Source: Clostridium sp. (GTDB lineage Bacteria; Bacillota_I; Bacilli_A; RF39; UBA660). From it: a DNA stretch of 40,472 bases. Under the pieces are notes generated by a model, which saw only the letters and a list, made by a program, of their open reading frames with translations, ran no database searches and had not been told where the DNA came from. Location: assembly GCA_023665725.1 (NCBI GenBank), contig JAMPDH010000013.1, forward strand, positions 1 to 40,472, read 5' to 3'. This document shows, one piece after another, positions 1-40,472 of the stretch; the stretch's first letter is position 1, and each line of letters begins with the position of its first letter. A program made the translations under genes and the position numbers.

Positions 1-82
1 ATAATTATATTTTATATAAACAGAGATTATTATTTTAAACATTTTATTATACATTTGTCTACTTTTAGTTTACCAGTACATA

Positions 83-113
83 TTGACAAAATTAAAGGGG
101 GGGGGGGTATAAT
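83..113 (+). promoter_or_regulatory. Sigma-A promoter with poly-G spacer (candidate phase-variable promoter)
   Basis: A perfect -35 (TTGACA, 83-88) and a perfect -10 (TATAAT, 108-113) are separated by 19 nt, of which the last 11 are G. The optimum spacer is 17 nt, so the present length should be suboptimal, and loss of one or two G would bring it to 18 or 17. Transcription would start near 120, just upstream of the ribosome binding site AAGGAGTGA (128-136) and the ATG at 142. A 7-bp inverted repeat (AGTACAT at 75-81, ATGTACT at 112-118) brackets the promoter and might be an operator. The promoter motifs are seen directly; the switching role is inferred. Confidence 0.8.
97..107 (+). repeat. 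Homopolymeric G11 tract
   Basis: Eleven consecutive G in a genome where other G runs in this window reach only about five. It lies entirely inside the spacer between the -35 and -10 boxes. Homopolymers of this length are prone to slipped-strand mispairing. Confidence 0.95.
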
Positions 114-141
114 GTACTTATAAGAAAAAGGAGTGACTTAA

Positions 142-1029
142 ATGAATGAAGTAATTCAAGAAAATGGTAAAAATAATGGAAATAAAATAAAGACAGTAAT
201 AATAGTACTACTTGTAATAGTAGTATTAGGATTATTAGCTTATATAATATTTGGAAAAGATAAAAATAAAGAAAATGAAAATGATATAACAAATGATAAT
301 ACAAATGATGTAGTAATACTTGATATTAATAGTAGTGAAATTCAAGAGTTAACAGAATTTGTAAGAGACTATGATGATTTAAATGAAGATACACATTTTC
401 CATCTACTGAAAGATTGATAGCTGCGCTTGACTTAAATAATACTAATCGTAATGATAAAATGATGGAACTTATTTCAGATGTATTTAATCCAATATCGAC
501 ATGCTTTGATCCTGATAATGGTTGTGCGAGTAAATGTCTTTTTATAGATGATAGTTATTATTGTAGCTATGTAGAACAAAAAAGTATGGAAAATAAATTT
601 AGAGAGGTATTTGGACCAGATGTTGCTTACACTAATAGAACATTCATATCTAATAGGAAGTGCGCTTTAGCAAATCAATATGATCCAAAAACACAAAAAT
701 ATTGGGCTTATGATCAATGTGGTGGTGGAGAACCTCCTATACAGTATAGAGAATTATATAAAGCAGAACAAAAAGATGATGAAATATATACTTACTGGTA
801 TTTTTATGAAGCTTTTACAGAATTTGGCTACGACGAAACACATTCTTATTTATCAATAATAGATGCAAATGGTGTAGAACACAAAATAGTTATTGATTAT
901 AATATTGATGATAGTGAAAAGGAAGAGTTTAATAAGCTTAAGACAATAATGGATTTAAAAACATATAAAATAACATATAAAAAACAAAGTGATGGAAAAT
1001 ATTATGTATATAGTGGAGAATGGATATAA
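142..1029 (+). CDS. Membrane-anchored extracytoplasmic Cys-containing protein, unknown function
   Basis: A 295-residue protein. It has a short Lys/Asn-rich cytoplasmic N-terminus, one membrane helix at about residues 19-39 (TVIIVLLVIVVLGLLAYIIF), then a Lys/Asn/Glu/Asp-rich linker (to about residue 60) and a folded domain of about 230 residues. The positive residues before the helix and the acidic linker after it suggest an N-in, C-out anchor. The outer domain carries clustered cysteines (STCFDPDNGCASKC and YYC, later RKC and DQCGGG) that could form disulfides. The start is fixed by AAGGAGTGA just upstream. It stands alone and is preceded by the poly-G promoter, which suggests ON/OFF expression. 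I do not recognise the family. Surface location is inferred from topology. Confidence 0.8.
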   Translation: MNEVIQENGKNNGNKIKTVIIVLLVIVVLGLLAYIIFGKDKNKENENDITNDNTNDVVILDINSSEIQELTEFVRDYDDLNEDTHFPSTERLIAALDLNNTNRNDKMMELISDVFNPISTCFDPDNGCASKCLFIDDSYYCSYVEQKSMENKFREVFGPDVAYTNRTFISNRKCALANQYDPKTQKYWAYDQCGGGEPPIQYRELYKAEQKDDEIYTYWYFYEAFTEFGYDETHSYLSIIDANGVEHKIVIDYNIDDSEKEEFNKLKTIMDLKTYKITYKKQSDGKYYVYSGEWI

Positions 1030-1158
1030 CCATTCTTTTTTGATTAATACATTGCTTTTTATATATTTTTTCCTTATAATTAAGACATAGGTTTGTGTAT
1101 AAAATATTTGAAAAAAGTGATATAGTTAATAGTTATATAAAAGCAAAGAGGTGTATTG

Positions 1159-3609
1159 ATGTTAAAAAAAGAATATAAAAATATATTAATATTATTTTTA
1201 ATACTTTTAATTTTAATAATAATTCCAACTGGATTTAATTTATTCGGTTCAAATACGGATTGGATTAATCAACATATTGTTTTTCCTGAATATTTAAGAC
1301 AACTTTTTTATGATACTAAAAATATACTACCAAATTTTACTTTTAATTTAGGAGCAGGAGAAAATATATTTAATATAGCATATTATGGTTTATTAAATCC
1401 TATAATACTTTTATCATATTTGTTTCCATTTATAGAAATGAAAGACTACATAATAGGTATAAGTATAATTAGTTTATTTGTAACAACTGTACTTTTTTAT
1501 AAATGGGTTAGAAATTCTTTTTCAGAAAAGATATCATTATTAATATCTATAATATTTATAACTAGTGGTCCACTTATATTTCAGGCACATAGACATATCA
1601 TGTTTGTAAATTATATGCCATTTTTAATACTTGGACTTATGGGTATTGATAAGTTATTAAAAGATAATAAAAAAACACTTCTTATTGTAAGCATATTTTT
1701 ATGTTTAATGACAAGTTATTATTATAGTATAGAAGTAATAATAGTGTTATATCTTTATTTTATTTTTAAAAAATTAGAAAATAATATAAAAATAAAAAAA
1801 ATTATAAAAGATACTTTATTTTTAACTTTATATATATTAATTGCTATACTTATGAGTATGATATTAATTTTACCAGTTTTATATACCTTAACTTTAACAA
1901 GGGGAGAAAATATATTTAATTTAAGTTTATTAATTCCAAACATTGATCCAACATATATTTTATATGGAGCTTATTCATTAGGTTTAACTAGTATAGCACT
2001 CATTTCTATTTTGTGGCTTACATTTAAAAACAAAATAAGTTATAGATTTTTAGGAATAATACTTATAATATTATTTTTTGTACCAGCAGTTTCTTTAATA
2101 TTAAATGGGGGACTTTATATAAGAGCAAAAGTATTTATTCCTTTTATTCCACTTATATGTATGATAATAGGTTTATTTATTAAAGATTTATTTGATAATA
2201 AAGTTAAAATTAAAGATTTTATAATTTACATAATTATTGTAAATATAATTTGTTTGATTTGTAAAACATATTCGATTCTTTATTATTTAGATTTAATAAG
2301 TTTAATAATAATTCTTATTTTATATAATAAATTTAATAATAGAAAAATTATCTATATACCTATAACTATTATAAGTATATTAAGTTCATTTTACATGAAT
2401 TTTACAGAAGAATATGTTAACTATAAAAAATATAATTCAATATTTAGTGCTGATATAAATTATTTAATTAGTGATATAGATAAAACATATAGAGTAAGTA
2501 ATTTACTTAATTCTAGTTATACAGTAAATAAAATATATAATACTTCTTATTATACAACTAATATTTATTCTTCAATATATAATAATTATTATTATAACTT
2601 TGTAAGAAATGAGTTTAGGGTTAATAATCCTTATTATAATAGCTTTTTAATAGGTTCTGTTAACAATATATTATTTAATACTATTATGGGCAATAAGTAT
2701 ATTATAAGTAATGATAATCCAGGTAATGGATATGAGTTATTAAATGAAATAGGTAATATAAAAATTTATAAAAATGATAATGCATTTTCTATAGGTTATG
2801 TTAATACAAATTTAATGAGTGAAGAGTATTATAATACATTAAATTATCCATATAATGTAGAAGCTATTTTAAATAATGTTATAGTAAATAAAGATATATC
2901 TATAATAAATACAACTAATATAGAAAAAACTAAACTTAAATATAAAGCAATATATGATAATATTAATGTAAGTAAATTAGAAAGTGGTTATAACATAATT
3001 ACTACTAGTAATAAAAAAATAAAATTAGAATTAGATACACCATTAAATAATAAAATATTATTTATAGATTTTACTGGATTAAAACCAAATTCATGTGATA
3101 TAGATGATATTTCTATAACAATAAATGGAATAAAAAATATTTTAACTTGTGATACTTGGACATATCCTAATAACAATACTACATTTTATTATGTAATAAA
3201 TGAAGAGTATTTAGATACATTAGATATAGAATTTAGTGAAGGTAATTTTAATATAGAGAATATAAATATTTATACACTTGACTATGATAATCTAATTAAA
3301 AACTATGATTGGTTTAAAGTATCTAGTATAAAGGATAATAAAATAGAAGGAAATATAGATGTTAAAAATAAGGGTTACTTTGTATTAACTATTCCTTATG
3401 ATAAAGGTTTTGAGATATTTGTAGATGGGGAAAAGATAGATTATGAACTAGTTAATAAAGCATTTATTGGTTTTTCAATAGATAGTGGATATCATGATAT
3501 AAAAATAGTTTATAACTCTCCGTATTTAAAAGAAGGTATAGTTTTATCTTGTATAGGGTTTGCTTTATTTATAGGGGTATTTATAATGGATAAGAAAAAA
3601 AGTAGATAA
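1159..3609 (+). CDS. yfhO: YfhO-family polytopic membrane protein
   Basis: An 816-residue integral membrane protein of the YfhO family, GT-C-fold-like proteins linked in Bacillota to glycosylation of cell-surface polymers such as lipoteichoic acid. The N-terminal half shows about eleven hydrophobic helices (residues 8 to about 410). The family's early acidic motif (NTDWINQH, residues about 33-40) is followed by LGAGENIFNIAYYGLLNP, a typical YfhO stretch. Residues about 430-785 form a soluble, presumably extracytoplasmic domain, and a last helix ends in KKKSR. ATG 1159 is chosen over the TTG at 1156 because AGAGG (1147-1151) lies 7 nt before it. Family assignment is good; the exact substrate is unknown. 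Confidence 0.8.
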   Translation: MLKKEYKNILILFLILLILIIIPTGFNLFGSNTDWINQHIVFPEYLRQLFYDTKNILPNFTFNLGAGENIFNIAYYGLLNPIILLSYLFPFIEMKDYIIGISIISLFVTTVLFYKWVRNSFSEKISLLISIIFITSGPLIFQAHRHIMFVNYMPFLILGLMGIDKLLKDNKKTLLIVSIFLCLMTSYYYSIEVIIVLYLYFIFKKLENNIKIKKIIKDTLFLTLYILIAILMSMILILPVLYTLTLTRGENIFNLSLLIPNIDPTYILYGAYSLGLTSIALISILWLTFKNKISYRFLGIILIILFFVPAVSLILNGGLYIRAKVFIPFIPLICMIIGLFIKDLFDNKVKIKDFIIYIIIVNIICLICKTYSILYYLDLISLIIILILYNKFNNRKIIYIPITIISILSSFYMNFTEEYVNYKKYNSIFSADINYLISDIDKTYRVSNLLNSSYTVNKIYNTSYYTTNIYSSIYNNYYYNFVRNEFRVNNPYYNSFLIGSVNNILFNTIMGNKYIISNDNPGNGYELLNEIGNIKIYKNDNAFSIGYVNTNLMSEEYYNTLNYPYNVEAILNNVIVNKDISIINTTNIEKTKLKYKAIYDNINVSKLESGYNIITTSNKKIKLELDTPLNNKILFIDFTGLKPNSCDIDDISITINGIKNILTCDTWTYPNNNTTFYYVINEEYLDTLDIEFSEGNFNIENINIYTLDYDNLIKNYDWFKVSSIKDNKIEGNIDVKNKGYFVLTIPYDKGFEIFVDGEKIDYELVNKAFIGFSIDSGYHDIKIVYNSPYLKEGIVLSCIGFALFIGVFIMDKKKSR

Positions 3610-3661
3610 TGCATTTATAAAAATGTTATACTATATATAATTTTTGAAAGGAGGAAAGTTC

Positions 3662-4396
3662 ATGACAAATGAAATACTTATATTAATGGATGATTCGGGA
3701 AAATTAAATAAAAATGAAAATTCATGTATATTTGGTGGACTTTTTTTCTTTTCAAATAGTGACTATATTAATTTTATTAATCGTTATAAAAGTATTATTA
3801 ATAATATCAAGTGTAAATATTGTAAGCAAAATATGCAAAATTGTAATAAAGATTGTATTGAAATAAAAGGTACAACTAAAGTAAGCAGTGAAGATAGTAG
3901 AAGGTTATTTAATCTATTAAAAAAGCAAAATAATTATGGAGTATTTATAAATAATAAGGATATATATGATAATATAATTAACGATAAGTCAGCACGTGGA
4001 AGATATATAGACTATGCTCAAAAAAGAATTATTAAAGAGATAATTTTATATGCAATTAAGAATAAAAAAATAAGATTAAATGAATTAGTTTATTTGAATA
4101 TTAAAATTGATGATGCGAAAACAAAAAGTAATGGATACTATAATTTAAAGGATAGTATTTACGAGGAATTAGTTAATGGTATTAAAAATTATGATTATTC
4201 AGCAAGATACAAACCTGTTTTAAAATCAGGTCTTGATATTAAAGTTAGATATTATAATTCAAAATATAATTATGGTATTCAAAGTGCGGATATAATGTCT
4301 CATTATTTACATAAACAATATGAACTATATTTAACTAAAGGAAGAGATATTTCACAAACAACAAATTTTATAGAAATAAAATTATTTTTACCATAA
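3662..4396 (+). CDS. DUF3800 domain protein
   Basis: A 244-residue soluble protein matching the DUF3800 pattern. It has an N-terminal strand ending in DDSG (ILMDDSGK), a GGLFFF segment, a central KGT, KIDDAKTKSNGYYNL, and the late QSADIMSHYLHK, which resembles the family's QxAD motif. The family looks like an RNase H-like nuclease fold and is often found on mobile or defence-linked DNA; its biochemical role is unsettled. Five Cys lie in CKYCKQNMQNCNKDC, a possible metal site. ATG 3662 is chosen because AAAGGAGG (3647-3654) is 7 nt upstream; the TTG at 3644 would place that site inside the gene. It converges on a minus-strand small RNA candidate. Confidence 0.7.
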   Translation: MTNEILILMDDSGKLNKNENSCIFGGLFFFSNSDYINFINRYKSIINNIKCKYCKQNMQNCNKDCIEIKGTTKVSSEDSRRLFNLLKKQNNYGVFINNKDIYDNIINDKSARGRYIDYAQKRIIKEIILYAIKNKKIRLNELVYLNIKIDDAKTKSNGYYNLKDSIYEELVNGIKNYDYSARYKPVLKSGLDIKVRYYNSKYNYGIQSADIMSHYLHKQYELYLTKGRDISQTTNFIEIKLFLP

Positions 4397-4418
4397 AAAA
4401 AGGGAATTAAATCCCTTT
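4395..4418 (-). terminator. Intrinsic terminator of the minus-strand RNA
   Basis: A perfect 7-bp hairpin (AAAGGGA / TCCCTTT, loop ATTTAA on the minus strand) is followed on the minus strand by a run of seven T. The plus-strand side has only a short T run, so it mainly serves the minus-strand RNA. It overlaps the stop codon of the DUF3800 gene. Confidence 0.8.
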
Positions 4419-4495
4419 CTAACTGAGATGGTGCCTAAGCACTAAATTAAAAATCATACATCAGTTATAGACCTGACAGAGCATAGCTCTCGGTA
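4396..4495 (-). ncRNA. Candidate structured small RNA, about 100 nt, unassigned family
   Basis: A minus-strand unit with a strong promoter, no ORF and an intrinsic terminator. In the RNA sense, ACC...GGU encloses an AGAGC/GCUCU hairpin with a UAU loop. A second arm pairs UAACUGAUG with CAUC(UC)AGUUA and encloses a GUGC-UUAG-GCAC hairpin. The terminator hairpin follows directly. GUCAGGUC occurs, as in SRP RNA, but the GGAA loop of the SRP domain is missing, so I do not call it SRP. It could be a trans-acting regulator or the remains of a leader RNA. The promoter, helices and terminator are visible; function is unknown. Confidence 0.6.
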
Positions 4496-4500
4496 CAAAT

Positions 4501-4529
4501 AATATACCATATGATATACTATTTGTCAA
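4501..4529 (-). promoter_or_regulatory. Sigma-A promoter of the minus-strand small RNA
   Basis: On the minus strand, TTGACA (4529-4524) and TATATT (4506-4501) are separated by exactly 17 nt. The expected start is near 4494-4496, directly at the first helix of the candidate RNA. Confidence 0.75.
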
Positions 4530-4628
4530 TTATAGTATATGTCTTCTTCTTTTTTTTATGTAAGCCATTATAAATTTGTTTTTAGATATATTTATAATAA
4601 CAATGATTATTCATTTATTAAAAAAATC

Positions 4629-4656
4629 TTGAAAAATAAATATAGTATGTTATAAT
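4629..4656 (+). promoter_or_regulatory. Promoter of the pheST T-box leader
   Basis: TTGAAA (4629-4634), a 16-nt spacer and a perfect TATAAT (4651-4656). TG lies one base before the -10, giving an extended -10. Transcription would begin near 4663. The stretch 4530-4620 between the small RNA promoter and this one is low-complexity AT with nothing recognisable. Confidence 0.75.
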
Positions 4657-4662
4657 AATTAA

Positions 4663-4883
4663 TAGATTAAAAGGTTATGAAGAAAAAGTAGTAATAAAAT
4701 TAATTATTTTTAAGAGAGCTAGAGAATGGTGGAATCTAGTAATAATATTTTATGAATTCGTTTTCTGAACTTTATAATGAAAAGTTATAACGGTAACGCG
4801 TTTTAGTTATTTAAGGTAGAGTTAATCTATAAATTAAGGTGGTACCACGTAAAACACGTCCTTATTAAGGGATGTGTTTTTTT
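4663..4883 (+). promoter_or_regulatory. T-box riboswitch (tRNA-Phe type) controlling pheST
   Basis: A leader of about 220 nt with T-box hallmarks. The stem I AG-bulge region is AGAGAGC followed by the GNTG-type terminal loop GAATGGTGGAA (4713-4740). GAATTCG at 4754-4760 supplies a candidate UUC (Phe) specifier at 4757-4759. The conserved antiterminator bulge AAGGTGGTACCACG lies at 4836-4849. A terminator follows. Uncharged tRNA-Phe would pair with the specifier and the UGG bulge, favour the antiterminator and allow pheS-pheT transcription. The Phe specificity is supported by the downstream genes; the precise specifier register is my reading of the loop. Confidence 0.93.
4852..4883 (+). terminator. 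T-box regulatory terminator
   Basis: A 10-bp stem (AAACACGTCC with GGATGTGTTT, one G-U pair) and an 8-nt loop, followed by a T run. It is mutually exclusive with the T-box antiterminator immediately upstream. Confidence 0.9.
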
Positions 4884-4900
4884 AATTATAGGAGGAATTT

Positions 4901-5938
4901 ATGAATATAGAAGAAATTATAAAAACATTACAGGATAAGGTTAAATTGGTAAATAATAATAATGAATTAAATGATTTAAGAGTAGAATATTTAGGTAAAA
5001 AAGGAATAGTTACAGAGTTATTAAGTAAAATGAAAGAACTATCACTTGAAGAAAAGAAAATATTTGGTGTAAAGATAAATGAACTTAAAACTAGGCTAAC
5101 AGAAATAATAGAAAATAAAAGACAAGAGATTGATAAAAAAGAATTAAATGAAAAATTAGAAAAAGAAAGTATAGATATAACATTACCTTCAACTAAAATA
5201 CCAGTAGGATCTCCTAATATTTTAGAAAAAATTGTAGAGGAAGTAGAAGAGGTATTTATGTCAATGGGATATGATGTTATAGATGGTCCTGAGTTAGAAG
5301 AAGATAAATATAACTTTGAACTTCTAAATATTCCAAAAGGTCATCCCGCAAGAGATGCACAAGATACATTTTATATTAAGGATGAAGAAATACTACTACG
5401 TAGTCAAACATCTCCTGTTCAAGTAAGAACAATGTTAGATGGGAAAGGTGTTACACCAATTAGAATGATATGCCCTGGAAAAACATATAGAAGAGATGAT
5501 GATGATGCAACACATTCACATCAATTTATGCAAATAGAGGGACTATTAGTGGATAAGGATGTCAGCTTATCGGATTTAAAAGGAACTATTGATAATATTA
5601 CTAAAAAGCTATTTGGAAGTGATTGCCAAACTAGATTTAGACCAAGTTATTATCAATTTACAGAACCATCTGTAGAAGTTGATATAAGTTGTTTTAATTG
5701 TCATGGAAGAGGATGTAATATATGTAAAAATACAGGATGGATAACAGTAGCTGGAGCAGGTATAGTTCATCCTAATGTATTAAAAAACTGTGGCTATGAT
5801 CCTAAAGAATGGACAGGATTTGCATTTGGGTTTGGTGCTGAAAGACTTGCAATGTTAAAGTATGGAATAAATGATATAAGGACATTTTATACAACAGATT
5901 TAAGAGAAGTTAAAACATTTGATAGGAAGGATGTGTAA
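4901..5938 (+). CDS. pheS: Phenylalanine-tRNA ligase alpha subunit
   Basis: A 345-residue catalytic subunit of the alpha2-beta2 PheRS, which charges tRNA-Phe with phenylalanine. An N-terminal coiled coil (about 1-85) that contacts tRNA is followed by the class II core. Motif 2 is in RRDDDDATHSHQFMQIEG and motif 3 is in GFAFGFGAERLAMLKYG. A CxxC...CxxC element (CFNCHGRGCNICKNTGW) matches the zinc-like knuckle found in many bacterial PheS. GGAGG lies 5 nt before the ATG. It is under T-box control and is followed after 2 nt by pheT. Confidence 0.97.
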   Translation: MNIEEIIKTLQDKVKLVNNNNELNDLRVEYLGKKGIVTELLSKMKELSLEEKKIFGVKINELKTRLTEIIENKRQEIDKKELNEKLEKESIDITLPSTKIPVGSPNILEKIVEEVEEVFMSMGYDVIDGPELEEDKYNFELLNIPKGHPARDAQDTFYIKDEEILLRSQTSPVQVRTMLDGKGVTPIRMICPGKTYRRDDDDATHSHQFMQIEGLLVDKDVSLSDLKGTIDNITKKLFGSDCQTRFRPSYYQFTEPSVEVDISCFNCHGRGCNICKNTGWITVAGAGIVHPNVLKNCGYDPKEWTGFAFGFGAERLAMLKYGINDIRTFYTTDLREVKTFDRKDV

Positions 5939-5940
5939 AT

Positions 5941-8310
5941 ATGATTAGTTTAGAGTGGGTAAAGGATTATATTGATATAGAAGATGAAGATTTAAAAGAA
6001 CTTGCAGTTAAAATTACAAAAGCTGGAATCAATGTAGAAAAAGTTATAACTAATCATATAGATAATTTAGTAATAGGTGAAGTATTAGAATGTACTAATC
6101 ATCCTGGTAGTGATCATTTAAATGTTTGTAAAGTAAATGTAGGAGAATCTACTTTACAAATCGTTTGCGGAGCGCCCAATGTAAGAAAAAATTTGAAAGT
6201 TATAGTAGCTTTACCTGGTGCGACATTACCAGGAGATTTTACTATTAAAAAAGGTGTAATTCGTGGTGTTGAATCAAATGGTATGATATGTGCTTTATTT
6301 GAATTAGGATTAGAAGAAAAAACAGAAGAAAATTATAATAAGGGAATACATGAATTAGATAGCGAAGCTCCTGTTGGAATTGATCCTTTAAAATATATGG
6401 GGATAGATGATACAGTATATGAATTAGATGTACATAAACATCGCAATAATGATTGTTATTATCATATAGGTTTTGCTTATGAGATAGCGGCAATTTTAAA
6501 TAAAACCGTAAAACTTCCAGAATTAGATATAAAACCTATTAAAGATGATATTAAGAATTATTTTAGTCTGGATGTAAAAACTGATAAATGTCCATTTTAT
6601 TTAGCTAAAATGGCAAAAGATGTAAAGATAAAGGAATCTCCTGAATTTATTAAAAAAAGGCTTATATCAGCGGGTATGAGGCCAATAAATAATGTTGTTG
6701 ATATTTCAAATTATGTTATGCTTGAATTTGGACAGCCATTACATTTTTTTGATAAAGAAAAATTAGGGCAAAAAATAGTTGTAAGAGATGCATGTAATGA
6801 TGAAGTTATAACAACATTAGATGATAAAGAAAGAATTTTAAAATCAAGTGATATAGTAATTACAGATGGTAAAAAGCCTGTTTGTATAGCAGGCGTTATG
6901 GGTGGTAAGAATACTTTAGTTGATGAAAAAACTAATACATTATTAATAGAAAGTGCAATATTTGATGCAACAAGTATTAGATATACATCATCTAGATTAA
7001 ATTTGAAAAGCGAAGCATCAATTAGATATGGAAAAGGATTGAATTATGAATACACTCGTTTAGCTATAGAAAGAGCATGTCATCTATTAGAAAAATATGC
7101 AGATGCGAATATTTTATCTGGTACTATAGAATATGATAAGATAGATAAAACTATTAAAAAAGTAGAATTTACGGAAGATGATATAAACTCAATGTTAGGC
7201 ATTAAAATTAGCAAAAAGGATATAGAAATAGAGCTTAAAAAGTTAGGATTTGATTATGAAATTAAGGGTAATTATTTCATTGCAACAATTCCTAATAGAA
7301 GGCTTGATATAGAACCTAATATTAATGATATAGCTGAAGAAATAGGTAGATTATATGGATATCACAATTTAGTATCTACGCTTCCAGTTGCAAGTATAAA
7401 AAAAGGAGAATATGTAGGCGATGTTAAATATAGAAAATTAGTGTCAAAAAGACTTAGAATGCTTGGTTTAAATGAAACGAAAACTTATACATTAATTTCT
7501 CCTGATATGTCAAAACTATTTAAGTATGAAAAAGTAGAAAATTTAAATTTACCAAACCCCATGAGTATTGACAAATCAGTTATAAGAACTAGTTTGCTTC
7601 CTTCACTTTTAAATGTTTATGAATATAATAAAGCGAGAAAAGTAAAAGACATTATGCTTTATGAAATAAGTAAAACATATGATAAGGATTATAAGGAAGA
7701 TTTAAAGGTTTCTATATTAATGAAAGGTGATTATATTACAAATACTTGGCAAAAATCTAAAGTTGAAGTTGATTTTTACTTGATCAAAGGAATTGTTGAA
7801 AATATACTTGATTATTTAGGTTTAAGTAATAGGTATTCATTTGAAAAAAGTATAGTTCCAGAAGTTCATCCAGGGATAGGCGCTTATATATTAGTAGATA
7901 GGGAACAAGTTGGTATAATTGGTAAAATACATCCAATAATAAATAAAGATGATATATATGTAGCAGAATTATCATTAAAAAAATTAATAAGAAATATTAA
8001 GCCAATTAAATATAAACAAGCTTCAAGGTATCCAATAGTACAAAAAGATTTAGCTTTTATAGTAGATAAAAATATGGAAGCTATGACACTTATAGCGCAA
8101 ATTAAAAAATCAGCAGGTAAGCTCTTAACAGATATAAATGTATTTGATGTTTATTGCAGTGATAGTTTAAAAGATAAAAAGTCAATAGCCTTTACACTAA
8201 CATTCAGTGATCCTACATCTACATTAAATGATGTATTAGTTACAGAGTTGTTTAACAAAATAATAAATGAAGTAGAAATTAAATGTAATGCAAAATTAAG
8301 GGATAATTAA
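5941..8310 (+). CDS. pheT: Phenylalanine-tRNA ligase beta subunit
   Basis: A 789-residue partner of PheS, of normal length. It has an N-terminal tRNA-binding OB domain (about 40-150, with GSDHLNVCKVNVG and CGAPNVR), a B3/B4 editing domain (about 200-370, with GMRPINNVVDISNYVML), a B5 domain (about 400-475), a core catalytic-like domain and a C-terminal ferredoxin-fold anticodon-binding domain (about 695-789, starting near SRYPIVQKDLAFIVD). The AGG codon in GMRPINN falls at the family's conserved Arg, so AGG is read as Arg here. It begins 2 nt after pheS, so the two are almost certainly co-translated. Confidence 0.97.
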   Translation: MISLEWVKDYIDIEDEDLKELAVKITKAGINVEKVITNHIDNLVIGEVLECTNHPGSDHLNVCKVNVGESTLQIVCGAPNVRKNLKVIVALPGATLPGDFTIKKGVIRGVESNGMICALFELGLEEKTEENYNKGIHELDSEAPVGIDPLKYMGIDDTVYELDVHKHRNNDCYYHIGFAYEIAAILNKTVKLPELDIKPIKDDIKNYFSLDVKTDKCPFYLAKMAKDVKIKESPEFIKKRLISAGMRPINNVVDISNYVMLEFGQPLHFFDKEKLGQKIVVRDACNDEVITTLDDKERILKSSDIVITDGKKPVCIAGVMGGKNTLVDEKTNTLLIESAIFDATSIRYTSSRLNLKSEASIRYGKGLNYEYTRLAIERACHLLEKYADANILSGTIEYDKIDKTIKKVEFTEDDINSMLGIKISKKDIEIELKKLGFDYEIKGNYFIATIPNRRLDIEPNINDIAEEIGRLYGYHNLVSTLPVASIKKGEYVGDVKYRKLVSKRLRMLGLNETKTYTLISPDMSKLFKYEKVENLNLPNPMSIDKSVIRTSLLPSLLNVYEYNKARKVKDIMLYEISKTYDKDYKEDLKVSILMKGDYITNTWQKSKVEVDFYLIKGIVENILDYLGLSNRYSFEKSIVPEVHPGIGAYILVDREQVGIIGKIHPIINKDDIYVAELSLKKLIRNIKPIKYKQASRYPIVQKDLAFIVDKNMEAMTLIAQIKKSAGKLLTDINVFDVYCSDSLKDKKSIAFTLTFSDPTSTLNDVLVTELFNKIINEVEIKCNAKLRDN

Positions 8311-8342
8311 TCTCTTTTTTGAACCTATAAAAGTATGTTTAC

Positions 8343-8371
8343 TTGATTATTTATATAACAAAGGGTATAAT
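8343..8371 (+). promoter_or_regulatory. Promoter of the aminotransferase/ATP-grasp cassette
   Basis: TTGATT (8343-8348), a 17-nt spacer and a perfect TATAAT (8366-8371), 20 nt upstream of the ATG at 8391. This separates the cassette from pheST. Confidence 0.75.
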
Positions 8372-8390
8372 TAAATGGTAAGGTGAAAAA

Positions 8391-10001
8391 ATGAGTATAA
8401 AGAGAAAAATAAAAAAGGTAGCAAAAAAAATATTAGGTGAGGATTTAAAAGGAAATCATGTTGAATTTAATATGGATAATGCCTCTATTGCTTTAAAGGA
8501 TTATATAAAAATGTATCCAGATGCTCTTTCTAGTTATAAAAAAATAGGTAGAAGAAAAGATAATAAAGATTTTTACCCCGCTGTAAAGAAAATTGAAGAT
8601 GGGTATGATTTATTATACAGAGATTTACATAAATATGATCATAATGGAGTAACAGAATTAATAGAATATTACTCAGTTCGTAGCGGAACTCCTATGAGAA
8701 CTAAAGCTTTTCCTATGTGCAAGGAATATGTTGTTAGAATGCTTATGAGTAAATATTTATATAGATATCCAGCTATTACCGATAAATCACTTGGTTGTAT
8801 AAATGTTATTAATTATTTAGTTAGAGAAGGATTTCAAGAAGAAAAAAGTGAAGGCTATGATGGCCTTGGAATAGAAAATATTGTTTTTACTTATTCTACT
8901 ACACATGCTTTTAATATGATTTTACAAACTATATGTAGAGATGAAGATATAGTTTTAATGACAGGTCCTAATTATGGTTTATTTGCAGTAGAACCTGAAA
9001 AATTGAATGCTAGGGTAGAAATATTAGATTTAAGTCCAGAAGATGATTGGTATGTAAATCCAGATAAACTTGCAAAAAAAATAGACGAACTTAATTCTAT
9101 GTTAAAAGAAGAATATAAAAATGGTAATTTAGGTTATATACCAAAAGTAGTTGCATTTTTAAATATGAATCCTCATAATCCATTAGGTAAAGTTATGAAT
9201 TCTAAAAATATAGATATTTTAAAGGGAATTGGGGATGTATGTTTAGAACGTGGTGTATTTGTACTTGATGATTTAATATATCGTGATTTAACATTTGATC
9301 AGGATGATCTAGCAGTTCCACTTGCTAGTATGCCAAAATACTTTAATAATACAATTTCACTTTTTGGGGTTTCTAAGTCATATGGACTTGCAGGTGTAAG
9401 GGCAGGGTTCATAGTCGCACCTATTCCTATAGTAAATGGTATTTGTGATATTATCTTTTCTAATATGGATTCTATTTCACTTCTTCAAACTCAAGTTATA
9501 GCAGGAGCATTTAATGGGAGCAATAGGCGCTATAGACTTGCTAAAAGATATTTTAAACCAATTATTAGAGAGTATAAGTATCGCCTTGATTTACTAGGAT
9601 GTTTATCAGAAGGTATTGATACTATTAAAAGTGAAAAGCAAAGAAAAAGAATAGAAAAGGATATTAAAAAATATACAAATGATGAGGTTTTAAGAAAAAA
9701 TTTATTAAATGGAATACCAGGAGTAGTTTTAAGGAAAGATGTTTATCCTGAAGCCGGTTTTTTTGCAATATTAGATTTTACTAGTTTTAAAGGCAAAAAA
9801 GATGGAAATAAAGTAATAAAAAATGATGCAGATTTTGTTGAATACTTATATAAAGAAACAAAAATTAAATGTATTATGGGACTTAATATGTCTTGGCCAA
9901 ATGAAGAAGAAATAATTGCGCGCATTAGTTATTCTCTAGATATAAAAGATTTAATTTATAATTTTGAATTAATAGGTAAGGCTATAAAGAAGTTAAAGTA
10001 A
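8391..10001 (+). CDS. PLP-dependent aminotransferase (fold type I, class I/II), extended form
   Basis: A 536-residue enzyme, longer than a typical 400-residue aminotransferase because of an N-terminal extension of about 110 residues and an insertion near 400-440. The PLP motifs are present: NMNPHNPLG (Asn contacting PLP), VLDDLIYRDL (Asp on the pyridine N) and the Schiff-base lysine K329 in FGVSKSYGLAGVRAGF, whose Arg is the phosphate-binding residue. The length resembles aspartate 4-decarboxylases, but the sequence does not match them closely enough to assign a substrate. The stop codon overlaps the start of the ATP-grasp gene (TAATG), so both products are probably made together and act on the same metabolite. 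The reaction could be transamination, decarboxylation or beta-elimination. Confidence 0.8.
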   Translation: MSIKRKIKKVAKKILGEDLKGNHVEFNMDNASIALKDYIKMYPDALSSYKKIGRRKDNKDFYPAVKKIEDGYDLLYRDLHKYDHNGVTELIEYYSVRSGTPMRTKAFPMCKEYVVRMLMSKYLYRYPAITDKSLGCINVINYLVREGFQEEKSEGYDGLGIENIVFTYSTTHAFNMILQTICRDEDIVLMTGPNYGLFAVEPEKLNARVEILDLSPEDDWYVNPDKLAKKIDELNSMLKEEYKNGNLGYIPKVVAFLNMNPHNPLGKVMNSKNIDILKGIGDVCLERGVFVLDDLIYRDLTFDQDDLAVPLASMPKYFNNTISLFGVSKSYGLAGVRAGFIVAPIPIVNGICDIIFSNMDSISLLQTQVIAGAFNGSNRRYRLAKRYFKPIIREYKYRLDLLGCLSEGIDTIKSEKQRKRIEKDIKKYTNDEVLRKNLLNGIPGVVLRKDVYPEAGFFAILDFTSFKGKKDGNKVIKNDADFVEYLYKETKIKCIMGLNMSWPNEEEIIARISYSLDIKDLIYNFELIGKAIKKLK

Positions 10002-11008
10002 TGAAAAGAAAAATAATAGAGTTTATAAAAAAGGCATTATTTAAGTTTTATAAGTTAAAAGTTAATATTTATAATTTATTGAATCATAGAAAATACAATG
10101 TAAATATTGCATTAGTTTCATGTGATAAATTAAAAAACAAGGTAACAGAGGATATCTACCTAAAGCATTATTTAAATAAGAATAAAGCATATGTTGATAT
10201 AATCTCTTGGCAAGATGAAAGTATAGATTATAATAAATATGACTTTATAATTATAAGAAGTATATGGGGGTTTCAAAATTATCAGGAATCCTTTGATAAA
10301 TGGTTAAAAAAATTAGAAGAAGAAAATATTAAGGTATATAATTCTATTAGTATTATTAAAAATAGCTATAATAAAGAAATTCAATTTAATATATTACATA
10401 AAAATAATATTAAAACAATTGAAACTAAATTTATATATAATTATGAAAACTTAGAAAAAGAAATATTAAGTTTAAAGGAAAATGATTTTAAAAAGTACAA
10501 TTTATTAATAACAAAACCTACTATTTCTGAGAGTAGTAAAGATACATATTTAGTTGGCAGTACAAATGAAAATTATAATAATTTAATAGATATAAGTGAA
10601 ATAAATAACAAGTATTTAAAGTATAAAAATAGATCTAAGATAATGGTTCAACCATTTCTTAAAGAGGTTTTCGATGGCGAATATTCTATAACTTGTCTAA
10701 ATAATAAAATTACGCATGCTGTTATTAAGTATGTAAATATATTTAATAATACTAATATTATTAAATATATTCCAGTTAGTAATTTAGATTATAAAATAAT
10801 TGAATTAACTCAAAGTATTTTAAATATAAAAGAATATAAAGATAGTTTATATATGAGAGTTGATTTGATTAAGTATAGAGATGAATTTTTAGTTATGGAA
10901 GTTGAACTATTAGATCCAAATCTTTTTTTGAGTTTTATCCCAAATAAAAAATATCAAAAACAAGTTTTAAATAATTTTTGTAAAGAAGTAGTTGAAAAAA
11001 ATATATAA
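10001..11008 (+). CDS. ATP-grasp ligase, DcsG/RimK-like
   Basis: A 335-residue protein with an N-terminal basic helix (1-35), a pre-ATP-grasp domain (IALVSCDKLKNKVTED ... DFIIIRSIWGF) and an ATP-grasp core. The core motifs follow the pattern of the family containing the D-cycloserine enzyme DcsG: TKPTISESSKDT (nucleotide-binding Lys), VQPFLKEVFDGEYSI with THAVIKY, and MRVDLIKY followed by EVELLDPNLFLSF, which carries the Mg-binding acidic residues. Such enzymes join or cyclise an amino acid through an acyl phosphate. It is translationally coupled to the aminotransferase by a 1-nt stop/start overlap, and a terminator follows. The substrate is unknown; a dipeptide or modified amino acid product is inferred. 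Confidence 0.75.
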   Translation: MKRKIIEFIKKALFKFYKLKVNIYNLLNHRKYNVNIALVSCDKLKNKVTEDIYLKHYLNKNKAYVDIISWQDESIDYNKYDFIIIRSIWGFQNYQESFDKWLKKLEEENIKVYNSISIIKNSYNKEIQFNILHKNNIKTIETKFIYNYENLEKEILSLKENDFKKYNLLITKPTISESSKDTYLVGSTNENYNNLIDISEINNKYLKYKNRSKIMVQPFLKEVFDGEYSITCLNNKITHAVIKYVNIFNNTNIIKYIPVSNLDYKIIELTQSILNIKEYKDSLYMRVDLIKYRDEFLVMEVELLDPNLFLSFIPNKKYQKQVLNNFCKEVVEKNI

Positions 11009-11068
11009 AAAAGATTCAAAATGAACTAGTCAAGTAAAAGTAGACAGTTTAAAATTAGGATCTTTTTT
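11007..11068 (+). terminator. Long intrinsic terminator after the ATP-grasp gene
   Basis: The outer stem AAAAAGATTC pairs with GGATCTTTTT, and an inner stem AACT(A)GTC pairs with GAC-AGTT around an 11-nt loop. The 3' arm runs into six T. It separates the cassette from the TetR operon. Confidence 0.7.
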
Positions 11069-11101
11069 AATATAAAAAAATCGACTAATAGTATAAAAAA
11101 G

Positions 11102-11130
11102 TTGACAATTTTATGTAGAAAGAATATAAT
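11102..11130 (+). promoter_or_regulatory. Consensus sigma-A promoter of the TetR-ABC operon
   Basis: TTGACA (11102-11107), a 17-nt spacer and TATAAT (11125-11130): both boxes are perfect and the spacing is optimal. Such an unregulated-strength promoter makes sense if the TetR protein it drives represses it. Confidence 0.9.
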
Positions 11131-11143
11131 AATATAGAAAACC

Positions 11144-11154
11144 GACTTTAAGTC
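11144..11154 (+). promoter_or_regulatory. Candidate TetR operator
   Basis: The palindrome GACTT-T-AAGTC lies about 14 nt downstream of the -10, between the start of transcription and the ribosome binding site. A related imperfect copy (CGACTAATAGT, 11082-11092) lies upstream of the -35, so the two sites bracket the promoter. Autoregulation is inferred from position and symmetry. Confidence 0.5.
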
Positions 11155-11171
11155 TAAAAAGGAGGTATAAA

Positions 11172-11774
11172 ATGAAAAAAGAAGTAAGAAAAAAAGAACT
11201 AATAAAAATAGCTTATGAATTATTTGTTACTAAGGGTTATGAAAATACATCGGTGGATGAAATAATTGCCAAAGCAGGAATTGCAAAAGGTACATATTAT
11301 TATCATTTTGAAAGTAAAGAACAAATGTTGGAAGAAGTTATTAATGTAATGGTAAATGAAGAAGTAGATATGGCTAAAGAAGTTTTAAATATGCCTATAT
11401 CTATTCCAGAAAAATTAGTTGGAGTTATTACATCATTAAGACCAAAGATTGATGAGGAAGAAATAAAAAATGCATTAAATAAAAAAGAAAATATAGTTAT
11501 GCACGAAAAAATAAATAATCGTATTATAGAGGAAGCAATACCTTTATTAGAACGAATAGTGAATGAAGGAATTGAAAATAATATGTTTAACTGTAATCAT
11601 ATTAAAGAAAGATTAAAAATGTTGCTAATAATGAGTAACGAACTATTTGATGATGATGATTTGAATATAAATGAGGTAGAAGTTTTTATTGATACAACAG
11701 AAAAAATGTTAGGTGCTAAGCAAGGCACATTACAATTTATAAAAATGTTAATACAAGGAGGAAAAAATGAATAA
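11172..11774 (+). CDS. TetR/AcrR-family transcriptional regulator
   Basis: A 200-residue regulator. The N-terminal TetR helix-turn-helix is clear at residues about 5-52 (AYELFVTKGYENTSVDEI, then AGIAKGTYYYHFESKEQM). The remaining 145 residues form the ligand-binding, dimerising domain, which is not informative by sequence. AAGGAGG (11159-11165) precedes the ATG. The gene overlaps the ABC ATPase by 8 nt, so it most likely controls the exporter encoded with it, responding to a toxic or envelope-active ligand that is not identifiable here. Confidence 0.92.
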   Translation: MKKEVRKKELIKIAYELFVTKGYENTSVDEIIAKAGIAKGTYYYHFESKEQMLEEVINVMVNEEVDMAKEVLNMPISIPEKLVGVITSLRPKIDEEEIKNALNKKENIVMHEKINNRIIEEAIPLLERIVNEGIENNMFNCNHIKERLKMLLIMSNELFDDDDLNINEVEVFIDTTEKMLGAKQGTLQFIKMLIQGGKNE

Positions 11775-12522
11775 AATAATAAGTACTAAAAGTTTAGTTA
11801 AAACATTCTCAAATAATGATGTTACACAAACAATAATAAATAATTTAGATTTAGATATATATGAAAATGATTTTACAATAATAATGGGTTCTTCTGGAGC
11901 TGGGAAATCTACTTTAATGTATTGTTTGTCTGGAATGGATAGGGCAACAAGTGGAAATATAATATTTAATAATAAAGATATTTGTAATATGAATAATGAT
12001 GAGTTAGCAGTATTTAGAAGAAAAAATTGTGGTTTTGTTTTTCAACAAATTTATTTACTTGATAAAATGAGTCTAATGGATAATGTATTGACTTCTGGAT
12101 TACTTATTTCAAAAGATAAAAAGGAAATTGTAAAAAGGGCAAAAGAACTATTTAAAAAAGTAAATATTCCGGAAATTACATATAAGAAAAATATGAATCA
12201 AGTATCTGGTGGAGAAGCACAGCGAGTTGGAATTGTTAGGGCCGCAATTAATAATCCGACAGTTATATTTGCAGATGAACCAACAGGAGCATTAAATTCA
12301 GAAAATTCAACAGCAGTTTTAGATGTTTTAACAGAGTTAAATAAAGATGGTCAAAGCATTATTATGGTTACACACGATAAAAAAAGTGCGTTAAGAGGAA
12401 ATAGAATTATATATTTAAAAGATGGAAAAATATTTGGTGAACTTTCTTTACAAAAATATAAAGAAGATACATTAGAAAGAAATAACAAATTAGATGAATT
12501 TTTAAGAGAAATGGGGTGGTAA
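11767..12522 (+). CDS. ABC transporter ATPase, MacB/LolD type
   Basis: A 251-residue nucleotide-binding subunit. It has Walker A GSSGAGKST (about 41-49), a Q-loop in GFVFQQIYLLDKMS, the signature VSGGEAQRVGIVRAA (about 147) and Walker B VIFADEPTGAL, the DEPTGAL form being typical of MacB/LolD/FtsE-like ATPases that drive FtsX-type permeases. GGAGG (11758-11762) sits inside the 3' end of tetR. It works with the next gene as one transporter, probably a mechanotransmission-type export or resistance system rather than an alternating-access importer. Confidence 0.95.
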   Translation: MNKIISTKSLVKTFSNNDVTQTIINNLDLDIYENDFTIIMGSSGAGKSTLMYCLSGMDRATSGNIIFNNKDICNMNNDELAVFRRKNCGFVFQQIYLLDKMSLMDNVLTSGLLISKDKKEIVKRAKELFKKVNIPEITYKKNMNQVSGGEAQRVGIVRAAINNPTVIFADEPTGALNSENSTAVLDVLTELNKDGQSIIMVTHDKKSALRGNRIIYLKDGKIFGELSLQKYKEDTLERNNKLDEFLREMGW

Positions 12523-12524
12523 CT

Positions 12525-14834
12525 TTGGTGAGTATTACTACTATATCAAAGTATTTCTTTAAGAAGAATTCTAAAGATATTGTTTCATTTTCTATTATTC
12601 TTTTAATAGCTACTATATTATTTGCTAGTGCTATTACTTTAAATAATAATATAAGTGATAGTTATGATGATGAATTTAGTAGATTAAATACTGCAAATGC
12701 TTTTTTTACAATACCAAATATAGAATATGAAGATAGTCTAATAGAAGATATAAAAAATATTGATGGTATTAAAGACGTAGAAAAAGAAAATGGAATAATG
12801 CTTAATATTCCAGTAAATATGGATGGATCTATTCAAGAACAAACACAAATATTTTATAATATAAATAATATTTCTAATATCAATAAAAGAGAAATTGAAA
12901 ACAAAACAAGTAATGATATAGATTTTGGAATATATCTTTCTAACTATACATTTATTCATTCTGGATTGAATATTTTAGATAAATATGAATTTAAAGTAAA
13001 CGATATAAATTATTCTTTCAATATCAAAGGTAGTATAAATGAAATGCAATATGGTAATTATACATCTTCTAGTATTGGAGAATATTTAGAATCAGATTCT
13101 TATAATTATTTGTTAGAAAATAATAAAGATAAAGAAATTATTACTATTTCTGTTAAAAGTGATGACGGTCATTCTGCGTATAATAATGTATCTAAATATT
13201 TAAGTAGTAAAAATATAAATGTTTTAACTAAAAATTATGCAGAGCAAATCAAAAATCAAAGACTTGCTATTTCCAATATATTAGTGATAATTCTTGTAGT
13301 ATTTTCTTCTCTTATGCTTATCATAAGTTTATTTGTAAGTAAATTTAAAATAGAGAATACTATCGAAGAGGAAATGGCCAATATGGGGGTATTAAAATCT
13401 TTAGGATATACAAGTAATGAAATAATTGTTGCCAATATAATCCCATATATTATTAGTGGAGTATTATTTACTTTAATAGGAATATTAGTCTCTTATAGTA
13501 TACTTCCATTATTAAGTTCTGTAATAGAAATGCAATCGGGTTTTAAATGGAAAATATTAATCGATATAATGTCTAATATTTTAGTATTACTAATAAATGT
13601 TGTTTTGATTATTGTGTTTACTCTTATGGCATCTTTTAGAATAAAAAAATTAAATCCTATAAATGCTATTCGAGGATTAACCGAAAAAGAAAAACGTAAA
13701 AATCATTTTGAAATAGAAAAAACAAAAGGTAATATTCATTTTATTTTAATATTAAAGAATTTTATAAATGCTAAAAAACAAAATATATTACTTGGGATAG
13801 TGTTATTCTTTGTTACTATTGTGTTGTCATTTATAGGAATATTATTTTATAACATAAATTTGAATCCTATTAACTTTATCAACACTTTAGTAGAAGAACA
13901 TCCATCAGTTGTTATAACTTCTGAAAGTGATTTAAGGCAGGATATAAAAGAGCAAAATAATGTAAAAAAAGTTATTTATTATGATGAAAATGCTTCTTTA
14001 AATTATAAAAATAATTCTTATAAAACTTTAGTATCAGAGAGTTTTGATAATCTTGCAAATGATTTATGTTATGAAGGAAGTAATCCGAGGGAAAATGACG
14101 AAGTAGCAATAGGAAGTAAAATAAGGGAAACATATAATCTAAATATTGGAGATTATATTAAATTATCTAAAAATGGGAAAGAGTTTGAAAAAAAGATAGT
14201 CGGATTTATTCAATCTGTTAACTATTCTGGAGAAATAATTGAAGTTACTTTAAGTGCTTATCAAGAATTAGATACATCATATAAACCCAAAATAATGTAT
14301 GTATATTTAAATGATGAAAGCAAGTCAGAAGAATTTATAGATGAAATACAAAGTAAATATAATGATAATATTATTTCTACTATGAATTATGTAGAATCTA
14401 TGGATTCTGCTATGGAAATGTATGTTTCACTAATAAGTATTATCTGTACTCTCATTATGCTGATTGCGCTACTACTCATTTATTTAATTCTTTATATAAT
14501 AATTTCATCAATTATTACAAGAAGAAAACAAGAACTAGGAATATTTAAGGCAATAGGATATGAGAATAAACAATTGGTAAGACAATTAGTAGGTGGCTTT
14601 ATACCAAGTGCAGTTATGGGTGTAACATTAGGATTTTTGTTAAGTAGAATACTTATGAGTAATATTTATTTAGGTATTTTTAATACAGTTGGAGCATACA
14701 AGGTGAGTTTTGATTATCCAATTATAATATTTTTAATAGTAGCTATTTTATTAATATTAAGTGTTTGGATTATTGGAACGATAATTTCAAAAAAAATAAA
14801 AAAAATATCAGTATATTCATTAATAAAAGATTAG
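12525..14834 (+). CDS. FtsX/MacB-like ABC transporter permease
   Basis: A permease of about 769 residues carrying two FtsX-type permease domains. It has an N-terminal helix (about 22-42), a first extracytoplasmic domain (about 45-250), three helices (about 252-372), a helix near 420, a second extracytoplasmic domain (about 445-630), and three closing helices (about 635-760). Each FtsX half carries the coupling-helix pattern (MGVLKSLGYTSNEIIVAN and LGIFKAIGYENKQLVRQL). It overlaps the end of the ATPase gene. The start is uncertain: GGGGTGG (12513-12519) could serve TTG 12525 or GTG 12528; GTG 12516 lies within that site. Partner of the preceding ATPase; substrate unknown. Confidence 0.88.
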   Translation: MVSITTISKYFFKKNSKDIVSFSIILLIATILFASAITLNNNISDSYDDEFSRLNTANAFFTIPNIEYEDSLIEDIKNIDGIKDVEKENGIMLNIPVNMDGSIQEQTQIFYNINNISNINKREIENKTSNDIDFGIYLSNYTFIHSGLNILDKYEFKVNDINYSFNIKGSINEMQYGNYTSSSIGEYLESDSYNYLLENNKDKEIITISVKSDDGHSAYNNVSKYLSSKNINVLTKNYAEQIKNQRLAISNILVIILVVFSSLMLIISLFVSKFKIENTIEEEMANMGVLKSLGYTSNEIIVANIIPYIISGVLFTLIGILVSYSILPLLSSVIEMQSGFKWKILIDIMSNILVLLINVVLIIVFTLMASFRIKKLNPINAIRGLTEKEKRKNHFEIEKTKGNIHFILILKNFINAKKQNILLGIVLFFVTIVLSFIGILFYNINLNPINFINTLVEEHPSVVITSESDLRQDIKEQNNVKKVIYYDENASLNYKNNSYKTLVSESFDNLANDLCYEGSNPRENDEVAIGSKIRETYNLNIGDYIKLSKNGKEFEKKIVGFIQSVNYSGEIIEVTLSAYQELDTSYKPKIMYVYLNDESKSEEFIDEIQSKYNDNIISTMNYVESMDSAMEMYVSLISIICTLIMLIALLLIYLILYIIISSIITRRKQELGIFKAIGYENKQLVRQLVGGFIPSAVMGVTLGFLLSRILMSNIYLGIFNTVGAYKVSFDYPIIIFLIVAILLILSVWIIGTIISKKIKKISVYSLIKD

Positions 14835-14850
14835 ATATGGAGGAAAAAAA

Positions 14851-15075
14851 ATGAATAATATTAAAGAAAAATTAAAGAAATTAACAAATAGGAGTGATGA
14901 TGAGATTGCTATCATTGATGAGATTTTAAATAACCATTTTATAGTTGGAAAAAATAACAAAAAAAAGATAGTAGAAGATTTTAAGGCAAATTTAAATCTA
15001 ACTGATAATGAAGCAGATAATTTATATAACCAATGTTCTGAAATTATTGTAAAGGGAATATTTAAAAGGGATTAA
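14851..15075 (+). CDS. Small hypothetical protein in the ABC operon
   Basis: A 74-residue, highly charged, mostly helical protein with no signal or membrane segment. Its ATG follows GGAGG (14840-14844) and lies 16 nt after the permease stop, so it is the last gene of the TetR-ABC operon. I do not recognise the family. The repeated acidic/basic pattern (SDDEIAIIDEILNNHF ... LTDNEADNLYNQCSEI) resembles a small two-helix adaptor or regulator, but this is only an impression. A bidirectional terminator follows at about 15.23 kb; 15076-15225 contains AT-rich sequence with no other feature I can name. Confidence 0.7.
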   Translation: MNNIKEKLKKLTNRSDDEIAIIDEILNNHFIVGKNNKKKIVEDFKANLNLTDNEADNLYNQCSEIIVKGIFKRD

Positions 15076-15225
15076 TAAATAAAATGTAACTGTTAATTTA
15101 ATTTTTAACTGGTAATTATTATAAATATAGTAATTATTCTTATAATATAAATAAGAGAAAAGAATTTATAGATAAAAAGTTATAGTTTATAAACAGATTG
15201 CGTTCTTTATGATTTCTGTTTAAAA

Positions 15226-15262
15226 AAAATACACTTTTGTGATTTGCAAAGTGTATTTTTTT
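15226..15262. terminator. Bidirectional intrinsic terminator
   Basis: AAATACACTTT (15227-15237) pairs perfectly with AAAGTGTATTT (15248-15258) around a 10-nt loop, with A runs before and T runs after. It can end both the plus-strand ABC operon and the minus-strand murT-gatD operon that converge here. Confidence 0.9.
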
Positions 15263-15313
15263 ATTATTTTATTTTTAAATGAATGAAATTTTATTCATTA
15301 ATTTTTAATTGAT

Positions 15314-15994
15314 TTATTGTTTTAAATTTTTAATAGAGAGATTATAAGCCTTATTTTCAAGTGAAAAATTAAATTTTTTAAACTTAAAGTTTTTATCTTT
15401 TTGTAAAATTAATTTCATAACTATATATTCCAATAAATGGGGATTTCTCACTAATATCGGTCCTAGAATATGAGTACCATAAAAGTTATTATATATAATT
15501 CCATCTTTTATATTAAGTTGTTCTATTTCAAAAAAAGGAGATTCTATATTAGTTGTTTTATATGCATGATTATAAAATCCTATAATCTCCTTATTTGAAA
15601 GTTTGGATTTACATATAACTTCATTAACAATTCTTTTTTCTGAAATACTAGAACTATAGTCAAATAGTTTAAGTCCATTATTTTTTATAAATGATCCAAA
15701 TAAATCTAAGCTATTTCCAGTAGATAAGAAGAATTTATTATCTTCAATATATCTTTTAAGTTCTTTTTTATATTTTTTTAAGTGATTTAAGGCTAGCAAT
15801 ATATTATCTTCAGTTCCAGAGCCAATATATATAAAGTCATATTTATTAAAATCAATAGAATCATTTATAGATAAATTAATAATATCCGCTTTAACATTTT
15901 GATATTCTAAGGCATTTTTAAGTGATATTATATTTCCAATTTCACCATATAAATTAAGTAAATCATAATATAGATGCGCTATTTTAATTCTCAT
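15314..15994 (-). CDS. gatD: GatD-like subunit of lipid II isoglutaminyl synthase, catalytic residues lost
   Basis: A 226-residue class I glutamine amidotransferase-like protein encoded with MurT, as GatD is in Gram-positives. There GatD releases ammonia from glutamine so that MurT can amidate the D-Glu of lipid II. The overall pattern is kept (YYDLLNLYGEIGNI, YIGSGTEDN, YNHAYK, YGTHILGPILVRNP). However, the nucleophile elbow reads FLSTGNSLDLFG, so the position of S. aureus Cys94 is Gly93, and the position of His189 in GTYLHGP is Leu177. The only Cys is at residue 128, elsewhere. Glutaminase activity is therefore unlikely. ATG 15994 is chosen because AGGTGG lies 6 nt upstream; the ATG at 16009 would precede that site. 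The start overlaps the murT end by 11 nt. Confidence 0.82.
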   Translation of the reverse strand: MRIKIAHLYYDLLNLYGEIGNIISLKNALEYQNVKADIINLSINDSIDFNKYDFIYIGSGTEDNILLALNHLKKYKKELKRYIEDNKFFLSTGNSLDLFGSFIKNNGLKLFDYSSSISEKRIVNEVICKSKLSNKEIIGFYNHAYKTTNIESPFFEIEQLNIKDGIIYNNFYGTHILGPILVRNPHLLEYIVMKLILQKDKNFKFKKFNFSLENKAYNLSIKNLKQ

Positions 15995-17318
15995 TTTTGA
16001 CCACCTCATTCATTAATTCATAAAATGGCATTACATAATCGAAATTTAGTATTGCATAAATATTTCCTTTTGTCTTTTCTTTAACATACTTTACGCTATC
16101 TTCTATTGATTCAAAAGTTTTTATCTTTCTAGTATTAATTCCACTAAGTTTTATTCTAGTTGCTATATCATATCTATTTATACCAATACAAATTACTTTG
16201 TCTATATCATGTCTATTTAACAATTCAAATTCAATGTCATATAACCAAGATAAATCATTAAATTTATATCTCCTACTTATTTCTTTCCATCCAATTATGA
16301 TAGTTTTTTTATCATTTATATTGTCTACATATAATACAGATTGGTTAAATGAAGAGGCGTTTTCATTTTTATTATTAAATATATAGCACTCTCTGTTTTT
16401 ATAAATTAAATATTTATAAGTTTTACTATCATTTGACATATTTTTTACAATATCTTCTTCATTTATTCCTATTAAATTAAGTGTAGTGAATGCTGCTAAT
16501 GTATTATAAGCCGTATATAATATATCACTACAGTTTGTAATTCTGTATTTATTATTAATTATCATTTCATTTTTATCATAATCTATATTAGTTGCAACAA
16601 ATTTAGGAAAAGGTCTTTCAAAATCACAATTATTACAATAATATTCACCTAGTGTTTCAAAATTATAATATTTATAATTAAGTTTATTACCACATTTAGG
16701 GCAATAATTTATATTTAATGTAGAAAACTTGTTTTGTTTATATGAATACTTGTTTTTATTGATTCCATAGTATTGTATATTAAATTTGTTTTCTAGATTA
16801 AATTTTTGCAAGTATGGGTCATCCGCATTCATAACAAGTGTCATATCACTTGTTAAAGCACTATTAATTTTTTCATATACTAAGTCAAAATGTCCATGTC
16901 TAGGGGGTTGATCTCTAGTAATATTAGTTATAACTACAATAGTTGGTTTAATATATTCAAAAACTATTTTAGCCCATCCTTCATCTATTTCAAATATAAC
17001 TGCATCTTTTTTTATATTGCCACTTAAACTACAGTTTTTTAGCAAAAGTGTAACGATTCCATTTCTTAAATTAGATCCAAATTCATTATAAGCAACTTTA
17101 TATCCAAGATTTCTTAAAACTTTTGCTATACTTTTTGTAGTACTTCCTTTTCCTGAAGAACCAGTAACGGCTATGACTGTTCTTGGAAGTTTAAATTTTG
17201 ACATTATATCTTTATCTATTTTAAGTGCTAAAGAGCCAGGATAAACGCTTCCTTTTTTTAATATTCTTCCTAGAATTATTGTTAATTTTGCTAGTATTAT
17301 CGCAATATAAGTTTTCAT
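15984..17318 (-). CDS. murT: MurT-like lipid II isoglutaminyl synthase ligase subunit
   Basis: A 444-residue Mur ligase homologue. After an N-terminal hydrophobic helix, the ATP loop is VTGSSGKGSTTKS (about 52-62), which deviates from the usual GTNGKT. FEIDE, NITRDQPPRHG and MNADDP follow. The MurT-specific four-cysteine zinc ribbon is present as CPKCG (206, 209) and CNNCDF (228, 231). The C-terminal DUF1727 domain keeps LSWLYDIEFE, whose Asp corresponds to the catalytic triad Asp of MurT. ATG 17318 is favoured over GTG 17327 because AGGTG lies 6 nt upstream. With GatD inactive, MurT would need free ammonia or another partner, or the pair may have another role. Confidence 0.88.
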   Translation of the reverse strand: MKTYIAIILAKLTIILGRILKKGSVYPGSLALKIDKDIMSKFKLPRTVIAVTGSSGKGSTTKSIAKVLRNLGYKVAYNEFGSNLRNGIVTLLLKNCSLSGNIKKDAVIFEIDEGWAKIVFEYIKPTIVVITNITRDQPPRHGHFDLVYEKINSALTSDMTLVMNADDPYLQKFNLENKFNIQYYGINKNKYSYKQNKFSTLNINYCPKCGNKLNYKYYNFETLGEYYCNNCDFERPFPKFVATNIDYDKNEMIINNKYRITNCSDILYTAYNTLAAFTTLNLIGINEEDIVKNMSNDSKTYKYLIYKNRECYIFNNKNENASSFNQSVLYVDNINDKKTIIIGWKEISRRYKFNDLSWLYDIEFELLNRHDIDKVICIGINRYDIATRIKLSGINTRKIKTFESIEDSVKYVKEKTKGNIYAILNFDYVMPFYELMNEVVKNEN

Positions 17319-17428
17319 ATTTTTCACCTTTTAAATATTATAACACATTCTATATATATTTAAACGTAAATTTATTTTGATTTTCATGATTTATTCTTTA
17401 TAAGAATATAGTTATATAGGTGACATAT

Positions 17429-17668
17429 ATGAATTTAATAAATGGTATTAGAAATTATGTACTAGATGATGAATTTCAAATACGTGTTTTTAAAGATAAA
17501 GTAAATATTCTAAATTATAAAGATATAGGTCATTTTGATAGTGATAAGGTAGTAGTTAATTATATAGATGGATCACTTGTTATAAAAGGTGATAATTTAG
17601 TTGTTTCACGTCTTATGAATGATGAAATCTTGATTTGTGGATATATAAAAAGTCTGGAATTGAGGTAA
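17429..17668 (+). CDS. yqfC: Sporulation protein YqfC (YabP/YqfC family)
   Basis: A 79-residue protein of the YabP/YqfC family, expressed in the mother cell in spore-formers and needed for efficient sporulation. The family pattern is visible: an N-terminal helix, ILNYKDIGHFDSDKVVV, a beta segment with VIKGDNLVVSRL, then ILICGYIKSLEL. It is slightly shorter than the B. subtilis protein (about 93 residues). ATG 17429 is chosen because AGGTGA (17418-17423) lies 5 nt upstream. The stop is 3 nt before yqfD, the conserved order. I see no convincing sigma-E promoter; TTGATT with TATAAG at a 16-nt spacing lies near 17375. Confidence 0.88.
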   Translation: MNLINGIRNYVLDDEFQIRVFKDKVNILNYKDIGHFDSDKVVVNYIDGSLVIKGDNLVVSRLMNDEILICGYIKSLELR

Positions 17669-17671
17669 GAA

Positions 17672-18856
17672 ATGAAAAATGGTTTCTGGATGTATTTAAA
17701 AAGTAAGATTATTATAAGTGTTAAAGGGTATAATTTAGAAAGATTTATTCATAGACTTAAAAATAATAATATAGAATTATTAGATATAAAACTTATAAAA
17801 TATAATGAGGCTAGAATTACTATATATAGCTTTGATTATGAAAAGGTTATTAAACTAAAAACAGTTTATGAGATAAAAAAGATAGGGTATAAAGGATTTG
17901 TAAGATTTAAAGAACTATTGATTAAAAATATTTTTTTAATAATTTCTATTATAATTTGTTTTATTGTTTTAAAATTTTTAACAAGTATGATTTTTAATAT
18001 AAAAATTATTCATAATGATAAAGAGATACGTGAAATAATATCAAATGAATTATTATCACATGGTATTAAAAAATATAGTTTTAAAAAGGATTATAATCAA
18101 ATTCAAATAATAAAAGAAGATATTGTGGATAAATACAAAGATAAAATAGAGTGGATAGAGATAGAAATGAGTGGTGTAAATTGTATAGTTAGAGTTCAGG
18201 AAAGAAGTATTATAAATAATGTTTTAGAAAATAATAAGTATGAAGTGGTTGCTAAAAAGTCGGCAGTAATTAAAGGTATAAGTGCAAGTAGTGGGGTAAT
18301 TGTTAAAAATATAAATGATTATGTATCAAAAGGAGACGTAGTAATATCAGGAGAGGTTAAACTTAATGATGAACTTAAGGATATCATAAGCGCAAAAGGT
18401 AAGATTTATGGCGAGGTTTGGTATTCTACTACTGTTGAGTATCCATTTGTATATAAGGAGGTTACTGAAACTGGTAAGGTTAAGGATGTTTATTCTATTA
18501 GGTTTTTAAATAAATATATAAATATATTTGATTTTAAAAAATTTAAAAATAGTATAAAGGAGGAAAAAATTTTATTTTCTAATAATATTTTACCTATACA
18601 TTTAGTTAAATTACATGAAAGAGAAACTAATGTTATTGATGAGATAATAACTGAAGATATTGCAATAGATAGAGCTGAGCAACTATCTATAAAAAAAATA
18701 GAAGATAATTTAAAAGAGGATGAATATATAATTAAAAGTAGTATATTAAAGGTAAGTGTTAAAGAAAATGGGGTAGTTTTAGATATGTTTTTTTCTGTAT
18801 ATGAAGATATAACTGATTATAGAGAAATTGTAATAGAAGAACAAAAAGGGGAATAG
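17672..18856 (+). CDS. yqfD: Sporulation membrane protein YqfD
   Basis: A 394-residue protein, the usual YqfD length. It has an N-terminal cytoplasmic part (1-88), one strong membrane helix (about 89-112, FLIISIIICFIVLKFL), and a long extracytoplasmic part with the family's potrA/FtsQ-like segment (IEWIEIEMSGVNCIVRVQER) and the conserved KSAVIKGISASSGVIV ... VSKGDVVISGEV stretch. It works with YqfC in the mother cell during spore formation. GAGGTAAG precedes the ATG. Its presence is the best evidence that this lineage makes, or recently made, endospores. tRNA genes rather than phoH follow. Confidence 0.92.
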   Translation: MKNGFWMYLKSKIIISVKGYNLERFIHRLKNNNIELLDIKLIKYNEARITIYSFDYEKVIKLKTVYEIKKIGYKGFVRFKELLIKNIFLIISIIICFIVLKFLTSMIFNIKIIHNDKEIREIISNELLSHGIKKYSFKKDYNQIQIIKEDIVDKYKDKIEWIEIEMSGVNCIVRVQERSIINNVLENNKYEVVAKKSAVIKGISASSGVIVKNINDYVSKGDVVISGEVKLNDELKDIISAKGKIYGEVWYSTTVEYPFVYKEVTETGKVKDVYSIRFLNKYINIFDFKKFKNSIKEEKILFSNNILPIHLVKLHERETNVIDEIITEDIAIDRAEQLSIKKIEDNLKEDEYIIKSSILKVSVKENGVVLDMFFSVYEDITDYREIVIEEQKGE

Positions 18857-18862
18857 TTTTTC

Positions 18863-18891
18863 TTGAAAGAAAAAAACATATATATTATAAT
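18863..18891 (+). promoter_or_regulatory. Promoter of the tRNA-Thr pair
   Basis: TTGAAA (18863-18868), a 17-nt spacer and a perfect TATAAT (18886-18891), ending 10 nt before the first tRNA. Confidence 0.85.
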
Positions 18892-18901
18892 ATTGGTATA
18901 T

Positions 18902-18977
18902 GCTGAAATAGCTCAGTTGGTAGAGCAATTCACTCGTAATGAATAGGTCGCAGGTTCGATTCCTGTTTTCAGCACCA
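18902..18977 (+). tRNA. tRNA-Thr (anticodon CGT)
   Basis: A 76-nt complete cloverleaf with encoded CCA. The acceptor is GCTGAAA/TTTCAGC. The D arm is GCTC-AGTTGGTA-GAGC. The anticodon stem ATTCA/TGAAT carries loop CTCGTAA, and the T arm is GCAGG-TTCGATT-CCTGT. Anticodon CGT reads ACG. G1-C72 and C2-G71 fit the usual threonyl identity pairs. Confidence 0.95.
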
Positions 18978-18978
18978 T

Positions 18979-19052
18979 GCCGATATAGTTTAGTGATAAA
19001 ACAGATCCTTGGTAAGGACCAGCGGGTAGTTTGATTCTACCTTTCGGCACCA
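18979..19052 (+). tRNA. tRNA-Thr (anticodon GGT), with unusual D/T-loop core
   Basis: A 74-nt cloverleaf with encoded CCA, only 1 nt after the previous tRNA. The acceptor GCCGATA/TTTCGGC has a T-T mismatch at 6-67. The D arm GTTT-AGTGATA-AAAC has GA where the canonical G18-G19 stands. Anticodon stem GATCC/GGACC has an A-C mismatch at 28-42, and its loop is TTGGTAA. The T loop is TTTGATT, not TTCGATT, so C56 is T. The 19-56 pair is thus changed from G-C to A-U. Anticodon GGT would read ACC and ACT. Confidence 0.85.
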
Positions 19053-19064
19053 GATTTAAGGATA

Positions 19065-19116
19065 ACTCGAACTTTTTCGAGTATAATCAAAACGACTTGT
19101 CAAAAAGTCGTTTTTA
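19065..19116 (+). terminator. Hairpins terminating the tRNA operon
   Basis: ACTCGA/TCGAGT (19065-19082) is followed by a perfect 10-bp hairpin AAAACGACTT/AAGTCGTTTT (19089-19114) ending in T. The second hairpin's loop region contains the -35 box TTGTCA (19097-19102) of the following antitoxin RNA, so terminator and promoter overlap. Confidence 0.75.
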
Positions 19117-19125
19117 TGATATTAT
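19097..19125 (+). promoter_or_regulatory. Antitoxin RNA promoter, copy 1
   Basis: TTGTCA (19097-19102), 17-nt spacer, TATTAT (19120-19125). The box positions and spacing are conserved in copy 2 although the spacer sequence differs. Confidence 0.75.
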
Positions 19126-19131
19126 GTATTT

Positions 19132-19240
19132 AGCAAGGAAACTCGCATAAAATAAAAAAGGAACATTCAATATTAGCGTGTTGAGTGTTGCCACTAAATG
19201 GTTTCACCTAATTCAATGCTGAGTTAGGTGATTTTCTTTT
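19132..19240 (+). ncRNA. Candidate type I antitoxin RNA, copy 1
   Basis: About 109 nt from the promoter to the hairpin TCACCTAA/TTAGGTGA (19204-19231) followed by TTTTCTTTTT. It is complementary to the 3' untranslated part of the minus-strand toxin mRNA up to the toxin stop codon. This is the convergent, 3'-overlapping arrangement known from TxpA/RatA and BsrG/SR4. The overlap with the toxin mRNA would span roughly 90 nt. Function is inferred from layout. Confidence 0.7.
19149..19189 (-). terminator. Terminator of the toxin mRNA, copy 1
   Basis: On the minus strand, AACACTCAA pairs with TTGAATGTT (one G-U) around a 10-nt loop and is followed by CCTTTTTTATTTT. The same hairpin exists in copy 2 (19575-19602). 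Both lie inside the antitoxin RNA on the other strand. Confidence 0.75.
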
Positions 19241-19323
19241 TATATTAAAACTATAAATAGTAATAATACTAATAGGAAGATAAGAATTACTAGAGAAAAA
19301 AATAAAAAATCCTTCTTGTTCAT
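19240..19323 (-). CDS. Small hydrophobic peptide, candidate type I toxin, copy 1
   Basis: A 27-residue peptide: a charged start (MNKKD) followed by an uninterrupted hydrophobic helix (FLFFSLVILIFLLVLLLFIV). This is the build of membrane-active type I toxins such as TxpA, BsrG and Fst-like or holin-like toxins. The ribosome binding site GGGAGG lies 7 nt before the ATG and is very strong. A 5' leader of about 100 nt (to about 19430) precedes it, with TTGACA (19439-19434) or the nearby TATAAA as candidate promoter elements. It is not homologous enough to a named family for a symbol. Confidence 0.75.
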   Translation of the reverse strand: MNKKDFLFFSLVILIFLLVLLLFIVLI

Positions 19324-19510
19324 TAAATCGCCTCCCTTCTTTCATGAAGTTTGGCAATCACCCAACTATTAAATGTTCCTAAAACAATTGTACCAAACAA
19401 ATGTTTACAACGCAATAATTTTATACTAAATTTTGTCAATTTAATAAACACATCTTTACATTGACATTATCAATGGACATGTTTAAATTGTTAAAAATAA
19501 TAGAGACGTC

Positions 19511-19539
19511 TTGTCAAAAAGTTGTTTTTATGTTAATAT
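19511..19539 (+). promoter_or_regulatory. Antitoxin RNA promoter, copy 2
   Basis: TTGTCA (19511-19516), 17-nt spacer, TAATAT (19534-19539). Confidence 0.75.
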
Positions 19540-19545
19540 GTATTT

Positions 19546-19655
19546 AGCAAGAGAACTTGCATAAAATAAAAAGGAACATTCAATATCTGCATGTTGAGTG
19601 TTGCCATATAATGTGCATCACCTAAATCATTGCTGAGTTAGGTGATTTTCTTTTT
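19546..19655 (+). ncRNA. Candidate type I antitoxin RNA, copy 2
   Basis: The counterpart of the copy 1 RNA, ending at hairpin TCACCTAA/TTAGGTGA (19618-19645) with TTTTCTTTTT. It differs from copy 1 mainly in the loop of the first hairpin (TATCTGCATG against TATTAGCGTG) and the single-stranded link. These are the parts expected to make first contact with the cognate toxin mRNA. Confidence 0.7.
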
Positions 19656-19737
19656 ATATTAAAACTATAAATAGTAATAATACTAATAGGAAGATAAGAA
19701 TTACTAGAGAAAAAAATAAAAAATCCTTCTTGTTCAT
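19654..19737 (-). CDS. Small hydrophobic peptide, candidate type I toxin, copy 2
   Basis: A 27-residue peptide identical in sequence to copy 1, with the same GGGAGG site 7 nt upstream. Its mRNA would end at the hairpin 19575-19602 followed by T-rich sequence on the minus strand. Perfect conservation of the ORF, against drift in the RNA part, suggests a recent duplication or selection on the peptide. Confidence 0.75.
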   Translation of the reverse strand: MNKKDFLFFSLVILIFLLVLLLFIVLI

Positions 19738-19897
19738 TAAATCGCCTCCCTTCTTTCATGAAGTTTGGCAATCACCCAACTATTAAATGTTCCTAAAACA
19801 ATTGTACCAAACAAATGTTTATAATACAATAATTTTATACTAAATTTTGTCAATTTAATAAACACATTTGCAATTCGACAATATCAGGGGGATAGTT

Positions 19898-20452
19898 ATG
19901 GAAATAAGAAATAAATTAGAAAGTATTAAAAAAATAACTGAATTAGAGCTTAATAAATTTCCTGAGCAAATATTTAGAGATAGTGAGGAAACTAAGGTAC
20001 AAGAATTTTTAGAAAACAATTCTGCAAATTATTACGCTATTAGAGATAAATCTAAAGCAGGTGGTGTTTTTAAATTAAAAGTTGACTATGATAAAGTTTT
20101 AGAAGAGATTAAGGGATATAATTTATTTACTGTTAATGTTAGTTCGGCAAATTATGTTGATAATCAGTTATTAGTAGGAGAAATAGAATTTTTATCAAAC
20201 GGGGAAATTTATGCTACATTATCTCTTGATCCATCAGCATCAGTGAGAGATGCGTTAAGTAAGCCGACATTTAATTTAAAAACTGATATATTTGATAAAA
20301 AATTAAATGAAATTCCCCATTTTAATGTTATTTACCAATATATTGCTGACCACAATTTATATGATGTTATTGTTGAGTTTGCTCTATTTAATAAAGAGGT
20401 TGGTATTAAAAGAGAAAAGGTTATAGTCTATGAATTGAGAACACATTATTAA
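19898..20452 (+). CDS. Hypothetical protein next to the toxin-antitoxin repeats
   Basis: A 184-residue soluble protein of unknown family. It has a helical, charged N-terminus (1-45), then a mixed alpha/beta domain. Notable segments are YYAIRDKSKAGGVFKLKV, LFTVNVSSANYVDNQLLVGE and LSLDPSASVRDALSKPTFN. No signal peptide or membrane helix is seen. ATG 19898 is chosen because AGGGGG (19886-19891) lies 6 nt upstream; the longer frame from TTG 19868 lacks a site. The upstream region belongs to repeat copy 2, and a partial third copy of that flank lies after the gene, so the gene sits between related sequences as cargo in a recombination-prone locus. Confidence 0.75.
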   Translation: MEIRNKLESIKKITELELNKFPEQIFRDSEETKVQEFLENNSANYYAIRDKSKAGGVFKLKVDYDKVLEEIKGYNLFTVNVSSANYVDNQLLVGEIEFLSNGEIYATLSLDPSASVRDALSKPTFNLKTDIFDKKLNEIPHFNVIYQYIADHNLYDVIVEFALFNKEVGIKREKVIVYELRTHY

Positions 20453-20478
20453 TTTATAAATTTTTTAAAATGTGTTTA

Positions 20479-20534
20479 TAAATTATGTCAATTTAATAAA
20501 TACATTTTTACATTAGTATAATCAATATTGATGT
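20479..20534. repeat. Partial third copy of the repeat flank
   Basis: This stretch, starting AAATTATGTCAATTTAATAA, matches the end of copy 1 (19431-19481) and of copy 2 (19845-19892), including a TGTCAATTTAATAAA core and ACATT...TATCAAT further on. No toxin ORF or antitoxin RNA accompanies it. Confidence 0.65.
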
Positions 20535-20631
20535 GACTTTATATCCATTTATAGTAAATTTATATTACTACTTGTTAATTTTTTTGAATTAGTAATAAAA
20601 ATCTATTCCATACTATTAATGGTGAATCTTT

Positions 20632-21567
20632 ATGATTATAAGACTTGGGTATGTTTCAATTAGTAAAACATTAGAAAAATATATTAGTTTTCATACTATT
20701 ACTTATACTGATTTTTGTAAAGATAATGATTATAAAAAATTAGATATAATTATTAAAGAAAATTTTAAAACTTTAAAAGAAATATTAATATATAATAAAA
20801 AAAACAATATACATTTTTATAGATTAACATCAAAATTTATTCCTCTTGCAACTCATAAAGAACTAAACTTTGATTATATTGAAAAATATAAAATTTTATA
20901 TGATGAAATATCTAAATTAATAAAAGATATTAGAATTGATACGCATCCAGATCAATTTACAGTTTTAAATAGTACAAAGAAAGAAGTATTAGATGGAACA
21001 TTTAGAATTTTAGAATATCATTATAAAATATTAAATGCATTAAAAGTAGAGAATCCAATTATTATTTTACATGTTGGTAGTAGTGTATTTGGAAAAGAAA
21101 ATTCTATTAAAAGATTTATTCATAATTTTAAGTTACTACCTAATTATATAAAGAAATGCATTGCTTTAGAAAATGACGATAAAATATATAATGTAAAAGA
21201 TGTGTTAAAATTATGTCAAACGTTAAATGTACCGTTTGTTTTTGATTATCATCATTATAGATGTAATAATGAAGGTGAAAATTACTTAGATTATATAGAA
21301 GATATATTTAAAACTTGGAAAGATAGAAAACCTAAAATACACTTTTCATCACCTAAAAATAAAACAAAAAAAGACTTTAGAAGTCATAGTGATTATATAG
21401 ATATTGATGATTTTATTTCTTTTTTAGAAAGTGTAAAAAAATTTAATATAGATTTTGATATAATGTTAGAGGCAAAAGCAAAAGATGATGCTATTTTTAG
21501 ATTAGTTAGAGAGATTAAATATAAAACCAATTATAAATTTATAGATGATACTACCTTTATTATTTAA
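20632..21567 (+). CDS. uvsE: UV damage endonuclease UvsE/UvdE
   Basis: A 311-residue TIM-barrel nuclease that nicks DNA 5' to UV photoproducts and some other lesions, starting an alternative excision repair route. Family signatures in order: RLGYVSISK at the N-terminus, FYRLTSKFIPLATH, DTHPDQFTVLNS, ILHVGSSVFGKENS, ALENDDKIYNVKDVL, VFDYHHYRC, KIHFSSPKN, RSHSDYID and DIMLEAKAKD; the His, Glu and Asp of these form the metal centre. UvsE is common in spore-formers. It converges with the glycosylase gene, sharing 4 nt at the stop codons. Confidence 0.92.
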   Translation: MIIRLGYVSISKTLEKYISFHTITYTDFCKDNDYKKLDIIIKENFKTLKEILIYNKKNNIHFYRLTSKFIPLATHKELNFDYIEKYKILYDEISKLIKDIRIDTHPDQFTVLNSTKKEVLDGTFRILEYHYKILNALKVENPIIILHVGSSVFGKENSIKRFIHNFKLLPNYIKKCIALENDDKIYNVKDVLKLCQTLNVPFVFDYHHYRCNNEGENYLDYIEDIFKTWKDRKPKIHFSSPKNKTKKDFRSHSDYIDIDDFISFLESVKKFNIDFDIMLEAKAKDDAIFRLVREIKYKTNYKFIDDTTFII

Positions 21568-22043
21568 TTTAAATATTTCAATATAATTTTATAGGCTTCC
21601 TTTTTTTCATTATATTTCATAGATACATATAAAGGTGAAGTAGAAGGAAGATAAATACTTTCAATATTAGTTTCTTTTTCTAAATATTTTTTATATAAGT
21701 TAGTCGCACATTTACCAGTTGTAAAAATATATTTAATTTTACTATTTTTTAAAATAGGTTTTAAATCATTAACTTCAACATCTTTAATACTAGAGTCATT
21801 TGAACCTATTATGCTACAACTTTCAATAACATCAAATAATGCAATATTATGTTTTAATAAAAATTCTTTTTTATTAATAATTTTTTCATTAAACAAATCA
21901 CTTAAAATATTCCAAAATTGATTATTAGGATTTCCATAGTAAAAATCATTTTCACGGGATTTTACACTAGGAAATGAACCTAATATTAAAATTTTGGAGT
22001 TTTTATTATATATTGGTTTAAAAGGATGAGTGATACGTTGCAT
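21564..22043 (-). CDS. Hypoxanthine-DNA glycosylase (UDG superfamily, family 6)
   Basis: A 159-residue DNA glycosylase that removes deaminated adenine (hypoxanthine) from DNA. The motif ILGSFPSVKSRENDFYYGNP followed by NNQFWNIL matches the HDG branch of the uracil-DNA glycosylase superfamily (GSxP, YY and NxFW). The later IFTTGKCATNLYKK and LPSTSPLYVSM give the substrate loop and the SPxxx motif of the superfamily. GAAGG precedes the ATG. It is transcribed away from the CmpB-like gene across a 16-bp inverted repeat. Confidence 0.85.
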   Translation of the reverse strand: MQRITHPFKPIYNKNSKILILGSFPSVKSRENDFYYGNPNNQFWNILSDLFNEKIINKKEFLLKHNIALFDVIESCSIIGSNDSSIKDVEVNDLKPILKNSKIKYIFTTGKCATNLYKKYLEKETNIESIYLPSTSPLYVSMKYNEKKEAYKIILKYLN

Positions 22044-22063
22044 AATTGAACCTTCTTTTTATT

Positions 22064-22110
22064 ATAATATCATATTTTTACTTAACTATAAATAAAAAAT
22101 ATGATATTAT
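22064..22110. repeat. 16-bp perfect inverted repeat between divergent genes
   Basis: ATAATATCATATTTTT (22064-22079) and its exact reverse complement (22095-22110) are separated by 15 nt. Each arm ends in a -10-like element reading outward. On the plus strand TTAACT (22082-22087), a 17-nt spacer and TATTAT (22105-22110) form a promoter. A similar TTTATA-17-TATTAT reads on the minus strand. It could be symmetric divergent promoters or an operator. Confidence 0.7.
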
Positions 22111-22166
22111 ATGAATAGTAGTTTTAATTAATAAAATTAATTTAATGTAGTATGGGAAGTGTCTGT

Positions 22167-22826
22167 ATGAAAGAAAAATTTTTTCAAAAATATAGTAATA
22201 CATATTGGGTTATTTTGATTGGAAGTTTTGTGGGTTTTATTCATGAAAATCTTCTTACGATATTAAAAGGGAAATTTATTTTAAGGCAAGGCTTAATTTA
22301 TGAACCATTAATTCCTATTTATGGAATAGGTTCTTTAGTATTTTATTTAATATATAAAAAACTTAATTTAGAAAGTAAAAGTAGTGCACTTCAAATCATG
22401 TATGCATTTATAATTGGTTTTTTGGTTGGTGGTATAACTGAATATACTTGTTCATTTATACAAGAAAAATTTTTTGGAACTATTTCATGGGATTATTCTA
22501 ATCTTAAATTTGATTTAAATGGCAGAACAAGTTTATTCCACGCTATATTTTGGGGAATTGCAGGAGTATTTTTTTATAAAGTATTATTTCCATTTATTAA
22601 GAAAATACAAAAAGCTTTTACAAATGAATATGTTAAGGTGTTAACTATAAGCTTAAGTGTATTTTTATTAATTGATGCTTCTATATCAGCGCTAGCTTGT
22701 TATAGAAGACAACAAAGACTAAATAAAATAGATTCAAATAATTTTTTAGCAGAGTTCTTAGATAAAGCTTATCCAGATGAATTTATTGATAGAATTTATA
22801 GCAATACAATGAAAGTAAATAAATAG
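22167..22826 (+). CDS. Putative ABC-transporter-type permease, CmpB family membrane protein
   Basis: About 219 residues with five hydrophobic helices. It matches the family labelled putative ABC transporter permease (PF06541, CmpB). Conserved features seen are GFIHE in helix 1, ILRQGLIYEPLIPIYGIGSL, the GGITEYTCSFIQEKFFG segment followed by WDYSNLKFDLNGRTSLFHA, and IFWGIAGVFFYK. The function of the family is not established; no ATPase is nearby. ATG 22167 is preferred because GGGAAG (22154-22159) lies at reasonable spacing; ATG 22152 has no site. Transcription would start at the inverted-repeat promoter. Confidence 0.75.
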   Translation: MKEKFFQKYSNTYWVILIGSFVGFIHENLLTILKGKFILRQGLIYEPLIPIYGIGSLVFYLIYKKLNLESKSSALQIMYAFIIGFLVGGITEYTCSFIQEKFFGTISWDYSNLKFDLNGRTSLFHAIFWGIAGVFFYKVLFPFIKKIQKAFTNEYVKVLTISLSVFLLIDASISALACYRRQQRLNKIDSNNFLAEFLDKAYPDEFIDRIYSNTMKVNK

Positions 22827-22980
22827 TAGTTATATCTTAAATATAAGAATAATTATATAAAAGAAGAAACTGAATTAATTATTAACAGTATTAACAAAAA
22901 AATAAAATTATGGTGTGTTTATTAAATAATTTTTTTACAAGGTTTTGTTTTTTAATAAGTGGTAAAGGAGTTAGTGTTTT

Positions 22981-23487
22981 ATGCGATTTAGTAGAAATAT
23001 AAAAGATATGAAATTATGGCAAGTTATAGGATTAGGATTGATGTTTACTATTATAGGAATTGCACTAATATTAACTCCTATAATTATTAAGAATTTAAAT
23101 AATCAGATAACTAGAGATTTTATTGAAACAAATGCAGTTGTTGTTGGTTATGATTCTGATAATGAAGGATTGAAGGCAATAGTTGTTGAGTACAAAGTGA
23201 ATAGGGAAACTTATAGAAAAATTTCAAATATGTATTCCAATATACCAAAACCAAAAGGAACTCAGTTAAAAATAAAATATAATCCTAATGATCCTAGTGA
23301 TGCAGTATTGCCAAGTGAGAGCATAATAATTATTATTATACCAATAATTATTGGAAGCATTTTTGTTCTAGTAGGTACAGTAGTTATTATAAGTAGCATA
23401 AAAAAGAAAAAGAGAAATTATTCTACTATTAATCAATCTGATGAATTTTACGATAATACAATTCAGAATAACGAACAAGATCAATAA
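22981..23487 (+). CDS. DUF3592 membrane protein
   Basis: A 168-residue protein with two membrane helices (about 14-36 and 113-138) bracketing an extracytoplasmic beta-rich domain with the DUF3592 pattern: ETNAVVVGYDS, a central VEYKVNRETYRK, then GTQLKIKYNPNDPSDAVLPS. A basic, then acidic, Gln/Asn-rich cytoplasmic tail follows. Function unknown. AAAGGAG lies about 10 nt before the ATG, slightly far. It stands alone: 22827-22980 upstream is AT-rich with no gene, and a hairpin follows. Confidence 0.75.
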   Translation: MRFSRNIKDMKLWQVIGLGLMFTIIGIALILTPIIIKNLNNQITRDFIETNAVVVGYDSDNEGLKAIVVEYKVNRETYRKISNMYSNIPKPKGTQLKIKYNPNDPSDAVLPSESIIIIIIPIIIGSIFVLVGTVVIISSIKKKKRNYSTINQSDEFYDNTIQNNEQDQ

Positions 23488-23511
23488 ATAATCAAGATAA
23501 TATCTAAAGTG

Positions 23512-23537
23512 TTAAAGACGTAATTTTACGTCTTTAA
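23512..23537 (+). terminator. Hairpin after the DUF3592 gene
   Basis: A perfect 12-bp inverted repeat TTAAAGACGTAA/TTACGTCTTTAA with a 2-nt centre. The 3' arm holds only three consecutive T and no long T tract follows, so termination may be partial. Confidence 0.6.
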
Positions 23538-23641
23538 TTATATACAATTGATTTACGTAAACAAAATGTAATTGTTATAATTCTAGTTATAAATAAGTAT
23601 TTAAGTGATATAATATTATATAATGAAAGGAATTGATAATA

Positions 23642-24871
23642 ATGAGTAAAATAAAGGACGTAATAGCGCGTGAAATATTAGATTCAAGGGGTAATCCAAC
23701 TGTGGAAGTTGATGTTATTTTAGAAAGTGGAGTAATGGGAAGAGCAGCTGTTCCAAGTGGAGCTTCAACTGGAGAAAGAGAAGCTTTAGAACTTCGTGAT
23801 GGTGGCACTCGTTACATGGGTAAAGGAGTTTTAAAAGCAGTTGATAATGTAAATAATATCATAAAAAATACAGTAATAGGGATGGAAGCTTCTAATCAAA
23901 AAGAATTAGATTATAAAATGATTGAGTTAGATGGAACTAAGACAAAATCAAAATTAGGCGCTAATGCTATACTTGGAGTATCTATGGCTGCGCTTAAAGC
24001 TAGTGCCAAGGAAGCAGGAATTCCTCTTTATAAATATGTAGGGGATAAGGATATATTACCAGTACCTATGATGAATATTTTAAATGGTGGAGCTCATGCA
24101 GATAATAGATTAGATTTTCAAGAATTTATGATTATACCACAAGCAGATACTATTAAAGAAAGAGTGAGAATAGGTGCTGAGGTTTTTCATAATTTAAAAA
24201 GTGTTTTAAAATCTAAAGGTCTTGTAACATCTGTTGGAGATGAAGGTGGGTTCGCACCTAACTTAGAAAGTAATACAGAAGGTTTTGAACTTATAATAGA
24301 AGCTATTAAAAAAGCTGGATATGTTCCAGGAAAGGATGTTTTTTTAGGGATAGATGTTGCGGCAAGTGAATTTTATGAAAATGGTAAGTATGAACTAAAG
24401 GGAGAAAATAGATCTTTATCTACAAAAGAGTTGATAGATTTTTATAAAGAATTATGTGATAAATATCCTATTATTTCTATAGAAGATCCAGTAGATGAAA
24501 ATGACTGGGATGGATTTAGAATTATTACAGAAGAGTTGGGTGATAAAATTCAATTAGTAGGAGATGATTTATTTGTTACAAATAAGGAATGCTTACAAAA
24601 AGGAATTGATAATCATGCTGGAAATGCAATACTTTTAAAAGTTAACCAAATAGGAACTATAACAGAAACTTTAGAAACTATTGATTTAGCACGTAAAAAT
24701 GGTTATAAAACAATTATATCTCATAGAAGTGGTGAAACCGAGGATACTACTATTGCATCTTTAGCAGTTGGTCTAGGATTAGGTCAAATAAAAACTGGGT
24801 CTCTTTCTAGAACAGATAGAATTTGTAAATATAATGAACTTATGAGAATAGAAGAGCAATTAGAAAAATAA
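23642..24871 (+). CDS. eno: Enolase
   Basis: A 409-residue glycolytic enzyme converting 2-phosphoglycerate to phosphoenolpyruvate; also often found on Gram-positive surfaces. All catalytic parts are present: [50 protein letters not shown], the Mg ligands in [14 protein letters not shown] and VGDDL, the lysine in LLKVNQIGT, and SHRSGETED. It is about 20 residues shorter than most bacterial enolases through small deletions, not truncation. AAAGGA (23626-23631) serves ATG 23642; the TTG at 23633 is too close. A TATAAT-type -10 is seen near 23610. Confidence 0.97.
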
Positions 24872-24909
24872 AAAAAGGATTTATATTTTTAATGTATAAA
24901 TCTTTTTTA
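24872..24909. terminator. Bidirectional terminator between eno and the HD-GYP operon
   Basis: GATTTATA/TATAAATC (24878-24902), with a run of A before and TTTTTT after, ends eno and the convergent minus-strand operon. Confidence 0.85.
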
Positions 24910-25386
24910 TTTCATTGTTTTTTCTTTATAATTATATCTTGGTAAATAAAGTTCATCATTTACTTTTTTTATTTCACTTATACCTTGTTTAAATTCTATC
25001 ATTCCATCAAATATAGAGTTTAAACATGCTCTATCATTTGGAGAAATATATGGCATAACAGATAACAATGTAGAAAGTGATTTTATAAAATAAATATCTT
25101 TTTTATTAGCATTTTCATCTATATCACTATTTATTTCTTCTATATTAATTGCTTTAAAATTTTTATCTTTTTTTATTATTTTTATAGCATTTTGTATGAA
25201 TCCGTTTTCATCAGTATATTGTGCATCTTCTAATTCATGATTTTTTAATTTATAAAATAAGTCATTCATAATTTTTGCTTCTTCTATAGTTATAGAGTTA
25301 CTGCTATAGCATTCTAAATACAATTTGATTGTAAAATCATCGGTATTTATAATATTTTTTCCATTACTCATTAATATTGTATTCAT
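24907..25386 (-). CDS. Hypothetical protein coupled to the HD-GYP-like gene
   Basis: A 159-residue soluble acidic protein, no membrane segment, unknown family. Its ATG directly follows the stop codon of the upstream gene (TAAATG, no gap), so translation is coupled and the two proteins probably function together. Predominantly helical by composition. Segments such as MNDLFYKLKNHELEDAQYT and MPYISPNDRACLNSIFDGMI are the most ordered. It could be a partner or regulatory subunit of the HD-GYP protein, but nothing in its sequence shows a function. Confidence 0.7.
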   Translation of the reverse strand: MNTILMSNGKNIINTDDFTIKLYLECYSSNSITIEEAKIMNDLFYKLKNHELEDAQYTDENGFIQNAIKIIKKDKNFKAINIEEINSDIDENANKKDIYFIKSLSTLLSVMPYISPNDRACLNSIFDGMIEFKQGISEIKKVNDELYLPRYNYKEKTMK

Positions 25387-26862
25387 TTAAATTATCTTCT
25401 TTCCATTTGTTTCATCTATATCATTACTTATATTCATATCTTTAATATATAATCCTTTTACTAATGCTTCGTAATATTTTGGATCTAGAGTTTGATCTAC
25501 AGTTACATTAACTTTCATTAATTTTAAAGCATCTTCTTTAGAATGTGTTTTTTTGTAAGGTCTATTTCCGGTAAGAGCATCATAAACATCGAGTATAGAT
25601 AGTATTTTTATAAGTCTATTTCTATCTAATCTACTAGTATCTATATTTTTATCAGAATATCCAACACTATGTTGTTCATTATTTATTCCTCTATGGTGTA
25701 ATAATGCATCTTGTAATATATCATGTATAAATGCATTTTCCATTAAGACAACATTTTGCAAGTTAACATGAGTTTGCATAGTTTTATATTCTTGATCATT
25801 TAATTTATCTTGCTTATTTAATATTGGGGTAGGTATAACTAATTTTCCAATATCATGTAATTGTATCATTTTTTTTAGTGTTTCTTTTTCAGGAAGAGTC
25901 ATCTTTTCATTTTCTGGAAGACCATTATCTAAAGTATCTATTAGATTTAACATTCCATTTATATGATTATATGTTGTTATATCACGTTTTTGATATATAT
26001 ACATAATATTATTCATTAGATCATTTATTTTATTCCTTATTGTATGAAGGCACTCTTTATTGATTATATTTCTATTTTCATCATATACGTTTTCACTTGT
26101 TACTAATACATCTATATTCATATCAACTGGTCTTAGATATCCATATTTATCTTTAGCATATAATTTTTTTACGTTATCTATAGGCGTTTTAGAATATACA
26201 CTATCAATATATTCCTGTATTTTTAAAAATGTTTTTTTGTAATATTTCCTATATTTATCTGTTTTAGATTCTATTACGATTTTTTCGATTTGTTCCATTG
26301 CATTTTTAAAATCTATATTGTTTTCTGATACAACTTGATCAAAACTTTCATCGTCAAGTTTTATGATATCGCCGATTGCTAAAATATTTCTATCATCCAT
26401 ATCTTTATATTGCGCGATTCTTTGAACTTTAATGTTATGTTTTGCTAAAAGATTTGCAACTTCTTTATTAAATTTAACATCATATGGACATATAATAATT
26501 TCTGGTAATTCAAATAAAGTATCAATATTGCCATTATCTATTTTTTTTAATTTTTCCAATAACCAATTTTCATCATTAATATAATATTTATAACTATTAT
26601 TTTTTACAGTATTTTTAGAAATAGTTTTAGCAACTTTTTTATATGTAGGGTTATCATTGATATTAGAATGTAGTTCTTTATTTTGAAATGCTTTTGACAT
26701 ACTTGAGTCAAATCCATAAAATCCTATTGAATAGCTTTCAGTAATATTATTTATATACATATTATCTGGATTTATAGTACTTATTAGTTGATTGCTCTTA
26801 TTAGAATTTAAAAGACTAGAAATTTGTTCTATTATTTTTAAATATTTTTCTTCATTAGTCAT
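25387..26862 (-). CDS. HD-GYP-like phosphohydrolase with unknown N-terminal region
   Basis: A 491-residue protein. Residues about 290-460 form an HD domain of HD-GYP type: LHDIGKLVIPTPILNKQ with H336-D337, a following His in MQTHVNLQN, LLHHRG, and DVYDALTGNRPYKK, the usual HD-GYP downstream motif. The GYP element itself is altered: HHExxDGxGYP is replaced by HHRGINNEQHSVGYS. Canonical members hydrolyse c-di-GMP; substrate here is open. The N-terminal 250 residues match nothing I know and contain no membrane helix. GGAGG (revcomp of CCTCC near 26871-26875) precedes the ATG. Confidence 0.8.
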   Translation of the reverse strand: MTNEEKYLKIIEQISSLLNSNKSNQLISTINPDNMYINNITESYSIGFYGFDSSMSKAFQNKELHSNINDNPTYKKVAKTISKNTVKNNSYKYYINDENWLLEKLKKIDNGNIDTLFELPEIIICPYDVKFNKEVANLLAKHNIKVQRIAQYKDMDDRNILAIGDIIKLDDESFDQVVSENNIDFKNAMEQIEKIVIESKTDKYRKYYKKTFLKIQEYIDSVYSKTPIDNVKKLYAKDKYGYLRPVDMNIDVLVTSENVYDENRNIINKECLHTIRNKINDLMNNIMYIYQKRDITTYNHINGMLNLIDTLDNGLPENEKMTLPEKETLKKMIQLHDIGKLVIPTPILNKQDKLNDQEYKTMQTHVNLQNVVLMENAFIHDILQDALLHHRGINNEQHSVGYSDKNIDTSRLDRNRLIKILSILDVYDALTGNRPYKKTHSKEDALKLMKVNVTVDQTLDPKYYEALVKGLYIKDMNISNDIDETNGKKII

Positions 26863-27025
26863 TTAATTACCTCCATATTTTAATCTACTTTTATTTTATA
26901 CCAAAATTATTTATTTATAAAGGTAAGTTAAAAAGTTTACATTGAAATGTGTAAAGAAAAGTAAGAATTACTTAATAAATATAAAAAAATGGGTATAATT
27001 AAAATAAATAAGGAAAGTGTATTAT

Positions 27026-27349
27026 ATGAAAAATTATATGAAAAATTATGTAAAAGAAGTAGAAGAAAAACTTGATACAAGGAAATTTAAAGATAATGAT
27101 TTTTTGATTTTAAAAGATAAAATTAATTATTTTCAACATGAAAGATTAATACATCTATTAGTAACTTTATTTTATGCATTATCTATGTTTATACTATTAT
27201 ATATATCGTTATTAAAACCTATAGTATTAATACCATTTTTTATAGTTTTAATTTTTTTAATATTTTATGTAATACATTATTTTTATTTAGAAAATATAGT
27301 TCAATATATGTATATATTGTATGATAGATCAAATGGTTTAAGAAAATAA
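27026..27349 (+). CDS. Small two-helix membrane protein, unknown function
   Basis: About 107 residues. A charged N-terminus (MKNYMKNYVKEVEEKLDTRKF) is followed by two adjacent hydrophobic helices (about 45-65 and 68-90) and a short tail ending in RSNGLRK. AGGAAAG (27011-27017) serves ATG 27026. A 12-bp tandem repeat covers the start region and gives a second in-frame ATG four codons on. A TATAAT -10 (26993-26998) lies upstream. It is divergent from the HD-GYP gene and precedes the ABC exporter, but 145 nt separate it from that operon. Unrecognised family. Confidence 0.65.
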   Translation: MKNYMKNYVKEVEEKLDTRKFKDNDFLILKDKINYFQHERLIHLLVTLFYALSMFILLYISLLKPIVLIPFFIVLIFLIFYVIHYFYLENIVQYMYILYDRSNGLRK

Positions 27350-27436
27350 ACTATTTTTTTTCATGAAAATTTCATAAAAGAAATCTTTATCAAATATTGT
27401 AAGAGTGATATAATGTTCATGTTGCTTTTTTGTTAC

Positions 27437-27458
27437 AATATTATTTTTAAGTAATATT
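27437..27458. promoter_or_regulatory. Possible operator upstream of the ABC exporter
   Basis: AATATTA (27437-27443) and TAATATT (27452-27458) form an inverted repeat with an 8-nt centre, downstream of a TATAAT (27409-27414) and 37 nt before the exporter start. In such AT-rich DNA it could be chance. Confidence 0.3.
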
Positions 27459-27494
27459 ATATTAATGTATATTTAAATAACGAAAGGAGAATAT

Positions 27495-29258
27495 ATGATA
27501 AAATTATTTAAAAACTTAACTAAAAGGGAATTACTAATGATGGCTATTTGTTTTATATTAATAGTTTGTCAAGTTTGGTTAGAGTTAAAATTACCTGATT
27601 ATATGTCACAAATAACAATTTTAGTTCAAACTGAAGGAAGTAGCATGAAGGATATCCTAATAAATGGTGGATATATGTTAATGTGTGCTTTTGGAAGTTT
27701 AATATCAGCTGTAGTTGTTGGCTATTTTGCATCTAATGTTGCAGCAGAATTTACAAGAAAAATTGGAAAGAAAATGTTTGATAAAGTAGAAAGCTTGTCA
27801 ATGAGTGAGGTTAAACATTTTTCAACTAGTAGTTTGATTACAAGAACAACAAATGATGTAACTCAAGTTCAGATGTTTCTTTCTATGGGATTGCAACTTA
27901 TTATAAAAGCACCTATTACTGCTATATGGGCAGTGACTAAAATTTTAAATAAAAGTTGGCAGTGGAGTATGATTACAGTGATTGCTGTTTTAATACTTTT
28001 ATCAACTATTACTTGTTTAATTATAATAGTTATGCCAAGATTTAAAAAAGTTCAAAAACTTACAGATAGAATTAATAATTCTACTCGTGAAAATTTAATG
28101 GGAATAAGAGTAGCAAGGGCTTTTAATGCTGAAAAATATCAAGAAGGAAAATTCGATGAAGTGAACAATGAGTTAACTAATACTCAATTATTTAATCAAA
28201 GAGCAATGTCAATTTTATCTCCAATTATGTATTTAGTAATGCACTTTTTAACTTTATCAATTTATTTTGTAGGTGCTTATTTAATTAGAGATGCATTAAT
28301 GTTAGATAAGTTAGAATTATTTGGAAATATGGTAGTATTTTCATCATATGCAATGCAAGTTATAATGTCATTTTTAATGCTTGCAATGATATTTATGATA
28401 CTTCCTCGTGCTTCAGTTTCAGCTAATCGTATAAATGAAGTGCTTGAAACAAAGATTTCTATAAAGAACGGTACTATAAATAAGGATATTACTAAAGAAA
28501 AAGGAACTGTAGAATTTAAAAATGTTAGTTTTAAATATCCAGATGCAGAAGAATATTTACTTAAAGATATATCATTTAAAGTAAATAGTGGCGAGACTAT
28601 TGCTTTTATAGGATCAACAGGAAGTGGTAAATCAACTCTAATTAATTTAGTTCCTAGATTTTATGATGCAACGGATGGTGAAGTATTAATAGATGGAGTA
28701 AATGTAAAGGAATATGATTTAGAATTTTTATATAATAAAATTGGTTATGTTCCTCAAAAAGCAGTAATGTTTGATGGTACGGTAAAATCAAATATTGCTT
28801 ATGGAAAAAATGGAACAGGAAAAATTACTTTAGATAAAGTAAAAGAGGCTATTAAAATTGCTCAGGCAACAGAATTTGTAGAAAAAATGGATGATAAGTA
28901 TGATACTCATATAGCACAAGGTGGTACAAATGTAAGTGGGGGTCAAAAACAACGTTTAGCAATAGCACGTGCTATTGCAAGAAATCCTGAAATATATATA
29001 TTTGATGATTCTTTTTCAGCACTTGATTATAAGACAGATGCATCTCTTAGAAAAGATTTAAAAAAATATACTAATAATGCTACAAGTTTAATAGTTGCGC
29101 AAAGAATCGGTACCATTATGAATGCAGATAAAATAATTGTTTTAGATAATGGTAAATGTGTTGGAATGGGTACACATAAAGAATTATTAAAAAATTGTGA
29201 AGTTTATAAACAAATAGCTTTATCACAACTTTCAAAGGAGGAATTAGAAAATGCCTAG
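27495..29258 (+). CDS. Heterodimeric ABC exporter, subunit with degenerate ATPase site
   Basis: A 587-residue half-transporter: a six-helix exporter domain (about 15-320) and an ATPase domain (about 340-580). Walker A is GSTGSGKST (about 373-381) and the signature is canonical VSGGQKQR (about 477). Walker B reads IYIFDDSFSALD, so the catalytic Glu is Asp, and the switch His is Gln (IVAQRIGTI). This is the non-hydrolysing half of an asymmetric pair such as BmrC/BmrD or TM287/288. AAAGGAG precedes the ATG, and the 3' end overlaps the next gene by 8 nt. Likely drug, lipid or peptide export. Confidence 0.92.
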   Translation: MIKLFKNLTKRELLMMAICFILIVCQVWLELKLPDYMSQITILVQTEGSSMKDILINGGYMLMCAFGSLISAVVVGYFASNVAAEFTRKIGKKMFDKVESLSMSEVKHFSTSSLITRTTNDVTQVQMFLSMGLQLIIKAPITAIWAVTKILNKSWQWSMITVIAVLILLSTITCLIIIVMPRFKKVQKLTDRINNSTRENLMGIRVARAFNAEKYQEGKFDEVNNELTNTQLFNQRAMSILSPIMYLVMHFLTLSIYFVGAYLIRDALMLDKLELFGNMVVFSSYAMQVIMSFLMLAMIFMILPRASVSANRINEVLETKISIKNGTINKDITKEKGTVEFKNVSFKYPDAEEYLLKDISFKVNSGETIAFIGSTGSGKSTLINLVPRFYDATDGEVLIDGVNVKEYDLEFLYNKIGYVPQKAVMFDGTVKSNIAYGKNGTGKITLDKVKEAIKIAQATEFVEKMDDKYDTHIAQGGTNVSGGQKQRLAIARAIARNPEIYIFDDSFSALDYKTDASLRKDLKKYTNNATSLIVAQRIGTIMNADKIIVLDNGKCVGMGTHKELLKNCEVYKQIALSQLSKEELENA

Positions 29259-31323
29259 TCAAACAAGAAAACCTCCAAGAAGAGGACCTAATGCACCAAT
29301 TGAAAAACCTAAAGATTTTAAAAATGCTATAAAACGCTTATTTAAAGAATTAGGTAAATTTAAAATTTCTATAATTATTGCACTTGTTTTAGCATCTCTT
29401 GGCTCTATCCTTTCTATAGCAGCGCCTGATAAACTTTCTATGTTAACTGATGAAATATCAAGTGGTGTGTCAATTGATAAAGATAAATTAGAATTAATAG
29501 CTAATAATATAAAGTCAAATTATGAAAGTGCTAAAATAGATGATAGCGGTAATATAATTTTACCTCTAATAAATATAGATGATAAAAATATAAGTTCTAC
29601 TAGTCAATTAGAGTTTTTACAGATAATGAGTGAACTTCCACTTGATGAAAATGGGAAAGTATCTATTGATAAAAATAGTGAAGAAATGTTTAAATTAATA
29701 GAAAAAATACCAAATGATATTATGGAAATTATTAAGCCTAATATGAATATGGAAGCAATTAAAAATATAGCTATATTTTTAATATCACTTTATGTTTGTA
29801 GTGCTTTGTTTACACTTATAGAATCAATACTTATGACAAATGTATCTAATAGATTTGCTCAAAGTTTAAGAAGAAAAATATCAGAAAAAATTAATAAATT
29901 ACCACTTAAATATTTTGATAGACACCAAACGGGTGATATATTATCAAGGGTAACAAATGATGTTGATACTATCGCACAATCTATGAATCAATCATTATCT
30001 ACATTAGTAAGTGCTATAACATTATTTGTTGGTACTATAATTATGATGTTTGTAACAAATTCCATAATGGCAATAACTGCAATAGTTGCAAGTTTGCTAG
30101 GATTTATATTTATGTTTATGGTATTAGGTAAATCCCAAAAATATTTTATTAGAAGACAAACGGAACTTGGTAATTTAAACGGTCACATAGAGGAAATTTA
30201 TTCTGGACTTAATGTAGTAAAAGTATATAATGGAAAAGAAGAATCAGATTATAAATTTGATGATTTGAATGCAAAGGTTTATGAATGTAATCGTAAGAGT
30301 CAATTCTTATCAGGTTTAATGCAGCCTATGATGGGATTTATTGGTAATTTTGGATATGTTGCAGTTTGTATAGTGGGAGCTTTATTAACTATGAATAATG
30401 CTACATCATTTGGTGTAATTGTTGCATTCATTGTATATGTTAGATTATTTACATCTCCTTTATCTCAAATTGCTCAGGCTATGACATCATTACAATCTAC
30501 TGCTGCTGCTAGTGAAAGAGTATTTGAATTTGTAGATGAGGAAGAAATGTTAGATGAAAGTAATATTACAAATGTTTTAGATAAGAAGGATGTAAAGGGT
30601 AAAATAGAGTTTAAAAATGTTGTATTTAAATATGATGGTAATGAAACTCCTACTATAAAAAACTTTAGCGCAGTAGCGCTTCCAGGTCAAAAGATTGCTA
30701 TAGTAGGTCCAACTGGAAGTGGGAAGACAACTATGGTAAATTTGCTTATGAAGTTTTATGATATAGATTCTGGTAGTATAGAAATTGATGGGATTCCTAT
30801 TAGCAATTTAAAAAGGGATGATATTCATAGATTATTTACAATGGTTTTACAGGATACATGGGTTTTTGATGGAACTATAAGAGAAAACATCGTATATAAT
30901 CGTGATGGTGTTACTGATAAGGACATAGATAGAGTATGCGAAACTGTTGGACTTAGTCATTTTATTAAGACTTTACCTCATGGATATGATTCTAAATTAG
31001 GAGAAAGTGATACAGTATCAGCTGGTCAAAAACAACTACTTACTATTGCTAGAGGTATGATAGAAGATTCTCCATTTTTAATTTTGGATGAGGCAACTAG
31101 TAATGTTGATACAAGAACTGAAGAATTAGTACAGCAGGCAATGGATAAATTAACAAAAGGAAAAACTTCATTTATTATTGCGCATAGATTATCTACCATT
31201 AAAAATGCTGATTTAATTCTAGTTATGAAAGATGGAAATATTATTGAACAAGGAAATCATGAGGATTTAATGAAACAAAATGGTTTCTATGCAGAGTTAT
31301 ATAATTCTCAATTTGAGTTATAA
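29251..31323 (+). CDS. Heterodimeric ABC exporter, catalytically complete subunit
   Basis: A 690-residue partner of the preceding protein. A basic, Pro-rich start precedes helix 1 (about 35-58). A loop of about 105 residues is inserted between helices 1 and 2 (about 60-165), outside the cell by topology. The other helices and the ATPase follow. Walker A is GPTGSGKTT (about 486), Walker B FLILDEATSNVD keeps the Glu, and the switch His is present (IIAHRLSTI). Its signature is altered to VSAGQKQ. The sites therefore complement the partner: one full site and one degenerate site. GGAGG lies inside the upstream gene. Confidence 0.93.
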   Translation: MPSQTRKPPRRGPNAPIEKPKDFKNAIKRLFKELGKFKISIIIALVLASLGSILSIAAPDKLSMLTDEISSGVSIDKDKLELIANNIKSNYESAKIDDSGNIILPLINIDDKNISSTSQLEFLQIMSELPLDENGKVSIDKNSEEMFKLIEKIPNDIMEIIKPNMNMEAIKNIAIFLISLYVCSALFTLIESILMTNVSNRFAQSLRRKISEKINKLPLKYFDRHQTGDILSRVTNDVDTIAQSMNQSLSTLVSAITLFVGTIIMMFVTNSIMAITAIVASLLGFIFMFMVLGKSQKYFIRRQTELGNLNGHIEEIYSGLNVVKVYNGKEESDYKFDDLNAKVYECNRKSQFLSGLMQPMMGFIGNFGYVAVCIVGALLTMNNATSFGVIVAFIVYVRLFTSPLSQIAQAMTSLQSTAAASERVFEFVDEEEMLDESNITNVLDKKDVKGKIEFKNVVFKYDGNETPTIKNFSAVALPGQKIAIVGPTGSGKTTMVNLLMKFYDIDSGSIEIDGIPISNLKRDDIHRLFTMVLQDTWVFDGTIRENIVYNRDGVTDKDIDRVCETVGLSHFIKTLPHGYDSKLGESDTVSAGQKQLLTIARGMIEDSPFLILDEATSNVDTRTEELVQQAMDKLTKGKTSFIIAHRLSTIKNADLILVMKDGNIIEQGNHEDLMKQNGFYAELYNSQFEL

Positions 31324-31327
31324 AATG

Positions 31328-31357
31328 ATACTCTATTATTATAATAGAGTATTTTTA
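31328..31357 (+). terminator. Terminator after the ABC exporter operon
   Basis: An 11-bp perfect stem ATACTCTATTA/TAATAGAGTAT with a 3-nt loop, followed by TTTTAT. The region to 31413 holds no other clear element. Confidence 0.85.
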
Positions 31358-31413
31358 TTTGATAAAATAATACTTTTATGATATCATTTATTACATAATG
31401 TGGAGGAAATATT

Positions 31414-32250
31414 ATGAAAGATATTCTTATTGATACATTAATAGATGGTTTAAAATTATTACCATTTTTGTTTTTAACTTTTTTACTTATGGAATATATT
31501 GAACATAAATTAAGTAATAAAACTAAAGATATTATACAAAAATCTGGTAGATTTGGGCCAATAATAGGTTCTATATTAGGGGTATTTCCCCAATGTGGTT
31601 TTTCTGTTTCTGCTACTAATCTTTATGCAGCAAGAGTTATAACACTAGGAACATTAATTTCTATTTATTTATCAACATCAGATGAAATGCTTCCGCTTTT
31701 AATATCAAATGGTACAAGTATTAATATAATATTACCTATAGTTTTATTAAAAGTTGTAATAGGAATGTTTTTTGGTTTTATTATAGATTTAATTTTTAGA
31801 AAAACGGAAAATGAACATATACATGATTTTTGTGAGGAAGAACATTGCGATTGTAAAAGTAGCATATTTTTATCTACTTTAAAACATACATTAAATACAT
31901 TTTTATTTATATTATTAGTAACATTTATATTAAATTTAGTAATTCATTTTATAGGTGAAGAAAATCTTGGAAATATAATACTTAAGAATGGGTTTTTAGG
32001 TCCAATATTTTCAAGTTTAATTGGATTAATACCAAATTGTGCATCAAGTGTTATAATAACAGAATTATATTTAAATGGAGTAATTACATTTGGCTCAATG
32101 TTATCAGGGCTTCTTACTGGTAGTGGGGTTGCACTTTTAGTATTATTTAAAGTAAATAAAAATTTAAAAGAAAATTTTAAAATTTTATCAATTATTTATT
32201 TAATAGGTGTAATATCTGGTATAGTAGCAGAGTTAATAAATTTAATTTAA
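31414..32250 (+). CDS. ArsP_2-type heavy-metal permease (putative manganese transporter)
   Basis: A 278-residue membrane protein with about eight helices in two similar halves. The first half carries GVFPQCGFSVSATNLYAARVITLGTL and STSDEMLPLL. The second carries LIPNCASSVIITELYLNG, SMLSGLLTGSGVA. The PQCG and PNCA motifs and their repeat are typical of the putative 10TM heavy-metal exporter family (PF11449). A cytoplasmic loop rich in metal ligands (HIHDFCEEEHCDCK, about residues 133-146) joins the halves. It probably moves Mn or another metal. GGAGG precedes the ATG. Confidence 0.85.
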   Translation: MKDILIDTLIDGLKLLPFLFLTFLLMEYIEHKLSNKTKDIIQKSGRFGPIIGSILGVFPQCGFSVSATNLYAARVITLGTLISIYLSTSDEMLPLLISNGTSINIILPIVLLKVVIGMFFGFIIDLIFRKTENEHIHDFCEEEHCDCKSSIFLSTLKHTLNTFLFILLVTFILNLVIHFIGEENLGNIILKNGFLGPIFSSLIGLIPNCASSVIITELYLNGVITFGSMLSGLLTGSGVALLVLFKVNKNLKENFKILSIIYLIGVISGIVAELINLI

Positions 32251-32266
32251 ATAGTTAGGAGGCTAT

Positions 32267-33120
32267 ATGAAAGAAGATAAAATGCATTTAATTAATAAAA
32301 TATTTAATAATGAAACTATAAGAACTGTGTGGGATAAAGATAAAGAAAAGTATTATATTAGTATAGTAGATTTAGTAGGGGTTATGACAGAAAGTGACAG
32401 TCCAAGAAAATACTGGAATTGGTTAAAAAACAGAATTAGAAAAGAGGATAATTTTGAGTTGTCTAGTATTACTAGACAACTGAAGTTAAAATCATCAGAT
32501 GGTAAATATTATAGTACTGATGTAACCGATATTGAAGGAATGTTTAGAATAATAGATCAGTTCCATCTAAAAATGCAGAGCCAGTAAAACAATGGTTAGC
32601 TCATCTTGGTAGTGAAAGAATAGATGAAATTTTTGATCCATCAATTTCCCTTCAAAGATCAATAGATTTATACAGAACAAAAGGGTATGATGAAGCATGG
32701 ATTTCAAAAAGAATTAAAGCTTTACAAGATAGAAAACAATTAACTGATGTATGGAAAGAGGGAGGAATAACTGAAGGAAAAGAATATGCAATATTAAATA
32801 ATGAAATATATAAAACCTGGTCTGGAATGACTGCAAAAGAATATAAAGTATATAAAGGTTTAAGAAAAGAAAATCTAAGAGATAATATGGATAATATGGA
32901 ATTAATATTAACAGATTTAGCGGAAGAATCTACTAAAAGAATTGCTAAAAAACAAAATCCACAAGGATTAAAAGAAAACATCAAGGTTGCTCATAAAGGT
33001 GGAAATATTGCAAAAATTGCAAAAAATGAATTAGAAAAAGAAATAAAAGAAGATGTTATTACAAAAAATAATAAATTAGATTATCAATATATAGATGAAA
33101 AGCAATTAGAAAATATTTAA
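32267..33120 (+). pseudogene. Phage antirepressor-like (Bro-N) gene with a frameshift
   Basis: Two frames together encode one protein of about 284 residues. Frame one runs from ATG 32267 (AGGAGG upstream) through a Bro-N-like domain (YYISIVDLVGVM, SPRKYWNWLK, TDVTDIEGMFRII) and hits a stop at 32587. The matching continuation, PSKNAEPVKQWLAHLGSERIDE ending at 33120, is open in another frame from 32563. The expected junction is FRIIQSIPSKNAEP, so about one base is missing around 32545-32562. The downstream frame stays open for 185 codons, so the lesion is recent or an assembly error. Bro-N proteins are phage regulators; no other phage genes are near. Confidence 0.8.
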
Positions 33121-33137
33121 TACGGTGGGTGAATCAT

Positions 33138-33602
33138 ATGAAAGAAGTAATAGAAAAATTAACAAGTAAAAACTGTACGATTTCTACTATGGAATCTTGT
33201 ACAGGTGGTGCATTAGTAAGTGAGATTACAGATATAGAAGGTGCGAGTGAAGTTTTAAAATATAGTGCAGTTACTTATTCTAATGAATATAAAATTAAGA
33301 TGGGAGTAAGTAGTGTTGTAATTGACAAATACTCAGTTTATAGTAAGGAAACTGCTATAGAAATGGCTCAAAATATTTCTAAATTTGCAAATTCTGATTA
33401 TGGAATTGGGATAACAGGTAAATTAAATAGAGTAGATAAATTTAATTCATTTGGTGAAGATAATAAAGTATTTATATGTATATTTGATAAAAATAAAGAT
33501 AAAAATTATATTTTAGAAATTACTGTCAAAGAATCTTCAAGACATGAAAATAAAAAGGTTGTAATTAAAAGTGTAGTAAATAAATTATTAGAAATAATAT
33601 AA
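33138..33602 (+). CDS. CinA C-terminal domain protein (NMN deamidase, PncC-type)
   Basis: A 154-residue stand-alone CinA C-terminal domain. Such proteins deamidate nicotinamide mononucleotide in pyridine nucleotide recycling; in CinA the domain is linked to competence and recombination genes. Signatures: TISTMESCTGGALVSEIT, with the catalytic Ser region, SAVTYSNEYKIKMGV, and YGIGITGKLNRVD, where the usual GITGxxGP is changed. ATG 33138 is chosen because GGGTG lies 6 nt before it; GTG 33129 is inside that site. Begins 17 nt after the antirepressor remnant. Confidence 0.82.
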   Translation: MKEVIEKLTSKNCTISTMESCTGGALVSEITDIEGASEVLKYSAVTYSNEYKIKMGVSSVVIDKYSVYSKETAIEMAQNISKFANSDYGIGITGKLNRVDKFNSFGEDNKVFICIFDKNKDKNYILEITVKESSRHENKKVVIKSVVNKLLEII

Positions 33603-33622
33603 AAATTTACTTATTTTTTTTG

Positions 33623-33651
33623 TTGTAGCAAGAACAAATGTATGTTAAAAT
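33623..33651 (+). promoter_or_regulatory. Promoter with an SOS (LexA/DinR) box in the spacer
   Basis: TTGTAG (33623-33628), a 17-nt spacer and TAAAAT (33646-33651). Within the spacer AGAACAAATGTATG (33631-33644) matches 12 of 14 positions of the Bacillota SOS box CGAAC-RNRY-GTTYG. LexA binding there would block the polymerase gene until DNA damage. Confidence 0.65.
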
Positions 33652-33682
33652 TATATTAGTTATAAGAAAAGAGATGTTTACA

Positions 33683-34876
33683 ATGGAAAGAATAATTATG
33701 CATATAGATGTAAATAATGCTTTTTTATCTTGGACAGCAATTTATCTTTTAAATAACGGATATAAATATGATATAAGAAATAGTTATGCTGTAATAGGTG
33801 GAGATGAAACTAGTAGAAGAGGTATTGTACTTGCAAAGTCAATGCCTGCTAAAAAACTTGGTATTGTAACAGGAGAAACATTATATAGTGCGAGAAAAAA
33901 GTGTAAGGTTTTAAAGTCATATCCTGCTCAGCATGAATTTTATAAAAAGATGTCTAATAAAATGTTTGAATTACTTAGTAAATATACAAGTGATATAGAA
34001 ATAGCATCGATTGATGAATGTTATTTGGACTATTCAAAAGTAAAAAGATTATATGGAGGCGAATATGAATTTGCTAAAAAAATACAAAATGAAATATTTG
34101 AAACGTTAGGATTTACAGTAAATATTGGAATTGCTAATAATAAATTATGCGCTAAAATGGCATCTGATTTTTCAAAGCCAAACAAAATTCATACGTTATA
34201 TGATAGTGAAATTAAAACAAAAATGTGGCCGCTTGATGTAGGAGATCTTTTTGGGATAGGAAAACAAACTAAAATAAAATTAAAAGAATTAAAAATATAT
34301 ACAATAGGTGATTTAGCAAATTCTCAAACCTCATACCTATATAAATATTTTAAAAATCAGGCACAAGGCATGATAGATAGCGCAAATGGAATAAATAATT
34401 CTCCTGTTATTAGTATACCGCCAGCTGCAAAGGGAATAGGAAATGAGATAACATTAGATCATGATGTTTACAATAAGGAAGAACTTTATGATAAACTTTT
34501 ATATTTATCGGAAAAAGTAGGCATACGTTTAAGAAAATTAAATAAATATGCCTATGTAGTAGTAGTTGTATTAAAAGATATGTATTTTAAAAGATATTCA
34601 CATCAAATAAAATTAGTAAATCCTACTAATATAACAAATGAAATATATAGATTATCTATTAAAATATTAAATGAAATGTGGAAAGATGTACCTATTAGAT
34701 TAATAGGAATTAGACTTGATAATTTAACCGATTCATTTAATTATCAAGGTTCTATATTTGAAAACTTAAATATAAGAGATGAAGCAGTAAAGTTAGATAG
34801 AACTATAGATGATTTGAAGGAAAAATATGGTATAGATATAGTAAAAAAGGCTTCACAAAATATTGATGAGGGTTAA
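33683..34876 (+). CDS. Y-family DNA polymerase (DinB/UmuC-like)
   Basis: A 397-residue translesion DNA polymerase of normal Y-family length. Catalytic motifs: MHIDVNNAFLSW (first Asp), SIDECYLDYS (Asp-Glu pair), then a helix-hairpin-helix (GDLFGIGKQTKIKLKELKI) and a little-finger domain (about 230-360, with GIGNEITLDHDV). It copies past damage with low fidelity. No clear C-terminal clamp-binding motif of the QLxLF type is seen. ATG 33683 follows GAGATG at suitable distance; ATG 33674 is possible. The SOS-like box upstream fits damage induction. Confidence 0.9.
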   Translation: MERIIMHIDVNNAFLSWTAIYLLNNGYKYDIRNSYAVIGGDETSRRGIVLAKSMPAKKLGIVTGETLYSARKKCKVLKSYPAQHEFYKKMSNKMFELLSKYTSDIEIASIDECYLDYSKVKRLYGGEYEFAKKIQNEIFETLGFTVNIGIANNKLCAKMASDFSKPNKIHTLYDSEIKTKMWPLDVGDLFGIGKQTKIKLKELKIYTIGDLANSQTSYLYKYFKNQAQGMIDSANGINNSPVISIPPAAKGIGNEITLDHDVYNKEELYDKLLYLSEKVGIRLRKLNKYAYVVVVVLKDMYFKRYSHQIKLVNPTNITNEIYRLSIKILNEMWKDVPIRLIGIRLDNLTDSFNYQGSIFENLNIRDEAVKLDRTIDDLKEKYGIDIVKKASQNIDEG

Positions 34877-34896
34877 CTCAAAATATAAATCATAGT

Positions 34897-34925
34897 TTGT
34901 AAAGAATATATTTTTATGATACAAT
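34897..34925 (+). promoter_or_regulatory. Promoter of the thioredoxin-like/tex operon
   Basis: TTGTAA (34897-34902), 17-nt spacer, TACAAT (34920-34925), 16 nt before the ATG at 34942. The genes from 34942 to 38543 are spaced 0-5 nt apart and probably share it. Confidence 0.75.
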
Positions 34926-34941
34926 TTTAAAAGGTGATAAA

Positions 34942-35382
34942 ATGAAGAATAATATTTTGAAATTTATAGTTTTAGTATTAATAGCGTTAGTTATATTTTT
35001 TGTAATTAGAATTTTTGTTACAGAAGATTATGAATTTAAGTTAATTAATTTTGAAGAATATACTGAAAAAAGTGAAGCTAGTGGAATCAATATAATTTAT
35101 GTATCAGGTGGGGATTATATAAAGGAAGAATTTGACAATGTTTTATTAAAAATATTTAGTAGTAGTAAAGAAAATTTATATAAATTAGATGTAACAGATA
35201 CTGTTATACTTGATAAATTGCTTTCAAATCAAAAGTTTATAGAATATTTTGAAAGTAATGATAGAAATGTAGTTTTACCAATTTTAGTAATTTATAAAGA
35301 TGGAACTATAATAGGAATGATAGAATATTCACCAGAAGAACAAATAATAGAAAATTTAAAAAGTTTAGAAGTGAGTGTATAA
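34942..35382 (+). CDS. Membrane-anchored thioredoxin-fold-like protein without redox cysteines
   Basis: A 146-residue protein with an N-terminal membrane helix (about 7-26) and an outer domain that looks like a degraded thioredoxin fold. A strand INIIYVSGGDYIKEEF sits where the CxxC loop would be, and VVLPILVIYKDGTIIGMIEY gives the cis-Pro strand and following hairpin. There are no cysteines at all, so it cannot do thiol chemistry. The 37959 gene in the same operon has the same layout with a CPWC motif. A role in binding or scaffolding is inferred. AAGGTGA precedes the ATG. Confidence 0.65.
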   Translation: MKNNILKFIVLVLIALVIFFVIRIFVTEDYEFKLINFEEYTEKSEASGINIIYVSGGDYIKEEFDNVLLKIFSSSKENLYKLDVTDTVILDKLLSNQKFIEYFESNDRNVVLPILVIYKDGTIIGMIEYSPEEQIIENLKSLEVSV

Positions 35383-35386
35383 ATAT

Positions 35387-37525
35387 ATGAATTCAAAAAT
35401 AATTAAAGAAATATCAAGTTTATTATCTTTAAGTGAAAAAAGTATTTTAGCGGTATTAAAACTTTTAGAAGATGGTAATACCATACCTTTTATTGCTCGT
35501 TATAGAAAAGAAGCAACAGGTGGAGTAGATGAAGAACAAATAAGAAAGATAAATGAATATTACGAGTACCAAGTTAATCTTTTACAAAGAAAAGAAGATA
35601 TAATAAGATTAATAGATGAAAAGGGTTTAATGACAGAAGAATTAAAAGAAAAAATTTTATCATGTCAAAAATTAGTTGAGGTAGAAGATTTATATAGACC
35701 ATATAAAGAAAAAAAGAAAACAAAAGCAACTGAAGCTATAAATAATGGTTTAGAAGGTCTTGCTAAGGAAATGCTTTCCTTTTATGAAAAAGGTGATATT
35801 AATACTTTAGTTAATAAATATTTATCAGATAAAGTTAAAACTATAGAAGAAGCAGTAATGGGTGCTGAATATATAATTGCAGAGTATATAAGTGATAATG
35901 CATCATATAGAAAATGGATTAGAAAGAATACTTATATAAATGGTGAAATTGTAAGTAAATTGAAGAAAGACTCTAAAGATGAGAATAAAACATATGAAAT
36001 GTATTATGATTTTAAAGAACCAGTAAGAGAGGTTAAACCACATAGAATTCTTGCCTTAAATAGAGGTGAAAAAGAAAAAATATTAAATGTATCTATAAAT
36101 ACTAACGAAGAGGAAATAATAAAATTTTTAAAAGAAAAAGTTATAAAGCGTGAATCATTTGTTAATGAATATGTAGTAGAGGCTATAATAGATAGTTATA
36201 AAAGACTAATAAAACCTAGTATTGAGAGAGAAATTAGAAGTGATTTAACTGAAAAGGCAAATGTAGTTGCAATAGAAAATTTTAGCAAAAATTTAGAAAA
36301 ATTACTACTTCAGCCACCTATGAAAGAAAAAAATGTTATGGGACTAGATCCTGCTTATAGAACAGGATGTAAACTTGCAGTAATAGATTCGACTGGTAAA
36401 AGGGTAGAAATAGCAAAAATATATCCACATGAACCAGTAAATAAGTATGAAGAAGCTAAAAAAATAACTATAGATTTAATAAATAAATATAATATAGATA
36501 TTATTGCGATAGGAAATGGAACGGCATCACGCGAGAGTGAAGCATTTATTGCGGATGTTATTAAAAATATAGATAGAAAAGTAGAATATGTTATTGTAAG
36601 TGAAGCAGGAGCTAGTGTATATTCTGCATCAAAGGTTGCAATAGAAGAATTCCCGGATTTACATGTTGAAGAAAGAAGCGCTATAAGTATAGGTAGAAGA
36701 TTACAAGACCCTTTATCTGAACTTGTTAAAATAGATCCACAAAGCATAGGAGTTGGCTTATACCAACATGATATCCCTAATAAAAAATTATCAGATTCAC
36801 TTGATTTTGTTGTAAGTTGTGCAGTAAACTCAGTAGGTGTAAATGTAAATACTGCAAGTCCCTTTTTACTTAAATATGTTTCTGGAATGAATAAAAGAAT
36901 AATAGATAAAATAATTGATTATAGAAATAAATTAGGTAAAATAAAAACTCGTGAAGAAATAAAAAAAATAGTACCTTCTAAATCATATGAACAATGCATT
37001 GGCTTTCTTAGAATATTAGATGGTAAAAACATTCTAGATCAAACGTCAATTCATCCAGAAAGCTATGAGATTACTTTTAAATTATTAGAAAAGTTAGGCT
37101 TTTCGTTAGATGATATAGGAACAGAAAATTTAAAAAAATCTTTGGATAAAATGGATATTAATGAATTTGCAAAAACTCTTAATACCGATATTTATACATT
37201 AGAAGATATTGTGAAATCTTTAATTAAACCAAATAGAGATCCAAGAGATGTTATGCCAACTCCTTTACTTAGAAGTGATATTTTACACATAGAAGACTTA
37301 AGTGTTGGGATGAAATTACAAGGAACTGTTAGAAATGTAGCGCCTTTTGGGGTATTTATAGATATTGGTTTAAAAAATGATGCTTTAGTACATATATCAC
37401 ATCTTGCTAATCATTATGTAAAAGATCCTATGGAAGTTGTAAATGTGGGAGATATAGTTGATTGCTATGTATATGAAATATTTAAAGATAAAAATAAGGT
37501 TTCTTTATCTTTAATAGAGGTATAA
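35387..37525 (+). CDS. tex: Tex-family RNA-binding protein
   Basis: A 712-residue protein of the Tex (toxin expression/Spt6-like) family, cytoplasmic, nucleic-acid binding, linked to transcription and RNA surveillance. Order of domains: helical N-terminus (TIPFIARYRKEATGGVDEEQ is the family hallmark), a YqgF/RNase H-like domain (VMGLDPAYRTGCKLAVID, IAIGNGTASRESE), helix-hairpin-helix units (NTASPFLLKYVSGM ... GKIKTREEI) and a C-terminal S1 domain (about 640-712, LQGTVRNVAPFGVFIDIG). ATG 35387 is used; GTG 35375 would overlap the previous gene by 8 nt, and neither start has a strong binding site. Confidence 0.95.
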   Translation: MNSKIIKEISSLLSLSEKSILAVLKLLEDGNTIPFIARYRKEATGGVDEEQIRKINEYYEYQVNLLQRKEDIIRLIDEKGLMTEELKEKILSCQKLVEVEDLYRPYKEKKKTKATEAINNGLEGLAKEMLSFYEKGDINTLVNKYLSDKVKTIEEAVMGAEYIIAEYISDNASYRKWIRKNTYINGEIVSKLKKDSKDENKTYEMYYDFKEPVREVKPHRILALNRGEKEKILNVSINTNEEEIIKFLKEKVIKRESFVNEYVVEAIIDSYKRLIKPSIEREIRSDLTEKANVVAIENFSKNLEKLLLQPPMKEKNVMGLDPAYRTGCKLAVIDSTGKRVEIAKIYPHEPVNKYEEAKKITIDLINKYNIDIIAIGNGTASRESEAFIADVIKNIDRKVEYVIVSEAGASVYSASKVAIEEFPDLHVEERSAISIGRRLQDPLSELVKIDPQSIGVGLYQHDIPNKKLSDSLDFVVSCAVNSVGVNVNTASPFLLKYVSGMNKRIIDKIIDYRNKLGKIKTREEIKKIVPSKSYEQCIGFLRILDGKNILDQTSIHPESYEITFKLLEKLGFSLDDIGTENLKKSLDKMDINEFAKTLNTDIYTLEDIVKSLIKPNRDPRDVMPTPLLRSDILHIEDLSVGMKLQGTVRNVAPFGVFIDIGLKNDALVHISHLANHYVKDPMEVVNVGDIVDCYVYEIFKDKNKVSLSLIEV

Positions 37526-37527
37526 AT

Positions 37528-37956
37528 ATGAAAAAAATAATTATTTCAATATTAATGTTATTTTTAGCAGGATGTGGGTGTAATAAAGAGGCACTTAAAG
37601 GTTATATAACAGTTGAGTGTATTAAGACAAATGATTATAAAGAAGTAATTGATATAAGTAAGGTTATTATTAAGCATAAGGATAATAATATTACAAATAT
37701 TATTTATAGTTATAAATATGAAACACAAAATAGAGTGATATTAGATTCATATAAACAAAGTTTAATATCACAATCTAATCAATATAAAAATGATGGTATT
37801 TTAATAAGTAATAATGATTTATCTAATTCATTTGAAATGATATATGATATAGATGTTACAAAAGTAAATGATAATATAAAAGAAGATTTTGATGTAGAAG
37901 ACATTGCAAGTACAAAGATTAATAAACTTGAAAGAGAGGGTTATAGTTGTAGTTAG
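37528..37956 (+). CDS. Small lipoprotein, unknown function
   Basis: A 142-residue secreted lipoprotein. The signal is MKKIIISILMLFLAGC with lipobox LAGC, and Cys16 is the lipidated residue; a second Cys follows two residues later (GCGC). The mature part is about 125 residues, Asn/Lys/Asp rich, with alternating beta (VIIKHKDNNITNIIYSYKYE) and helix segments, reminiscent of DUF1307 lipoproteins (YehR-like) but not firmly so. It starts 2 nt after tex and ends 2 nt before the thioredoxin-like gene. Confidence 0.75.
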   Translation: MKKIIISILMLFLAGCGCNKEALKGYITVECIKTNDYKEVIDISKVIIKHKDNNITNIIYSYKYETQNRVILDSYKQSLISQSNQYKNDGILISNNDLSNSFEMIYDIDVTKVNDNIKEDFDVEDIASTKINKLEREGYSCS

Positions 37957-37958
37957 TT

Positions 37959-38543
37959 ATGAGAAAAAAAGTTTTAATAATATTAGATATTATATTAGTT
38001 ATAGCGATTTTAATACTATTAATTTCCGCTATTATTCATTTTACAAAATCAGATAGTGTTAAATTTAAAGAAGAATATGAAGCTTTAAATAAAGAAAATG
38101 TTAGTATAAGTATTTCAAAAGATAATCCAATTAAATATATTGATATAAATGAGGTTTTTGATATATTACAAAATAAAACAGGAGTAATTTACTTTGGGTT
38201 TCCTGGATGTCCTTGGTGTAGAAATATGTTACCAATTTTATTTGATGTAGCTCATTCTAATAATGTTGATACAATAAATTATTTTAATCCTAGAGAAATT
38301 AGAGGGAACAATAATGAAGATTATAGCAAATTAATAAATATTTTATCTGAATACTTAGAAGAAAATGAAGAAGGTAAAAAAGTTTTATATGTTCCTGATG
38401 TATATTTTGTTAAAGATGGTACTATAGTAGGGCATCATTTAGGAACAGTTGAATCACAAGAAAGTCCATATGAAGAAATGAATATAGAACAAAAACAAGA
38501 ATTAACTGATATATTTAATGAATTATTTATGCTTGTAAAATAG
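37959..38543 (+). CDS. Membrane-anchored thioredoxin-like protein (CPWC)
   Basis: A 194-residue protein with one N-terminal helix (about 5-26) and an outer thioredoxin-like domain. The active-site motif is GFPGCPWCRNMLPIL, a CxxC on the usual helix. The later VLYVPDVYFVKDGTIVGHHLG gives the cis-Pro strand. Insertions after the first helix resemble the bacteriocin-transport-accessory-type thioredoxin families. It could reduce, oxidise or isomerise disulfides of exported proteins; the Cys-containing surface protein at the start of the window is one conceivable type of client. It lies 2 nt after the lipoprotein gene. Confidence 0.78.
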   Translation: MRKKVLIILDIILVIAILILLISAIIHFTKSDSVKFKEEYEALNKENVSISISKDNPIKYIDINEVFDILQNKTGVIYFGFPGCPWCRNMLPILFDVAHSNNVDTINYFNPREIRGNNNEDYSKLINILSEYLEENEEGKKVLYVPDVYFVKDGTIVGHHLGTVESQESPYEEMNIEQKQELTDIFNELFMLVK

Positions 38544-38563
38544 TATTTATTATGAATAATTAG

Positions 38564-38983
38564 ATGGGGGTAAAAAATAAATATATGGAAATGAATATAA
38601 ATAAGCAACAACTTAAAAAAATAATAAAAATTTATTATAAATTGTACGAAAATAAGAATGTTTTGGTAATTATAAATGAAAAAACAAATGATGAGATTAT
38701 ATGTGGAAAGTATTTTAAAAGATTTACAATGAAAGTAATGGTTATAGAAAATATAGTAATAAATGGTAAAAAAAATATAATAAAAACATCATTAAATGAA
38801 AAAGAGGTTTTTAATATGATAGAAAAGGTATTAGAAAATAGTGATTGTATGGTTTATGATATTTCAGTTAATTTATTGAAAAAGGAATCTGCTTTTTCCA
38901 GCGCCATTTATCATTTTGATGCTATAAATGTTTTATATGAAAAAAATAAAAGTATACAAAAGATAAAGAAAATAGGTGAATAA
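38564..38983 (+). CDS. Hypothetical protein upstream of trigger factor
   Basis: A 139-residue (or 132-residue) basic, soluble protein of unknown family. Central beta-rich part (VLVIINEKTNDEIICGKYF, MKVMVIENIVINGKK) and a helical C-terminal half. The start is unclear. ATG 38564 has no good binding site, while the GGGGG at 38566-38570 is about 14 nt before ATG 38585, which is long. It lies 20 nt after the thioredoxin-like gene and may be the last gene of that operon. No function can be proposed. Confidence 0.6.
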   Translation: MGVKNKYMEMNINKQQLKKIIKIYYKLYENKNVLVIINEKTNDEIICGKYFKRFTMKVMVIENIVINGKKNIIKTSLNEKEVFNMIEKVLENSDCMVYDISVNLLKKESAFSSAIYHFDAINVLYEKNKSIQKIKKIGE

Positions 38984-39043
38984 TTACTTTTTCTTTTGAC
39001 TTTTAATTATTATAAAATATCAGATGTTAACAAATGTAATAAC

Positions 39044-39072
39044 TTGACTTGAAAAAATAATATAAATATTAT
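39044..39072 (+). promoter_or_regulatory. Promoter of tig
   Basis: TTGACT (39044-39049), 17-nt spacer, TATTAT (39067-39072), with start of transcription near 39079 and GGAGG (39089-39093) before the ATG. Confidence 0.8.
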
Positions 39073-39099
39073 ATACTTATAAGAAATGGAGGAAAAATA

Positions 39100-40347
39100 A
39101 TGGAAAATGTAAAAGAAATAACTAAAAAAGTAGAAGGTAAAGTATGGAAAGATGCTCTTGAAAAAGCATATCAAAATATATCTAAAAAGGTTAAAATAGA
39201 TGGTTTTAGACCTGGGAAAGCGCCACGTGATATGATAATTAAAAAATATACTAAGGAAGCACTAAATTTAGATGCAGCTGATGTTTGTTTACAACAAGCT
39301 TATATTGATATGATGGAAGAAAATAAAGATTTAGAAATAGTTGCTCAACCTGAAGTTTCACTTAAATCTATATCAGATGAGGGAGTTGAGTTTAATTTTA
39401 AACTTACCTTAAAACCAACTGTTAAACTTGGTAAATATGAAAATTTAAAAGTAAAAAAAGAAAAAGTTACTGTTACTAAAGAAGAAATTGATCATGAGAT
39501 TGAACATTTAAGAAGTCATTATGCTGAAAATATTGTTAAAGAAGGAAAACTAGAAAATGGTGATATTGCAGTAATAGACTTTGAAGGATTTAAAGATGGT
39601 GTAGCATTTGATGGTGGAAAAGGAGAAAATTATCCTTTGACTATAGGATCTAATAGTTTTATCCCTGGTTTTGAGGAACAATTAGTTGGAATGAAATCTG
39701 GAGAAGAGAAAGAAATAGAAGTTACTTTTCCAGAAGATTATCATAGTGAAGAATTAAAAGGTCAAAAATCAATATTCAAAGTAAAAGTAAATGAAGTTAA
39801 ACAAGTTAAAATACCAGAATTAGATAAAGATTTTTTTGAAGATTTAGGAATGGAAGGTATTGATTCTAAGGAATCTTTAGAAAAACAAGTTAAGGAAAAT
39901 TTAACAGTACGTAAAGAGTCTGAGGCTGAAAATACTTATGTTGATAACTTATTAGAAGAGGCAATAAAAACATTAGAAGTATCTATACCAGATGTTATGA
40001 TAGATGAAGAATTAAATAGAATGATAGATCAATATGGACAAAATTTAAGTATGCAAGGAATATCTTTAGAGCAATTCTATCAATTTACTAATTCTAATGA
40101 ACAAGCTTTAAAAGATCAAATGAAGGAAGAAGCAGTAAAGAGAATCAAAATTAGATTAATGCTTGAAGAAATTGTTAAAGTAAAAGATATTAAAGTTACT
40201 GATAAGGATATCGATAAAGAAGTAGAAGAAATGTCTAAGAAGTATGATATGAAAAAAGATGAAATATTAAAACAAATTGGTGGAACTGAAATGATTAAAT
40301 ATGATTTAGAAATGCATAAAGCAATTGAAGTTTTAAAAGGAGAATAA
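39100..40347 (+). CDS. tig: Trigger factor
   Basis: A 415-residue ribosome-associated chaperone and peptidyl-prolyl isomerase. The ribosome-docking signature GFRPGKAP is at about residues 35-42, an FKBP-type PPIase domain at about 145-232 (GDIAVIDFEGFKDG, PGFEEQLVGMKSGEEKEI) and the helical C-terminal chaperone domain follows. The N-terminus starts about 12-15 residues later than E. coli or Bacillus trigger factors, missing the first beta strand. The start is firm, with GGAGG upstream and a promoter ending at 39072, so this is a real shortening. Confidence 0.96.
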   Translation: MENVKEITKKVEGKVWKDALEKAYQNISKKVKIDGFRPGKAPRDMIIKKYTKEALNLDAADVCLQQAYIDMMEENKDLEIVAQPEVSLKSISDEGVEFNFKLTLKPTVKLGKYENLKVKKEKVTVTKEEIDHEIEHLRSHYAENIVKEGKLENGDIAVIDFEGFKDGVAFDGGKGENYPLTIGSNSFIPGFEEQLVGMKSGEEKEIEVTFPEDYHSEELKGQKSIFKVKVNEVKQVKIPELDKDFFEDLGMEGIDSKESLEKQVKENLTVRKESEAENTYVDNLLEEAIKTLEVSIPDVMIDEELNRMIDQYGQNLSMQGISLEQFYQFTNSNEQALKDQMKEEAVKRIKIRLMLEEIVKVKDIKVTDKDIDKEVEEMSKKYDMKKDEILKQIGGTEMIKYDLEMHKAIEVLKGE

Positions 40348-40361
40348 TTCTTCTTTTTTTA
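40337..40361 (+). terminator. Weak terminator after tig
   Basis: GGAGA/TCTTC (with a G-U pair) around ATAAT, followed by seven T. The short stem makes it a modest terminator. The remaining bases to the end of the window show no gene I can support. Confidence 0.45.
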
Positions 40362-40472
40362 GCATCTAAAATTTTTAACAAGTTGTTTACCATGTGGCCT
40401 TTCTGTAGATTTATCTAAATTTTCATTTGTTTGCTTGTTTTAATAAATGACAGATAGTATAATATTTTATAG

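Follow-up and report, generated by a model that had tools for sequence, protein, structure and literature searches.

Slippage-switched promoters are textbook knowledge for a few Gram-negative pathogens, and in the wall-less Mycoplasma a poly-A tract occupies the promoter spacer of the vlp surface lipoprotein family. Closer precedents than vlp for the locus described here are two genes of Neisseria: (i) porA, with a poly-G tract in the spacer between the −35 and −10 boxes, whose length affects how far apart these boxes lie (van der Ende 1995, cited in PMC5320596), and (ii) fetA (frpB), where a homopolymer between −10 and −35 changes expression (Carson 2000, cited in PMC5320596). In Helicobacter canadensis, several poly-G tracts are located in promoter regions of genes for surface or secreted proteins and display a range of lengths in the reads (PMC2823697). 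The gut commensal Bifidobacterium breve carries G10/G11 tracts related to surface pili, for which population heterogeneity was measured and slippage between G11 and G12 was observed in culture; the tracts described there reside within coding regions and switch by frameshift, those in promoter spacers being only mentioned (PMC9187656).

The present locus lies close to the left end of the window (the whole stretch of 40,472 nucleotides analysed) and comprises the following features:

58–80, + strand: 23-nt element TCTACTTTTAGTTTACCAGTACA, common to promoters of paralogues (sequence matches)
83–88, + strand: −35 box TTGACA (sequence, pattern search)
89–96, + strand: eight A/T bases, AAATTAAA, between −35 box and tract (sequence)
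89–107, + strand: 19-nt spacer between −35 and −10 boxes, tract included (sequence)
97–107, + strand: G11 tract next to the −10 box, putative site of slippage switching (sequence; same promoter position in nine tracts of the genome)
108–113, + strand: −10 box TATAAT (sequence)
128–133, + strand: ribosome-binding site AAGGAG, 8 nt 5' of the ATG (sequence)
142–1029, + strand: gene for a surface-type protein of 295 aa (open reading frame; paralogue matches in the genome)
175–252, + strand: predicted N-terminal transmembrane anchor, residues ~12–37 (hydrophobic segment and AlphaFold2 helix)
1015–1038, + strand: hairpin resembling an intrinsic terminator at the gene end, followed by T-rich DNA (sequence)

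As in the Neisseria promoters, a homopolymer of at least nine residues is situated within a recognisable −35/−10 spacer (G11, 19 nt); further features of the porA/fetA type found here are excess of the tracts over chance together with specificity for promoters, a predicted surface-type product and variability in length between promoters with identical flanks. The poly-G spacer ahead of a surface-protein gene resembles porA, but porA is one locus per genome encoding an outer-membrane porin of a Gram-negative bacterium, whereas about ten loci, and up to 37 in relatives, are present in these AT-rich Bacilli. Poly-G tracts in promoter regions of genes for surface or secreted proteins are shared with H. 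canadensis, which, in contrast, is Gram-negative and has five promoter candidates. Likeness to vlp consists in a spacer homopolymer ahead of a surface protein family, the vlp tract being poly-A.

The original prediction had described two perfect boxes with a G11 run setting the spacer to 19 nt, and both boxes, tract and coordinates proved to be correct, as did the calculation that loss of one or two G would yield spacers of 18 or 17 nt. The tract had also been judged improbable by chance and unmatched by any other G run above about five. Indeed, an order-1 model at 24 % G+C predicts only 0.0002 G/C runs of ≥11 per 40 kb, the second-longest G run of the window measures 5, and the four overlapping G8 matches in the window all derive from the G11 tract (0.04 in shuffles). 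The upstream element TCTACTTTTAGTTTACCAGTACA occurs five times in the genome as an exact copy, always 5' of either a poly-G promoter or a contig-end −35 box belonging to the same gene family, and its distance to the −35 box varies by promoter from ~2 to 23 nt. A sixth copy with 3 mismatches is present at 11022–11044 (− strand) of the window. No inverted repeat was found around the window promoter, leaving an invertible promoter unsupported, and an Rfam search of window positions 1–1200 returned no match, hence no known riboswitch or leader RNA in this region.

The terminator-like hairpin and the T-rich DNA at its end make the controlled gene appear monocistronic. AlphaFold2 modelling of its 295-aa product yields a confident domain of extracytoplasmic type behind a single N-terminal helix (pLDDT 82), suggesting membrane insertion with this domain outside. 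Exposure at the surface is likewise suggested by the predicted anchor and by the class of genes enriched behind such promoters (see below), in agreement with the earlier expectation of a product anchored outside the cell. The protein matches no Pfam family and, among NCBIfam models, only a FliL-like one below threshold and confined to the anchor; a Foldseek search of the model against the PDB gave no hit at E ≤ 0.001, the best being a weak NTF2-like/PARC6 resemblance. Twelve matches in the genome define a paralogue family whose N-terminal anchor and C-terminal motif (YKxTxKKQSDGxYYxYSGEW) are constant and whose middle varies; at least one of its members (C6:31129) has no G tract.

The 1.09-Mb genome contains 10 G/C runs of ≥9 (0.17 expected). 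Nine of the ten G≥9 tracts reside in a promoter spacer, as called from TTGACA, TAGACA or TTGACT upstream and/or TATAAT or TACAAT downstream, and including one tract (start of contig 22) that is cut within the G run so that only its −35 side is visible. The tenth begins at the extreme end of contig 24 and leads directly into TACAAT; it looks like the right half of a poly-G promoter, of which contig 22 may hold the left half. Tract lengths measured in the genome range from 10 to 13, and the measurable poly-G spacers amount to 17, 18, 18, 19, 19, 19, 19 and 20 nt. Perfect TTGACA/TATAAT pairs of the same genome without poly-G have their mode at 17 nt (13 of 32), the two length distributions differing with p = 6e-4 (Mann–Whitney), though some of the pairs without poly-G are due to chance (36 pairs in total versus 22 with the mirrored control). 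Most poly-G promoters of this genome thus look over-long in their assembled state, consistent with weak or OFF states if the 17-nt optimum also applies to G-rich spacers. Three contig ends are positioned inside a G tract or no more than ~8 nt from one, where ~0.03 would be expected within 25 nt, and a fourth just short of a tract; the contigs concerned (C2, C6, C22 and C24) end inside or beside poly-G tracts, i.e., the assembly breaks at the putative switches. These breaks may reflect length heterogeneity, but count little in this respect, since Illumina reads also break off at G tracts (PMC9187656). Genes for MutS and MutL were found, ruling out absent mismatch repair as cause of slippage.

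Eight tracts are followed by a readable gene, and in all eight cases a surface protein is predicted. Seven of these genes belong to the paralogue family of the window gene, counting one (C9) of which only the first dozen codons are available and match the family; the eighth encodes a protein of 410 aa unrelated to this family, which carries a signal peptide and whose NPETG tail looks sortase-like on visual inspection. Considering complete open reading frames of ≥100 aa only (hence six rather than eight in the own genome), an N-terminal anchor or signal peptide is present behind the poly-G promoters in 6 of 6 cases in this genome (neighbouring genes: 8 of 40, 20 %), in 18 of 20 in genomes of the same taxonomic family (12 of 40, 30 %) and in 47 of 63 among the GTDB matches listed (86 of 491, 18 %; p = 1e-19). 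Enrichment p-values are optimistic on account of non-independent paralogues, though the GTDB set covers many lineages. Pilins with N_methyl as well as camelysin-like, LRR and fn3 proteins are among the products. The enrichment of surface proteins downstream, which the original prediction had named as a check, is thereby borne out, as is the presence, in related genomes, of promoters whose spacers contain G runs.

Specifically, the pattern TTGACN(1-10)G8N(0-8)TATAAT occurs in 70 of 386 species genomes of the family and its mirrored control in none; 70 is a minimum, some genomes using wider gaps or other boxes. The largest number in a single genome is 37 (G105). By its identical coordinates, this genome seems to match CANQIE01, isolate Lapin-030__bin56 of an uncultured Bacilli bacterium. 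A wider sample of 295 genomes contains the arrangement in nine (mirrored control 0), and GTDB species genomes in at least 119 stretches, including Bacilli, Clostridia, Saccharibacteria, spirochaetes, Streptobacillus and Helicobacter, a few of the matches in GC-rich genomes possibly being due to chance. Cultured carriers among the matches listed are Treponema ruminis, Streptobacillus notomytis, Helicobacter and Pumilibacter. Judging from the sources of related records, the bacterium of the window probably inhabits the gut. Depending on the lineage, the tract abuts the −10 or the −35 box, and since it may touch either, no fixed operator is conserved. Spacers of 17 nt are scarce among the poly-G promoters of the family (8 of 150), most measuring 16 or 18–20 nt; on visual inspection, spacers tend to measure 16 nt where the tract lies towards the −35 box and 18–20 nt where it abuts the −10 box.

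Tract length differs between promoters of the same genome even if their spacer flanks are identical to the letter: 10 of 19 such groups vary, by 1–3 G, this being a comparison between paralogous loci and not between alleles of one locus. Examples are the groups of G261 (11, 11, 12, 12 and 12) and G178 (13, 16 and 16), and two loci of G261, identical at 99 of 101 positions downstream, carry G11 and G12, respectively. Other sets of paralogous promoters are uniform, with seven at G8 in G060 and nearly all at G9 in G105 and G383.

The candidate phase-variable promoter for a surface protein, as originally proposed, is supported by its recurrence, by the class of genes controlled and by the length differences between promoters with identical flanks, all of which, like its anatomy, are directly observed. 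Judged from sequence, the window promoter very probably represents a transcriptional phase-variation (contingency) locus. Replication slippage would add or remove G's in the G11 tract within the spacer of a sigma-A type promoter, and the G count would determine how far apart the two boxes, perfect in themselves, lie and how they are rotated relative to each other. The promoter is probably weak in the 19-nt state; loss of one or two G (18 or 17 nt) would increase transcription of the gene for the membrane-anchored surface protein, gains would decrease it. With about ten such promoters, mostly preceding members of one family with variable middle, combinatorial surface diversity could arise across the population. 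Slippage within a clonal population, dependence of transcription on tract length and a selective reason (immune, phage or adhesion) are what we infer from this arrangement, and the ON and OFF tract lengths are guesses for a G-rich spacer with a possibly A-like helix.

Alternatively, the G tract could be a fixed element that gives the promoter a constant strength or shape, or to which a regulator binds, without any switching. The near-uniform lengths over many promoters in G060, G105 and G383 fit better with such a role, at least in these sets, and the strict orientation of G on the non-template strand (see below) resembles polar recognition by a protein. However, 10 of the 19 identical-flank groups vary in length, the tract moves between −35 and −10 side across lineages, and coding-region tracts with open and frameshifted copies exist in the same family, rendering a fixed element very improbable for the window promoter. 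Only a small probability is likewise assigned to tract length acting as a rheostat over lineage evolution, where rare fixed changes tune each paralogue and no rapid reversible switch operates. Intact MutS and MutL would agree with slow change, as would the fact that differences of one or two G are known here from comparison of paralogues; against it stand the heterogeneity of a B. breve G11 tract within one culture (PMC9187656) and the cut-off for phase variability in Neisseria, which is set at poly-G/C tracts of ≥9 (PMC5953494).

An artefact of sequencing or assembly (poly-G from two-colour chemistry, homopolymer errors) might be suspected from the contig ends in or near G tracts and from the stopping of Illumina reads at such tracts (PMC9187656). 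Yet unique sequence is present on both sides of the tracts, and in many projects, at hundreds of loci, they occupy specific promoter positions with the same class of genes always downstream. An artefact would show no choice of promoters or strand and is practically negligible as explanation, even if the exact length is possibly off by one. A slippage-prone transcriptional switch is by far the preferred reading of the window promoter.

Irrespective of the box touched, poly-G spacers always have their G's on the non-template strand. With the search pattern changed from G8 to C8, a match was detected in none of 376 family genomes and none of 295 genomes of the wider sample (G8: 70 and 9, respectively), in contrast to the poly-C tract (coding strand) of fetA. 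Slippage alone predicts no strand rule, because a duplex tract slips whichever strand carries G, and an extended −10 contact is insufficient, as the rule also holds with the tract at the −35 box. The rule is not general either, since fetA uses poly-C according to the account given in PMC5320596. One may speculate, albeit with considerable doubt, that the lineage operates a transcriptional contingency system ranking among the largest known, and that RNA polymerase or a dedicated factor reads the tract with polarity, giving it a role beyond that of a passive spacer. What appears to be new, given a mechanism already known from porA and fetA, is the lineage, the scale and the fact that poly-C versions are completely absent; no prior description of a poly-G promoter system in RF39 or in metagenome/uncultured contexts was found in the open-access literature. 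Poly-G switching would be a genome-wide habit of an uncultivated family of small-genome Bacilli and of many other, mostly gut-associated lineages, and surface variation of little-studied commensals could be read from ordinary metagenomic reads and tested in cultured strains. A strand preference of this strictness, in turn, raises a clean question about the way in which a G-rich spacer acts within a promoter.

In related genera, the G tract is found in the 5' coding region, just past the start codon, of the same kinds of genes. Pilin-type genes of G032 share the leader MVANSNF-G(n), with G9 giving an open frame of 398 aa and G10 and G11 a stop at 16 aa; in G016, two genes with coding tracts are open and several closed. 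These arrangements, resembling the frameshift tracts of B. breve, suggest translational phase variation, and the property common to promoter-spacer and coding tracts is their easy change in length (indel mutability). Open and frameshifted copies per genome were noted for pilin-type and other anchored proteins at L047, L276 and L277 (G032) and at L249–L255 (G016). In G036 (L266–L274), G tracts are located within short leader open reading frames ~50–60 nt 5' of surface-protein genes, possibly representing a phase-variable upstream open reading frame.
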